NCBI GenBank assembly: GCA_035945995.1
Contig: DASYZR010000070.1
Span: 1 to 52,561, forward strand
Reading direction: 5' to 3'
DNA length: 52,561 bases
From: a bacterium
GTDB taxonomy: Bacteria > Sysuimicrobiota > Sysuimicrobiia > Sysuimicrobiales > Segetimicrobiaceae
Shown: piece after piece, positions 1-52,561 of the stretch
Layout of the letters: the number at the start of each line of letters is the position of its first letter
Numbering within the stretch: the stretch's first letter is position 1
Program-made: the position numbers and the translations under genes
Notes under the pieces: model-generated
Databases searched by the model: none
Seen by the model: only the letters and a program-made list of their open reading frames with translations
What the model was told of the DNA's origin: nothing

Positions 1-12
1 GCCGGTGGGGGG

Positions 13-42
13 GGCGGAGGGCCCGGGTCCCGGCCCTCCGCC
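13..42. terminator. Strong GC hairpin upstream of the sdh operon
   Basis: An 11-base arm (13-23) is perfectly complementary to 32-42, with an 8-base loop. No U-run follows on either strand, so this is not a standard intrinsic terminator. It may end transcription of a gene to the left of the window or be a transcript-end structure. Bases 43-122 hold no other feature I can support. Confidence 0.4.
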
Positions 43-128
43 GCCCCCTCCCGGCCGCCCAAGACCCGGCCACACCGACCCACACTGATTAGGAGCGGCG
101 CCGCTCTGCGGCGAACAGACGGGTGACC

Positions 129-1841
129 ATGCGCGTCTTGAAGCACGACGTCCTGATTCTCGGGAGCGGCCTGGCGGGGTTGCGGGCCGCCCTGGAAACG
201 CAGCGCGCGAGCCGCGGCGGCGTCGATATCGCGCTCCTCGCCAAAGTACAGCTCATGCGGGCGCATTCCGTCGCCGCCGAAGGCGGGACCGCGGCGGTGC
301 TGTATCCGGAGCAAGGGGACAGCCTCGACCTCCATGCCTGGGACACCGTGCGTGGGAGCGACTTCCTGGCGGATCAGGACGTCGTCTCACGATTCGTGGA
401 ACGGGCCAGGGACGAAATCTTGAATTTGGAGCACTGGGGGCTCCCCTGGTCCCGACGGTCCGACGGCCGCCTCGGGCAGCGTCCGTTCGGCGGACACAGT
501 TTTCCTCGCGCGACGTTCGCCGCGGACCGGACCGGCTTCTACGAGATGCACACCCTCTACGACACACTCCAGCGGTACGGTCGCGTCACGCGCTACGACG
601 AGTGGGTGGCGACGCGCCTGATCCTGCGCGACCATACGCTGGCGGGACTGGCCGTCTGGAGCCTCACGACCGGCGAGGTCGCCGTGATTCAGGCGAAGGC
701 GCTGGTCATCGCCACGGGCGGTCTGTGCCGGGTGTACGGGTTCACGACGTACTCGCATCACGTAACCGGGGACGGCCTGGCGCTCGCGTACCGGGCGGGA
801 TTGCCGCTCAAGGACCTCGAGTTCATTCAGTTTCACCCGACGGGCCTGGTGCCGTCCGGCATTCTCATCACCGAGGCGGCCCGCGGCGAGGGCGGCCACC
901 TGGTCGACGCCGGCGGGCGGCGGTTCATGGAGGACTACGCCCCGAAGATGCTCGAGCTTGCGCCGCGCGACATCGTCGCCCGTGCGGAGGCGACGGAGCT
1001 CGAGGCCGGGCGCGGGTTGACCGATCGCGAGGGCCAGCGCTACATCGGGCTCGATCTCAGGCACCTGGGCCGCGACCGGATCGTGGAACGCCTCCCGCAG
1101 ATCCGCGAGGTGGCCATCCGGCTGAACGGGATCGATCCGGTCGACGGGGCCCTGCCGGTCCGGCCCGCGGCCCACTACACAATGGGCGGCATCCACGCCG
1201 ACATCGACGGGAAGACCCCCGCGGACAACGTGTGGGTGGCCGGCGAGGCCGCCTGCCTGTCCCTGCACGGCGCGAACCGGCTCGGCACAAACTCCACGGC
1301 CGAGTGCCTGGTCTGGGGCGCCATCGCCGGAGCGGCCGCCGCCCACCACGCGGCGGGCGAACGCAGTCTCCCGGCGCCGCCGATCGCGGAGGCGGAAGAG
1401 GAACGCGCCCGGCTGGGACGGCTGCTCGAGGGCACGGGGACCGCGAGCCCGTATGAGCTGCGGCGGCACCTGCAGCAGGTCATCGACGCGCACGTCGGGG
1501 TGTTCCGAGACGACGCGGGGCTCCGCCTCGCGCTGGGGGAAGTGAAGGCGCTGCGGGCCGCATCACGCGGGCTCCGGGTCCAGGACCGCAGCTGGGTCTA
1601 CAACACCGACCTCCTCGAAGCGCTGGAACTCGAGAACATGCTGGAACTCGCGGAAGTACTGGTCGCCGGCGCCCTCGAGCGGCGCGAGAGCCGGGGGGCG
1701 CACGCGCGGCGGGACTATCCGGCGCGCGACGACGGCAACTGGCTGGCCCACACCCTGGCGTTCCGCGCCGAGGACGGACCACGGTTCGAGCGGCTGCCCG
1801 TCCGGATCACGACGTGGAAGCCGGTCGAACGGAGGTACTGA
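129..1841 (+). CDS. sdhA: Succinate dehydrogenase/fumarate reductase flavoprotein subunit
   Basis: Catalytic subunit of complex II, oxidising succinate to fumarate and passing electrons through FAD to the iron-sulfur subunit. The dinucleotide-binding motif GSGLAGL is at residues 12-18. The family motifs HSVAAEGG (about 47), QFHPTGL (about 235), HYTMGG and HGANRLGTNS (about 385) are present. About 570 residues is normal length. I chose the ATG at 129; a GTG at 123 is in frame but gives no better Shine-Dalgarno spacing. The stop overlaps the next start (TGATG), so sdhA and sdhC are probably translationally coupled. The operon order is A-C-D-B. Direction (succinate oxidation versus fumarate reduction) cannot be told from sequence, but citrate synthase and cytochrome bd in the same window favour a respiratory role. 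Confidence 0.95.
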   Translation: MRVLKHDVLILGSGLAGLRAALETQRASRGGVDIALLAKVQLMRAHSVAAEGGTAAVLYPEQGDSLDLHAWDTVRGSDFLADQDVVSRFVERARDEILNLEHWGLPWSRRSDGRLGQRPFGGHSFPRATFAADRTGFYEMHTLYDTLQRYGRVTRYDEWVATRLILRDHTLAGLAVWSLTTGEVAVIQAKALVIATGGLCRVYGFTTYSHHVTGDGLALAYRAGLPLKDLEFIQFHPTGLVPSGILITEAARGEGGHLVDAGGRRFMEDYAPKMLELAPRDIVARAEATELEAGRGLTDREGQRYIGLDLRHLGRDRIVERLPQIREVAIRLNGIDPVDGALPVRPAAHYTMGGIHADIDGKTPADNVWVAGEAACLSLHGANRLGTNSTAECLVWGAIAGAAAAHHAAGERSLPAPPIAEAEEERARLGRLLEGTGTASPYELRRHLQQVIDAHVGVFRDDAGLRLALGEVKALRAASRGLRVQDRSWVYNTDLLEALELENMLELAEVLVAGALERRESRGAHARRDYPARDDGNWLAHTLAFRAEDGPRFERLPVRITTWKPVERRY

Positions 1842-2320
1842 TGGCCACGCCGCCGGTCGAGGGAAGCACGGTTCCACGCCCACCGCGGCTCGCCCACCAT
1901 CTCGGCGTCCGGGGGTGGGCGTACGGCGGCCGCTATACGGTCGAGCGCTACCTGTTTCTGCTGCACCGGGTCTCGGGGGTCGCGCTCATTCTGTACCTGC
2001 CGGTGCACGTGTGGATCACGGCACAGCGGTTGGCCGGCCCGGCGGCGTGGGAGGCGACGATGCGCGTCTTCGACCGCCCCGTGTTCGTGGCCGGCGAGTT
2101 CCTGATCCTGGCGGCGTTCGTTTTCCACGCGCTGAACGGCATCCGCCTGGTCCTGGCGCACTTCGGCATCACGCTGGGCCGGCCGATCCTTCCGGTGTAT
2201 CCGTACCCGGTCGCCCTGCACCGCGGGCGGGTGCTGATGTGGGGCCTCATGGTGCTCGCCGCCGCGTTGATCATCGTCAGCGCGGCCGACATCATCCTCG
2301 CGATGTTGGGGCGGGGTTAG
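1841..2320 (+). CDS. sdhC: Succinate dehydrogenase membrane anchor, cytochrome b subunit
   Basis: Integral membrane subunit of complex II that helps bind quinone and haem b. The 159-residue protein has three hydrophobic helices and the SdhC-type LHRVSG motif in the first helix (about residues 47-52). A second histidine region, FHALNGIRLVLAH, follows (about 93-105) and could supply a haem ligand. The ATG at 1841 overlaps the sdhA stop and has a GGAGG about 5 bases upstream; the longer frame starting at 1814 lies inside sdhA and is not needed. It sits between sdhA and the second anchor gene. Confidence 0.88.
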   Translation: MATPPVEGSTVPRPPRLAHHLGVRGWAYGGRYTVERYLFLLHRVSGVALILYLPVHVWITAQRLAGPAAWEATMRVFDRPVFVAGEFLILAAFVFHALNGIRLVLAHFGITLGRPILPVYPYPVALHRGRVLMWGLMVLAAALIIVSAADIILAMLGRG

Positions 2321-2338
2321 AAACGGAGCAGATCGAGG

Positions 2339-2701
2339 ATGGACGAACGCGGATGGTGGCTCCTATCGCTCGCGGCGGCGGTCGCGCTGGTCGTGCTGCT
2401 CGGCGCGCACATGGCGGTGCAGCACTATGACGCCGTGCTCCGCGCACTCGGCTGGATCCACGGCCCTCCCGCGCGCAGCTTCACGGCGGTGGCCTCGCGA
2501 GGGCGGACCGCCGTCTGGGCGGCCATGTACGGCCTCTTGCTGCTCTTTGCCCTGTATCACGGCCTCTACGGCCTGCGGGGCATGCTGCTGGAGGTCTGGC
2601 CGCGCGCGGCCCGCGTGATTACCGCGGTCCTGGCGGCCGCGGGCGTCGCCGTGGCAGCGTTCGGCACGGTCACCCTCCTGCGCGCTCTGGGGGGATCGTA
2701 G
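2339..2701 (+). CDS. sdhD: Succinate dehydrogenase second membrane anchor (SdhD-like)
   Basis: A 120-residue, very hydrophobic protein with three predicted membrane helices (about 7-25, 55-78 and 90-115). Histidines in AHMAVQHY (helix 1 end) and ALYHGLYGLRG (helix 2) sit where SdhD proteins place haem and quinone ligands. Sequence similarity in this subunit is always weak, so the call rests mainly on position between sdhC and sdhB, size and topology. The next gene starts 1 base after its stop. Confidence 0.78.
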   Translation: MDERGWWLLSLAAAVALVVLLGAHMAVQHYDAVLRALGWIHGPPARSFTAVASRGRTAVWAAMYGLLLLFALYHGLYGLRGMLLEVWPRAARVITAVLAAAGVAVAAFGTVTLLRALGGS

Positions 2702-2702
2702 C

Positions 2703-3554
2703 GTGCGTGCGCGCGCGGGCCTGCGGCCCGGCGACGCCGTCACCGTCCGGGTCGCGCGCTACGATCCCGACCGGGACCGGAGCCTGCGCTGGCAGGAGTG
2801 GCAGGCGCCCTGGGAAGCCGGCCTGACGGTGCTCGAGCTGCTTTTCCGCGTCAAGGAGACGCAGGACGGCACGCTGACGTTCCGCGCGGCGTGCCGGATG
2901 GGCGTGTGCGGCTCGTGCGGCATGCACATCAACGGAAAACCGCGCCTGGCCTGCGACACGCAGGTCGCCGAGTTGGGCCCGCGGATCGTCGTCGGACCGC
3001 TGCCCAACCACGACGTCATCAAGGATCTCGTGCCGGACCTCGATCCGACGTTCGCGCGGCATCGGGCGGTCCAGCCGTATCTGATTCGGGACGATCGGGT
3101 CGAAATGGACCGTCCGACGCGGGAGTATCATCAGACGCCGGCCGAGATGAACGCGTATCTCCAGTTTGCCGGCTGCATCACCTGCAGCCTGTGCGTCGCG
3201 GCCTGCCCGGTGTCCGCCACCGACCGGCTGTTCCTCGGGCCGCAGGCCCTCGCCCAGGCCTATCGCTATACCGCCGACAGCCGCGACGGCGGGCTCGCCG
3301 CGCGCGAGGCCGGCCTCGCCCGCACCCACGGCGTCGTCTCCTGCCATCTCGCCGGCGCCTGCAGCGAAGCGTGCCCCAAAGGCGTGGACCCCGCGCTGGC
3401 CATTCAGTTGCTGAACCGCGCGCTGCTCACGGGGCCATCGCATCGCGGCGCGGCGCCGCTCGTCGAGGTCGGGCCGCCCGGCGCTCCGCCGGAGGACCGC
3501 CCGGTCGCCCCGCCGCCGACCGTCACGCCGGGAGGAGGCGAGAGCGCCTCGTAA
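2703..3554 (+). CDS. sdhB: Succinate dehydrogenase iron-sulfur subunit
   Basis: Electron-transfer subunit of complex II. Cysteines of the [2Fe-2S] plant-type ferredoxin domain are in CRMGVCGSCGMHINGKPRLAC-like order (about residues 64-84). The C-terminal domain has CITCSLCVAACP (about 159-170) and CHLAGACSEACPKGVDP (about 218-234) for the [4Fe-4S] and [3Fe-4S] clusters. It starts with GTG, 1 base after sdhD. The 283 residues include a proline-rich C-terminal tail of about 35 residues that most SdhB proteins lack; I assign it no function. It closes the sdhACDB operon. Confidence 0.93.
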   Translation: MRARAGLRPGDAVTVRVARYDPDRDRSLRWQEWQAPWEAGLTVLELLFRVKETQDGTLTFRAACRMGVCGSCGMHINGKPRLACDTQVAELGPRIVVGPLPNHDVIKDLVPDLDPTFARHRAVQPYLIRDDRVEMDRPTREYHQTPAEMNAYLQFAGCITCSLCVAACPVSATDRLFLGPQALAQAYRYTADSRDGGLAAREAGLARTHGVVSCHLAGACSEACPKGVDPALAIQLLNRALLTGPSHRGAAPLVEVGPPGAPPEDRPVAPPPTVTPGGGESAS

Positions 3555-3615
3555 AACGCCTGCCGTTCGCCTCCCCTCGGGCCGCCTTTCCGCGCATCGT
3601 GACGGGGCAGGATCA

Positions 3616-3624
3616 TGGTAGAAT
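3616..3624 (+). promoter_or_regulatory. Possible extended -10 element (TGGTAGAAT)
   Basis: TGG followed by TAGAAT fits an extended -10 promoter, with no convincing -35. A start point 6-8 bases downstream would fall almost at the ATG at 3634, giving a nearly leaderless mRNA for the protease gene. The same nine bases occur at 21094-21102, before the response regulator gene. Confidence 0.4.
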
Positions 3625-3633
3625 CGAGCCGAG

Positions 3634-3972
3634 ATGGGAACGTTTGGGTATCCGATCGAAATCGGCCCGCTGTCCGGCGATCGCTGGGACAAGGTAGAGG
3701 CGTTGGTGGACACGGGTGCCACGTATACCGGGATCCCCCGCCCTGTCCTCGACGGCCTCGGCATCACGCCGACGGACCGGCGTACGCTGCGCCTTGCCAA
3801 TGGCCAAACGATTGATCGCGACGCCGGGTTAGTGCTGGTGCGTCTCGATGGACGGACCGTCGTCACGACCTGCATCTTCGGTGACCCTGGCTCGATGGCG
3901 CTCCTTGGGGCGGTGACGCTCGAGGAAAGCGCCCTCGCCCCGGACCCATCCACAGACGTCTCCTCCCTGTGA
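3634..3972 (+). CDS. Retropepsin-like (clan AA) aspartic protease family protein
   Basis: A 112-residue single-domain protein. The catalytic-type triad of retroviral-like aspartic proteases is seen as VDTGATYT (about residues 26-33), followed by the usual second half with RLANGQ and a LLGAVTLE motif near the end. Homologous bacterial proteins are mostly uncharacterised and would act as dimers. The C-terminus is a little shorter than usual and ends in an unrelated-looking PDPSTDVSSL tail. It stands alone between sdhB and the convergent liv operon. Its substrate is unknown; protease activity is inferred only from the DTG motif. Confidence 0.75.
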   Translation: MGTFGYPIEIGPLSGDRWDKVEALVDTGATYTGIPRPVLDGLGITPTDRRTLRLANGQTIDRDAGLVLVRLDGRTVVTTCIFGDPGSMALLGAVTLEESALAPDPSTDVSSL

Positions 3973-4042
3973 CAGCACTACTCGCATCCCTCTGGCCGGC
4001 CTCCGACAGATAGCTACGCTACGGCGGGAGACGCGAGGGGAC

Positions 4043-4747
4043 TTACACGCCCAGATAGGCCCGCCGAACATCCGGATTTTCGAGCAGCGCGGCTCCCGGG
4101 CCGTCCAACACGATGCGGCCGTTCTCGAGCACGTACGCGCGATCGGCCAGGTCGAGCGCCCGCTGAACGTTCTGCTCGACCAGCAGCACCGTGAGACCCG
4201 CCCGGCGCACACGCTCGATCACCTCGAACACATTGTCCACCACCGTGGGGGCGAGGCCCAGCGACGGCTCGTCCAGCATCAAGAGCCGCGGCTCGCTCAT
4301 CAGGGCGCGCCCGATGGCCAGCATCTGCTGCTCGCCGCCGCTGAGGATACCGGCATCCTGTCCCCGCCGGTCCCGCAGCACGGGAAAGGCGTCGTATACG
4401 CGCTCCAGGTTCGTCCGCCGGGCCGCACGGGTGCGGGACAGGAACGAACCGGTCAGGAGGTTCTCCTCCACCGTCATGGACCCGAAGAGCTGCCGTCCTT
4501 CGGGCACGAGCGCGATCCCGAGGCCGACCACGGCATGGGCGGCCAGGCGGTCGATCCGGCGGCCGTCGAAGCGCACCTCCCCCCGCCGCGCGCGAAGCAG
4601 CCCGGCAATGGTGCGGAGCGTCGTCGTCTTCCCCGCGCCGTTGGCGCCCACGAGGGCGACGAGCTCGCCGGCGCGGACCTCGACCGTTACGTCCCAGAGC
4701 ACCGGAACGTCCCCGTAACCGGCGGCCACCCGCGTGAGGGTGAGCAT
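4043..4747 (-). CDS. livF: Branched-chain amino acid ABC transporter ATP-binding protein LivF
   Basis: One of two ATPases of a high-affinity branched-chain amino acid type importer. Walker A GANGAGKTT (about 36-44), signature LSGGEQQML and Walker B LLMLDEPSLGLAP are all intact; length 234 residues is standard. The start was set at the ATG at 4747, where the LivF family begins (MLTLTRVAAGYGD); the longer open frame upstream runs into livG. It is the last gene of livJ-livH-livM-livG-livF, 8 bases after the livG stop. Confidence 0.93.
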   Translation of the reverse strand: MLTLTRVAAGYGDVPVLWDVTVEVRAGELVALVGANGAGKTTTLRTIAGLLRARRGEVRFDGRRIDRLAAHAVVGLGIALVPEGRQLFGSMTVEENLLTGSFLSRTRAARRTNLERVYDAFPVLRDRRGQDAGILSGGEQQMLAIGRALMSEPRLLMLDEPSLGLAPTVVDNVFEVIERVRRAGLTVLLVEQNVQRALDLADRAYVLENGRIVLDGPGAALLENPDVRRAYLGV

Positions 4748-4755
4748 GACGTCCG

Positions 4756-5475
4756 CTACCGCCTCGACCCGAGGTAGGCCCTGATGACCTCGGGATCGGC
4801 CGCGACCTTCCCGGGTGGTCCCTCGGCGATCTTCCGCCCGTGATTGAGCACGACGACGCGATCGGACAGGTCCATGATGACGCGCATGACGTGCTCGACC
4901 ATGATGATCGTGATGCCGCGGTCCCGGATGCGGCGGATGAGGGCGATCATCTCCGCCGTCTCCGTCGGCGTCAGACCCGCTACAACCTCGTCCAGCAGCA
5001 GCACCGTGGGCCGAAGGGCGAGCGCCTTCGCGACCTCCAATCGCTTGCGCCCCGCCGTGGTGAGCGAGCCGGCCGGCTGGGCCGCCACCCGCCCGAGCTG
5101 CAGGAACTCGAGGACCTCCGTCGCCCACCGCGTGGCCTCGCGGCGGCCGGGGTGCCGGAGAAAGGCGCCGACCAGCACGTTTTCCAGCACGCTGAGCCTC
5201 GGCAGCGGCTTCATGATCTGGAACGTCCGGCCGATACCGAGCTCGGCCCGTTCGTGCGGGCGCAAATGAGTGATCTCTCTGCCGCAGCAGACCACGCGCC
5301 CGCCTGAGACCGGCACCGCGCCACTCACCAGGTTGAAGAAGGTCGTCTTGCCGGCGCCGTTCGGCCCGATGAGGCCCACGATCTCGCCGCCGCCGACCGC
5401 CAGGTCGACGTCATCGATCGCCACGAGACCGCCGTAGACGCGTCGCACTCGTTCGGTCTGTAGCAGGTCAGCCAC
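4756..5475 (-). CDS. livG: Branched-chain amino acid ABC transporter ATP-binding protein LivG
   Basis: Second ATPase of the importer. Walker A GPNGAGKTTFFN and Walker B VLLLDEVVAGLTP are clear. The signature region reads LTTAGRKRLEVAKAL, a variant of the usual LS-Y-GQ-R-LE motif that some LivG subfamilies show. It is 239 residues with the long C-terminal extension typical of LivG (MVEHVMRVIMDLSDRVVVLNHG). The GTG start overlaps the end of livM by 8 bases. Confidence 0.92.
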   Translation of the reverse strand: MADLLQTERVRRVYGGLVAIDDVDLAVGGGEIVGLIGPNGAGKTTFFNLVSGAVPVSGGRVVCCGREITHLRPHERAELGIGRTFQIMKPLPRLSVLENVLVGAFLRHPGRREATRWATEVLEFLQLGRVAAQPAGSLTTAGRKRLEVAKALALRPTVLLLDEVVAGLTPTETAEMIALIRRIRDRGITIIMVEHVMRVIMDLSDRVVVLNHGRKIAEGPPGKVAADPEVIRAYLGSRR

Positions 5476-6457
5476 GGCGCCACCGCCGCCCGACCGTGCT
5501 CAGGCCGTTGGGGGCGAACAGCACCACCAGAATGATCAGCACGCCGTAGACAAAGAGGCTCTTGCCCGGAAAGTGGACCCGGAGCGTCTCCGATCCCCCG
5601 ACGAGCAGCGCGGCCCCGAGCAGCGGTCCCATCACGGTCCCGGCGCCCCCGATATACGCCATCAACACGAGCTGGACGGAGAGGTCCAGGCTGAACATCC
5701 CGCGCGGCTCGAAAAACCCCAGGAAGATCCCGTACAACGACCCTCCGAGGGACGTCAAGGCGGCGCTCAGCAAAAAGGCGGTCAGTTTGGCGCGCGTGAG
5801 GTTGACCCCCAGCGCGGTCGCGGCGTCCGGATCCTCCCGGATCGCCTGCAGGTGGTAGCCGAGGCGGCTGCCGGACAGCCACCACGCGACCAGGAGGGCG
5901 AGACCCAGCAGAGCCAGGGCGAGGTAGAACTCCACGGTCCGGCTGAACAGGTCGAGGCCGGCCAGGCGGGGCAGCGTCGAGAGCGACAGTCCCTCCGCGC
6001 CGCCGGTCATCCGGGCCGAGTTGTTCGCCACCATGCGGATTAACTCGGCGACCGCGATGGAGGCCAGGGCAAAGTAGGGACCGCGGAGCCGGAACGTCGT
6101 CCACCCCCAGACGCCGGCCACGATGAGGCTCGCCCCGACGCCGAGCAGGGCGCCCCACCACGGTGCCAGCCCGAACCGCAGAAACAGCAGCGCCATCGTA
6201 TACGCGCCGATGCCGACGAACGCCGCGTGCCCCAGCGAGAGCTGCCCCGTCCAGCCTCCAAGAATGTCCCATGCCGTGGCCATCGCCGCGAACAGCACGA
6301 TGGTGATCCCGAGGCTCAGGACGTTGGGAAGCACCAGCGGATAGAGGACCAGCGCCCCGAGCGCGGTGAGCACCACGACCAGTCCGGCCGCGTGCGCGTC
6401 CAGGGCCCGCACCGGCCGGGCCGGCGTCGAGAGCACAATACCCGGGGCGTCTTTCAC
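5468..6457 (-). CDS. livM: Branched-chain amino acid ABC transporter permease LivM
   Basis: Inner-membrane permease, 329 residues, with many hydrophobic helices and the family stretch WDILGGWTGQLSLGHAAFVGIGAY (about residues 65-88, conserved in LivM). The EAA-like loop RLGYHLQAIREDPDAATALGVN marks the ATPase contact. The start is GTG and overlaps the livH stop by 4 bases (GTGA), indicating coupled translation. Confidence 0.92.
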   Translation of the reverse strand: MKDAPGIVLSTPARPVRALDAHAAGLVVVLTALGALVLYPLVLPNVLSLGITIVLFAAMATAWDILGGWTGQLSLGHAAFVGIGAYTMALLFLRFGLAPWWGALLGVGASLIVAGVWGWTTFRLRGPYFALASIAVAELIRMVANNSARMTGGAEGLSLSTLPRLAGLDLFSRTVEFYLALALLGLALLVAWWLSGSRLGYHLQAIREDPDAATALGVNLTRAKLTAFLLSAALTSLGGSLYGIFLGFFEPRGMFSLDLSVQLVLMAYIGGAGTVMGPLLGAALLVGGSETLRVHFPGKSLFVYGVLIILVVLFAPNGLSTVGRRWRRG

Positions 6458-7320
6458 GTCCGGGTCCGGCCGAAGAGGCCGGCCGGCCGGAACAGCAGCA
6501 CGAGCAGAAACGCGGCCAGCCCGAAGGCATCGCGGTAGCCGCTGCTCACGTAGGCGGCCCCCAGCGATTCGGTCACACCGAGGACGAGGCCGCCGCCGAT
6601 GGCGCCGACCACGTTGCCCATGCCGCCGAGGACCGTGACGACGAACGCCTTCAGAGTGTAGGTGGGGCCGACCGTGGGCTGGGCGAACAACTGCGGCAGC
6701 AAGAGGGTTCCGGCGAGGGCCGCAAGGCCGAAGCCGATCCCAAACACCACGGCGCGCACGCCCCGGGTGTCGATGCCCTGGAGTTCCGCCGCGTCCCGAT
6801 TCTGGGCCGTCGCGCGGATCGCCCTCCCCAAATCCGTGCGTGCGAGGACGTAGGCGAGGAGGAAGACCACGAACGCGGTGATGCCAAACGCCATGGTCAG
6901 CGCCGTGCTGAAGGTGATCGGCCCCAGATGCCAGGTGCTGGTCGAGTACCAGGTGTTGATGATCTGCGGCGCGTCGCCAAAGGCAAAGAGGAGCAGATTG
7001 CTCAGCACGAGCCCCACGCCGACGGTGAGCAGGATCGACGCGTGCTCGGGGGCCGCGGCGATCGGCTCGACCAAGAGCCGCTCGAGCACGACCCCCAGCA
7101 GCATCGCCGCCGGCACCGTGAGGAGCGCGAGCACGAACGGATCCCCGTGCAGGCGCCCGAAGAAGAACAGCGTAAGAAACATGCCCACGGCGACGAAGTC
7201 GCCGTGGGCAAAGTTCACGATCCGCATGACCCCGAAGATCAGGCTCAGACCGATGCCGACGAGCGCGTAAATGCCTCCGGTGAAGATCCCGTTGATCACG
7301 ATCTGCACGAGCTCAACCAT
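6454..7320 (-). CDS. livH: Branched-chain amino acid ABC transporter permease LivH
   Basis: Second permease, 288 residues. The N-terminus MVELVQIVINGIFTGGIYAL and NFAHGDFVAVG are typical of LivH, as is the EAA-like loop LGRAIRATAQNRDAAELQGID. I placed the start at the ATG at 7320 because the family starts there; the 16 codons further upstream overlap the livJ tail and look non-coding. It lies 23 bases after the livJ stop. Confidence 0.92.
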   Translation of the reverse strand: MVELVQIVINGIFTGGIYALVGIGLSLIFGVMRIVNFAHGDFVAVGMFLTLFFFGRLHGDPFVLALLTVPAAMLLGVVLERLLVEPIAAAPEHASILLTVGVGLVLSNLLLFAFGDAPQIINTWYSTSTWHLGPITFSTALTMAFGITAFVVFLLAYVLARTDLGRAIRATAQNRDAAELQGIDTRGVRAVVFGIGFGLAALAGTLLLPQLFAQPTVGPTYTLKAFVVTVLGGMGNVVGAIGGGLVLGVTESLGAAYVSSGYRDAFGLAAFLLVLLFRPAGLFGRTRT

Positions 7321-7343
7321 CGCCCGCCGTCCGGCGCCCCAGC

Positions 7344-8558
7344 TCAGTACGCCCGGCGGTCGCTCCATGCCGGAGCCGGGTACTGCACCTGCGCGATGGC
7401 CACGGCCGCCGGCCAGACGGTGACGTACTTCCCGTGCTGGACCTGCATCAGGATGGACGGGAGCGGATTCTGGTTGTGGAACCCGTCGAGGTTCGCAAAC
7501 GCGACCGGCCCGAACGGCGTCACGAGCTTGGTGCCGAGGAGCGCGTCCCGGATCGCATCCGGGGTCGGCGTCTTCGCGCGGCGCAGCGCGTCGGCGGCCA
7601 CTAGCGCCCCCGCGTAGGCCCGCACCGCGTGATAGCTCGGGTCGTTGCCGCCGAGGAACGCCCTGAGGCGGCCAAAGAGCACCTGGGCCTTGGGGTAGTG
7701 CACGTCCGGGCTCCAGGCCGCGGAGGTAATCACGTATTCGACCGTCTCCCCGCCTCCCTTGATGAAGGACGGAATCGCGAATCCGGTCGCGCCCGCCCCG
7801 GCGAAGACCTTGACGTTCAGGTTCACTTCTTTGATCTGCCGCATCAGCGCCACGGCATCCGCGTCGTAGCTCGACATCGCCAGCACGTCCGGATGCGCGT
7901 CCTTGATCCGGTTCAGCACGGGGCGGAAGTCGGTCAGACCCTCATCGTAGGCCTGGTCGAAGACCACCCGGTAGCCCTGGGCTTCCGCCTGGCTGATGAC
8001 GGAGTGCTCGGTCGAATGCCCGAGCGCGTTGTTCGACACGAGGACCGCGACCGTGTGGATCCCGCCCACCTTCTTGAACAGCTCGAAGAAGGGCCGCACG
8101 TACGCGTCGGTCGTCTGGCCGACACGGAAGACGTAATCGCTGCCGGGCCTTGTGATCGAATCGTCGGCGGAGTTCGAATTCAGGAGCGGCACGCGCTGGC
8201 GCGCCATGTACACGGCCAGCGGCTTGGTCACGGAACTCGAGTATGCGCCGAGGATCAGCGGCGCCCCCGACCGGAGAAACTGCTCGGCCACGGTCAGCGC
8301 AGTGTTCGCGTTGGACGTGTCGTCCTGAAGATCGATGACGAGCGGCCGGCCGTTGATCCCGCCCGCGGCGTTGATGTCCTGCTGCGCCAGCGTATATCCG
8401 GCGCGCTCCATCGAGCCGAAGGTGGCAAACTGCCCCGTCAGCGAGGAAATGGCGCCGATCCGCACCGGCTGGCCCGAGGGCGCGGCGGCGAGCGACCCCG
8501 GTCCCCACACGGCCAATACCGCGATCATGGCGATCACAAACAGGGGCGACTTCCGCAT
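7344..8558 (-). CDS. livJ: Periplasmic amino-acid-type ABC substrate-binding protein (LivJ/K family)
   Basis: Solute receptor for the adjacent LivHMGF importer. Residues 1-25 form a signal peptide (basic start, hydrophobic core, AxA cleavage site LAAAPS). The mature part has the Venus-flytrap family pattern PVRIGAISSLTGQFATFG, LVIDLQDDTSNANTAL and GAYSSSVTKPLA, where the serines usually hold the amino-acid head group. The ligand could be a branched-chain or other amino acid, or an amide; sequence does not decide. It has a strong Shine-Dalgarno (GGAGGTGAAGGG) and is the first gene of its operon. A 16-bp palindrome lies 62 bases upstream of the start. Confidence 0.9.
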   Translation of the reverse strand: MRKSPLFVIAMIAVLAVWGPGSLAAAPSGQPVRIGAISSLTGQFATFGSMERAGYTLAQQDINAAGGINGRPLVIDLQDDTSNANTALTVAEQFLRSGAPLILGAYSSSVTKPLAVYMARQRVPLLNSNSADDSITRPGSDYVFRVGQTTDAYVRPFFELFKKVGGIHTVAVLVSNNALGHSTEHSVISQAEAQGYRVVFDQAYDEGLTDFRPVLNRIKDAHPDVLAMSSYDADAVALMRQIKEVNLNVKVFAGAGATGFAIPSFIKGGGETVEYVITSAAWSPDVHYPKAQVLFGRLRAFLGGNDPSYHAVRAYAGALVAADALRRAKTPTPDAIRDALLGTKLVTPFGPVAFANLDGFHNQNPLPSILMQVQHGKYVTVWPAAVAIAQVQYPAPAWSDRRAY

Positions 8559-8619
8559 ATCCCTTCACCTCCGTTGCGCGGTTGACCCGCGCGTTCCGAT
8601 CTGTAGCGTCACCGTAGCA

Positions 8620-8635
8620 ATACCCTGGGGGGTAT
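8620..8635. promoter_or_regulatory. Palindromic operator candidate upstream of livJ
   Basis: ATACCC-TGGG-GGGTAT, a 6-base inverted repeat with a G-tract. It matches the palindrome at 13991-14006 at 13 of 16 positions (consensus ATACYCTRGGGRGTAT). The A/T ends and C/G tracts resemble operators of the CsoR/CstR repressor family. A family member is encoded at 15981-16265, so that protein may control the liv operon. This is inference from motif form. Confidence 0.5.
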
Positions 8636-8720
8636 CCTATCAGGCCGGCGCCCGATCTTGCGGCCGGCCGGCGCCGGATGCGGGCGCCGCGGTGCCCCCC
8701 ATAGGGGCAGGGGGTCGCGC

Positions 8721-10007
8721 TCAGAATCGCCAGCGATAGGCGGCGCCGAGCGAGTCCTCGCTGAGGCTGATGTTTGCCGTCCCGCCGCCGAACGCGGCCG
8801 GGATCGGGCCCGTGATCGAGTTCGTGAACGCGTGCATGTAGGCCACGGTCAGCTCCCGATCCGTGGCCACCGTCCATGTGGCCCCCACGCTCACGTGGTC
8901 CGTGACCACGCCCGGGGCGAGCACGTTGAACAGCACGTTGGAAGAGGAGATCGGGTTGTCCCCATGGTCGTAGCCGGCACGAACCGTGAGCGCCGGCGTC
9001 AATTGATAGGCGATCCCCACCTTCCACACGGTGATGTCCTGCCAGCCGAACCCCGGGCCGTTGCTGCCGCCCAGGCAGTGGGATGGGTTGGTCCCGCCGA
9101 ACGCCGGGCATCCGAAGAGATTGGACATCGGATTCGCCACGGCCGGCACCCCACTGTACTGAATCCGCTCGACGTCCGCGGCGATCGTGGTCTTGGGGTT
9201 CATCTCGACGGCGACGCCGGCCGCGTAGCTGGCCGGGATATCGAACTCACCCTGATTGGCGAACAGGCCCTGATAGTTGCCGAACCTGCTCATCGTCGTC
9301 ACGGTCTGGTACGTCGCGCCGAGGGTCACGGTCGGGCTGATCTGGCCGATCCAGCCGATGCGCAGGCCCCAGCCGGTGGCGGTGTCCTGGCCCTTGTTCG
9401 TCACGTGCCCCGCGCTGGTGGACACGAAGGGATTGTCGAAATTTTGAAGGCCGTAGGCCGAAAACATCTGGTAGGCGAAGTTTAGGGAGATGCCGACCGA
9501 GTTCGACGCGTTGATCTTCCAGGCGAAGGTCGGGGCGATGATGAGCTGCGAGAGATCCACGCCCGCGGGCGACGTCCCAAACAGCGGGATGGCCGTCGTG
9601 TAGGACGTGTTCATGCCGCCGTTGCCGTACACGGCGATGCCGAGCGACATCCTGTCGTTCAGCATGCGGTTGTAGCCGAACTGCGGGATGATAAAGCTGC
9701 TGTTGCCGTTTCCGTCATAGGTCCCGTTCGCCCCGGCACCGCTGCCGCTGATTACCGTGCTCCGTTGCGGCCGGAAGAAGGTCACCCCAAACACCGTGCA
9801 GTTGCCGACCAGCACCATGCCGGCCGGGTTGGTCGCGGCGGCGAGACAGTCTTGGGGATAGGCGACGCCGGCGCCCCCCATCCCCGATTCGTACAGGCTG
9901 TAGCCGTGGCTGAAGTATCCGTTCGTCGCATACGCCGATGGAGCCGCAAGAACCACCGCGACCGCCAGCACTACGAGCGCGAGCCTGGAGCGACTCCCCA
10001 ACGCCAT
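8721..10007 (-). CDS. FadL/TodX-family outer membrane transport protein
   Basis: A 428-residue beta-barrel channel of the OMPP1/FadL/TodX family, which moves hydrophobic compounds such as fatty acids or aromatics across the outer membrane. A signal peptide (about 1-26, ending PSAYA) is followed by the family N-terminus NGYFSHGYSLYESGMGGAGVA and AATNPAGM. The protein ends in aromatic F (YRWRF), as barrel proteins do for assembly. I began it at the ATG at 10007; the much longer open frame upstream runs through citrate synthase in another frame. It implies an outer membrane in this organism. The substrate is not predictable. Confidence 0.88.
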   Translation of the reverse strand: MALGSRSRLALVVLAVAVVLAAPSAYATNGYFSHGYSLYESGMGGAGVAYPQDCLAAATNPAGMVLVGNCTVFGVTFFRPQRSTVISGSGAGANGTYDGNGNSSFIIPQFGYNRMLNDRMSLGIAVYGNGGMNTSYTTAIPLFGTSPAGVDLSQLIIAPTFAWKINASNSVGISLNFAYQMFSAYGLQNFDNPFVSTSAGHVTNKGQDTATGWGLRIGWIGQISPTVTLGATYQTVTTMSRFGNYQGLFANQGEFDIPASYAAGVAVEMNPKTTIAADVERIQYSGVPAVANPMSNLFGCPAFGGTNPSHCLGGSNGPGFGWQDITVWKVGIAYQLTPALTVRAGYDHGDNPISSSNVLFNVLAPGVVTDHVSVGATWTVATDRELTVAYMHAFTNSITGPIPAAFGGGTANISLSEDSLGAAYRWRF

Positions 10008-10090
10008 TTCGTGTCTCCCCCCTCGGCGGATCCCGTCGGTGCGGATCCGTCCTTTGGGGGGTGGGCCCGCGGGCCTACCCCCCGCCCTGC

Positions 10091-11416
<1,326 letters not shown>

Positions 11417-11432
11417 GGCGCTCCTCCTTCGA

Positions 11433-13730
11433 TCATCGCGAGTCGTGCGCGGAGGCCACCGCGCGGGAAAGCTCGGACAGCTGCGTGAGGTTCTGCGCGT
11501 CGACCACGGCGACCGCCGCGATGTCGACGATGTCCGTGACTTCCGCCCCCCGGCTCAGCACGTGCACGGGTTTGGCCATGCCCATCAAGATCGGACCGAC
11601 GGCGGTCGCGCCGCCGAGGTGCTGCAGGAGCTTGTAGGCGGCGTTGGCCGCCTCCAAGCCGGGGAAGACGAGGACGTTGGCCTGCCCCACGAGCGTGGAG
11701 AACGGGTAGTCCGCCTCCCGCAGGTCCGGGGCCACGGCCACGTCCGCCATGATCTCGCCGTCGATCATGAGGTCGGGCCGGCGGACCTTGACGAGCGCGG
11801 TCGCCTCGGCCACCTTGGCCGACCGCGGGTGGCGCGTCGAGCCGAAGTTCGAGAACGACAGCATCGCGATGCGCGGGGTGATGTTGAACTCGCTCGCCTT
11901 CTCCGCGGCCATGATGGCGATGTCGGCCAGCTCCTCCGCCGTCGGATCGACGTTGACTGTGGGATCGGCGAGCAGATACGGACGGCCTTCCAACAGGAGG
12001 AGGTACAGGCCCGCGACCCGCGAAACGCCGCGAGCCGGGCCGATGACCTGCAGGGCGGGCCGGATCACGTCCGGGTAGTGGTAGGTGAGCCCCGCGACAA
12101 ACGCGTCGGCGTCGCCCGCGCGGACCATCATCGCTCCGAAGTAGTTGGGCTGCTCCGCGAGCGACCGGGCCTCGCGCAGCGTGATCCCCTTCCGCCGCCG
12201 CGCGTCATAGAAGGCGGCGGCGTAGGCCGCGCGTTTCGGCGAGGCCTGGGGCGTGACGATCTCCATAGGGACGGCGACGCCCAGCTCCTCGATTCGCGCG
12301 CGGATCACGTCCTCGCGGCCGAGGAGAATCGGATGCCCGACGCCGTCGCGGGCGATCTTCGCGGCGGCGCGGATGACCTTCGGCTCCTCCCCCTCCGAGA
12401 AGACGACACGCCGGGGCGAGGCCTGGGCTTTGCGCATCACGACGCCCATGACTTCCCAGCCCCGGGTGAGGCGACGGCTCAGCTCGTCGCGGTAGGCGGC
12501 GAGATCCACCGTCCGGCGGGCAACCCCGGAGGCCATCGCGGCGCCGGCCACGGCCGGCGCCACCCACAGCGGCACCCGCGGGTCCACGGGCTTGGGGAGG
12601 ATGTAATCGGCCCCGAAGCGGAGCCGCTCGAGCCCGTAGGCCCGCAGCACCACATCCGGCACCTCTTCTTTGGCCAGCGCCGCGAGCGCCCGGGCCGCCG
12701 CGATCTTCATCTCGTCATTGATCGCGCGCGCCCGCACGTCCAAGGCGCCCCGGAAGATGAACGGGAACCCCAGCACGTTGTTGACCTGGTTCGGGTCGTC
12801 GGAGCGGCCGCTCGCCACGATCGCGTCCGGACGGACCGCACGGGCGTCGGCGTAGGTGATCTCCGGATCGGGGTTGGCCAGGGCGAAGATGATCGGCCGC
12901 TCCGCCATCGACCGGACCATCTCGCGGGAGACGATGCCCGCAATCGACAATCCCATGAACACGTCCGCCGCGACGAACGCGTCGGCGAGCGTGCGCGCGG
13001 ACGTCTCCGCCGCCAGCCGCGCCTTGTACGGATTCATCCCCTCGGTGCGTCCGGCGTAGACGACGCCCTTCGTGTCCACCAGCAGGATGTTCTCGCGGCG
13101 CATGCCGAGCTTGATGAACAGCTCGGCCGACGCGATGGCGGCTGCGCCCGCGCCGCTGATCACGAGACGGACCTCCTCGATGCGCTTCCCCACCAACTCG
13201 AGAGCGTTGAGCAGCCCGGCCGCCGTGATGATCGCCGTCCCGTGCTGGTCGTCGTGGAAGACGGGGATGTCCACGAGCTGCCTGAGCCGCTCCTCGACGA
13301 GGAAGCACTCCGGCGCCTTGATGTCCTCGAGGTTGATCCCGCCGAAGGTCGGCGCCAGCGCCTGCGCGACGCGCACGAGGCCGTCGGGATCGGTGGCGTC
13401 GACCTCGATGTCGAACGCGTCGATGTCGGCGAACCGCTTGAACAGGAGCGCCTTGCCTTCCATCACCGGTTTTGCGGCCGCGGGTCCCACGTTGCCGAGG
13501 CCCAACACCGCAGTGCCGTTGGTGATCACCGCGACCAGGTTGCCCTTCGCCGTGTACGCGAACGCCTCGAGGGGATCCCGGTGGATCTCGCGCACGGGTT
13601 CGGCGACGCCCGGCGTGTAGGCCAGCGACAGGTCGCGCTGCGTGGCGCACGGTTTCGTGATCGCGATGGCGATCTTCCCCGACCGGCCCTTCCGGTGGTA
13701 CTCGAGCGCATCCTCACGCTGAATCGGCAT
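11433..13730 (-). CDS. maeB: Malic enzyme with C-terminal phosphotransacetylase-like domain (MaeB type)
   Basis: Oxidatively decarboxylates malate to pyruvate, probably with NADP. The N-terminal malic half (about 1-420) shows [32 protein letters not shown] and the nucleotide fold [11 protein letters not shown]. The C-terminal half (about 430-765) resembles phosphate acetyltransferase, as in E. coli MaeB, where it is regulatory and binds acetyl-CoA rather than catalysing. The start at 13730 has a well-spaced GAGGGGGG; an alternative ATG at 13736 is too close to it. With citrate synthase and PFOR it links C4 acids to acetyl-CoA. Confidence 0.94.
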
Positions 13731-13736
13731 AACCAT

Positions 13737-14056
13737 CCCCCCTCAACGAGGCGCGCGATTCGCCGAGATAGCGGCACGCGCAGGCACGCCCGGCGGGCCA
13801 CCCGCGCCCCGAACATGCGGCGCCTCTGTCACCGAGTATGGCGGTCGCCACTCCCGCGCCATATCAGGCGGATACACGATTGCGCGTGGGTCCCGCGCCC
13901 GATACTCGCGCACCTGCGCACGGGCGTCTGCGAACCCGACCGGCGCCCCCGTACGCCCCGGATTACGATCAGGCCTTGACCGGATGGTGTATACTCTAGG
14001 GAGTATGGTACGTTACGGGACGACGAAATCCGCTCGATTGGTGAGGAGGGAGTGCT
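13737..14056. other. Divergent intergenic region between maeB and the hsp20 operon
   Basis: This 320-base spacer holds the promoters of two divergent operons. The right part is less GC-rich than its surroundings and contains TTGACC (13976-13981), a palindrome (13991-14006) and GAGGAGGG (14043-14050), the Shine-Dalgarno of hsp20. I see no convincing gene; the antisense frames across it have no good ribosome site. Confidence 0.6.
13991..14006. promoter_or_regulatory. CsoR/CstR-type operator candidate upstream of the hsp20 operon
   Basis: ATACTC-TAGG-GAGTAT, a perfect 6-base inverted repeat 51 bases before the hsp20 start. It overlaps TATACT, a possible -10. CsoR-family operators are typically A/T-flanked C/G-tract palindromes of this form. 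The last gene of the downstream operon is a CsoR-family repressor, so autoregulation is the simplest reading. A near copy is at 8620-8635. Confidence 0.6.
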
Positions 14057-14488
14057 GTGGCCATGATGCGGGGAGCACCGTGGTGGGCCGGCGGCGTCCG
14101 GCCGCGTCTCCGGTGGCGGCATCGCACACAGACCGGCTGGGAGCCGTTCGCCGAGTTCCGGTTTGCGCCGCCGGTGGATCTGCATGAGACCGGCGAGAGC
14201 GTGGTGGTCACCGTTGATCTGCCGGGGGTGAAACGGGAGGATCTCGAGATCTCCGTCGAGGGTGACAGCCTCCTCGTGCTGAAGGGACGGCGCTCCGCCG
14301 GTGAGTCACAGGGGCCCGAGTACGTGTGCTGCGAGCGGCCGGTCGGGCGGTTCGCACGGGAGATCGAGCTACCCGCCCCCGTGGACGCCGGCCGCGTGAG
14401 GGCCACGCTCCGCGACGGCGTGCTGGAACTCATTCTGCCGAAGAGCCGGGCCGCGCTCCCCCATCGGATCGCGGTGGCGGCGGACTAG
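14057..14488 (+). CDS. Small heat shock protein, Hsp20/alpha-crystallin family
   Basis: ATP-independent chaperone that holds unfolding proteins. The alpha-crystallin domain runs from about residue 35 to 135 with VDLHETGESVVVTVDLPGV and VKREDLEISVEGDSLLVLKG; the conserved end is ATLRDGVLELILPKS. The protein has 143 residues from GTG at 14057, preceded by GAGGAGGG at good spacing; ATG at 14063 is the alternative. It is the first gene of a five-gene operon ending with a CsoR-family repressor. Confidence 0.92.
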   Translation: MAMMRGAPWWAGGVRPRLRWRHRTQTGWEPFAEFRFAPPVDLHETGESVVVTVDLPGVKREDLEISVEGDSLLVLKGRRSAGESQGPEYVCCERPVGRFAREIELPAPVDAGRVRATLRDGVLELILPKSRAALPHRIAVAAD

Positions 14489-14505
14489 AAAAGGAGGAAG
14501 CCACG

Positions 14506-14718
14506 ATGCGAGGTTGCGTAGGCTCGGGGGATCGAATGGTTCGCGTCTTGATCGGGATCATCGCGCTTCTCGTCGGCCTGGCTCTGCGCGGGACCATCGG
14601 GACCGGCTGGGCGTATGTCGCAGACATCGTCGGCGCAATCGCGCTGCTCACCGGACTCGCCGGATACTGCCCGCTGTACGCAGTACTCGGCGTGCGCACG
14701 TGCGGCAGGCCCGCGTAA
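14506..14718 (+). CDS. DUF2892 (YgaP-type) small membrane protein
   Basis: A 70-residue protein with two membrane helices (about 12-28 and 34-52) and the DUF2892 pattern: DRMVRVLIGIIALL, then ALLTGLAGYCPLYAVLGVRTCG. The two cysteines in GYCPLY and RTCG are conserved in the family. In other bacteria this domain is attached to, or encoded beside, rhodanese-type sulfur-transfer proteins, which fits the redox and sulfur theme of this operon. AAGGAGG precedes the ATG by 8 bases. Its molecular role is unknown. Confidence 0.82.
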   Translation: MRGCVGSGDRMVRVLIGIIALLVGLALRGTIGTGWAYVADIVGAIALLTGLAGYCPLYAVLGVRTCGRPA

Positions 14719-14769
14719 CGCGACACCGGCGTCCCTGAGAGGTCGCGAAAGGACCAAGGAGGCAACCAG

Positions 14770-15480
14770 ATGACATTGCTCAAGCCCGCGGACGCGGCGG
14801 CGGTGCGCCGCCGATTCCAGGACGGCCTGCGCGACGACGTGGCGATCGAATTCTTCACATCCTCGTCGAGCGGCCTGGCCGTCCCCGGATGGGAGTGCGA
14901 GCTCTGCCCGATGACGCGGCAACTGCTCGAAGAGCTCGTGGCGCTGGATCCCAGGTTGAAGCTCGAGGTCCGCAGCGCCGCCGCCGAGCCAACCGGCGGA
15001 GGCGCGCTTCCGGTCGAACGCATCCCGGCCGTTCTCCTCGGCCGCAACGGGCGTTCAGGCACGAGTTCAGGGATCCGGTTTTACGGCATCCCCTCGGGCT
15101 ACGAGTTTGCGGCGCTGATCGACGATCTCATCGCCGTCTCCCGAAGCGACAGCGGGCTGGCGCCGGAGACCAGGGCGGCGCTCGCAACGCTCGCCCGGGA
15201 CGTCCACCTCCAGGTGTTCGTAACGCCGACCTGTCCCTATTGCCCGGGGGCCAGCCGCCTGGCGCACGCGATGGCGCTCGAATCGCCGCGGGTACGCGCC
15301 GACGTCATCGAGTCGATGGAGTTCCCGGCGCTCGCCGACCGGTACGGCGTGTACGGAGTCCCGAAGATCGTACTCAACGAGGCCCGGAGCTTCGAGGGCG
15401 CGCTGCCGGAGCCGGCCTTCCTCGAACAGGTCATGGCCGCCGCGGCGGCGGACGCCGCTCCCGCGGCAAGGGGTGAGTGA
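14770..15480 (+). CDS. Two-CXXC thioredoxin-fold protein (glutaredoxin-like, PDO type)
   Basis: A 236-residue protein with two tandem thioredoxin folds, like the protein disulfide oxidoreductases of thermophiles. The N-terminal unit has CELC at 43-46; the C-terminal unit has CPYC at 155-158. Both units carry a following cis-proline segment (RIPAVLL; YGVPKIVLN). Proteins of this type reduce disulfides, or peroxiredoxins and alkyl hydroperoxide reductase. It has an AAGGAGG ribosome site and its stop lies 2 bases before the next ATG. The substrate is not known; polysulfide or disulfide reduction would suit the neighbours. Confidence 0.85.
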   Translation: MTLLKPADAAAVRRRFQDGLRDDVAIEFFTSSSSGLAVPGWECELCPMTRQLLEELVALDPRLKLEVRSAAAEPTGGGALPVERIPAVLLGRNGRSGTSSGIRFYGIPSGYEFAALIDDLIAVSRSDSGLAPETRAALATLARDVHLQVFVTPTCPYCPGASRLAHAMALESPRVRADVIESMEFPALADRYGVYGVPKIVLNEARSFEGALPEPAFLEQVMAAAAADAAPAARGE

Positions 15481-15482
15481 CG

Positions 15483-15953
15483 ATGCAGGTGCAGGCGCGG
15501 TGGACGTCCGGCATGCGATTCGAAGGGACGAACGCGGACGGGCTGAGCGTGACGATGGACGCTCATCCCGAACACGGCGGCGCCGGAGGCGGGCCGGCGC
15601 CGATGGAGACCCTGCTCCTCGCGCTTGCCGGGTGCACCGGCGCGGACGTGGTCTCGATCCTCCGGAAGATGCGCGCTCCGTTGGATCGCTTCACGATCGA
15701 AGTACACGCCGACCGGGCGGCGGAGCATCCCCGGGTGCTCACCGCGATCCATCTGCGCTACGATGCCGCAGGACGCGGGCTGCAGCCGGACCAGGTGAAA
15801 AAAGCAGTCGCCCTGTCCCAGGAGAAATACTGCTCAGTGTCGGCCATGCTGCGCCGGGCCACCCCCATCACCTACGACGTCGTCGTGACCGACACGAGCG
15901 CCGGCTCGGAAGGCGCGCGGGCCCACGCCCCGGCCGCGGGGCAGGCCGGATAG
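15483..15953 (+). CDS. OsmC family protein (cysteine form)
   Basis: OsmC/Ohr-fold protein; relatives reduce organic peroxides through a pair of cysteines. The first cysteine is in LALAGCTGADVV (about residue 51) and the second in QEKYCSVSAML (about 120), the arrangement of the YhfA-like branch. It has 156 residues from the ATG at 15483, preceded by GGGGTGA; a GTG at 15477 would overlap the previous stop. It lies between the thioredoxin-fold gene and the CsoR-family gene. Compare the second OsmC gene at 36489-36950, which has TGA at the first cysteine. Confidence 0.9.
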   Translation: MQVQARWTSGMRFEGTNADGLSVTMDAHPEHGGAGGGPAPMETLLLALAGCTGADVVSILRKMRAPLDRFTIEVHADRAAEHPRVLTAIHLRYDAAGRGLQPDQVKKAVALSQEKYCSVSAMLRRATPITYDVVVTDTSAGSEGARAHAPAAGQAG

Positions 15954-15980
15954 CCGACATCGTCACCGAGGAGCGAGTGC

Positions 15981-16265
15981 ATGGCCGCGACGTTACGGCT
16001 CGAGAAAGACACCGAAGCCGCGATCCAGGCGCGCCTGAGGCGAGTCGAAGGGCAGGTCGCCGGCCTGCAGCGGATGCTGGCGCAAGGACGCGACTGCACG
16101 GAAATCGCCCAGCAGGTCGCCGCCGCGCGGGCGGCGCTGGACCGCGTGGCCATCGACCTCATCGCGGCGGGCCTCGAGCAATGCGTGCGGATGGAGGCGG
16201 ACGGCAAGCCCCAGGCGGCCGGCGCGCTCGCGAAACTGAGACAGACGTTCTTGATGTTCAGATAG
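15981..16265 (+). CDS. CsoR/FrmR/CstR-family metal- or thiol-sensing repressor
   Basis: A 94-residue all-helical DUF156 repressor. The core RLRRVEGQVAGLQRML is at residues 18-33. The sensing residues are C39 and C68, spaced 29 apart. At position 64, where copper-sensing CsoR has histidine, this protein has glycine. The C-x-C pattern without histidine is that of CstR, which senses persulfides or polysulfides, rather than of CsoR (copper) or FrmR (formaldehyde, Cys-His). With the adjacent thioredoxin-fold, OsmC and DUF2892 genes, a reactive-sulfur sensor is the best guess. It ends the operon and probably binds the palindrome at 13991-14006. Confidence 0.88.
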   Translation: MAATLRLEKDTEAAIQARLRRVEGQVAGLQRMLAQGRDCTEIAQQVAAARAALDRVAIDLIAAGLEQCVRMEADGKPQAAGALAKLRQTFLMFR

Positions 16266-16282
16266 ACCGGCGGGACGACCGG

Positions 16283-18625
16283 TCAGCCCACCCCGAATCG
16301 TCGGAAGACGCGCATCTTCACGGTATCCGCGGCGGCGAGGTACGCCGCGGCGAGGCCCAAAAGGCTCAGCACGGTCGTGGGGGCGACCGGCGCCATGAGC
16401 CAGCCCCGGGTCGCCAGCAGGCCGACGGCGAGCAGGTCCCCCGCCGTGCTCGCGACCAGCCACAGGCCCGGCCGCGTCCCCCAGAAGCGCCGGCGCTCGC
16501 GCACGAGATAGACGGTGGCCTGCCCGCTCGCGACCAGCCAGACAAAGACGACGGTCTGGAGCGCGGGAACGGGCAGCCGGAGCGCATACCGCCCCACCCC
16601 GACAACCGCAAACGAAAAGCAGAGCAAGATCAGGGCGATGCCGAGGGCCGCGCCGACCAGGGACCGGACGTCCCAGCGATCGGGCATCGCGCTGAACGAG
16701 ACCCGGTCGGTCGCGATCGACATCGTCACGAAGTCGTTCGCGAACAGGAGCAGAACGATCAGCAGCGGCGTCGTGACGAAGATGCCGGCCCAGATCAGGC
16801 CGACGCTCAGCAACACGGAGATTTCGATCGTCTTCACGATCTTGTTGAGGGTATAGGTCAGCATCCGCTGGTGGATGCGCCGGCTGGTCTCCACGGCGGC
16901 CACGATGTTGACGAGGCCGGGCGACATCAGCACCAGGCTCGCGGCGGCTTTGGCGACTTCGGTCGCCTGCGCCACGGCGATCCCGACCTCGGCCTGCTTG
17001 AGCGCGGGCGCATCGTTGACGCCGTCGCCGGTCATCCCGACGACGTGTCCGGCCCGCTGCAGGGTTTGAACGAGACGAAACTTTCCCTCGGGCAGCAGCC
17101 TCGCGAAGATGTCGTGCTCGAGCGGCCGGCCGTTCGCGTCGCCGTGGGCCCAGGCCCGCGTGCCCAGGCCGACCTGCGTCGCGACCGCCCGGGCCGTCGC
17201 GACGTTGTCCCCCGTCAGCATCAGCACGCGTATGCCGAGATCGCGAAGACGCTGCACGAGCGCCCTGGAATCGGGCCGGGCCGGATCGTCCAGCGCGAGC
17301 AGACCCGCCAGCGCCATGGCGCCTTCGGGCCCCACGGCCACCGCGAGCACGCGGGCGCCGCCAGCGGCGATGCGCTCGACCGCCTGCTGCGCGCCCGCCG
17401 GTACGGTCTGAAGAAGCGGGAGCATCACCTGGAACGCGCCCTTGAGGACCTGCGTCGTCCCGCCCGACTCGCCGAGCACGGCGCCGGACCGTCTGGTCGC
17501 CGGGTCGAATGGAATGGTCCGGATGCGCCCCGGGGCCGCCGCGGCGAGGCCCCGCGTCCGGGCCGCGCCGAGGATCGCGAGATCGATCGGGTCCTGGGTC
17601 GCCTCGTCGCATGCGAGCGCGGCGACGCGGAGAAGCTCGTCTTCCGTGTACGGCGGGAACGGTGAGAGTCCCGAGAGCGTCGGCCGATTGAGCGTCAGGG
17701 TGCCGGTCTTGTCGGCGCAGAGCACGTCCATCTGCGCCGCTTCCTCGATCGCCGAGAGACGGGTCACCAACACCCCGCGTCCGGCCAGTTCGAGCGACCC
17801 CAGGGCGGTGGCGAGCGTGAAAGTCGCCGGCAGGGCCACCGGGATCGCGGCGATGAGGATAATCAGGGCGAACGGCACGAGCTCGCCCGGGGGGAACCCC
17901 GCCCAGAATCCGTAGAGGAACACCCCGGCCACCACGACGAGATCGATGACAACAAGCGACCGGACGATCCCGGCGATGAGAACTTCCAGATGCCCCGGGA
18001 TCCGCGCCGCGCGCACCAACGCCGCGGTCTTCCCGAAGGCCGTCTGCGCCCCGGTCGCGGTGATTTCGCCGGTGGCCTCGCCGCGCCGTACGATCGCACC
18101 GGCGTAGGTCGACCTGCCGGGATCAGCGTCCACGGGCAGGGACTCGCCGGTGAGCGCGGATTGATCGAGGAGCACCTGCCCGTCAACGATCCTCACGTCG
18201 GCCGGAACGACGTCGCCCGCCCGCAGGCGTACGACGTCGCCGGCCACGAGATCCTGCGCGGGAATCAGCGTCCAGCGGCCATCACGGCGCACCCTCGCCT
18301 GGACGGCGAGCCGCGTCCGAAGCAACGCCAGCGCCTGCTGCGCGCGCTGCTCGTGAAGAAAACTCAGAACGGCGTTGAACACCAGCAGGAGGGCGAAGAC
18401 CAGCGCCTCGAGTCCGCGGCCCAACAGGGCTTCGAGGCCGATCGCGCACTCGAGCATCCAAGGGACCGGCGCCCAGAATTTCGCGAGCAGGGCGCGCCCG
18501 GGGCGCGAAGGCACCTCCGGCATCGCGTTGGGGCCGTACTCCCGCAGGCGGGCACGCGCGACGTCGCCGGACAGCCCGTCGGGCACAACGTGGAGGGACG
18601 ACGCCGGCTCCGAGCGTTCCCTCAC
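16283..18625 (-). CDS. P-type ATPase, plasma-membrane H+-ATPase (type IIIA) family
   Basis: A 780-residue cation pump. Visible motifs are SALTGES (actuator), PVALPATFTLATALG in the transmembrane ion site, DKTGTLT with the phosphorylated aspartate, VLMLTGDN and MTGDGVNDAPALKQAEVGIAV. The sequence around ARGVLVTRLSAIEEAA is typical of type IIIA proton-efflux pumps, known in fungi, plants, archaea and some bacteria. There is no N-terminal metal-binding domain. The start is set at GTG 18625, which overlaps the preceding universal-stress gene stop (GTGA). The transported ion is inferred from family only. Confidence 0.88.
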   Translation of the reverse strand: MRERSEPASSLHVVPDGLSGDVARARLREYGPNAMPEVPSRPGRALLAKFWAPVPWMLECAIGLEALLGRGLEALVFALLLVFNAVLSFLHEQRAQQALALLRTRLAVQARVRRDGRWTLIPAQDLVAGDVVRLRAGDVVPADVRIVDGQVLLDQSALTGESLPVDADPGRSTYAGAIVRRGEATGEITATGAQTAFGKTAALVRAARIPGHLEVLIAGIVRSLVVIDLVVVAGVFLYGFWAGFPPGELVPFALIILIAAIPVALPATFTLATALGSLELAGRGVLVTRLSAIEEAAQMDVLCADKTGTLTLNRPTLSGLSPFPPYTEDELLRVAALACDEATQDPIDLAILGAARTRGLAAAAPGRIRTIPFDPATRRSGAVLGESGGTTQVLKGAFQVMLPLLQTVPAGAQQAVERIAAGGARVLAVAVGPEGAMALAGLLALDDPARPDSRALVQRLRDLGIRVLMLTGDNVATARAVATQVGLGTRAWAHGDANGRPLEHDIFARLLPEGKFRLVQTLQRAGHVVGMTGDGVNDAPALKQAEVGIAVAQATEVAKAAASLVLMSPGLVNIVAAVETSRRIHQRMLTYTLNKIVKTIEISVLLSVGLIWAGIFVTTPLLIVLLLFANDFVTMSIATDRVSFSAMPDRWDVRSLVGAALGIALILLCFSFAVVGVGRYALRLPVPALQTVVFVWLVASGQATVYLVRERRRFWGTRPGLWLVASTAGDLLAVGLLATRGWLMAPVAPTTVLSLLGLAAAYLAAADTVKMRVFRRFGVG

Positions 18626-19059
18626 GCCTGACGAATCAACAATACCGGCACGACGGTGGTGCGCACCACGCCCTCCGCGACGCTCCCCAGCAGCAGGTGG
18701 TCGACACCGTGGCGCCCGTGGGTTCCGAGCACGATCAAATCGGCGGGCCACTGCTTGCTCGTTGCGACGATCACGTCCGGAATCCGGCCTCCCTCTTCGA
18801 TGAGCGCCGTGGTCACCGCGACGCCCGCCTGCCGGGCCCGGCCGGCGGCCCGCTCGAGAAGCGCCTGCCCGGCCTCGCGCCATTTCTCCGCCACGCCTTC
18901 GACGTACATGCCCTCGTCAAGGAGATAGAGGGGTTGGGTGTCCAGGACGTGGAGCACGTTGATCTCGGCGTTCTGGTCCTTCGCCAGCCGCAGGCCGTGG
19001 TCGAGGGCCGCGTCGCTGGACGCGCTGCCGTCGACGGGGATCAGAATGCGACGATACAC
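18622..19059 (-). CDS. Universal stress protein, UspA family
   Basis: A 145-residue single Usp domain. YRRILIPVDGS begins strand 1 and the nucleotide-binding motif is GTHGRHGVDHLLLGSVAEGV (about 112-131), the ATP-binding G-2x-G-9x-GS form. The GTG start at 19059 is where the family begins and has a purine-rich GGGAGAAGGG upstream. Its stop overlaps the ATPase start by 4 bases, so the two are translationally coupled; it may modulate the pump, though that is inference. Confidence 0.9.
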   Translation of the reverse strand: MYRRILIPVDGSASSDAALDHGLRLAKDQNAEINVLHVLDTQPLYLLDEGMYVEGVAEKWREAGQALLERAAGRARQAGVAVTTALIEEGGRIPDVIVATSKQWPADLIVLGTHGRHGVDHLLLGSVAEGVVRTTVVPVLLIRQA

Positions 19060-19199
19060 GGAATCACCCTTCTCCCCCACCTTCCTCTCCCACCTTCCTC
19101 TCCCGGAAAACCCGCCGGGATGGGCTGTTCGAGGGCGCCCCGCCGCGCGGGCCGACGACGCCGCGGGACCGGCGCGCGGCCGCGGTGAATCAGACGAGC

Positions 19200-19589
19200 A
19201 TGACCGGACGCGAGGATCACGGGAGGACCAGCGACCATCTGGCCAACGAGCGCACGCTGCTGGCGTGGATCCGCACCAGCATTTCGATTGTCGTCTTCGG
19301 GTTTGTCGTCGCGCGATTCGGGATCGCGCTGCGCGAGCTGCTCGCGGCCTCCGGCAAAGCCGTCCCAAGCGGCCGGCCGGTAGGTTCCGCGTACCTCGGG
19401 GCGGCGTTTGTCGCGATCGGGGTGCTGTTCGCCCTCGGCGCCTGGCTTCAGTACGCCCGCACGCGCGCGGCGATCGAGCGCGACGACTTTCGGCCGACGG
19501 GCCGCGCCGGCGCCCTGCTGACGATCGTCGTGGCGCTGTTCGGCGCGACCCTGATCGGTTATCTGCTCGTCACGGCCGCCTCGTTCTGA
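19200..19589 (+). CDS. DUF202 (YidH-type) membrane protein
   Basis: A small membrane protein with the DUF202 signature HLANERTLLAWIRTSISIVVFGFVVA at the first helix, then two more helices (about residues 60-83 and 105-128). From ATG 19200 it has 129 residues; a GTG at 19185 would add five, and neither start has a strong ribosome site. The function of this family is unknown. It is divergent from the universal stress protein/ATPase pair, with 125 bases holding both promoters, and is followed by another universal stress gene. Confidence 0.82.
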   Translation: MTGREDHGRTSDHLANERTLLAWIRTSISIVVFGFVVARFGIALRELLAASGKAVPSGRPVGSAYLGAAFVAIGVLFALGAWLQYARTRAAIERDDFRPTGRAGALLTIVVALFGATLIGYLLVTAASF

Positions 19590-19683
19590 TCCGGCGCGCA
19601 CCGGATGCCAAATAAAGCACCCGGCCGATAGTGCCCGGGCCCGCCGGCACGTACCCTGGACTCAGGACGACGGAGGGGTGCGT

Positions 19684-20190
19684 ATGAACACACCGGTGAC
19701 AGGGCCAATTGTGCTCGCCCCGACCGACCTGTCGCAGGCCTCGGTCGGCGCGACGACGTTCGCGGCGGACCTCGCCCAGAATATGAAGGGTACCCTCGTA
19801 TTGCTCAAAGTCGTCCTTCCCCGGGAGGTCGAGGACGGGCTGGCGCAGGGGAAGTTCGTCGACCAGCAGATCGATGAGGGCCGGGCGTACCTTCGCTGGT
19901 GGCTCACGACCTTCGTGCCTGCGGACGCGCGGCAGAGGATACAGGTGCGGGAGCTGGTGGCCGTCGGGCACCCTCAGGATGAGATTCCCGCGGTGGCCGA
20001 ATCGCTGCACGCGACGATGATCGTGATGGCGACGCACGCGCGCAGCGGCTTCCGCCGGGCGGTGCTCGGCAGCGTGGCCGAGGCGGTGCTTCGCCGGGCG
20101 CCGTGCCCCGTCGTCATGCTCCGCGGCGCGGGGCAGACGTGGGCGACGGCGCGCCCCGAGGCGGTGCCGGTCGGCGCCGCGATCGCGTAG
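19684..20190 (+). CDS. Universal stress protein, UspA family
   Basis: A 168-residue Usp domain starting IVLAPTDLSQASVGATTFAADLA and ending with THARSGFRRAVLGSVAEAVLRRAPCPVVML. The phosphate-binding motif is nearly intact (the first glycine is alanine), so nucleotide binding is probable. ATG 19684 has GGAGG at 7-base spacing; a GTG at 19678 is too close to it. It is followed 12 bases later by the first CBS-BON gene, so the pair is likely an operon. Confidence 0.88.
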   Translation: MNTPVTGPIVLAPTDLSQASVGATTFAADLAQNMKGTLVLLKVVLPREVEDGLAQGKFVDQQIDEGRAYLRWWLTTFVPADARQRIQVRELVAVGHPQDEIPAVAESLHATMIVMATHARSGFRRAVLGSVAEAVLRRAPCPVVMLRGAGQTWATARPEAVPVGAAIA

Positions 20191-20202
20191 AGGAGGCGGA
20201 CA

Positions 20203-20892
20203 ATGCGCGCACGCGAGTTGATGAGCACGCCGGTCGTCACCATCCACCCCGAGGCGTCGGTCAAGGAGGTCGCGGAACTCTTGGTCGCCCGCGGCGTCAG
20301 CGGGATACCCGTCGTCGACCGTGCGGGGTCGCTCGTCGGGATCGTCTCCGAGTCGGACTTCATGGAGAAGCTCGAAGGGACGATGGAAGACGAGACCGAG
20401 ACCGGCCTGCCCCGCCTGCTCACGGTTGTGGCCAAGGTGGTGGACGGCACGCGCAAGGCCGGGGCGCGGTCGGTGGCGGATCTGATGACGACCCGCGTCG
20501 TCAGCGCCGGGCCCGAGGTGAGCGTCCAGGACCTGGTGCATCTCATGATCACCTACGACATCAACCGCATCCCGATCGTCGAGACGGGCCGGCTGGTCGG
20601 CATCGTCACCCGGGCGGACATTCTGCGCACGCTGGTACGCCCGGATGCCGCCATCACGACCGATCTGCGCTGGCGCATCGCGCACGAACTCTGGATCGAC
20701 CCGGAGGCCCTGGAGATCACGACCCGCAACGGCGTCGTCACGATCGCCGGGACCGTGGACACCCACGCCGACGCGGAACTCGTGCGGCGGTGGGCCCTAA
20801 AGACCGAGGGGGTCGTCGGGGTCGACGATCGCGGGCTCCGCTACGCGATCGACGACCGCCGGATCCCGGTCCACACCGACACCCTGCGCTAA
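20203..20892 (+). CDS. CBS-pair and BON domain protein
   Basis: A 229-residue cytoplasmic protein. Two CBS motifs (about residues 1-58 and 85-145, each with the MTT/MSTPVVT start and GIVTRAD or GIVSESD end) bind adenine nucleotides in other proteins. A C-terminal BON domain (about 150-222, with ITTRNGVVTIAGTVDTHADAELV) is thought to contact membranes or partner proteins. AGGAGG lies at good spacing to ATG. A paralogue of the same architecture lies at 24290-24979, on the other side of cydAB. The role is probably energy-state sensing; this is inference. Confidence 0.9.
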   Translation: MRARELMSTPVVTIHPEASVKEVAELLVARGVSGIPVVDRAGSLVGIVSESDFMEKLEGTMEDETETGLPRLLTVVAKVVDGTRKAGARSVADLMTTRVVSAGPEVSVQDLVHLMITYDINRIPIVETGRLVGIVTRADILRTLVRPDAAITTDLRWRIAHELWIDPEALEITTRNGVVTIAGTVDTHADAELVRRWALKTEGVVGVDDRGLRYAIDDRRIPVHTDTLR

Positions 20893-21134
20893 CCCCCGCC
20901 TCCCGGCAACCGGCTCGCCGCCCGAGGTCCAATCGGGCGGCGGCCCGATGCGGGGACGCGCCCATCGCTGATAGGCTGGGCACCATGGCGATGATCACGA
21001 AGCCGCGGCCGTCCGGCCGCCGGCACGCGGACACCATCACCGGCCGTGAACGCCCGTCGACGAGGGGCGGGCGGAGCGAGGCGGCGGGGACCATGGTAGA
21101 ATCCAGTCAGGGATCGCACGACGAGGTGCCCAAC
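20893..21134. other. Spacer before the response regulator gene
   Basis: About 240 bases between the CBS-BON stop and the best-supported response regulator start. The regulator frame is open through much of it, but this stretch lacks domain similarity. It holds TGGTAGAAT (21094-21102), a possible extended -10, and TGATAGGCT near 20970. I see no separate gene. Confidence 0.4.
21094..21102 (+). promoter_or_regulatory. Possible extended -10 element before the response regulator
   Basis: TGGTAGAAT, identical to 3616-3624. If it is the -10, the mRNA starts near 21108-21110. That would exclude the ATG at 21093 and leave the GTG codons at 21126 and 21135 as starts. Confidence 0.4.
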
Positions 21135-21803
21135 GTGCCGACGCAGACCCGCGGCAAGATCCGCGTGCTCCTCGCGGACGATCATGCGATCGTTCGCGAG
21201 GGCGTGAAGATGATCCTGACGCGGGAGCCCGACATCGACGTGGTAGGCGAGGCCGAAGACGGACTGCAGGCCGTGGAAATGGCCAAAGCCCTCCGGCCAG
21301 ACGTCGCCGTGCTCGACATCAGCATGCCGGGCATCAACGGGATCGAAGCGACCCGCCAGATCAAGGCGGCGCTGCCGGACGTCCACACCCTCGCGCTCAC
21401 CATGCACGCCGACGACACGTACGTGTTCCAGCTGCTCAAGGCCGGCGGGTCCGGCTACGTCCTCAAGCGCGCCGCCGCGACCGATCTCGTCCAGGCGATT
21501 CACGCGGTGCGGCGCGGCGAAGCGTTCCTCTACCCCTCGGTCGCCAAGGCCGTCGTCGCCGACTACCTCAAGCGCCTGGAGACTGGCGAGGGCCGCGAGA
21601 CGTACGACGGACTCACGGAGCGCGAGCGGGAGATCCTGACGCTGGTCGCCGAAGGCGCCACCAACCAGGAGATCTCGCAGCGACTGTACATCAGCGTGAA
21701 GACGGTCCAGACGCACCGCACGCACATCATGGAGAAGTTGAACCTGCACGACCGCACGATGCTCGTCCGCTACGCCATCCGCAAGGGCCTCATCGAACCG
21801 TAA
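21135..21803 (+). CDS. NarL/FixJ-family response regulator (REC-LuxR HTH)
   Basis: A two-component transcription regulator. The receiver domain (about residues 7-125) has the acidic pair in LLADDHAIVREGVKMIL, the phospho-acceptor aspartate in VAVLDISMPGING and the lysine in GYVLKRAA. The C-terminal LuxR-type helix-turn-helix has LTEREREILTLVAEGATNQEISQRLYIS and VKTVQTHRTHI. I favour GTG 21135 (222 residues) because GAGGTG sits 6 bases upstream; ATG 21093 adds 14 poorly conserved residues and falls on a promoter-like element. No sensor kinase is beside it, so it is an orphan here. It directly precedes cydAB (34-base gap) and is a candidate regulator of that operon. Confidence 0.9.
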   Translation: MPTQTRGKIRVLLADDHAIVREGVKMILTREPDIDVVGEAEDGLQAVEMAKALRPDVAVLDISMPGINGIEATRQIKAALPDVHTLALTMHADDTYVFQLLKAGGSGYVLKRAAATDLVQAIHAVRRGEAFLYPSVAKAVVADYLKRLETGEGRETYDGLTEREREILTLVAEGATNQEISQRLYISVKTVQTHRTHIMEKLNLHDRTMLVRYAIRKGLIEP

Positions 21804-21837
21804 CCGCCGGGCCAGGCGGCCGTCAAGAGGTGACCAG

Positions 21838-23175
21838 ATGACTGATGCGGTGATCGCCGACCGTATTCAGTTCACGTTCACCGTGATGTTCCACTACCTC
21901 TTCCCCATCCTGACGATGGGGCTCGCGCCGCTGATCGTCGTCCTCAAGACCCTGCACCTCGCCCGCGGCGAGGCACGGTACGCCGCGGCGGCCCGCTTCT
22001 GGACGCGGATCTTCGCGCTCAACTTCGCGGTCGGGGTGATCACCGGCATCCCGATGGAGTTCCAGTTCGGGACGAACTGGGCACAGTTCTCGGCCTATGC
22101 CGGCGGCGTGATCGGGCAATACCTCGGACTCGAGGGCGTCTTCGCGTTCTTCCTGGAGTCGACGTTCCTCGGGATTCTGCTGTTCGGGGAAGGACGCGTC
22201 TCCCCGCGCCTGCACTGGCTCGCCGCGGTCCTGGTCGCCGCGGGCGCCTGGCTCTCCGGGCTCTTCATCACCGCGGCGAACGCGTGGTTGCAACATCCGG
22301 TCGGCTACCGCCTGGCCCCGGACGGCACGGTGCAGATGACGAACCTGGCCGCGTTGCTCGGCAATCCATTCCTCTGGTGGCAGTACGCCCACGTCCTGAA
22401 CGCCGCGGTGCTCTCGGCCGCCGTCGTCATGGCGTCCGTCGGCGCGTACTATCTGCTGGCCGGCCGGCACCTCGAGTTCGGCCGCCTCTCCGTCGCCCTC
22501 GGGGTCGGCGTCGGCGCCGTCTTTGCGCTCACGCAGCTGTTTCCGACCGGCGACATGAACAGCCGGAACGTGACGGCCTATCAACCGGTCAAGCTGGCGG
22601 CGATGGAGGGCCTCTTCGAGACCCGGTACGGCGCGCCGCTGGCGATTATCGGCATGCCGTCTACGACCGAGCACCGGCTGCTGGACCCGGTGCTGGTGCC
22701 GGACGCCCTCAGCTTCCTCGCCTACGGGAACTTCCGCGCCGAGGTCAGGGGGCTGAACGACTACCCCGAACGGGAATGGCCGCTCGTTCAGCTCACGTAC
22801 TACGCCTACCACATGATGGTGGGGCTGGGGACGATCCTGATCGCCGCCCTGCTCCTCGGCGTGGCACTGTGGTGGCGGGGCCGGCTGTTCGCCAGCCGGT
22901 GGTTCCTGTGGATCCTCCTGCTGCTGCTGCCGTTCCCCTACATCGCGAACGAGGCCGGGTGGGTCGTAACCGAGGTCGGCCGGCAGCCCTGGCTGGTGTA
23001 CGGCCTGCTGCGGACCGTCGCCGGCGTCTCCCCGAACGTGGAAGCCGGCGAGACCATTTTCACGGTCCTGGGCTTTGCCGGCATGTACGCCCTGCTCGGC
23101 GTGCTGACCGTCTTTCTCGCCATCCTGCTGGTCCTCCGCGGCCCCGACGAATCCAGGACGGGGGCGGTGCGCTGA
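21838..23175 (+). CDS. cydA: Cytochrome bd ubiquinol oxidase subunit I
   Basis: Haem-bearing subunit of the high-affinity terminal oxidase. It begins with the conserved IQFTFTVMFHYLFPILTMG, whose histidine ligates a haem. Further on are PMEFQFGTNWAQFS, GDMNSRNV-type loop residues, and GRQPWLVYGLLRT, all standard. At 445 residues the quinol (Q) loop is short, as in the non-E. coli type. The Shine-Dalgarno AGAGGTGA precedes ATG. The stop overlaps cydB (TGATG). The oxidase allows respiration at low oxygen and resists sulfide and nitric oxide in studied species. Confidence 0.95.
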   Translation: MTDAVIADRIQFTFTVMFHYLFPILTMGLAPLIVVLKTLHLARGEARYAAAARFWTRIFALNFAVGVITGIPMEFQFGTNWAQFSAYAGGVIGQYLGLEGVFAFFLESTFLGILLFGEGRVSPRLHWLAAVLVAAGAWLSGLFITAANAWLQHPVGYRLAPDGTVQMTNLAALLGNPFLWWQYAHVLNAAVLSAAVVMASVGAYYLLAGRHLEFGRLSVALGVGVGAVFALTQLFPTGDMNSRNVTAYQPVKLAAMEGLFETRYGAPLAIIGMPSTTEHRLLDPVLVPDALSFLAYGNFRAEVRGLNDYPEREWPLVQLTYYAYHMMVGLGTILIAALLLGVALWWRGRLFASRWFLWILLLLLPFPYIANEAGWVVTEVGRQPWLVYGLLRTVAGVSPNVEAGETIFTVLGFAGMYALLGVLTVFLAILLVLRGPDESRTGAVR

Positions 23176-24191
23176 TGGCCACCTTCTGGTTTGTGATTCT
23201 TGTCGTGCTGGTCGTCGCCTACGCGATCCTCGACGGGTTCGATCTCGGCGTCGGGGCGCTGCACCTCGCCCTCGCGCGGACGGACGCCGAACGCCGGACG
23301 GCGCTCAACGCGATCGGACCGGTCTGGGACGCCAACGAAGTCTGGCTGCTCGGCCTCGGCGTCGGCGTCTTCCTCGCGTTTCCCCGGGCCTTCGCCGTCG
23401 GGTTCAGCGGCTTCTATCTGCCGCTCATGCTGGTGCTCTGGCTGTTGATGGGCCGCGGCATCGCGCTGGAGTTCCGCCATCACATCACCGACCCTCTGTG
23501 GCAGGGCGCATGGGACGTGGTCTTCTCGATCAGCAGCCTGCTGCTCGCGCTCCTCTACGGCGTGGCGGTCGGCAACGTGGTCACGGGCGTGCCCATCGAC
23601 CGGCACGGGTACTTCCAGGGGCTGTTCGGATGGATGCTCAATCCCTACGCCCTCGTGATGGGCCTGTTCAGCCTGGCGCTCCTCATGCTCCACGGCGCCT
23701 ACTATCTGTGCGTAAAGACCGACGGCCCCCTGCACGAGCGCGCGCGGCGCGCGGGTGAACGCCTGTGGGCCGCCGTGGCGGTGCTGGCGGCCGTGCTCAC
23801 CGTCGCGACGTTCGCGCTGCGGCCGGAGTCGCTGGTGAACTACCGGGTGCAGCCGCTCTGGCTGGCGGTGCCGCTCGCGGCAGCCTGGTGCCTGGTCACG
23901 GCGCGCCGCGCCCACCGGAGGGAACGCTACGGCGCGGCCTTTCTCGGCTCCGGCGGGTTGATCGCCGCGCTCCTCGCGGCCACGGCCATCGGCGCGTACC
24001 CGTACCTCCTCCGGTCGCAGCCGTTTCCCGAACGCAGCCTGACGGTGGCGAACGCCGCCTCGGCGCCGAGCGGCCTCACCGCCGCCGCGCTGTGGCTGCT
24101 CCCGGGGGTCGTCCTCGTCCTCGCCTACCAGGTCGTCGTCTACCGGGTTTTCGCCGGCAAGGTCCGGATCGACGCCGGCGCCCACTATTGA
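23175..24191 (+). CDS. cydB: Cytochrome bd ubiquinol oxidase subunit II
   Basis: Membrane partner of CydA, 338 residues with eight or so helices. Typical segments are YAILDGFDLGVGALHL (about 16-31), GPVWDANEVWLL (about 53-64), FSGFYLPLMLVLWLLMGRGIALEFRHH and LHGAYYLCVKTDG. The start at 23175 overlaps the cydA stop. No cydX-like small subunit or cydCD assembly transporter is seen next to it. Confidence 0.95.
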   Translation: MATFWFVILVVLVVAYAILDGFDLGVGALHLALARTDAERRTALNAIGPVWDANEVWLLGLGVGVFLAFPRAFAVGFSGFYLPLMLVLWLLMGRGIALEFRHHITDPLWQGAWDVVFSISSLLLALLYGVAVGNVVTGVPIDRHGYFQGLFGWMLNPYALVMGLFSLALLMLHGAYYLCVKTDGPLHERARRAGERLWAAVAVLAAVLTVATFALRPESLVNYRVQPLWLAVPLAAAWCLVTARRAHRRERYGAAFLGSGGLIAALLAATAIGAYPYLLRSQPFPERSLTVANAASAPSGLTAAALWLLPGVVLVLAYQVVVYRVFAGKVRIDAGAHY

Positions 24192-24289
24192 TCCACTCCG
24201 CACCCGACGCCCCTTTCCTGCCCCGGCCCGATGGGCCGCGGCGCGGCGGCCTGCCATACTGAGCCCAGGAACCGAAGGGAGGTGCCGTG

Positions 24290-24979
24290 ATGCGGCAGGT
24301 GACGGCGCGCGAGATCATGTCGAGCCCCGTGGTGACGGCCGGGCCGGACACCCCGGTCCGGGAACTGGCAAACCTCATGCTCCGGTTCCGCGTCAGCGGG
24401 CTGCCGGTGGTCGACGACGACCGCCGGGTCCTCGGCGTCGTCTCGGAGGCGGATCTGCTACAGAAGGAAGAGGAGCCGCTGCCGGACCCGCCCCTCCTCG
24501 CCTGGCACGGACGGTCGCTGCGGCTCGAGCGCATGTTCACCCGGTACCGCAAGGCGACCGGGACCGTCGCCCGCGACATCATGACCGAGAACATCGTCAG
24601 CGCAACCGAGGAGACGAAAGCCCACGAACTGGCGCATCTCATGCTCCGGCACAACATCAACCGGGTGCTGATTCTGCGTGACGGCCGCCTCGCCGGGATC
24701 GTGACGCGCGCGGACGTCCTCAAGGTTTTCCTGCGCAGCGACGAGAGCATCCTCCAGACGGTCCGCGACACCCTGGCCCGCGAACTGTACATCGACCCGG
24801 CAACGCTGACGCTCACCTCCGCCGGGGGCATCGTCACCATCGCGGGCACGGTCGACCGGCACAGCGACCGGGCGATCATGCTCAAGTGGATCCGGTCCGT
24901 CGACGGGGTGGTCGCCGTCCACGCGGACGACCTCGCCTACCGCGTCGACGATCTCGCGCTCGGGCGGGTCGCGCTCTAG
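24290..24979 (+). CDS. CBS-pair and BON domain protein (second copy)
   Basis: A 229-residue protein with the same layout as the one at 20203-20892: CBS motifs at about 1-60 (REIMSSPVVTAGPDTPV, GVVSEADLL) and 90-150 (DIMTENIVSATEETKA, GIVTRADVLKVF), then BON at about 155-225 (TLTSAGGIVTIAGTVDRHSDRAIM). The copies are clearly paralogous, especially in the second CBS and BON parts. ATG 24290 has GGGAGG at 7 bases; a GTG directly before it is the alternative. It follows cydB by 98 bases and precedes the acetyltransferase/synthetase fusion by 24 bases. Confidence 0.9.
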   Translation: MRQVTAREIMSSPVVTAGPDTPVRELANLMLRFRVSGLPVVDDDRRVLGVVSEADLLQKEEEPLPDPPLLAWHGRSLRLERMFTRYRKATGTVARDIMTENIVSATEETKAHELAHLMLRHNINRVLILRDGRLAGIVTRADVLKVFLRSDESILQTVRDTLARELYIDPATLTLTSAGGIVTIAGTVDRHSDRAIMLKWIRSVDGVVAVHADDLAYRVDDLALGRVAL

Positions 24980-25003
24980 GACGGCGCCCGGCAGACCCGC
25001 CGC

Positions 25004-27787
25004 ATGGCCACCACGGTTCCGTACCCCGCCCACCGAGAGACGGACGTCGTCCTCCGCGACGGGTCCACGCTGCACGTGCGGCCGATTCGGGCCAGCGACG
25101 AGCCCGCACTGGCGGAGTTCTACACCGCGCTGTCGGAGGACGCGCGGGTCATGCGGTTCTTCACCCCCCTCTCGAACGCCGCGCTGATCCAGCAGGTGCG
25201 CCGGGACGTCGCCGTGGACCATGTGCGTCACGTCGGCCTCGTCGCGACGGCCGGGCCGCGGGCCGAGATCGTGGCGCAGGCGTCCTACAACACCGCCGAC
25301 GGCAACCGGGCCGAGGTGGCCTTCGCCGTCGCCGACGCCCTGCAGGGCCGCGGGGTCGCCACGATCCTCCTCGGCCAGCTCGCGGAGATCGCCGCCGAAC
25401 ACGGCATCCAGACCTTCCAGGCGATGGTGCTCCCGGAGAACCAGCGCATGATCGATGTGTTCCGAGAGGCGGGGTTTCCGGTCGAGGTGCACTACAGCGG
25501 CTACGAACTGATCGTGACGTTTCCGACGTCGCTCACCGAAGAGGCGCTGGCCCGGTTCGAGCAGCGGGATCAGATCGCGGCGGGGAATGCGCTCCGCGCC
25601 TTCTTCGCGCCGCGCTCCGTCGCCGTCATCGGCGCGTCCCGCCGCCGGGGCACGATCGGCGGCGAAGTGTTCCACAACCTGCTGCGCGACGGGTTCGAGG
25701 GGCCGGTCTATCCCGTGAACCCCGCCGCCTCCGTCGTGCAGAGCGTGCCCGCCTACCGCACCGTCGGAGACGTCCCGAGCCCGATCGACCTGGCCGTCGT
25801 GACGGTTCCCGCCGCGCAGGTGACCACCGTCGCCGCCCAGTGCGCGGATAAGGGCGTGCGGGCCCTCGTCGTCATTTCGGCCGGCTTTGCCGAAGGCGGC
25901 CCCGAAGGCAAGGCGCGCCAGGCCGAGCTGGTCCGGATCTGCCGGACCAGCGGGATGCGGCTCATCGGTCCCAACTGCATGGGCCTTCTGAACACGAATC
26001 CGGCCATCCGGCTCAACGCCACCTTTGCGCCGCAGATGCCGCCGCCCGGACGCGTCGCGTTTTCGACACAGAGCGGGGCGTTGGGTCTTGCGATCATCGA
26101 CTACGCCGCCTCGCTCGGCCTCGGCCTCTCTACGTTCGTCTCCGTGGGGAACAAGGCGGACATCTCCGGCAACGATTTGTTGAACTACTGGGACACCGAC
26201 CCCGCGACGGACCTCATCCTCTTGTACCTCGAGTCGTTCGGAAATCCGCGCCGGTTCGCCCGGATCGCCCGCCGGGTCGGGCGCATGAAACCGATCATTG
26301 CCGTGAAGAGCGGGCGTTCTCCGGCCGGCACCCGGGCGACCTCGTCGCATACCGGCGCGCTCGTCGCCTCCGACGTCACCGTCGACGCGCTGTTCCGGCA
26401 GGCCGGCGTCATCCGGACGGACACGCTCGAGGAACTCTTCGACGTCGCCTCGCTCCTGGCCAATCAGCCGACGCCCGCCGGGAACCGCGCCGCCGTGATC
26501 ACCAACGGCGGCGGCGCGGGTGTTCTCTGCGCGGACGCCTGCGAGGCGGAGGGCCTCATCCTCCCGACGTTTGGCGAGGAGACACGGTCCCGACTGCGCG
26601 CCATCCTCCCGGCGGAAGCCAGCGTGCAGAACCCCGTGGACATGCTCGCGTCGGCCACCGCCGACCACTACCGGGAAACGGTCCGGATCGTCGCCGCCGA
26701 TCCTCAGGTGGATGCCGTGGTCGTCATCTTCGTTCCGCCGCTCGTCACCCAGGCGGGTGATGTGGCCCGCGCCCTCGTCGACGCCGCCCGGGAGACCGAC
26801 CGGCGCAAGCCGATCGTCACGGTCTTCATGTCGGCCCGCGGCGTGCCGGACGCGTTGCGCGCGCCGGACGTCCGCCTGCCCTCGTACGCCTTCCCCGAGG
26901 CCGCCGGGATCGCGTTGGCGAGGGCCGCCGGTTACGGCGCCTGGCGGGCCCGGCCGGTCGGCACCCCCCCGCATCTCTCCAACGTGAGGCGCGCGGACGC
27001 CGTGGCCGTCGTCGCCGCAGCCCTCGGGCGCGGCGACGGGTGGCTTACCGCCGACGAGACCTACGCCCTGCTGCGATGCTACGGCCTGCCGCTCGCCCCG
27101 CAGCACGCGGCCTCCACGCCGGCGGCCGCGGCGGCCGCGGCGGAGGACCTGATCCGCGAGACCGGGACCCCGGCGGTCGCGCTCAAGGCCGTGGGACCGG
27201 GCCTGCTGCACAAGACGGACCTCGGCGCCGTCCGGCTCGGCCTCGGCACCGCGGCGGCGGTGCGCGCGGCCGCCGACGATCTCGAGAACACCCTGACGGC
27301 GGCCGGCCACGCCCCGGCGGGGTGGCTCGTCCAATCGATGGCCGCCCCCGGGATCGAGATGATCGTCGGCGTCGTCCACGACCCCCGCTTCGGTCCGGTC
27401 GTCGCATGCGGGGCCGGCGGCACGTTCGTGGAGGTGCTGCACGACGTGGGCGTGCGGCTCACTCCGTTCACCGAGGAGGACGCGCGTGAGATGATCGAGG
27501 GCCTCAAGATCGCTCCGGCGCTCGCGGGGATCCGGGGGCGGCCGCCGGCGGATGTGAACGCCCTGACCGACGTGCTGCTGCGGATCGGCGGGATGGTCGA
27601 GGATCTGCCGCAGATCGCGGAACTGGATTGCAACCCCGTGATCGTCCACGAGCGCGGAGCCACGATCGTCGACGTCCGCGTTCGCGTGGCGCCCGTCGAA
27701 CTGCCGCCGCTGCTGGGGCGGCCGCAACCCGAGCGCGCGGCGGCGTCTACCGCTCCAGGAACCGCTTCATCTTCTCCCAGTAGCTAG
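25004..27787 (+). CDS. GNAT acetyltransferase / NDP-forming acyl-CoA synthetase fusion
   Basis: A 927-residue protein. The N-terminal GNAT domain (about 15-170) has the acetyl-CoA loop LQGRGVATILL. It is followed by a CoA-binding domain (about 205-300, FAPRSVAVIGASRRRGTIGG), succinyl-CoA-ligase-like domains and a C-terminal ATP-grasp domain (about 690-900). The phosphohistidine motif SSHTGALV is present, unlike in the inactive synthetase part of the lysine acetyltransferase Pat of E. coli and Salmonella, so it may be a working acetyl-CoA/acyl-CoA synthetase (ADP-forming) as well as a protein acetyltransferase. The GNAT domain is N-terminal, the reverse of enteric Pat. The 3' end overlaps the convergent SRPBCC gene by about 40 bases. 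Confidence 0.88.
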   Translation: MATTVPYPAHRETDVVLRDGSTLHVRPIRASDEPALAEFYTALSEDARVMRFFTPLSNAALIQQVRRDVAVDHVRHVGLVATAGPRAEIVAQASYNTADGNRAEVAFAVADALQGRGVATILLGQLAEIAAEHGIQTFQAMVLPENQRMIDVFREAGFPVEVHYSGYELIVTFPTSLTEEALARFEQRDQIAAGNALRAFFAPRSVAVIGASRRRGTIGGEVFHNLLRDGFEGPVYPVNPAASVVQSVPAYRTVGDVPSPIDLAVVTVPAAQVTTVAAQCADKGVRALVVISAGFAEGGPEGKARQAELVRICRTSGMRLIGPNCMGLLNTNPAIRLNATFAPQMPPPGRVAFSTQSGALGLAIIDYAASLGLGLSTFVSVGNKADISGNDLLNYWDTDPATDLILLYLESFGNPRRFARIARRVGRMKPIIAVKSGRSPAGTRATSSHTGALVASDVTVDALFRQAGVIRTDTLEELFDVASLLANQPTPAGNRAAVITNGGGAGVLCADACEAEGLILPTFGEETRSRLRAILPAEASVQNPVDMLASATADHYRETVRIVAADPQVDAVVVIFVPPLVTQAGDVARALVDAARETDRRKPIVTVFMSARGVPDALRAPDVRLPSYAFPEAAGIALARAAGYGAWRARPVGTPPHLSNVRRADAVAVVAAALGRGDGWLTADETYALLRCYGLPLAPQHAASTPAAAAAAAEDLIRETGTPAVALKAVGPGLLHKTDLGAVRLGLGTAAAVRAAADDLENTLTAAGHAPAGWLVQSMAAPGIEMIVGVVHDPRFGPVVACGAGGTFVEVLHDVGVRLTPFTEEDAREMIEGLKIAPALAGIRGRPPADVNALTDVLLRIGGMVEDLPQIAELDCNPVIVHERGATIVDVRVRVAPVELPPLLGRPQPERAAASTAPGTASSSPSS

Positions 27788-28135
27788 ACACCCGCCCGCT
27801 GCGCTTCGCGGCGTAATCCCGGTTCGGCACGCCTTCCTGGGTGAACCGGAGGCGCGTGCCACCGCGCACGGGGGCCAGCGCGAAGGTGACCGTCGAGTAA
27901 TGGAAGGGCGGCCAGTTCTGCGACCGCCACAGCTGCACGATCTTCCGGTTGGGCGCCAGGTCGACGGTGACCCCCTCGAGGTAGCGCCGTACGCGGTGAA
28001 CCGGCCTCCGGGACGCCGGTCGATCCGCGCCGGCTTCCCGGGAAACGCCGCGTGTGTGTGCGAGTCCACGAGCGCCTCGTACACGGCGCGCGGACTGGCC
28101 TTCAACGAAACCGTTTGCCGGATGGTCTTGGGCAT
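27747..28135 (-). pseudogene. SRPBCC (AHSA1-like) protein gene with a frameshift
   Basis: Activator-of-Hsp90-ATPase/START-fold protein of about 130 residues. The first half, from ATG 28135, reads IRQTVSLKASPRAVYEALVDS to GGRFTAYG. The family then continues in a different frame with YLEGVTVDLAPNRKIVQLWR and ends WEKMKRFLER. The break lies at about 27984-27988, where TACGGCGCTAC would read YGGY if one G were restored. So one base has been lost in the genome or in the assembly. These proteins bind small hydrophobic ligands; the function here is unknown. Confidence 0.8.
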
Positions 28136-28164
28136 TGGTGCCGTCCCCTATGCCGGCCGTCGTG

Positions 28165-29535
28165 CTACGGCCGCCGGGCGACAAACCGCCCGCCGCCGCG
28201 CCCCCGGGACGGGGGCAGGATGCCGTGCTCGAGCAGCACCTCGCCGCGCCGGAGCGTCGTCACGGGCCATCCGCGGACGCGCCGGCCCTCGTACAACGTG
28301 TATCCGCTGTTGCCGAGCTGGTCTTCGCCGCGGATCTCCACCTCGCGATCCGGATCGACGACGACCAGGTCGGCGTCCAGGCCCGGCGCGATCGCGCCCT
28401 TGCGGTCGAGGCCGAAGAGGCGCGCCGGCGCTTCGCTCAGGACCCGGGCGAGCAGCGGCAGCGGCAGCGATCGCCGGCGGAAGGCGTCCCACATGACCGG
28501 CAGCAGCGTCTGGACCCCCGGAGCGCCGTACCATGCCTCGAAGATGTCGCGATACCCGGGGGCCTTCGTTTCCCGAGAATGAGGCGAGTGATCGGACCCC
28601 ACGGTGTCGATCCGGCCCAAGGCCAGATGGTGCCACAGCCCCTCGTTCGCCGCCCGGTCGCGCAGCGGCGGACTGATCTTGGCCAGCGGCCCCCACCGCG
28701 TCAGCGCCTCGTCCGTCAATTCGAGATACTGCACGCAGGTCTCGGCCCAGACCGCCTGCCCGTCGCGGCGCGCCTCATCGATGAGGTCGAGCCCGCGCGG
28801 GGTGCTGACGTGAACCACATAGAGCGGGCAGCCGGTGGCCCGGGCATAGTATCGGGTCTTCGCGATGGCCAGCCACTCGGCCTCGTCCGGGTGCGTCCAG
28901 AGATAGTCGGACGCCGCGACCCGGCCCAGCCCGCGCCGCGCAGCGATGCGCGCGTCGATCAACTCGCCGTCTTCCGCGTGGACGAGGAGCAGGCCGCGGT
29001 GATGCGCGATCACCGCCATCGCGCGGAGCAGGAACGGATCCGAGGCCATGCGGCCGATCGACTTGTAGGCGCAGAACAGCTTGAACGACGGGACGCCGGC
29101 GGCGAGCAACTCGGGAATCTGGTCGAGCGTGCCCTCGCGCTCCGGCAACCAGGCGTGGAACGCAAAGTCGATCGGCGCCTCACGCTGCCCGAGGTCGCGG
29201 AACTCCTCGAGCAGGTCGCGCGGGGTCGCGGCGACGGCGGCGTTCGGCAGGAGGTGGACGAGCGCGGTGGTGACCCCACCGGCCGCGGCCGCCGCGAGGA
29301 CCGTGGGCAGATCGTCGACGTGATGGCTGTGGATACGGCAGTGCACGTGGGGATCGATCACACCGGGCAGCACGACCTTCCCGGAAGCGTCGATCACCGT
29401 CCCGGCGTCCCCGAGGCTCCCCGGTACGCCGAGCGCGATAATACGGCCGTCGCGGACGCCGATGTCACACCGACGAACCGCCGACGGGGTGACTACGTCC
29501 GCGCCGGTGACGATGAGATCAACGTCGGACGCCAC
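28165..29535 (-). CDS. Cyclic amidohydrolase (dihydropyrimidinase/allantoinase/dihydroorotase-like)
   Basis: A 456-residue metal-dependent amidohydrolase. The metal ligands are visible: DPHVHCR (HxH, about 58-64), the probable carbamylated lysine in FKLFCAYK (about 150), LLVHAEDGE, YVVHVSTPRG and GSDHSPH with the catalytic aspartate. The C-terminal end GLDADLVVVDPDREVEI is typical of allantoinase and hydantoinase. The substrate may be a hydantoin, dihydropyrimidine or allantoin. It starts with GTG at 29535 with a weak ribosome site. A formamidase-family gene lies in the same neighbourhood, suggesting breakdown of amide-bearing nitrogen compounds. Confidence 0.85.
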   Translation of the reverse strand: MASDVDLIVTGADVVTPSAVRRCDIGVRDGRIIALGVPGSLGDAGTVIDASGKVVLPGVIDPHVHCRIHSHHVDDLPTVLAAAAAGGVTTALVHLLPNAAVAATPRDLLEEFRDLGQREAPIDFAFHAWLPEREGTLDQIPELLAAGVPSFKLFCAYKSIGRMASDPFLLRAMAVIAHHRGLLLVHAEDGELIDARIAARRGLGRVAASDYLWTHPDEAEWLAIAKTRYYARATGCPLYVVHVSTPRGLDLIDEARRDGQAVWAETCVQYLELTDEALTRWGPLAKISPPLRDRAANEGLWHHLALGRIDTVGSDHSPHSRETKAPGYRDIFEAWYGAPGVQTLLPVMWDAFRRRSLPLPLLARVLSEAPARLFGLDRKGAIAPGLDADLVVVDPDREVEIRGEDQLGNSGYTLYEGRRVRGWPVTTLRRGEVLLEHGILPPSRGRGGGRFVARRP

Positions 29536-30441
29536 CCGGCACCGTTCCGCTTCATTTCCATGCGGTCCTGCCGCAGACCCTCGCGGCGGTGTCCGTCCGG
29601 GGCCGCAGGCAAACGGGCTGCTGCTGCGGCCGTTGATATGCTGGTTGCGGCCGTCACGGTCTGGCTAATGCGCTCCATCGCATATCGTGGAGCGTCCCAA
29701 TGCGGATCGCCCTGTGCCACGGGTGCTCGAATTGAAATGTTGACATAGGCACCGGCGTACGGCCGGTAGGCGGGCCGGTAATAGTAAGGGCGGTACGGGC
29801 CGTAGTACGGATACCGTCGCAGCTGTCCATCGCGGTCCCGCACGGCCAGGTATTGATACTGATCAACCGTGACAATCCCGAGCACCACTCCGCTCAATGC
29901 TTCCGCCACCGAGACGACCGGAGCCGACGCCGGATAGTATCCCCGGTACGGCCTATACCGGGCACTGTAGTAATGCCGGTAGTACGCCCCGTAATAAGGA
30001 TAGCGATAGTAGGCGCCATCGCCGGCATGGGTCAGAAGATACAGCAGCCCATCGACGAGGACCGTACCGAGGACGGAACCGACGATCGGCAACGGTACGA
30101 TCGCCGCGTGGTAGCCGGGACGACGGCAACCGGACCGGTCACCGCGATCTGTGTCGCAAGAAACTCGTTGCCGTACGGCACCACCGAGGCCGCCGCCGGC
30201 GCGCCGACATATCCTTCCAGCGTGCAGAACGGCACGCTGGACGACTCGACCGCCACCGCGGTCGTGTCGGACGCATAGACCGTTTCCTGATTGCCGGCTG
30301 AGTCCAGTGTCACGGTTCCATTCTGGCAATCGACGCCTGAATGTCTCCGTCGATCTCCGCGGCCGACTGCGCTTGACTGACTCCGCTAAGTCCAAGGAAC
30401 GGGACAAGAACCGCAATAACAAGGGCGATGAGTTGTTGCAC
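29536..30441 (-). pseudogene. Exported tyrosine/proline-rich protein gene with frameshifts
   Basis: A perfect Shine-Dalgarno (AGGAGGTGA, 30453-30445) precedes GTG 30441. That frame codes a clear signal peptide (QQLIALVIAVLVPFLGLSG to SQAQS) and stops after about 45 codons. The likely continuation is in a second frame (NGTVTLDSAGNQETVYASD, to about 30110) and then a third (AAIVPLPIVGSVLGTVLVDG). The third frame leads to a long Y/R/P-rich segment (YYRYPYYGAYYRHYY and similar). So at least two indels are needed, near 30325-30335 and 30100-30115, and the 3' end is also unclear. GC is lower than around it. It is either a decaying gene or an error-prone stretch of assembly. The left boundary is arbitrary. 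Confidence 0.6.
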
Positions 30442-30607
30442 AGGTCACCTCCTCCTCTGCCCCGACAATACCCGGAGGCGGTGAACGACCTGTTGGAGAG
30501 TCATGCGAAACACGTGGAGAGACTGTGAGGCTTGGTTCGAACTGGTGAAGAGAACCGGGAGAAGGACGAGCAGGAGCTTCGTGTGTTTCGTCTTGAAGGG
30601 CGCACCC

Positions 30608-31300
30608 GTGTCCCCTGATAGAGTCTTGCCTTCGCCCCGCGTACGCCGCAAGGCCGCGGCGGTCGACGGCGTGCTGCGCCGGCGGCACCGCCTGCCGTTG
30701 TGGCGCTCGCGCGATCCACTTGGCACGCTCGTCGGCACGATTCTCTCCCAGCACACAAGCGACACGAATCGCGACCGCGCATTCGCCCGGCTGCGCGCGC
30801 GCTTTCCGACGTGGGAGGCGCTGTATCGGGCGTCGACAGCGCAGATCGCCGCGGCGATCCGTCCCGCCGGCCTGGCCCGGGTGAAAGCGCCGCGAATCCG
30901 GGCGGTGCTGCGTCGCGTGGCGCGCGAGCGCGGGCGGCTCTCGCTCGCCTTCCTCAGGCGATGGCCCCGCGGGCGGGCGCGGGCCTGGCTGCGCAGCCTC
31001 CCCGGGGTGGGGCCGAAGACCGCGGCGATCGTGTTGCAGTTCGCCCTCGCGAAGCCGGCCTTCGCGGTCGATACGCACGTCGACCGCGTCGGGCGGCGCC
31101 TCGGCCTCATCCCGCCGCGCATGTCGACCGAGGACGCCCACGACTGGATGGAAGCGGTCGTCCCCGTGTCTCGCTACGGGCCGTTCCATCGCCTGCTGGT
31201 CCGCCACGGCCGCGAGGTCTGCGCGGCGAGGCGGCCGCGCTGTGAGGTGTGCCCGGTGCGGCGGTGGTGTGACTACGGGTCGGCTAGGCCGCGGCCGTGA
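30608..31300 (+). CDS. nth: Endonuclease III family DNA glycosylase
   Basis: Base-excision repair enzyme removing oxidised pyrimidines. The helix-hairpin-helix LPGVGPKTAAIVL carries the catalytic lysine and AVDTHVDRV the catalytic aspartate. The C-terminus has the [4Fe-4S] pattern C-x6-C-x2-C-x5-C (CAARRPRC, EVCPVRRWC). From GTG 30608 it has 230 residues; an upstream ATG at 30503 would add 35 residues without similarity to the family. It is divergent from the tyrosine-rich gene and converges with the enolase-family gene (17-base overlap). Confidence 0.88.
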   Translation: MSPDRVLPSPRVRRKAAAVDGVLRRRHRLPLWRSRDPLGTLVGTILSQHTSDTNRDRAFARLRARFPTWEALYRASTAQIAAAIRPAGLARVKAPRIRAVLRRVARERGRLSLAFLRRWPRGRARAWLRSLPGVGPKTAAIVLQFALAKPAFAVDTHVDRVGRRLGLIPPRMSTEDAHDWMEAVVPVSRYGPFHRLLVRHGREVCAARRPRCEVCPVRRWCDYGSARPRP

Positions 31301-32393
31301 AGAGCGGTGCGCCGAGCAGCGCGCGGTCCACCCCGACGCCGAGGCCGGGCGCGGTGGGCGCGGCGCCCACGCCGCCGCGCGACCGCGGCGCGTAGCCGCA
31401 GACGTGCTCCCGCACCCAGTCGTTCATGAAGGAAACGGTGAACAGCGCGCGGGCCGATGTGCTCGCCGCGAGGTGACTCACGGCGGCCGTCACCAGGTCG
31501 CCGCCCCAGGTGTCCTCGATCGTCACCCTGAGACCCAGCGCCTCCGCGAGGTCGCGAAGCACGCGGGCCTTCGTGAGGCCGCCCACCTTGCTGATCTTGA
31601 GGTTGAAGGCTTCGAGCCCTCCCGCCGCGGCGGCCCGTAGCAGCGACGGCACGTCGGTGATCACCTCGTCGAGGACCATCGGGAGCGTCGTGTGCCGGCG
31701 CACGGCCAGACATTCCTCGAGGGTGGCACACGGCTGCTCCAGGTACACCCGCGGGAGCGGCTCCAGGAGGCGCACGGCGACGATCGCGTCCTGCAACGCC
31801 CAGCCGCCGTTCGCGTCCGCGATCACGATGTCGTCGTCGTCCGTCGCTTCGAGCACCCGCTCGACCCGTGCGCGGTCCTCCGCCGGCCGGCCGCCGACTT
31901 TGAGTTGAAACCGGTGCACGCCCTCGGCACGCCGCGCGGCCGCGTAGGCGGCCATGTCCGCCGGCGTCCCGAGCGGCACGGCGATGTAGAGGGGATATGC
32001 GTCCTGCCGGCGACCGCCGAGCAGCGTCGCCAGCGGGCAGCCGGTCGCCTGCCCCAGGAGATCCCAGCACGCGACATCGATGGGACTCTTGGCGTACCCG
32101 TGCCCGCGGAGCGCCGCATCAAGGCGGTCGCCGACCGCCCCCACCTGACGCGGGTCCAGGCCGAGCAGCGCCGGCGCCATCGCCCGGATCGCGGCCCGGG
32201 CGCCGTCCGCAAAGGCCGGCAGGTACGTCGTCCCGAGCGGGCACACCTCGCCCCACCCCTCCGCCCCCTCGTCCGTGACGAGGCGGACGGCGGTGCTCGC
32301 GAGGGCGGCCGCCTCGCGGCCGCCGGACATCACGTAGGTGCCGTGGACGTAGTGTAGGTCGTAGCCGTAGACCTCGACGCGGGCGATCTTCAC
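31284..32393 (-). CDS. Mandelate racemase/muconate lactonizing enzyme (enolase superfamily)
   Basis: A 369-residue TIM-barrel enzyme that abstracts a proton next to a carboxylate. Metal ligands are D193 (DANGGW), E219 (YLEQP) and D242 (LDE). The acid/base lysine on the other face is in KISKVGG (K266/K269). The usual KxK motif reads QLK (residues 163-165), so the first lysine is glutamine while the second (K165) is kept. GWGEVCPLG near residue 50 is seen in subgroups acting on proline derivatives (hydroxyproline betaine epimerase or cis-3-hydroxyproline dehydratase), but the substrate remains unassigned. It is the last gene of a minus-strand catabolic cluster. Confidence 0.83.
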   Translation of the reverse strand: MKIARVEVYGYDLHYVHGTYVMSGGREAAALASTAVRLVTDEGAEGWGEVCPLGTTYLPAFADGARAAIRAMAPALLGLDPRQVGAVGDRLDAALRGHGYAKSPIDVACWDLLGQATGCPLATLLGGRRQDAYPLYIAVPLGTPADMAAYAAARRAEGVHRFQLKVGGRPAEDRARVERVLEATDDDDIVIADANGGWALQDAIVAVRLLEPLPRVYLEQPCATLEECLAVRRHTTLPMVLDEVITDVPSLLRAAAAGGLEAFNLKISKVGGLTKARVLRDLAEALGLRVTIEDTWGGDLVTAAVSHLAASTSARALFTVSFMNDWVREHVCGYAPRSRGGVGAAPTAPGLGVGVDRALLGAPLFTAAA

Positions 32394-32418
32394 CTGTCAG
32401 ACCGCGCGGGACGCGTGG

Positions 32419-33336
32419 TTAGGTACGGGCCGGCGGCAGCCATCGCTTCGGGAGCCGGCACACCATCGTGTAGGCGGGGTCGTACATGTTCGCCAGATCG
32501 TACCGCACGGCCTGGCCGAGCAGCACGTGGGCGCCGCGCGTGTCGAGGCCGAAGTCGCCGACGAGCCAGCGGACCATCTCAGTCGTCGCGTGCTGGACGC
32601 ACTGGTCGAGCGGCCGCGCGTTTCCGACCGTAAAGATCTCGTCCGCCGTCTCGCCGCGCGGCCACTCGATCGCCGCCCCTTTGGTGAGCGTCAGCGTGAA
32701 GCGCACGTCGAACGAGATTTCCACGCCGGTGCCGACGATCTCCCCATCGCCCTGCACCGCGTGCCCGTCGCCGATGTAGAAGAGCGCGCCCGGCACGAAC
32801 ACCGGAAAGTGCACCGTAACCCCCTCGACGAACCGGCGGTAGTCCATGTTGCCGCCGTGCGTCGACGACGTCGCGGTGGAGATCGCCTGTCCCCGCGCCG
32901 GCGCGACGCCGAAGCAGCCGACCATCGGCGCGAGCGGAAGCACCAGCCGGCCGAGCCGGGTGTCGGGCTCGAGGAGCGTAGCCGTCCCCGCCTCCACGTC
33001 GACGTCCCACCGCGCGGGCGACGGTGCCGGCGCGTCCCGGATGGCCTCGGGTTCGAGGACGTTCGGCGAGATCGCCCCGTTGCTCCATCCCCAGCGCCGG
33101 TTCGGACGCAGCGACAGGAGGCGTACCGTGAGCCGGTCCCCCGGCTCGGCGCCGCGCACGGCGAACGGCCCGGTCTGCGGGTTGCCGCGTTCGGTCACCT
33201 GCCGCCCGGAAGCGTCCTGCCCGCGGGCGTCCACGGTCGTCGTCTCAACGGTGTCGCCGGACTCGACGACGAGCGCCGGGTCGCGGGTCGCCATCGTCGT
33301 GTGAAAGGCGGGCGGGGTAAACCGGTGCAGGGCCAT
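32419..33336 (-). CDS. Acetamidase/formamidase family protein
   Basis: A 305-residue amidase of the FmdA/AmdA family, which hydrolyses formamide or acetamide to the acid and ammonia. The family sequence is clear across its length: GNPQTGPFAVRGAEPGD, GCFGVAPARGQAISTATSSTHGGNMD, YIGDGHAVQGDGEIVGTGVE. The histidines and aspartates in GGNMD and GDGHAVQGDGE are the metal-site residues. ATG 33336 is the likely start (TTG at 33342 is in frame), with a weak ribosome site. It lies between the enolase-family gene and the decarboxylase beta gene, and its product could release ammonia from an amide intermediate. Confidence 0.88.
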   Translation of the reverse strand: MALHRFTPPAFHTTMATRDPALVVESGDTVETTTVDARGQDASGRQVTERGNPQTGPFAVRGAEPGDRLTVRLLSLRPNRRWGWSNGAISPNVLEPEAIRDAPAPSPARWDVDVEAGTATLLEPDTRLGRLVLPLAPMVGCFGVAPARGQAISTATSSTHGGNMDYRRFVEGVTVHFPVFVPGALFYIGDGHAVQGDGEIVGTGVEISFDVRFTLTLTKGAAIEWPRGETADEIFTVGNARPLDQCVQHATTEMVRWLVGDFGLDTRGAHVLLGQAVRYDLANMYDPAYTMVCRLPKRWLPPART

Positions 33337-33354
33337 CGTCAACCGCGGGCCGCG

Positions 33355-33960
33355 CTAGGCCGAATCGACGCGTTTCGCGCCGATGCCCCGCATGAACCGG
33401 TCCTTCACGATCACGGGATCGCGCTCGGGGCGGGCCGCGCCGGGCTCCTGATTCACGCGGGCGCCGATGAAGCGCGGGCCGCGGCCCGTGAGCGCCTCGC
33501 CGACGAGCCGTTCGAACTCCACCGCGTCGTGCGCCCAGGCACTCTGCACGATCCCTGCGCCGCGCGCCACGGCGACGAGATCGGTCGCCTCGGCGGTGGC
33601 GGCCGGCTGCCCGCCGGTAATCTGGTACGTCCCGTTGTCCCAGACGATAATGGTGAGGTTGTGCGGCGCGAGCATGGCGACGGTGGCGAGCGCGCCGAGA
33701 TTCATCAACACCGAGCCGTCGCCTTCGATCGCGAACACCCGGCGCGAGGGCTGCGCGAGCGCGACGCCGAGTGCGATCGGCACCGCGAGGCTCATGCTGC
33801 CCAGCATGTAGAAGTTCTCGGGCCGGTGGCCGGCCGCGAACAGATCGAAGTTGGCGTTTCCTATGCCCGCCACGACGATCTCGCCGTGCGTCAGGCTGCC
33901 GACGAGCCGCCGCGTCAGGTCGAGCCGGCTCATCGCCTTCCTGACCACCTTGTCGCGCAT
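33355..33960 (-). CDS. ThDP-dependent decarboxylase, beta (cofactor-binding) subunit, ComE-like
   Basis: A 201-residue subunit like sulfopyruvate decarboxylase beta or the C-terminal part of phosphonopyruvate decarboxylase. The thiamine-diphosphate motif GDGSVLMNLGALAT to NGTYQITGG (about 80-118) is intact, with the SMSLAVPIALGVALA segment before it. It pairs with the alpha subunit at 34149-34661, from which it is separated by 188 bases of tandem repeats. Start ATG 33960. A beta subunit on its own is inactive in relatives, so the two products should form one enzyme that decarboxylates a 2-oxo acid. Confidence 0.85.
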   Translation of the reverse strand: MRDKVVRKAMSRLDLTRRLVGSLTHGEIVVAGIGNANFDLFAAGHRPENFYMLGSMSLAVPIALGVALAQPSRRVFAIEGDGSVLMNLGALATVAMLAPHNLTIIVWDNGTYQITGGQPAATAEATDLVAVARGAGIVQSAWAHDAVEFERLVGEALTGRGPRFIGARVNQEPGAARPERDPVIVKDRFMRGIGAKRVDSA

Positions 33961-33970
33961 CTCCGTGCTC

Positions 33971-34112
33971 CCGTCTGGGCGTTCTGGCTCACGGCGTAGG
34001 CCCAGGGGCCTCCCTGCCCCGTCTGGGCGTTCTGGCTGACGCCGTAGGCCCAGGGACCTCCTGCCCCGTCTGGGCGTTCTGGCTCACGCCGTAGGCCCAG
34101 GGACCTCCGGCC
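33971..34112. repeat. Three tandem 47/48-bp repeats between decarboxylase subunit genes
   Basis: Units run 33971-34018 (48 bp), 34019-34065 (47 bp) and 34066-34112 (47 bp). All begin CCGTCTGGGCGTTCTGGCT and differ at only a few positions. On the minus strand each unit holds an AGGAGG- or GGGAGG-like stretch followed by TGGGCCTACG. The length is not a multiple of three, so no single frame runs through them. It resembles a recently amplified untranslated spacer and may affect expression of the beta subunit. Confidence 0.9.
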
Positions 34113-34148
34113 GCTACGCGGCCTCCTGCTCTTGAGTCCATCGCCCCG

Positions 34149-34661
34149 CTAGCCCTCCATCTTGCCGCCGGTCAGCCGCGGCGACAGGATCAGCGCCGCG
34201 GGCTGCTGCGTCCGGTGGCACTGATGAACGCTCCGGGTGACGAGAAAATCCACCTCGTCTTCCCGTTCGAGCGTGACGTGCGGGATCCCGAGCGCATCCA
34301 GCGCCGGCCTGATCACCCGGGCGATCGGCACCTGGACCGCGTTGAACTCGCCGAGCACGCCGCGTTCCGAGATCACGAGCACGACCGGCAGTTGATACGG
34401 CACCAGCAGCGATGCGAGCGCGTTGGGGACGTTGCCGAACCCGCTGCTCTGCATGAGCACGGCCGACGGCGTTCCCCCGAGCGAGGCGCCGGCCGCGATG
34501 CCCACCGCCTCCTCCTCACGCGTCGCGGAGAACGCGGTCACCTGGGGGTGCGTCTGAAACCCGTCGATCAGCGGGATCAGGACCTTGTCCGGCACATACG
34601 TCACGAGCCGGATCCCCTGGTCCGTGAAGCACTTGATCATCGTGCCGGGCCACTCGCTCAT
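34149..34661 (-). CDS. ThDP-dependent decarboxylase, alpha (PYR-domain) subunit, ComD-like
   Basis: A 170-residue subunit related to sulfopyruvate decarboxylase alpha. The PYR domain has VPDKVLIPLIDGF, then SATREEEAVGIAAGASLGG, whose glutamate activates ThDP, and MQSSGFGNVPNALASL. Start ATG 34661 has AGGAGG at 7 bases. The gene follows the SAF-domain oxidoreductase by 9 bases and is transcribed before the repeat array and the beta subunit. Confidence 0.86.
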   Translation of the reverse strand: MSEWPGTMIKCFTDQGIRLVTYVPDKVLIPLIDGFQTHPQVTAFSATREEEAVGIAAGASLGGTPSAVLMQSSGFGNVPNALASLLVPYQLPVVLVISERGVLGEFNAVQVPIARVIRPALDALGIPHVTLEREDEVDFLVTRSVHQCHRTQQPAALILSPRLTGGKMEG

Positions 34662-34670
34662 GCGCGCCTC

Positions 34671-36065
34671 CTACTGACGCCGCGGATTCGCTTCGCGCCG
34701 CGGCCGCTCCATCTCCTCCCCGCCGCCCTCCAGGAGCCGCTGCTGGTCCTCCCACAGGCGGTAGAGCGCCGACGACGTGTCGAGCTCCACGTCGTCGAGA
34801 CGGACGAGTCCGTCTTCGGGCACCGCGCGGACCACGCGCGCCCCGTGCGACAGGCCGATCGGCAGCAGCCGCTCCCGTGCCGCGGCGAGGGCGTCGTCGG
34901 CCAGGCCGTATACGGTCGAGCCACCCTCCCCATCGAGCATGTCGCCGGGCCGCAGCGCGCGCTTGGCGGCCGACGCCACGGCCGCGCATGGGACTGTTCG
35001 CGGGGTGCCCGTCGGCACGCCGTCGAGCACCGCGCGCGCGGCGCTGATCGGCAGTTCCAACCCCACGAGGTGATACGGCCGATAGAACGACGCGTACCGG
35101 CCCGTGCGATCCACGGACAGGCCGTACTCGCGAAAGGCGGCGCGCACGTACGGCCGCGGGGACGTGAAAACGACGTAGACGCCCCACCGCAGGTCGTAGG
35201 GCACGGGGCGGCCGTCGCGGTCGATCGAGCTCACGACCTCCACCACGCCGCTGCCGCGCAGGATGCCGCCGTCGGAGGCGGGCTTCAGCACCTCCGGCAG
35301 CCGGTCGGTCCCGACCGGCGGGAAGTGCATGCCGCGGACGTCGGGATGGAGGCCCGTCATGTTCGCGACGGCGGCCATCTCGATCGCCGACTTCGTGCCG
35401 TCGGTGAAGGAGTTGTACATTTTGGGATTGAGTCCGGTCGCGGCCGTCTCCGACATGCCGTACCGCTCCCAGACGTCGTCGGGGACGCCCTTGCGGTACG
35501 CCGGCAGGTACTTCGTGCCCTTGCCCGCGGCGACGACGTCGAAGCCGAGCGCGGCCGCCCAATCATACAGCTCGTAGATGAGCGCCGGCTGGTCACCGTA
35601 CGCCGCCGAGTACACGACCCCGGCGCCGTCCGCGGCGCGGCGGAAGACCGCGCCCGCCAGCACGTCGGCTTCGACCGTCACCATCACGACGTGCCGCTCC
35701 CGGCGGATCGCCGCGAGCGCGGTGGCCGCGGCCGCCTCCGGACTCCCGGTCGCATCCACGACCACGTCCACGTCGCTGTCGACCACCACCGCCGCGTCGG
35801 CCGTCACCACGGAATCACCGCGCGCAATCACGGGGTTGGCGTGGCCGGCCCGATCGGCGTGGATGACGCGGTCCCCGGCCACGCCGCCGTGGGCCAGCGC
35901 GGCACGGGCGCGGGCCAGGTCGAGATCGGCGACCACGGAGGGCCGCATGCCCGGCATCGCCGCGAGCTGACAGACGATCATCGTTCCAAACCGGCCGGCG
36001 CCGACCACGCCGACCCGGATCGGATGGCCCTCCCGTTCGCGTGCCGCAAGACGCTGCCGGAGCAA
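34671..36065 (-). CDS. NAD(P)-dependent oxidoreductase with C-terminal SAF domain (homoserine-dehydrogenase-like)
   Basis: A 464-residue protein. It has a Rossmann fold at the N-terminus (RVGVVGAGRFGTMIV), a homoserine-dehydrogenase-like middle (ATGLNPKMYNSFTDGTKSAIEM is conserved in the group) and a SAF domain near the C-terminus (KRALRPGDMLDGEGGSTVYG). Relatives act on small hydroxy or oxo acids, but the reaction of this group is not known to me. I set the start at TTG 36065, preceded by AGGGAGGG at 5 bases; TTG 36101 would add 12 residues and has no such site. It is the first gene of the catabolic cluster. Confidence 0.8.
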   Translation of the reverse strand: MLRQRLAAREREGHPIRVGVVGAGRFGTMIVCQLAAMPGMRPSVVADLDLARARAALAHGGVAGDRVIHADRAGHANPVIARGDSVVTADAAVVVDSDVDVVVDATGSPEAAAATALAAIRRERHVVMVTVEADVLAGAVFRRAADGAGVVYSAAYGDQPALIYELYDWAAALGFDVVAAGKGTKYLPAYRKGVPDDVWERYGMSETAATGLNPKMYNSFTDGTKSAIEMAAVANMTGLHPDVRGMHFPPVGTDRLPEVLKPASDGGILRGSGVVEVVSSIDRDGRPVPYDLRWGVYVVFTSPRPYVRAAFREYGLSVDRTGRYASFYRPYHLVGLELPISAARAVLDGVPTGTPRTVPCAAVASAAKRALRPGDMLDGEGGSTVYGLADDALAAARERLLPIGLSHGARVVRAVPEDGLVRLDDVELDTSSALYRLWEDQQRLLEGGGEEMERPRREANPRRQ

Positions 36066-36164
36066 CGGGTCCCTCCCTACACTGTCCCGGTCCGCACACA
36101 AACGCGCCGCGGCCGGCTGGTGATGCCAGCCGGCCGCGCGAACGCTTCCGCCATCACGCGGTGA

Positions 36165-36401
36165 TCAGTGCTGACACCCGCACATACCGCCGCCGCAGCA
36201 TCCGCCCGACGCCGGTCCTCCGCCGACATCCGGCGCGGCGGTCCCGGCCCCGGTCATGACCATGACCGGCGTGTACACGCGTTTGGCGGCCGCCGTCCCG
36301 CAATTGGGGCACGCCGGAAGCCCCCGACTCCCGTACTCGGCCACGGTCGCGATGATCTCGAACTCATGCCGGCAGGATCCACAGCGAAACACGTACGTCA
36401 T
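36165..36401 (-). CDS. FmdB-family zinc ribbon protein
   Basis: A 78-residue protein with the FmdB-type zinc ribbon: CGSC at 7-10 and CPNC at 31-34. The C-terminal tail is glycine- and cysteine-rich (GGCCGGGMCGCQH), which is common in the family and may bind another metal. The family is named for a putative regulator beside formamidase genes; actual function is unknown. It is convergent with nothing and lies 63 bases downstream of the oxidoreductase promoter region. Confidence 0.88.
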   Translation of the reverse strand: MTYVFRCGSCRHEFEIIATVAEYGSRGLPACPNCGTAAAKRVYTPVMVMTGAGTAAPDVGGGPASGGCCGGGMCGCQH

Positions 36402-36488
36402 CGGGAATCCTCCATCGTCCGCGGCCTCGATGCCGCCGGCTTAGATTTCGTCCACCGGCGGCGCTTCTCCTGTGCGCCCCCGCGCCCG

Positions 36489-36950
36489 TCATTCCTCGGT
36501 GATCTCCCGGGCGTGCGAGATCTCCACGCACCCCTTGAGGGTCTGGGCCACCGGGCAGCCGCGCTCGAACACCGCGAGCGCCCGCTCGGCCTCGGCCCGC
36601 TTGCCCTTGGGAATCCGGAGATGGTAGGTCACGCGCATGGTGGTGAGGCGCATGACCCGGTCGGGCGCCTCGATCGTGCCCTCCGCTTCGGTCCAGAGCT
36701 TGTCCGGGTGACTCGGGATCCCGCGCGCCTCCAGCGCGCCCGCCAGGGTGCCCGTCAGTCAGCCCGCCGCCGCGCCGACGAGGTGGTCCAGCGTGCTCGG
36801 CAGTTCCTCCTCCGGCTCGATCTGATAAAACGCCTTGATACCGGTGTTCACGCCGTACCGGATCGGATCGGGAAAGTCCCCCAGGTAGGCCCGCCGGTTG
36901 GGACGCTTCTCCTGATAGACGCGGGCCCGCGCGAGGTGCACGACGCTCAT
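36489..36950 (-). CDS. OsmC family protein with in-frame TGA (candidate selenocysteine)
   Basis: Read through TGA at 36761-36759 (codon 64), this is a 153-residue OsmC-fold protein. The N-part is SVVHLARARVYQEKRPNRRAY to DHLVGAAAG. After the TGA comes LTGTLAGALEARGIP and a normal C-part with RGCPVAQTLKGCVEIS. Family members have cysteine at the TGA position (GCLTGTL) and a second cysteine in the CPV motif (here C132), the redox pair that reduces peroxides. TGA thus replaces exactly the reactive cysteine, as expected for selenocysteine. A hairpin at SECIS distance follows. ATG 36950 has AGGAGG at 7 bases. The alternative is a nonsense mutation or sequencing error, but no other damage is seen in the gene. 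Confidence 0.75.
36723..36761 (-). promoter_or_regulatory. Candidate bacterial SECIS hairpin after the OsmC TGA
   Basis: After UGA (36761-36759), nucleotides 20-25 (GCGCGC) pair perfectly with nucleotides 31-36, closing a 5-base loop UGGAG. The loop begins 26 bases after UGA and has G in its second position. Both facts fit the general bacterial SECIS model (loop 16-37 bases after UGA, G among the first two loop bases). GC-rich DNA forms hairpins easily, so this is supportive, not decisive. Confidence 0.5.
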
Positions 36951-36978
36951 CTCTTGCCTCCTGAGAACGCCGGGGCGT

Positions 36979-37815
36979 TCAGCGACCCGTCCAGTGAGGC
37001 GTGCGCTTGTCAAGAAACGCGGCGACGCCTTCCTGGAAGTCGGCGCTGTTGTAGCAGGTTTCGACGAGATCGTGCCCGGGATCCTCGGGGACCAAGCGGT
37101 TGATCGCCCGCCGGACGGCCTCCTTGCTCACGCGCAATGTGAGCGGCGGGGCCTGGGCGATCGCCTCGGCGAGCTCGCGCGTCCGCGTCTCGAGCATCTC
37201 GGCCGGCACGACGTCGTTTACCAGGCCCCAGCCGAGCGCCTCACGCGCGTCGACGTGGCGCGCCGTGTAGATCATCTCTTTCGCGCGCGCCGGTCCGATC
37301 AGCGCGACGATGCGGGCGTAGTTCTTCTGGGAGAGACAGTTCCCGAGGCGGATGATGGGAATGCCGAACCGGGCGTCCTCGGCGGCCACCCGGAGATCGC
37401 AGGCGAGCGCGATCGTCATGCCGCCACCGACCGCAAATCCCCGCACCGAGGCGATCGTGGGCTTGGCCACCGATTCCAGCCGGCCGATGACCGCATCGAT
37501 CCGCTCCTCGTAGTCGATCCCGGCCTGCGGATTGCCGCGGAACGCCGGAAACTGCGAGATGTCCGTCCCGGAGATGAAGGCGCGGCCGCCGCTGCCGGTA
37601 ATCACGAGGACGCGGATGCGGTCGTCGCGGTCCACCTCCCCGCAGACATCCACCAAGCGCTGATACATCGCCCAGGTCATCGCGTTCCGCTGCTCGGGGC
37701 GGTTGACGGTGAGAAGCGCCACCCCATCCCGGACGTCGAACAGGATGTGCGAAGAATCCGCGGGCGCGGGGGGCGCCGGGGCGGTCCGTCGTTCCGGTGC
37801 CGGACCCGGCGGCAC
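36979..37815 (-). CDS. Enoyl-CoA hydratase/isomerase family protein
   Basis: A 278-residue crotonase-fold protein. It shows VALLTVNRPEQRNAMTW at the N-terminus, the oxyanion-hole segments FISGTDISQF and GFAVGGGMTIALACDLRVAAEDARFGIPIIRLG, and the C-terminal trimerisation part. The usual catalytic glutamate pair is not obvious: the site reads IIRLGNCLS, where hydratases often have glutamate, so it may be a hydrolase, isomerase or carnitinyl-CoA-type enzyme. It starts with GTG directly after the S1 gene stop and has a proline-rich lead of about 20 residues. Confidence 0.85.
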   Translation of the reverse strand: MPPGPAPERRTAPAPPAPADSSHILFDVRDGVALLTVNRPEQRNAMTWAMYQRLVDVCGEVDRDDRIRVLVITGSGGRAFISGTDISQFPAFRGNPQAGIDYEERIDAVIGRLESVAKPTIASVRGFAVGGGMTIALACDLRVAAEDARFGIPIIRLGNCLSQKNYARIVALIGPARAKEMIYTARHVDAREALGWGLVNDVVPAEMLETRTRELAEAIAQAPPLTLRVSKEAVRRAINRLVPEDPGHDLVETCYNSADFQEGVAAFLDKRTPHWTGR

Positions 37816-39126
37816 CTAGCGGGCCTTGGCGGTGCCGGAGGGCGGCGTGGGCGTGTGGGCCGCGGGTTCCTGCGGCTCGTGGTCGCGGGTCCCCGCCTCG
37901 CCGTCCGCGGCCTCGGCCGCGGGCGCGGGCCCGTCCGCGGCCGGCTCCGGCGCGGTCACGGCCCGCCGCAACAGGTCGCCCGCGATGTCGCCGATCGTGA
38001 CGCGTCCCGAGGGCTCCTGGTTCGAGATGTACTCTTTGACCTGATCGCGCTCGCGGGCGCGGGCGAGCCGCTTCAGGCTGAGAATCATCCGCCGCTCTTC
38101 CGCCCGGATCTCCGTGATCAGCGCCTCGACCGTCTGCCCCGCGGCGAGCACGTCTTCCACCTTCCCGACGCGTTTCTCCGCCAGCTCGGATATTGGGATG
38201 AACGCGTCCACGTCTCCGAGGCGGACGAATGCGCCGGAAGCGACGGTCCGCACCACCTTCCCCGAGACCGTCTGCCCCGGGCGGTACGTCTCGCCGATGC
38301 GCTGCCACGGATCGGGCAGGATGTGTTTGAGCCCGAGCGAGATGCGTCCGGCCTCGCGATCGACCCGCAGCACCGCCACCTTGAGGTGCTGGCCCCGGCG
38401 CACCACTTCCGACGGGTGTTTGATGTACGTCCACGACATCTCACTGATCGGCAGGAGCGCGTCCACGCCGCCGATGTCGACGAACGCGCCGAAGTCCGTC
38501 AGCCGCCTGACGACGCCGTCCCGAACCTCGCCCTCCTCGAGCGACTGCAGGAGCTCGCCCCGGCGTTTCGTCCGCTCCGTGGACACCGCGATCTTGTGGG
38601 ACAGAATGACCCGCCCCTTGCCGCGGTCGACCTCGATGACCTTGAGCGGAATGCTCTGTCCGACGAGCGCTTCGAACTGCCGGCCCTTCGCCTCGGAGAG
38701 ATCGACGTGGCTGCCGGGCACGAAGCCCCGGAGCCCGAGGTCGACCACGAGGCCGCCTTTGACCTTGTCGACGACCATCGCGTGGAGGACGGTTCCCTCC
38801 CGATGCGCGTCCTGCACGCGGTCCCAGGCGCGGGCGAGGTCCGCGCGCTTTTTGCTGAGCAGAATGTTCCCTTCCTCGCCCTCCACCTTCATCACGTACA
38901 CGTCGATCTTGTCGCCGACCGTGATGCCTTCGACGGCGTCGCCGCGGGCCGACAGTTCCTTGGGCGGGATGAAGCCCTCGGATTTCGCGCCGACGTCCAC
39001 GAGCACGCCTTCGCTGTCCACCCGCACCACCGTGCCCTGCACGATCTGCCGCTCGGCCAGGGCCGGCATCCGGGCGAGGTCGATGTCGTCGCCCTGGACC
39101 TCCGGTGCCTTGTCGTCGTCGATCAT
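37816..39126 (-). CDS. rpsA: Ribosomal protein S1 (four S1 domains)
   Basis: An RNA-binding protein of 436 residues with four S1/OB-fold repeats (about residues 22-90, 108-175, 193-262 and 280-350), each with the motif VDVG/VDLG...GFIPxSEL. It acts in mRNA binding and translation initiation on the 30S subunit. Four domains is fewer than the six of E. coli but usual in many phyla. The alanine/proline/glutamate-rich C-terminal tail (from about 385) is probably disordered. ATG 39126 is preceded by AAAGGTGG. In-frame GTG or ATG codons upstream are less likely. Confidence 0.92.
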   Translation of the reverse strand: MIDDDKAPEVQGDDIDLARMPALAERQIVQGTVVRVDSEGVLVDVGAKSEGFIPPKELSARGDAVEGITVGDKIDVYVMKVEGEEGNILLSKKRADLARAWDRVQDAHREGTVLHAMVVDKVKGGLVVDLGLRGFVPGSHVDLSEAKGRQFEALVGQSIPLKVIEVDRGKGRVILSHKIAVSTERTKRRGELLQSLEEGEVRDGVVRRLTDFGAFVDIGGVDALLPISEMSWTYIKHPSEVVRRGQHLKVAVLRVDREAGRISLGLKHILPDPWQRIGETYRPGQTVSGKVVRTVASGAFVRLGDVDAFIPISELAEKRVGKVEDVLAAGQTVEALITEIRAEERRMILSLKRLARARERDQVKEYISNQEPSGRVTIGDIAGDLLRRAVTAPEPAADGPAPAAEAADGEAGTRDHEPQEPAAHTPTPPSGTAKAR

Positions 39127-39193
39127 TGCGAACAGCCACCTTTCCATCCCGCGGTTCCGGCGCCGGAGACCCGCGCCGTGCACAGCCGGGATA

Positions 39194-39625
39194 TTATTGC
39201 TTCTTCGGCTCGATCACCGCTCCTGCCGCCCGTGCCAGGAGCCGGCGAAGCTCCATCGGGACCCGGCGCACACGGCCCGTGCGGTCGACCGCCGCGTGCA
39301 CCGTCCATCCGTCCGCGAGCGCCGTCCCGTCGGCGGCCCGCCGCAGCTCATACGCAAACGCCACGCGCGCCGGGCCGACCTCTCGGAAGCTCGTGCGGAG
39401 CGCGAGGACGTCGTCGTACCGGGCCGGGTGCCGGTAACGGCAATGCGCTTCGATCACGACGAGGAGCCATCCGTCCTCCTCGAGCTGCGCATAGGACCGC
39501 CCACAGGCCCGGATCAACTCGGTGCGGCCGGCCTCGAACCAAACCAGATAGCTCGCGTGGTGCGCCACCCGCATCTGATCCGTTTCCGCATACCGCACCC
39601 GGATTCCGAGCTCCGACACCTGCAC
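39194..39625 (-). CDS. Acyl-CoA thioesterase, YbgC/4-hydroxybenzoyl-CoA thioesterase family
   Basis: A 143-residue hotdog-fold thioesterase. The active-site motif RVRYAETDQMRVAHHASYLVWFE at residues 9-31 includes the catalytic aspartate (D16) and the tyrosine of the family. It hydrolyses acyl-CoAs; in enterics YbgC works with Tol-Pal, but no tol genes are here. GTG 39625 has GGGAGG at 6 bases. It lies 67 bases before the S1 start on the same strand. Confidence 0.9.
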   Translation of the reverse strand: MQVSELGIRVRYAETDQMRVAHHASYLVWFEAGRTELIRACGRSYAQLEEDGWLLVVIEAHCRYRHPARYDDVLALRTSFREVGPARVAFAYELRRAADGTALADGWTVHAAVDRTGRVRRVPMELRRLLARAAGAVIEPKKQ

Positions 39626-39727
39626 AGGGAACCTCCCGAACGCCGCGGCACCTCACGCTTCGACGGTGCGCCGCCGGGGGTCCTGCCCATCTCATACGAG
39701 GGGCGGGACGCGCGGGTTCTGGAGCGC

Positions 39728-40606
39728 CTAGAAGCCGCGGCCGCGCAGCCGGGGATCGAGCAGGTCGCGCAGGCCGTCACCGACCAGGTTGAAGCCGACG
39801 ACGGTCACCAGGATGGCCAGCCCCGGGAAGGTCGCGATCCACGGCGCCGTGAGCATGTACGACCGGCCGGTCGCCAGCATCGAGCCCCACTCCGGCGTCG
39901 GCGGCGCGGCGCCGAGCCCGAGGAACGACAGGCCGGCAGTCTCGACGATCGTAAACCCGACCGTCAGCGTCGCCATCACGATGATCGGCGACAGGATATT
40001 GGGCAGCACGTGCCGCGCGAGGACGCGCACCGAGCCCGCGCCGATCGCACCGGCCGCCTCGACGAACTCCTGCTCCCGAATCCCCAGCACGGCGCCGCGC
40101 ACCAGGCGCGCGAACTGCGGCGTGTAGACGATGCCGATGGCGATCATCGCATTGGTCAGGCTGGGCCCGAGAATCGCTACGACGATCATCGCCAGCAGCA
40201 GATAGGGAAACGCCAGCATCACGTCCACCGTGCGCATGACCAGCGAATCCGGGAGGCCGCCGAAGTATCCGGCGACGACCCCGGCCGCGACTCCCGTCGC
40301 GAGCGCGATACCATCCGAGATCACGCCGACCGTCAGCGCGATCCGCGCGCCGTAGAGCACCCGCGAGAAGATGTCGCGGCCGAACTCGTCCGTGCCGAAC
40401 AGGTGGCTTCCCGACGGGGGCCGCAGCTGGTCGGCGAACGACTGGTCGATCGGACTGTAGGGCGCCAGGAATCCCGCAAAGAGCGCGGCGCCGACCACCA
40501 GGACGAGGATGAGCAGGCCGACGAGCAGATTGGGGCTCCGCGCCATGCGCCGCCACGAGAGCGCGGCGGCGCGCCGGTGGGGCAGCGCGCGCGCGGCCGT
40601 GGTCAT
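39728..40606 (-). CDS. Peptide/nickel ABC transporter permease DppC/OppC family
   Basis: A 292-residue inner-membrane permease. Typical features are the N-terminal RSPNLLVGLLILVLVVGAALFAGFLAPYSP, HLFGTDEFGRDIFSRVLYGARIAL and the EAA loop EAAGAIGAGSVRVLARHVLPN. The ATG overlaps the permease-B stop (ATGA), so the pair is coupled. The operon runs substrate protein, permease B, permease C. No ATPase genes (DppD/F) follow here, so ATPases must be encoded elsewhere. Confidence 0.93.
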   Translation of the reverse strand: MTTAARALPHRRAAALSWRRMARSPNLLVGLLILVLVVGAALFAGFLAPYSPIDQSFADQLRPPSGSHLFGTDEFGRDIFSRVLYGARIALTVGVISDGIALATGVAAGVVAGYFGGLPDSLVMRTVDVMLAFPYLLLAMIVVAILGPSLTNAMIAIGIVYTPQFARLVRGAVLGIREQEFVEAAGAIGAGSVRVLARHVLPNILSPIIVMATLTVGFTIVETAGLSFLGLGAAPPTPEWGSMLATGRSYMLTAPWIATFPGLAILVTVVGFNLVGDGLRDLLDPRLRGRGF

Positions 40607-41607
40607 TGGTACCGGATCCGGGGATCAAGGTACGCGTACAGGACGTCCACCACAAGATTGGCCAGGACGAAAATCGCGGCGGCGATCAGCACGACGCCCT
40701 GCACGACCGGATAGTCGCGCGCCAGCACGCTCGTGATCGCGAGCCGCCCCAGACCGGGGAGCGCGAAGATCGTCTCGGTCAGCACCGCGCCGCTCAGCAG
40801 CAGGCCGAGCTGCAGCCCCACGAGCGTGACGATGGGCAGCAGCGCGTTGCGGAGCGCGTGCCGCCGGACCACCCGCGGCTCCGCGACGCCTTTCGCCCGC
40901 GCCGTGCGCACGTAGTCCAGGCCGAGCACCTCGAGCATCGTCGACCGCGACATCCTCGCCACCGTCGCCATCGACGTGGCGCCGAGCGCGACCGCCGGCA
41001 GGACGAGGTGCCGGAGGTGGCTCGTCACCAGGGGCAGGTTCCAGGTCAGGAGCCCGTCGATCAGCGGCATACCGGTGACGCGGCGAAACATCATGCCCTC
41101 ATCGAAGATGCCGCCGAGCGGCAGCCAGCCGAGCATGCCGCCGAAGACCAGCAGCAGCAGGATGCCCGTCCAGAAAATCGGCATCGAGACGCCGACGAGC
41201 ACGCCGACCATCGCGATCGTGTCGACCGCGGTGCGCGCGTGGCGCGCGGCGACCACGCCGATCGCGAGGCCGCAGGCGACCGCGAACACCAGCGCCGCGA
41301 GACTCAACTCAACCGTGACCGGCAGCGCCTGACCGATCTCCCAGATCACCGCCTGCCGCGTCCGAATCGAGGCGCCGAAGTCCCCGCGGACGGCGCCGGC
41401 GAGAAAGCGGCCGTACTGCACGTAGAGCGGCTGGTCCAGCCCGAGCTGGTGGCGGAGCCGCGCCAGGTCGGCCTCCGTCCCCTTTTCGCCCAGCAGCAGC
41501 TGCGCGACGTCGCCGGGCACGAGGTGCATCCCGAGAAACACGAGCACGCTCACCCCGAGGAGCACGGGGAGAAGTTGGACGAGGCGGCGCGCGATGTAGC
41601 GAAGCAT
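40603..41607 (-). CDS. Peptide/nickel ABC transporter permease DppB/OppB family
   Basis: A 334-residue permease. The start MLRYIARRLVQLLPVLLGVSVLVFLGMHLVPGD is diagnostic of DppB/OppB, as are LGLDQPLYVQYGRFL and the EAA loop RTARAKGVAEPRVVRRHALRN. Six membrane helices are apparent. It lies 69 bases after the substrate-binding gene stop and overlaps permease C. Confidence 0.93.
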   Translation of the reverse strand: MLRYIARRLVQLLPVLLGVSVLVFLGMHLVPGDVAQLLLGEKGTEADLARLRHQLGLDQPLYVQYGRFLAGAVRGDFGASIRTRQAVIWEIGQALPVTVELSLAALVFAVACGLAIGVVAARHARTAVDTIAMVGVLVGVSMPIFWTGILLLLVFGGMLGWLPLGGIFDEGMMFRRVTGMPLIDGLLTWNLPLVTSHLRHLVLPAVALGATSMATVARMSRSTMLEVLGLDYVRTARAKGVAEPRVVRRHALRNALLPIVTLVGLQLGLLLSGAVLTETIFALPGLGRLAITSVLARDYPVVQGVVLIAAAIFVLANLVVDVLYAYLDPRIRYQ

Positions 41608-41676
41608 CCTGGAAGAGACCGGGCCCGGCGCCCCGCCTGACGGGTGCGCCGGGCCCGAGGACCCGAGGCGCCGCCG

Positions 41677-43287
41677 CTACTGCAGCGACACCTGCTCCAT
41701 GTGGAAGAACATCTGCAGGGGGTTCAGCGTGAACCCGCGCACGGTCGTCCGGGCCGCCCGCACCTGGTTCGTGTAGTTGATGAAGATCCCCGGCGCGTCG
41801 TCGTGGAGGATCCGGTTGGCCTGCGCGTAGATCTGCGCCCGCTTCGCCTGGTCGGAGACCAGGCGGCCCTGCTGCAGCAGCTTGTCGAACGCCGCGTTGT
41901 GATGCCGCGTGCAGTTGTTGGTCCGCGCCGTGCCGTTCGCTTCGTTCCACTCGAACAGGTCGCCCAGAAAGTTGTCCGGGTCGCCGTTGTCGCCCGACCA
42001 CCCGCACATCGCGAAGCCCGACCATTCCGTGTGGCGGAGCCGCTGGAGATAGGCGCCCCACTCGTACTGCGTGATCTTGGCCGTCACACCAACCTTGGCC
42101 AGGTATCCCTGAACGGCCTCCCCGAGCTTCGCGCCGCCGATCGGGTTGTAGCCGCGCGGGTTCGCGTACACCATCATGTCCGCGGTGAACCCGTTGGCGA
42201 GCCCGGCCTCCTTGAGCAGCGCCTTGGCTTTGGCGACGTCGTACGGATAGGCCTTGACATCCTTGGCGTAGCCCCAGAGCACCGGCGGCATGCCCTGCGT
42301 CGCCGTCGTCGCGCCGCCGTAGAGGCCCTTGTTGATCGCCTCCTTGTCCACGGCGTAGTTCATCGCCTGGCGGACGCGCTTGTCCTTGAAAGGATCCAGG
42401 CCGTTGTTCATCCCGACGTAGAGAATCGTCAGGCCGGCCTGGGAGTACAGTTTCAGCGCCTTGTTCCCGGTCACCCGCGCGTAATCGGACGGCGGCACGT
42501 CGGCGAGCACCTGCACCTCGTTCCGTTCGAGCTTGAGCATCCGGGTCGCGCTCTCGGGGACGACCTGGAACACGATGCGGTCCACTTTGGGCCGTCCGCC
42601 CCAGTAGCCCGCGTTGGCGTCGACGGTGACGTGGTCGTTGCGGACCGCCTCCACGAACTTGAACGGCCCCGTCCCCACCGGATGCTGGCTCGCGTCGCAA
42701 TCGTACTTCTTGGTCGCCTCAGGCGAGACGATCCCCTGCCAGACCATCGCGAGACTGGAGAGGAACGGCGCGTTCGGCTTCGACAGCGTAAAGCGCAGGG
42801 TGTAGTCGTCAACGGCGTCCATCTTGACGACGCTGTTGTCCTTCACCGACCCGAACGTGAAGTCGTCATACGTGTCGACGGACTTGCGGTTGAAGACGTA
42901 ACACGGGTTTTGCGGATTGATCGCGCGGTCGACGTCGGCCGCGACCGTATGGGCGTTCATCGGCGTCCCGTCGTGAAACGTGACGCCGTGCCGCAGCTTG
43001 AACGTGTACACCTTGCCGTCGGGGGAGATGATCCAGGATTCCGCGAGGCCCGGGCCGGGGATGCTCGACCCGACCTTGTAGTTCGCGATCGAGTCGTAGA
43101 TCGTCGACATGATGAAGCCCGACTCGTTGTTCTCGACGGTCTGCGGATCCATGCCAGTCTGATCGGCGCCGATCGCGATGACCAGCGTTTTCGCCGTCTG
43201 CGCCTGGGCCACACCCCAGAGCCCGACCGGCACCAGCATCGCGACGAGGAGCAGCACCAACCACCGCTGCGGCCTTGCACGCCCCAT
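41677..43287 (-). CDS. Periplasmic peptide ABC substrate-binding protein (SBP_bac_5 family)
   Basis: A 536-residue extracellular solute-binding protein for oligopeptides or similar cargo. The signal peptide is residues 1-31 (RRWLVLLLVAMLVPVG type core, AQAQ cleavage). The mature part has LVIAIGADQTGMDPQTVENNESGF, IISPDGKVYTFKLRHGVTFHDGTPM and RQAMNYAVDKEAI, all family marks. No lipobox cysteine is present, so it is soluble in the periplasm. A GGGGGGTGAGG ribosome site precedes ATG 43287. The ligand is not predictable. Confidence 0.93.
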   Translation of the reverse strand: MGRARPQRWLVLLLVAMLVPVGLWGVAQAQTAKTLVIAIGADQTGMDPQTVENNESGFIMSTIYDSIANYKVGSSIPGPGLAESWIISPDGKVYTFKLRHGVTFHDGTPMNAHTVAADVDRAINPQNPCYVFNRKSVDTYDDFTFGSVKDNSVVKMDAVDDYTLRFTLSKPNAPFLSSLAMVWQGIVSPEATKKYDCDASQHPVGTGPFKFVEAVRNDHVTVDANAGYWGGRPKVDRIVFQVVPESATRMLKLERNEVQVLADVPPSDYARVTGNKALKLYSQAGLTILYVGMNNGLDPFKDKRVRQAMNYAVDKEAINKGLYGGATTATQGMPPVLWGYAKDVKAYPYDVAKAKALLKEAGLANGFTADMMVYANPRGYNPIGGAKLGEAVQGYLAKVGVTAKITQYEWGAYLQRLRHTEWSGFAMCGWSGDNGDPDNFLGDLFEWNEANGTARTNNCTRHHNAAFDKLLQQGRLVSDQAKRAQIYAQANRILHDDAPGIFINYTNQVRAARTTVRGFTLNPLQMFFHMEQVSLQ

Positions 43288-43576
43288 GCCTCACCCCCCG
43301 TTCAAGATCCGGCGGCATACACTCCGAGGGGCTCGGCCGCCTCGTTGCGCGGCAGAGTCGGAGCCACCGGCCGGCACGCACGCGTCCGCCGCGGCGACTG
43401 CGCGTCGCGGCGGCACGTCGCTGAGCGCTAACATACGCGCCGGACGGCGGCTGGCCCTGCCCTAACCGGCCCTCCGCGGGCGAGACGGCGGCCAGCGAAA
43501 CGGCCCCGTCCGGCGCGGGCGTCGGCGTCGCGCAGTTCGACGGGGCCGTTCGTGACCGAGAAGCGATTCGGGCGGG
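43288..43576. other. Intergenic region between the peptide transporter and proC
   Basis: About 290 bases without a convincing gene. The right half holds a long inverted repeat (separate entry) downstream of proC. The left half should hold the peptide transporter promoter; I see no clear -35/-10 pair. Confidence 0.5.
43499..43550 (-). terminator. Inverted repeat downstream of proC, probable terminator
   Basis: A perfect 12-base inverted repeat (arms 43499-43510 and 43539-43550, AACGGCCCCGTC type) with a 28-base GC-rich loop lies 27 bases after the proC stop. On the minus strand the second arm ends in TTT before CGC, a very short U-run. It probably ends or protects the proC transcript. Confidence 0.5.
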
Positions 43577-44410
43577 CTAGCGGCTGCGCACCGGTGGAGC
43601 GCCGCGCAATTCGCCGGCGCGGCGTGTCGCCCGCGCGATCGCGCGGCGGACCGCCGCCGGAACACCGCCCTCTATCAGCGCTTCGACACCGGCCATCGTG
43701 GTTCCGCCCGGCGACGTGACCCGCGCGCGCAGGACGGCCGGGTCCTCACCGGTCTCTACCAGCATCTTACCCGCCCCCAGCACCGTCTGTGCGACGAGAT
43801 CGAGCGCCACCTCGCGGTCCAGGCCTTCGTGCTGGGCGGCCTCGACCATGGCCTCGGCGAGCAGATAGACGTAGGCCGGCCCGCTGCCCGACAGTCCCGT
43901 CACGGCATCGAAGAAGTGTTCCGGCACGACCACGACCCGGCCGACGGCCTCGAAGAGCGCGCGCACGATGCCGAGATGCCGGTCACCGGCCCGGCGGCCC
44001 GCGCAGACAGCGGTCGCGGATGCGCCCACGGCGGTCGATGTGTTGGGCATGGCGCGCACGACCGCCGCGGTGCGAAGCGCCCGCTCGATGGTCTCGATCG
44101 GCACTCCGGCCGCGACGGAGATGACGAGGTGACGCGCCTCCACGTGAGGCGCGATGTCGCGCAGCACGTCCGGCACATCCGCCGGCTTCACGGCGAGCAC
44201 GACGGCGTCGGCGTCGCGCACGAGCCGTGCCTTGTCCCGCGTGGTCGTGACCGTCCACTCGCGGGCAAACCGCGCGAGGCGCGCGTCGTTGCTGCGGTTC
44301 GTCATGAGGCAGCGGTCCGGCGTGACCACACCACGGCCGAGCAGGCCGCGCACAAGCGCGTCCGCCATATTGCCCGCGCCGATCATTCCGACGGTCCCGT
44401 TCCACATCAT
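43577..44410 (-). CDS. proC: Pyrroline-5-carboxylate reductase
   Basis: Last step of proline synthesis: reduces pyrroline-5-carboxylate with NAD(P)H. The Rossmann motif VGMIGAGNMADALVRG is at residues 7-22, LAVKPADV follows, and the family signature RVTSPGGTTMAGVEALIEGGV is near the C-terminus. It has 277 residues from ATG 44410, with a GGGGG at 7 bases; ATG 44416 is in frame but too close to it. It is the only gene behind a T-box leader with a proline-type specifier, so it should be induced when uncharged proline tRNA accumulates. Confidence 0.95.
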   Translation of the reverse strand: MMWNGTVGMIGAGNMADALVRGLLGRGVVTPDRCLMTNRSNDARLARFAREWTVTTTRDKARLVRDADAVVLAVKPADVPDVLRDIAPHVEARHLVISVAAGVPIETIERALRTAAVVRAMPNTSTAVGASATAVCAGRRAGDRHLGIVRALFEAVGRVVVVPEHFFDAVTGLSGSGPAYVYLLAEAMVEAAQHEGLDREVALDLVAQTVLGAGKMLVETGEDPAVLRARVTSPGGTTMAGVEALIEGGVPAAVRRAIARATRRAGELRGAPPVRSR

Positions 44411-44425
44411 CGCCATGCCCCCGGG

Positions 44426-44463
44426 AAAACAAATCGTCCCTCTCGCCAAAGGGCGAAAGGGAC
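44426..44463 (-). terminator. Intrinsic terminator of the proC T-box leader
   Basis: A 12-base stem (44463-44452 with 44447-44436; one G-U pair) closed by a CTTT loop is followed by GATTTGTTTT (U-rich). Its 5' arm can instead pair with the T-box core just upstream (GTCCCTTT with CAAAGG), the classic terminator/antiterminator switch. Confidence 0.85.
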
Positions 44464-44710
44464 GCTTCCGCGGTACCACCTTTGTTCTCCCGACCGCCCG
44501 AGGCCGCCGGCCGCAGTCGATTGAGAGCACTCATCGCTGTCTCGGGCGGACCCGGTTCCCGTTTCGGCGGACCGCAAGGCCCGCACCTCGGGAACGGCAT
44601 CGGGGGTGGGTTCGGACGCACCCGCGACGGCCCTTTCACCCGAGGAGCCGCTCTCTCGACCGCGGGCAGGACGTCCTACGTCCCCGTCACTGCCTTACCT
44701 ATAGGATGTG
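44426..44710 (-). ncRNA. T-box riboswitch leader, proline-tRNA type, upstream of proC
   Basis: A tRNA-sensing leader of about 285 bases. The T-box core AAAGGTGGTACCGCGGAAGC is at about 44483-44464, with the bulge UGGU complementary to ACCA of a tRNA end. Stem I is recognisable: AGTGA K-turn motif near 44690, AGAGAG bulge followed by a hairpin with a GGGTGAAA distal loop (44657-44627), and closing pairs CCCGCG/CGCGGG. In the specifier loop the 3' strand reads GAACCCACC (44613-44605): CCC followed by A, or CCA, both proline codons. A terminator follows. T-box leaders are common in Firmicutes and much rarer elsewhere. Confidence 0.9.
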
Positions 44711-44716
44711 GCCCGA

Positions 44717-44745
44717 ATTATAGCAACCGCGGCCCAAGCGGTCAA
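44717..44745 (-). promoter_or_regulatory. Consensus sigma-70-type promoter of the proC T-box
   Basis: TTGACC (44745-44740), a 17-base spacer and TATAAT (44722-44717). The start of transcription is expected near 44710. It is the best housekeeping promoter in the window and fits constitutive initiation with control by the T-box downstream. Confidence 0.85.
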
Positions 44746-44789
44746 GCGAAGTTCATGTGCACGACCCGCCGCTGCCGGTTCCCGCGCAG

Positions 44790-44999
44790 TCAGACGGCCC
44801 GACTCGCGCTGAGGATCGCCTCCTCGACGATCTCGATCATGAGTGCGTGCGGCAGGCGCCCCGTGGCGCGCGCGCGCACCCGACAGTGCTCAACGACGCG
44901 AGTAGAAAAGCGGAAGGTGCTGATCGACTTCAGCGAAAGCTCGAACTGGGCGCGACTCCATGCTCCCGCAAGCGACGTATCCCGGCTCACGTGAGACAT
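44790..44999 (-). CDS. Small ribbon-helix-helix (Arc-like) protein candidate
   Basis: A 69-residue protein with a good ribosome site (GGGAGGAG, 8 bases before ATG 44999). The C-terminal half reads ISTFRFSTRVVEHCRVRARATGRLPHALMIEIVEEAILSA, which has the layout of Arc/CopG ribbon-helix-helix DNA-binding domains (short strand, helix, turn, helix ending IEIVEEAI). No toxin gene lies beside it. It could be a small transcription regulator or an orphan antitoxin. The family call is tentative. Confidence 0.5.
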   Translation of the reverse strand: MSHVSRDTSLAGAWSRAQFELSLKSISTFRFSTRVVEHCRVRARATGRLPHALMIEIVEEAILSASRAV

Positions 45000-45048
45000 A
45001 CGCAACTCCTCCCGAAGCTTCTGAGCGCTTTCATGCCCGTCTGGGGAA

Positions 45049-45070
45049 CCTCTTAGACGCCTCTTAGACG
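45049..45070. repeat. Perfect 11-bp tandem duplication
   Basis: CCTCTTAGACG occurs twice in a row (45049-45059, 45060-45070) in the divergent spacer between the small regulator and the dehydrogenase gene. It might be a paired binding site or simple slippage. Confidence 0.7.
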
Positions 45071-45160
45071 CCATCCGGTCACAGGGTGTGCCGCGCGCAT
45101 GAAGAATCTACCACCGACGAGGTTCCTCGAACCCTCCTCGCGCGAACAGAGGTGAATCAG

Positions 45161-46030
45161 GTGAGCGAACGGATCGGCTTCATCGGGCTCGGGATCATGG
45201 GCAAGCCGATGGCCGGACATCTCATCCAGGCCGGCTACCCCGTGACCGTGTGGAACCGTACACCGTCGAAGACGGCCGATCTGGTACAGGCCGGCGCCCG
45301 GCAGGGGACCTCGCCGAAAGACGTCGCCGCGCAGAGCGACATCACGGTCATCATGGTCGCCGACACGCCCGACGTGCGGCAGGTCGTTCTCGGCGCGGAC
45401 GGCGTCATCGAAGGTGCCCGCCGCGGCGGCGTGGTCGTGGACATGAGCACCATTTCCCCGGTCGCGACGCGCGAGATCGCGGAGGCCCTGGCCGCGCGGG
45501 GCATCGAGATGCTGGACGCGCCCGTCTCGGGCGGGGAGAAGGGCGCGATCGACGCGACCTTGTCCATCATGGTCGGCGGCAAGCCGGAGATCTTCGAGCG
45601 CGTCCTTCCCGCGTTCCAGCGGATGGGCAAGAACATCGTCCACATCGGGGCGCACGGCGCCGGCCAGGTCACCAAAGCCTGCAACCAACTCGTCCTGTCG
45701 CTCACGATCCTCGGCGTGGCGGAGGCGATCCACCTGGCGCGGAAGGCCGGGGTCGACCCGGCGAAGGTACGCTCGGCGCTGCTCGGCGGGTTTGCCCAGA
45801 GCCGGGTGCTGGAGCTGCACGGGCAGCGCATGCTCGACGGAAATTACGCGCCCGGGTTCCGGACGCGCCTCTACCATAAAGACATGGGCATCGTCACAGA
45901 GACCGGCCGGGCACTCGGGATGCCGCTCCTCGGCGCCGGACTCGCCGCCCAGCTCTATCAGATCGCGATGAACGAGGGGCTCGGCGAGATGGACTACTCC
46001 GTGCTCGCCAAGGTGATCGGGGACGGCTAG
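45161..46030 (+). CDS. NAD(P)-dependent beta-hydroxyacid dehydrogenase (3-hydroxyisobutyrate/tartronate-semialdehyde reductase family)
   Basis: A 289-residue dehydrogenase. The nucleotide motif GFIGLGIMGKPMAGHL is at residues 6-21. The substrate-binding motif DAPVSGGEKGA is at about 120-130, and the catalytic lysine is in GAGQVTKACNQL (about 170). Closest roles in the family are 2-hydroxy-3-oxopropionate (tartronate semialdehyde) reductase, glyoxylate/succinic semialdehyde reductase and 3-hydroxyisobutyrate dehydrogenase; the motif DAPVSGG does not separate them. GTG 45161 has AGAGGTGA upstream; GTG 45152 is in frame but lacks that spacing. The 3' end overlaps the next, convergent gene by 4 bases. 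Confidence 0.9.
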   Translation: MSERIGFIGLGIMGKPMAGHLIQAGYPVTVWNRTPSKTADLVQAGARQGTSPKDVAAQSDITVIMVADTPDVRQVVLGADGVIEGARRGGVVVDMSTISPVATREIAEALAARGIEMLDAPVSGGEKGAIDATLSIMVGGKPEIFERVLPAFQRMGKNIVHIGAHGAGQVTKACNQLVLSLTILGVAEAIHLARKAGVDPAKVRSALLGGFAQSRVLELHGQRMLDGNYAPGFRTRLYHKDMGIVTETGRALGMPLLGAGLAAQLYQIAMNEGLGEMDYSVLAKVIGDG

Positions 46031-46536
46031 ACTTCCGGTTCCAGCACGATATCCAGTTCGCCGGTCTTGGTCCCCGGCTTCGGAAGAAACACGGCCACGG
46101 TCGGCTTGAACCCCGGCACGGCTACGCGCACGTGGATGTGCGGCTGGCCGAAGCTCGAGCCCGGGAAGTCGGTCTCGAACCGATACCGCCCGCCCCCGTC
46201 GGTGATCACCGTGCCGCGGTGGATGGCATCGTACACGCCGGTCGGGCCCGCGTGCCAGATTTCGACGCGCACCCGCGGCAGCACGGCGCAATCGATCCCG
46301 GAGCGGATGACGCCCATCAGCACGAAGCCGTTGCCGACGTGGGACCGGAGCGGCGGGTTCGGCGTATAGTTGGGGTCCATGTAACCGGTGGAGGTGACGG
46401 GGCATTTGGGCGCCGTCGCCGCCCCGGCCGGCCCCCCGCTCCACGCCGTCAGGGCGGCGACGGCACACGCGGCGAGGGCCGCGCCGATCCGTCCTCCCAG
46501 GTACCCGATCCACGACCGGCGACTCCGCGCACGCAT
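46027..46536 (-). CDS. Exported intradiol-dioxygenase-like protein
   Basis: A 169-residue protein with an N-terminal export signal (about 1-40, twin arginines followed by a hydrophobic stretch and AGAA). The rest is the intradiol ring-cleavage dioxygenase beta-sandwich: VRVEIWHAGPTGVYD, TDGGGRYRFETDFPG and HIHVRV. Iron ligands in the family are two Tyr and two His. Here Y102, H133 and H135 are seen, but the second tyrosine (in the PGxY motif) reads PGSS and the RPxHIH arginine is glutamine. It may therefore be inactive or a carrier. The start is tentative; earlier in-frame codons exist. Confidence 0.72.
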   Translation of the reverse strand: MRARSRRSWIGYLGGRIGAALAACAVAALTAWSGGPAGAATAPKCPVTSTGYMDPNYTPNPPLRSHVGNGFVLMGVIRSGIDCAVLPRVRVEIWHAGPTGVYDAIHRGTVITDGGGRYRFETDFPGSSFGQPHIHVRVAVPGFKPTVAVFLPKPGTKTGELDIVLEPEV

Positions 46537-46736
46537 GATCCGGATCACCCCATGTCCCTTTCCGACGTCGGTGCCGCCCACCCCTCCACCCGCCGGCGAG
46601 GCGCCATCGGTGCGCGAGCGGATGGCGGATAGACTCCCCATCCGATAGTGTCCGGTCGCCCCGACTCCTATCATCACGCCAGCACGACGACACAATCGAA
46701 CTGCGTCGCGCGCGCGACGGAGAAGGGAACGCTCCG

Positions 46737-49700
46737 GTGCTGCTGAGTGAGTCGATCGAGCGTCTGAACCGAACGTCGCCGCGGGCGGCCGCGACGATCG
46801 ACGGCAATGAAGCGATCGCCTCCGTCGCCTACCGGGTCAACCAACTCATCGCCATCTACCCGATCACCCCCGCCTCGCCGATGGGCGAACTCGCCGACGA
46901 GTGGGCGGCGGAGGGGCGGGTCAACATCTGGGGCGCGGTGCCCCGGGTCGTCGAGATGCAATCCGAGGGGGGCGCCGCCGGCGCCGTGCACGGCGCGCTG
47001 CAGGCCGGGGCACTCTCGACCACGTTCACCGCGTCCCAGGGCCTGCTCCTGATGCTCCCCAACATGTACAAGATCGCGGGTGAGCTGACGGCATTTGCCA
47101 TGCACGTCGCGGCCCGAACGGTGGCCGCGCACGCCCTGTCGATCTTCGGCGACCACTCCGACGTCATGGCCGCCCGGCAAACGGGCTTCGCGATGCTCGC
47201 GTCCGCCTCTGTGCAGGAAGCCCACGACCTCGCCTGTGTCGCGCACGCCGCGACCCTGGGCACGCGCGTCCCGTTCCTGCACTTCTGCGACGGGTTCCGC
47301 ACCTCCCACGAACTGGCCAAGATCGAGCTGCTCGCCGACGACGACCTCCGGGCGATGATCCCCGAGGACCTGGTGGAGGCCCACCGCCGGCGGGCGCTCA
47401 CGCCCGATCATCCGGTCCTGCGCGGCACGGCGCAGAACCCCGACACCTTCTTCCAGGCCCGCGAGGCCGCCAACCCCTTCTACCTGGCCTGCCCCCAGCG
47501 GGTGCAGGAGGAGATGGACCGGTTCGCCGGTCTGACCGGCCGGCAGTACCATCTGTTCGACTACCGCGGCCACCCCGCGGCGGAGCGCGTGATCGTGCTC
47601 ATGGGATCCGGGGCCGAGACCGTCGACGAGACGGTGGACTGGCTCCTGCGGTCCGGCGAGCGGGTCGGCGTGGTCAAGGTCCGGCTCTTCCGGCCGTTCT
47701 CGGCGCAGGATTTTCTGGCGGCGCTCCCCCGAACGGTGCGGGCCATCGCGGTGCTCGACCGGACCAAGGAGCCGGGCGCGCTCGGCGAGCCGCTCTACCT
47801 CGACGTCCTCGCGGCCCTCAACGAGGCGCAGGACACCGGCGGCGCGCTCTCGCCGGGCCCGACCGTCATCGGCGGACGCTACGGTCTGTCGTCCAAGGAG
47901 TTCACGCCGGCCATGGTCATGGCGGTGTTTGCCGAGCTGGCCGCGCCGCGGCCGAAGCGGCATTTCACGATCGGCATCACGGACGACGTCACCGGCCTCT
48001 CGCTTGTGTTCGACCCGGACGCCGACATCGAACCGGACGACGTGACGCGCGCGGTCTTCTTCGGGCTCGGGTCGGACGGCACGGTGGGGGCGAACAAGAA
48101 CTCCATCAAGATCATCGGCGAAGAGACGCCGCACTATGCGCAAGGCTACTTCGTCTACGACTCCAAGAAGTCGGGCGCGATGACCGTCTCGCACCTGCGG
48201 TTCGGACCGCGGCCGATCCGGTCGGCGTACCTGATCGCACGGGCGAACTTCGTTGCGTGCCACCAGTTCGCGTTCGTCGAGCGCTACGACATGCTGCGGT
48301 ACGCCGCCCCGGGAGCGGTCTTTCTCCTGAACGCCCCGCACGGCCCCGAGGAGGTCTGGCGCCATCTCCCCCGCGAGGTGCAGGACGAGATCGTCGAGCG
48401 GCGCCTGCGATTCTACGTGATCGATGCGCTGGACGTCGCGCGCCGGGCCGGCATGGGCGGCCGGATCAACGCGGTCATGCAAACCTGCTTCTTTGCGATT
48501 TCCGGCGTGCTGGCGCGCGAGGAGGCCGTCGCCAAGATCAAGGCGGCGATTCAGCAGACGTACGGCCGCGCCGGCGACGAGGTCGTCCGGCGGAACTGGC
48601 TGGCGGTGGACGACACGCTGGCCCACCTGTACGAGGTCCACGTGCCGGCCGCGGCGAGCGCTGCGCGGCATCGACCGCCGCGGGTGTCCGCGGACGCACC
48701 CGACTTCGTCCGGCGCGTGACGGCCGTGATGCTGAGTCAGAACGGAGATCTCCTCCCCGTCAGCGCCTTCCCGCCCGACGGCACGTGGCCGGTCGGGACC
48801 GCGCAGTGGGAAAAGCGCAACATCGCCCAGGAGATCCCGGTCTGGGATCCGGAGATCTGCATCCAGTGCAACAAGTGCGCGTTCGTCTGTCCACACGCGG
48901 TCATCCGCGCGGCCGTCTACGAGCCGCGGCACCTCGACGGGGCGCCGTCCACCTTCAAATCCGCGGCCTACCGGGGGCTGGACTTCAAGGACCACCGGTA
49001 CACTCTCCAAGTCGCCCCGGAGGACTGCACTGGGTGCAGTCTGTGCGTTGCGGTGTGCCCGGTCAAGGACAAGGCGAACCCGAAGCACAAAGCCATCGAC
49101 ATGGCGCCACAGGCGCCGCTGCGGGAGGCGGAGCGCCGAAACTGGGCGTTCTTCCGGACGCTCCCGGAGCCCGACCCCGTCCGCCTGAAGTCCGACGTCA
49201 AGGAATCGCAGTTCCGCGCCCCGCTGTTCGAGTTCTCCGGAGCCTGCGCGGGATGCGGCGAGACCCCCTACCTCAAACTCCTGAGCCAGCTGGTCGGCGA
49301 CCGCGTGCTCATCGCGAATGCGACCGGCTGCTCGTCGATCTACGGCGGCAACCTGCCGACGACGCCGTGGACGGTCAACCGGGACGGCCGCGGCCCGGCG
49401 TGGTCCAATTCGCTGTTCGAGGACAACGCCGAGTTCGGGGTTGGGTTCCGGCTCGCGGTGGACGAGCTCGCCGACGAAGCCCGCGCGCTGGTCCGCCGGC
49501 TCGCCCCGCGGCTCGAGGCCGACCTGGCATCCGGCCTGCTGGACGGCGACCGGCGTGACGAGGCCGGCATCGCCGCCCAGCGCGCGCGGGTCGCCCGGCT
49601 GCGCGGACAACTCCCGGCGCTCGACGGGCCCGAAGCGCGCCGGCTCGTGAGCATCGCCGATTACCTCGTGCGCAAGAGCGTGTGGATCGTCGGCGGCGAC

Positions 49701-50378
49701 GGGTGGGCGTACGACATCGGCTACGGGGGCCTCGACCACGTCCTGGCCATGGGGCGGGACGTCAACATCCTAGTGCTGGACACCGAGGTGTACTCGAACA
49801 CCGGCGGGCAGCAGTCCAAGGCCACGCCGCGGGGCGCCGTGGCCAAGTTCGCGTCGGCAGGCAAGGCCACGGCCAAGAAGGATCTCGCGCTCCTGGCGAT
49901 GGCCTACGGCAACGTCTACGTCGCCCGGGTGGCGTTCGGCGCGAAAGATACGCAGACCGTGCGCGCGCTCCTCGAAGCGGATTCCTACCCGGGACCGTCG
50001 TTGATTCTGGCGTACAGTCCGTGTATTGCGCACGGGTACGACCTGGCGTACGGGGCGGAGCAGCAAAAACTGGCCGTAGACTCCGGCTACTGGCCGCTGC
50101 TCCGTTACGATCCGCGGCGGGCAGCCGCGGGGGAGAATCCCCTCGTGCTCGACTCACCGCCGCCGAAGGTCGATCTGACCCGGTTCCTCTACAACGAGAC
50201 GCGCTTCCGCATGGTGGAAAGCATCGACCGGCAGCGGGCGCGGGAGTTGGTGGACGGGGCAAGACGGGACGTCCAACAGCGCTACCGGCTCTACGAACAA
50301 CTGGCGCACCTGCACGGCGCGACCGCCACGGACACGACTGCGGCGGCGCCCGGGGACGGGGCTCCGAAGACGGACTGA
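46737..50378 (+). CDS. nifJ: Pyruvate:ferredoxin (flavodoxin) oxidoreductase, single-chain
   Basis: A 1213-residue enzyme interconverting pyruvate and CoA with acetyl-CoA and CO2, passing electrons to ferredoxin. The N-terminal PYR domain has AIYPITPASPMGELAD (about 39-54). The [4Fe-4S] ferredoxin-like clusters are CIQCNKCAFVCP (about 707) and CTGCSLCVAVCP (about 763). The ThDP domain starts CAGCGETPY (about 836) and has GDGWAYDIGYGG (about 987) and NTGGQQSKATPRG. The length is normal for the fused alpha-gamma-delta-beta type. It starts with GTG at 46737. The enzyme is oxygen-sensitive in most species, consistent with microaerobic life. Confidence 0.96.
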   Translation: MLLSESIERLNRTSPRAAATIDGNEAIASVAYRVNQLIAIYPITPASPMGELADEWAAEGRVNIWGAVPRVVEMQSEGGAAGAVHGALQAGALSTTFTASQGLLLMLPNMYKIAGELTAFAMHVAARTVAAHALSIFGDHSDVMAARQTGFAMLASASVQEAHDLACVAHAATLGTRVPFLHFCDGFRTSHELAKIELLADDDLRAMIPEDLVEAHRRRALTPDHPVLRGTAQNPDTFFQAREAANPFYLACPQRVQEEMDRFAGLTGRQYHLFDYRGHPAAERVIVLMGSGAETVDETVDWLLRSGERVGVVKVRLFRPFSAQDFLAALPRTVRAIAVLDRTKEPGALGEPLYLDVLAALNEAQDTGGALSPGPTVIGGRYGLSSKEFTPAMVMAVFAELAAPRPKRHFTIGITDDVTGLSLVFDPDADIEPDDVTRAVFFGLGSDGTVGANKNSIKIIGEETPHYAQGYFVYDSKKSGAMTVSHLRFGPRPIRSAYLIARANFVACHQFAFVERYDMLRYAAPGAVFLLNAPHGPEEVWRHLPREVQDEIVERRLRFYVIDALDVARRAGMGGRINAVMQTCFFAISGVLAREEAVAKIKAAIQQTYGRAGDEVVRRNWLAVDDTLAHLYEVHVPAAASAARHRPPRVSADAPDFVRRVTAVMLSQNGDLLPVSAFPPDGTWPVGTAQWEKRNIAQEIPVWDPEICIQCNKCAFVCPHAVIRAAVYEPRHLDGAPSTFKSAAYRGLDFKDHRYTLQVAPEDCTGCSLCVAVCPVKDKANPKHKAIDMAPQAPLREAERRNWAFFRTLPEPDPVRLKSDVKESQFRAPLFEFSGACAGCGETPYLKLLSQLVGDRVLIANATGCSSIYGGNLPTTPWTVNRDGRGPAWSNSLFEDNAEFGVGFRLAVDELADEARALVRRLAPRLEADLASGLLDGDRRDEAGIAAQRARVARLRGQLPALDGPEARRLVSIADYLVRKSVWIVGGDGWAYDIGYGGLDHVLAMGRDVNILVLDTEVYSNTGGQQSKATPRGAVAKFASAGKATAKKDLALLAMAYGNVYVARVAFGAKDTQTVRALLEADSYPGPSLILAYSPCIAHGYDLAYGAEQQKLAVDSGYWPLLRYDPRRAAAGENPLVLDSPPPKVDLTRFLYNETRFRMVESIDRQRARELVDGARRDVQQRYRLYEQLAHLHGATATDTTAAAPGDGAPKTD

Positions 50379-50389
50379 GGGAGCAGCGC

Positions 50390-51406
50390 ATGGACCTCTC
50401 CACGACGTACCTCGGACTCCCGCTGCCGCACCCGCTGATGCCGGGCGCCTCGCCGATGGCGGACGACCTGGACAAGGTGAAACGGCTGGAAGAGGCCGGC
50501 GCCGCCGCCATCGTCATGCACTCCCTCTTCGAGGAGCAGATCCTCCAGGAACAACTGGCCGGCGCGCATCACTTGGAACGCCACGCGGAATCGTTTGCCG
50601 AGGCCCTCTCGTTCTTCCCGCGCCCGGGCGAGCTCACCCTGGGCCCCGGGCAGTACCTGGACCAGATCGCCCGGATCAAGGCCGCGGTTCGTATCCCGGT
50701 GATTGCCTCTCTCAACGGGACCACTCCGGGCGGCTGGATCGACTATGCGGGCCGCATCCAGGAGGCCGGCGCCGACGCCCTCGAGCTCAACGTCTATCAC
50801 CTCGCGACCGACCCAGAGGAGACGGCCGAGATCGTGGAGGGCCGAGCCCTCGGCATCCTGCGGGCGGTGAAGCGGGCGGTCACGATCCCGGTCGCGGTGA
50901 AAGTGTCGCCCTCCTGCTCCGCGCTGGCCCACGCCGCGGCCGAGTTGGACGCGGCGGGCGCGGACGGCTTGGTGCTGTTCAACCGGTTCTACCAGCCCGA
51001 CATCGACGCCGAGAGCCTCGAGGTCGTCCCCACTCTGCAGCTGTCGACCAGCGCGGAGCTGCGGCAGCGGCTCCCCTGGCTGGCCGTCCTCTCACACCAC
51101 GTGCGGGCGTCGCTCGCGGTCTCCGGCGGCGTCCACACGGCCCTCGACGCGATCAAAGCGGTCATGGCGGGCGCGCACGCGGTCCAGATGGTCTCCGCGC
51201 TGCTGCTCCGGGGCCCGATGTATCTGCGCACCGTCCGGCGGGAGATGGAAGGCTGGATGGACGCGCACGAGTATACCTCGCTGCGTCAGATGCAGGGCAG
51301 CATGAACCTCGCCCGTTGTCCCGATCCCGCGGCGTTCGAGCGGGCCCACTACGTGCGGGTCCTGCAGGGCTGGAAACCGGTGTCCCTCGGAGCCGCCGGG
51401 CGCTGA
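50390..51406 (+). CDS. Dihydroorotate-dehydrogenase-like flavoprotein (PFOR-associated)
   Basis: A 338-residue TIM-barrel flavoprotein. It starts MDLSTTYLGLPLPHPLMPGASPM, with ALELNVYHLATDPEETAEIVE, VAVKVSPSCSALAHAAAEL and GADGLVLFNRFYQPDID, all typical of the dihydroorotate dehydrogenase-like family. It lies 11 bases after nifJ. Pairs of this family with PFOR occur in other bacteria; the reaction is unknown, and a true pyrimidine role is doubtful because no pyr genes are nearby. It may be an electron-transfer or regulatory partner of PFOR. Confidence 0.88.
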   Translation: MDLSTTYLGLPLPHPLMPGASPMADDLDKVKRLEEAGAAAIVMHSLFEEQILQEQLAGAHHLERHAESFAEALSFFPRPGELTLGPGQYLDQIARIKAAVRIPVIASLNGTTPGGWIDYAGRIQEAGADALELNVYHLATDPEETAEIVEGRALGILRAVKRAVTIPVAVKVSPSCSALAHAAAELDAAGADGLVLFNRFYQPDIDAESLEVVPTLQLSTSAELRQRLPWLAVLSHHVRASLAVSGGVHTALDAIKAVMAGAHAVQMVSALLLRGPMYLRTVRREMEGWMDAHEYTSLRQMQGSMNLARCPDPAAFERAHYVRVLQGWKPVSLGAAGR

Positions 51407-51451
51407 TCCGTCCTGTTCGTCTGGTAGGCTCGGCCCACGTCGTCGCGGCCG

Positions 51452-52471
51452 TCAATCGCGGGCGGGTCGTGCGGCCCGATCCACCATGAAGCGGACGGCA
51501 TCGTTCATATTGATCGGATTCACGGCCACCCCGGGATGCGCCGTGCGGTAGACGCGAAAGATCTCGTCGGCGAACGCCTGACCAATCCCGTCGACGCCCT
51601 CGAAGTCCAGGGTGACCGAGCGAAACTTCTCAAGCCCAAACAGGATCCGCCGCGCTTGAGACCGGGAAAGGTATGCTGCTCCGGCCAGGTAGAGTTTGAC
51701 CTTGACTTCGCTTCGATCGAAAGCCGGCTCTGCGCTGTTGACGCGAAACTTGTTGAAGACCTCGTCGAGGCGACGCGGGGACGCCGTGGCGAGCGAGAAA
51801 GTTGCCCGCGTTCCTCGTTTGAACGGCTTGAGCGTCTCCAGGAACACGTCCTCGATACCGTTGTCAAACCGCAGACGATGGGCGTGGCTGTCGAGGAGAA
51901 ACAGGTCTCCGACTCTTGACGTGAAGAAGATTCCCTCTCCCGAGTGCCGGGCCGGCTGAGTCGTTGTCTTGCCCTTCAGGAGATCTTCGATCGCTTCCAA
52001 CTCCGACAAAAGGCCGCGTTTCTCCATGATATTGCCGAAGACGCCGACGCCGACGTCATTCACGATGAATTGAAGTGTCTCCCGGGCCTTGCCGACTTCC
52101 ACGTCAATCGTCGGGGAGGCGGAGTGCTCGATCGCATTGTTCAGCATTTCCTGGAACGCGTACGCGAAAATCCGCTCGACATTGTCCCGCAAGGCGCGAA
52201 GGAAAGGGGCTTTGGCGCGGAGAGCATCGAACACCTCGTGCTCTCGCAGGGCGTCGTTCCTCAGACGCGCCTTGACCACTAGCCCAAGCTCCGCGGCGTG
52301 CTGCGGGAGCGCGTATGCGGCACCCCGGGTGGCCCCTGCTTTGACCAGGAGGCCGGCCGCCGCGAGGTCGCGGATCGTCCGATGGACGTACTGGCGTGAC
52401 ACCTCTCCGCGAAGCGCAGCCACCACGTCCGAGGTCTGGCGCACGCGGGTCACGAACTCTCCGGACGGCAC
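51452..52471 (-). CDS. Winged-helix/histidine-kinase-like ATPase/STAS-like (DUF4325) regulatory protein
   Basis: A 339-residue protein. The N-terminus (about 1-70) looks like a winged helix (VSRQYVHRTIRDLAAAGLL). A GHKL-type ATPase follows (about 90-230) with the N box FQEMLNNAIEHSAS and G boxes VNDVGVGVF and HSGEGIFF. The last part is a STAS-like DUF4325 domain (about 265-330, RILFGLEKFRSVTLDFEGVDGIGQAFADEIFRV). It resembles an anti-sigma/anti-anti-sigma pair fused with a DNA-binding domain. There is no obvious histidine-kinase phosphorylation site. GTG 52471 follows an in-frame stop closely; later GTG codons (VTRV) are possible starts. Confidence 0.78.
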   Translation of the reverse strand: MPSGEFVTRVRQTSDVVAALRGEVSRQYVHRTIRDLAAAGLLVKAGATRGAAYALPQHAAELGLVVKARLRNDALREHEVFDALRAKAPFLRALRDNVERIFAYAFQEMLNNAIEHSASPTIDVEVGKARETLQFIVNDVGVGVFGNIMEKRGLLSELEAIEDLLKGKTTTQPARHSGEGIFFTSRVGDLFLLDSHAHRLRFDNGIEDVFLETLKPFKRGTRATFSLATASPRRLDEVFNKFRVNSAEPAFDRSEVKVKLYLAGAAYLSRSQARRILFGLEKFRSVTLDFEGVDGIGQAFADEIFRVYRTAHPGVAVNPINMNDAVRFMVDRAARPARD

Positions 52472-52489
52472 ACGGGAGGGACGCTATCC

Positions 52490-52561
52490 ATGGCCACGAC
52501 CCGAAAGCGCACGCCGCCCGCCGGCCAGCCGGCTCCCCCACCCCCGACGGGGAGCGACGAG
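52490..52561 (+). CDS. Start of a divergent gene, cut by the window edge
   Basis: An ATG with a GGGAGGG about 10 bases upstream opens a frame (MATTRKRTPPAGQPAPPPPT) to the window end. The proline-rich, basic start resembles a disordered N-terminus. No function can be given. It starts only 18 bases from the divergent regulator. Confidence 0.45.
   Translation, partial: MATTRKRTPPAGQPAPPPPTGSDE

Follow-up and report, generated by a model that had tools for sequence, protein, structure and literature searches.

An OsmC-fold protein with an in-frame UGA at the peroxidatic position, best read as a member of a new and apparently selenocysteine-only subfamily

The DNA examined in this study (the window, 52,561 nucleotides) has an OsmC gene on the minus strand at 36489-36950, coding for 153 residues plus the stop. 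The ATG start lies at 36950 and is preceded, 6 bases upstream, by an AGGAGG ribosome-binding site (36957-36962), in agreement with the strong ribosome site noted in a first-pass annotation of the window. Codon 64 is an in-frame TGA (36759-36761) in the context AAAG-U-LTGTL, and 89 further codons separate it from the true stop codon (36489-36491), also a TGA. Codon 132 (TGC, 36555-36557) is the predicted resolving cysteine, in a GCPV motif. Both the open frame and the GCPV described in the first-pass annotation can be read directly in the sequence.

The TGA has been found at the position of codon 64 in all twelve relatives from named genomes. Three phylum-wide samples gave 89 substantial orthologue matches, spread over 87 genomes, and every match has one internal TGA and no more: the 43 genomes searched from the window's own phylum gave 21 matches, the 396 from the phylum to which L034 (a Blastocatellia record) belongs gave 31 with a score of at least 100 bits, and the 395 from that of L035 (a Deltaproteobacteria record) gave 37. 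The protein and profile queries of these whole-genome searches had cysteine at the site and hence no bias towards TGA. The three genome-search tables therefore provide the unbiased counts, while the TGA in 87 of 87 extracted loci is circular because extraction demanded it. Loci that were read confirm the TGA position within the motif G/A-U-[LM]-x-G-T, and UxxGT is present in all extracted orthologues. Weaker matches without an internal stop belong to other OsmC families and reach no more than 54 bits (L150-L155, for example), the weaker match in G123 is a contig-edge fragment starting after the TGA site, and the copy in G075 is degraded with the TGA still present. No cysteine orthologue was found in the genome samples of the three phyla, contrary to the suggestion that cysteine and TGA forms might both occur, and searches of plasmids and viral contigs for relatives returned none.

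An internal TGA could also come from a sequencing or assembly error, which the first-pass annotation wished to see considered, or from a nonsense mutation that a pseudogene has recently acquired. The assembly is a draft of 181 contigs, and one TPP enzyme of the window seems to have an interrupted or frameshifted gene, with its N- and C-terminal TPP-binding domains in two separate open reading frames (33355-33960 and 34149-34661, minus strand). However, the same TGA occurs in 87 genomes, in independent assemblies and across phyla; as dozens of such assemblies carry it, the TGA of the window gene is not a base error. The codons that follow are also under purifying selection. Differences between relatives after the TGA fall mostly at third positions in a codon-position test, so these codons are translated, and the first 13 codons show no first- or second-position change in seven comparisons. 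The 89 downstream codons evolve as protein. Homologues do not all end at the TGA, as they might have if it were a terminator, but run about 85-90 codons further with protein-type evolution. The probability of error or a pseudogene is thus vanishingly small. As in bacterial selenoprotein genes, the in-frame UGA occupies a conserved site of functional importance, and the coding sequence runs on beyond it.

The window protein matches the Pfam OsmC profile (PF02566) at 51.6 bits (E 1.4e-13), over the curated cut-off of 27.5. An AlphaFold model built from a 32-row alignment of the UxxGT subfamily has a mean pLDDT of 96.5, and the PDB entries that match it best belong to the OsmC and Ohr proteins (1qwi, E 2.7e-9; 2onf, TM 0.77); profile and fold together place the protein in the OsmC superfamily. 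In alignment with OsmC from Thermus thermophilus (1ukk), codon 64 corresponds to the first redox cysteine, as the first-pass annotation had it, and C132 to the second. U64 and C132 are invariant in the 32-row alignment and provide the two redox residues of the OsmC/Ohr thiol peroxidases.

A SECIS-type hairpin lies at bases 20-36 after the UGA (36723-36739). The six-base-pair stem and five-base loop reported earlier are confirmed as GCGCGC-UGGAG-GCGCGC, and the loop occupies bases 26-30, so that it begins at base 26 with G in second place as had been stated. Plain folding energy of the 45 bases after the UGA is weakly informative (mean z -0.72), and a hairpin-specific test against synonymous-codon shuffles was therefore used, requiring G as the first or second base of the loop and a loop start 16-32 bases after the UGA. 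Across 62 non-redundant orthologues, the best hairpin averages -10.8 kcal/mol compared with -4.4 kcal/mol in the shuffles (mean z -2.03), and 97% have a hairpin at or below -8 kcal/mol. Four later segments of the same genes, used as a control, have z of about 0 and only 3-6% at or below -8 kcal/mol. The hairpin of the window sequence by itself does not reach significance (p 0.15), because the GC-rich codons there favour hairpins; the strength of this evidence lies at the level of the family and not in the single sequence. Two forms of the hairpin have been found. Most acidobacterial sequences and those of the window's own phylum have GCGCGC-UGGAR-GCGCGC with loop bases 26-30, and the deltaproteobacterial group has a CUGGCCR/UGGCCRG-type stem around bases 20-25, commonly CGGUGC. 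Stem pairs 22-34, 23-33, 24-32 and 13-32 show compensatory exchanges, and one orthologue (L143) is without the hairpin. At the level of the family, the UGA is therefore closely followed by a hairpin that has G in its apical loop, as in bacterial SECIS elements.

The same genome has the components for selenocysteine insertion, and all four genes that the first-pass annotation proposed to look for are present. Contig C155 carries tRNA-Sec (selC; 70.8 bits, anticodon UCA), selB (351 bits), and selA (551 bits), and contig C5 carries selD (386 bits), which is itself a selenocysteine gene (ACAGUASK). Next to the tRNA-Sec gene lies a transposase of the IS256 type that seems to be divided between two open reading frames (L023 474-1779, minus strand, C155). 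Of the 87 orthologue genomes, 78 have a clear selB (18/21, 26/30, and 34/36 by sample); in the other nine, all drafts, it is split, partial, or missing. As selB over the cut-off is common in the sampled phyla anyway (31/43, 254/396, and 353/395 genomes), this co-occurrence indicates consistency more than a strong correlation.

UGA followed by C is a known leaky context, and every extracted orthologue has C or A after the TGA, so UGA might be read as another residue, either through leaky read-through or through general reassignment of the stop. However, TGA terminates the window gene and 42 of the 87 extracted orthologues, and its persistence as a normal stop argues against general reassignment. 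Read-through with another residue is also opposed by the hairpin under selection behind the internal TGA, by the selenocysteine machinery in the genome, and by the coincidence of the TGA with the position of a redox cysteine. This explanation is very improbable, and insertion of selenocysteine at codon 64 is, from the comparative sequence evidence, predicted with very high confidence.

The explanation that best accounts for the whole, with a probability of about 0.93, is an OsmC/Ohr-fold selenoprotein with Sec64, decoded by SelB and tRNA-Sec and with predicted peroxidase chemistry. SelB and tRNA-Sec would insert selenocysteine at the UGA of codon 64 under the direction of the hairpin 20-36 bases downstream. 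In Ohr/OsmC peroxidases, organic hydroperoxide oxidises an N-terminal peroxidatic cysteine, which then forms a disulfide with a C-terminal resolving cysteine; in the case of Ohr, lipoylated proteins act as the reductant (PMC4069020). By analogy, Sec64 at the peroxidatic position may reduce an organic hydroperoxide to give selenenic acid, Cys132 may resolve this as a selenenyl-sulfide, and a thiol reductant, such as a lipoylated protein or thioredoxin, could recycle the enzyme.

Not all proteins with the OsmC fold are peroxidases; the YhfA subfamily is an exception, reported to lack thiol peroxidase activity (PMC4069020). Since such members exist, the peroxidase role of the window protein is put at moderately probable. 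Sec64 could instead act in thiol or selenol transfer or in a thioesterase-like role. No operon partner suggests peroxide defence: in a search for conserved partners, the crotonase, S1, zinc-ribbon, and DRL neighbours were found to be kept in only part of the window's own family, so gene context gives neither a function nor support for a peroxidase role. However, Sec64 and Cys132 are both invariant, as are the corresponding residues in OsmC and Ohr peroxidases, and a selenoprotein with a role other than hydroperoxide reduction is the less likely reading, although a real contender. The gene that follows the OsmC gene encodes an FmdB-type small zinc-ribbon protein (36165-36401, minus strand; ending in CCGGGMCGCQH), and the two genes are found paired in several genomes, all from the window's own family.

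Selenocysteine has been reported in OsmC-like proteins before. An OsmC-like selenoprotein with the motif UxxT was described from the Sargasso Sea in 2005 (PMC1088965) and in the GOS survey (PMC2398784), so the metagenomic reports mentioned in the first-pass annotation do exist, but they apparently concern a different subfamily. An inventory from 2026 separates 119 families and subfamilies by selenocysteine position and motif and has only the UxxT form for PF02566 (PMC13188914). The UxxT proteins (COG1765/PF02566) share with the window protein the OsmC fold, selenocysteine in place of the peroxidatic cysteine, and a downstream bacterial SECIS element; the subfamily of the window differs in having UxxGT and forming its own clade. 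The closest NCBIfam model is the OsmC peroxiredoxin (TIGR03562), with members in Escherichia coli and T. thermophilus, at 33.5 bits compared with a cut-off of 85.8. The fold and the two redox positions are the same (1qwi, E 2.7e-9), but the peroxidatic site of TIGR03562 is cysteine and identity is about 20%. Ohr, a lipoyl-dependent peroxidase, is similar in fold and, by analogy, in a two-residue peroxidase cycle (PMC4069020), but has cysteine rather than selenocysteine and only 11-16% identity in the fold matches; by sequence, neither the window protein nor the subfamily matches an Ohr model. The window also has a second OsmC-like gene (15486-15884, plus strand), of the ordinary cysteine type (LALAGCTGAD).

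The NCBIfam model NF041052 (OsmC-related (seleno)protein) presumably represents the known UxxT selenoprotein. Four of its genes in the window's own phylum (L071-L073 and L078) read U[LI]LT and three others (L074, L076, and L077) read U-E-x-V, so the model spans more than one motif. Two NF041052 genes with an in-frame TGA (L078 in G039 and L071 in G040) occur in genomes with no selB over the cut-off, where selB may be divergent or lost in an assembly gap, or the genes may be decaying. The UxxGT proteins might be divergent members of this UxxT/NF041052 family with one shared origin of selenocysteine, since fold and catalytic position are the same and 18 of the 32 subfamily members have weak matches to NF041052 (best E 1e-6). 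However, no strong match is listed among the members of the 32-row alignment, and the window protein scores 16.3 bits where the cut-off is 95. It is below every NCBIfam cut-off, and no better model for the subfamily turned up. In a rebuilt tree, from which the mis-extracted row L064 was left out, all 64 rows of the UxxGT type cluster together (support 100/98). AU tests reject a single clade of all selenocysteine forms (p 0.0005) and also the union of the UxxGT and NF041052 selenocysteine forms (p 0.003), although long branches limit this result. The rejection of joint clades indicates that selenocysteine and cysteine have been exchanged more than once in OsmC. Four genomes (G001, G029, G031, and G033) carry both types. 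A shared origin with UxxT is accordingly doubtful, with a low probability. Horizontal transfer is suggested by the interspersal of phyla in the tree, where L061 stands with L091, L094 among the deltaproteobacterial rows, and L157 among the acidobacterial ones.

The window protein is therefore best read as a member of a new, apparently selenocysteine-only subfamily of OsmC selenoproteins with the motif G/A-U-xx-GT, where selenocysteine-only means that no cysteine orthologue was seen within the three sampled phyla. It is likely that UxxGT represents a second OsmC subfamily with apparently obligate selenocysteine, independent of UxxT, which has reached three or more phyla, in part through horizontal transfer, differs by about six bases between lineages in the position of its SECIS loop, and has gone unrecognised by inventories and NCBI models. 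The open-access papers searched on selenoproteins of the sampled phyla gave nothing on the subfamily. With relatives in 87 genomes of three phyla, it is a widespread selenoprotein group absent from the published catalogue. Annotation pipelines would probably truncate the gene or call it a pseudogene, as it falls outside all NCBIfam models. Cysteine counterparts are common for many redox selenoprotein families; a subfamily for which sampling of whole phyla turned up no cysteine form makes a good test of what selenocysteine adds over cysteine. The window's own phylum has two further OsmC-like types with an in-frame TGA at the peroxidatic position (L081 and L082 in G006 and G004, and L083 in G005), with the motifs VALCA-U-INVST and AALGT-U-TAVTL, and both are below the cut-off of NF041052.
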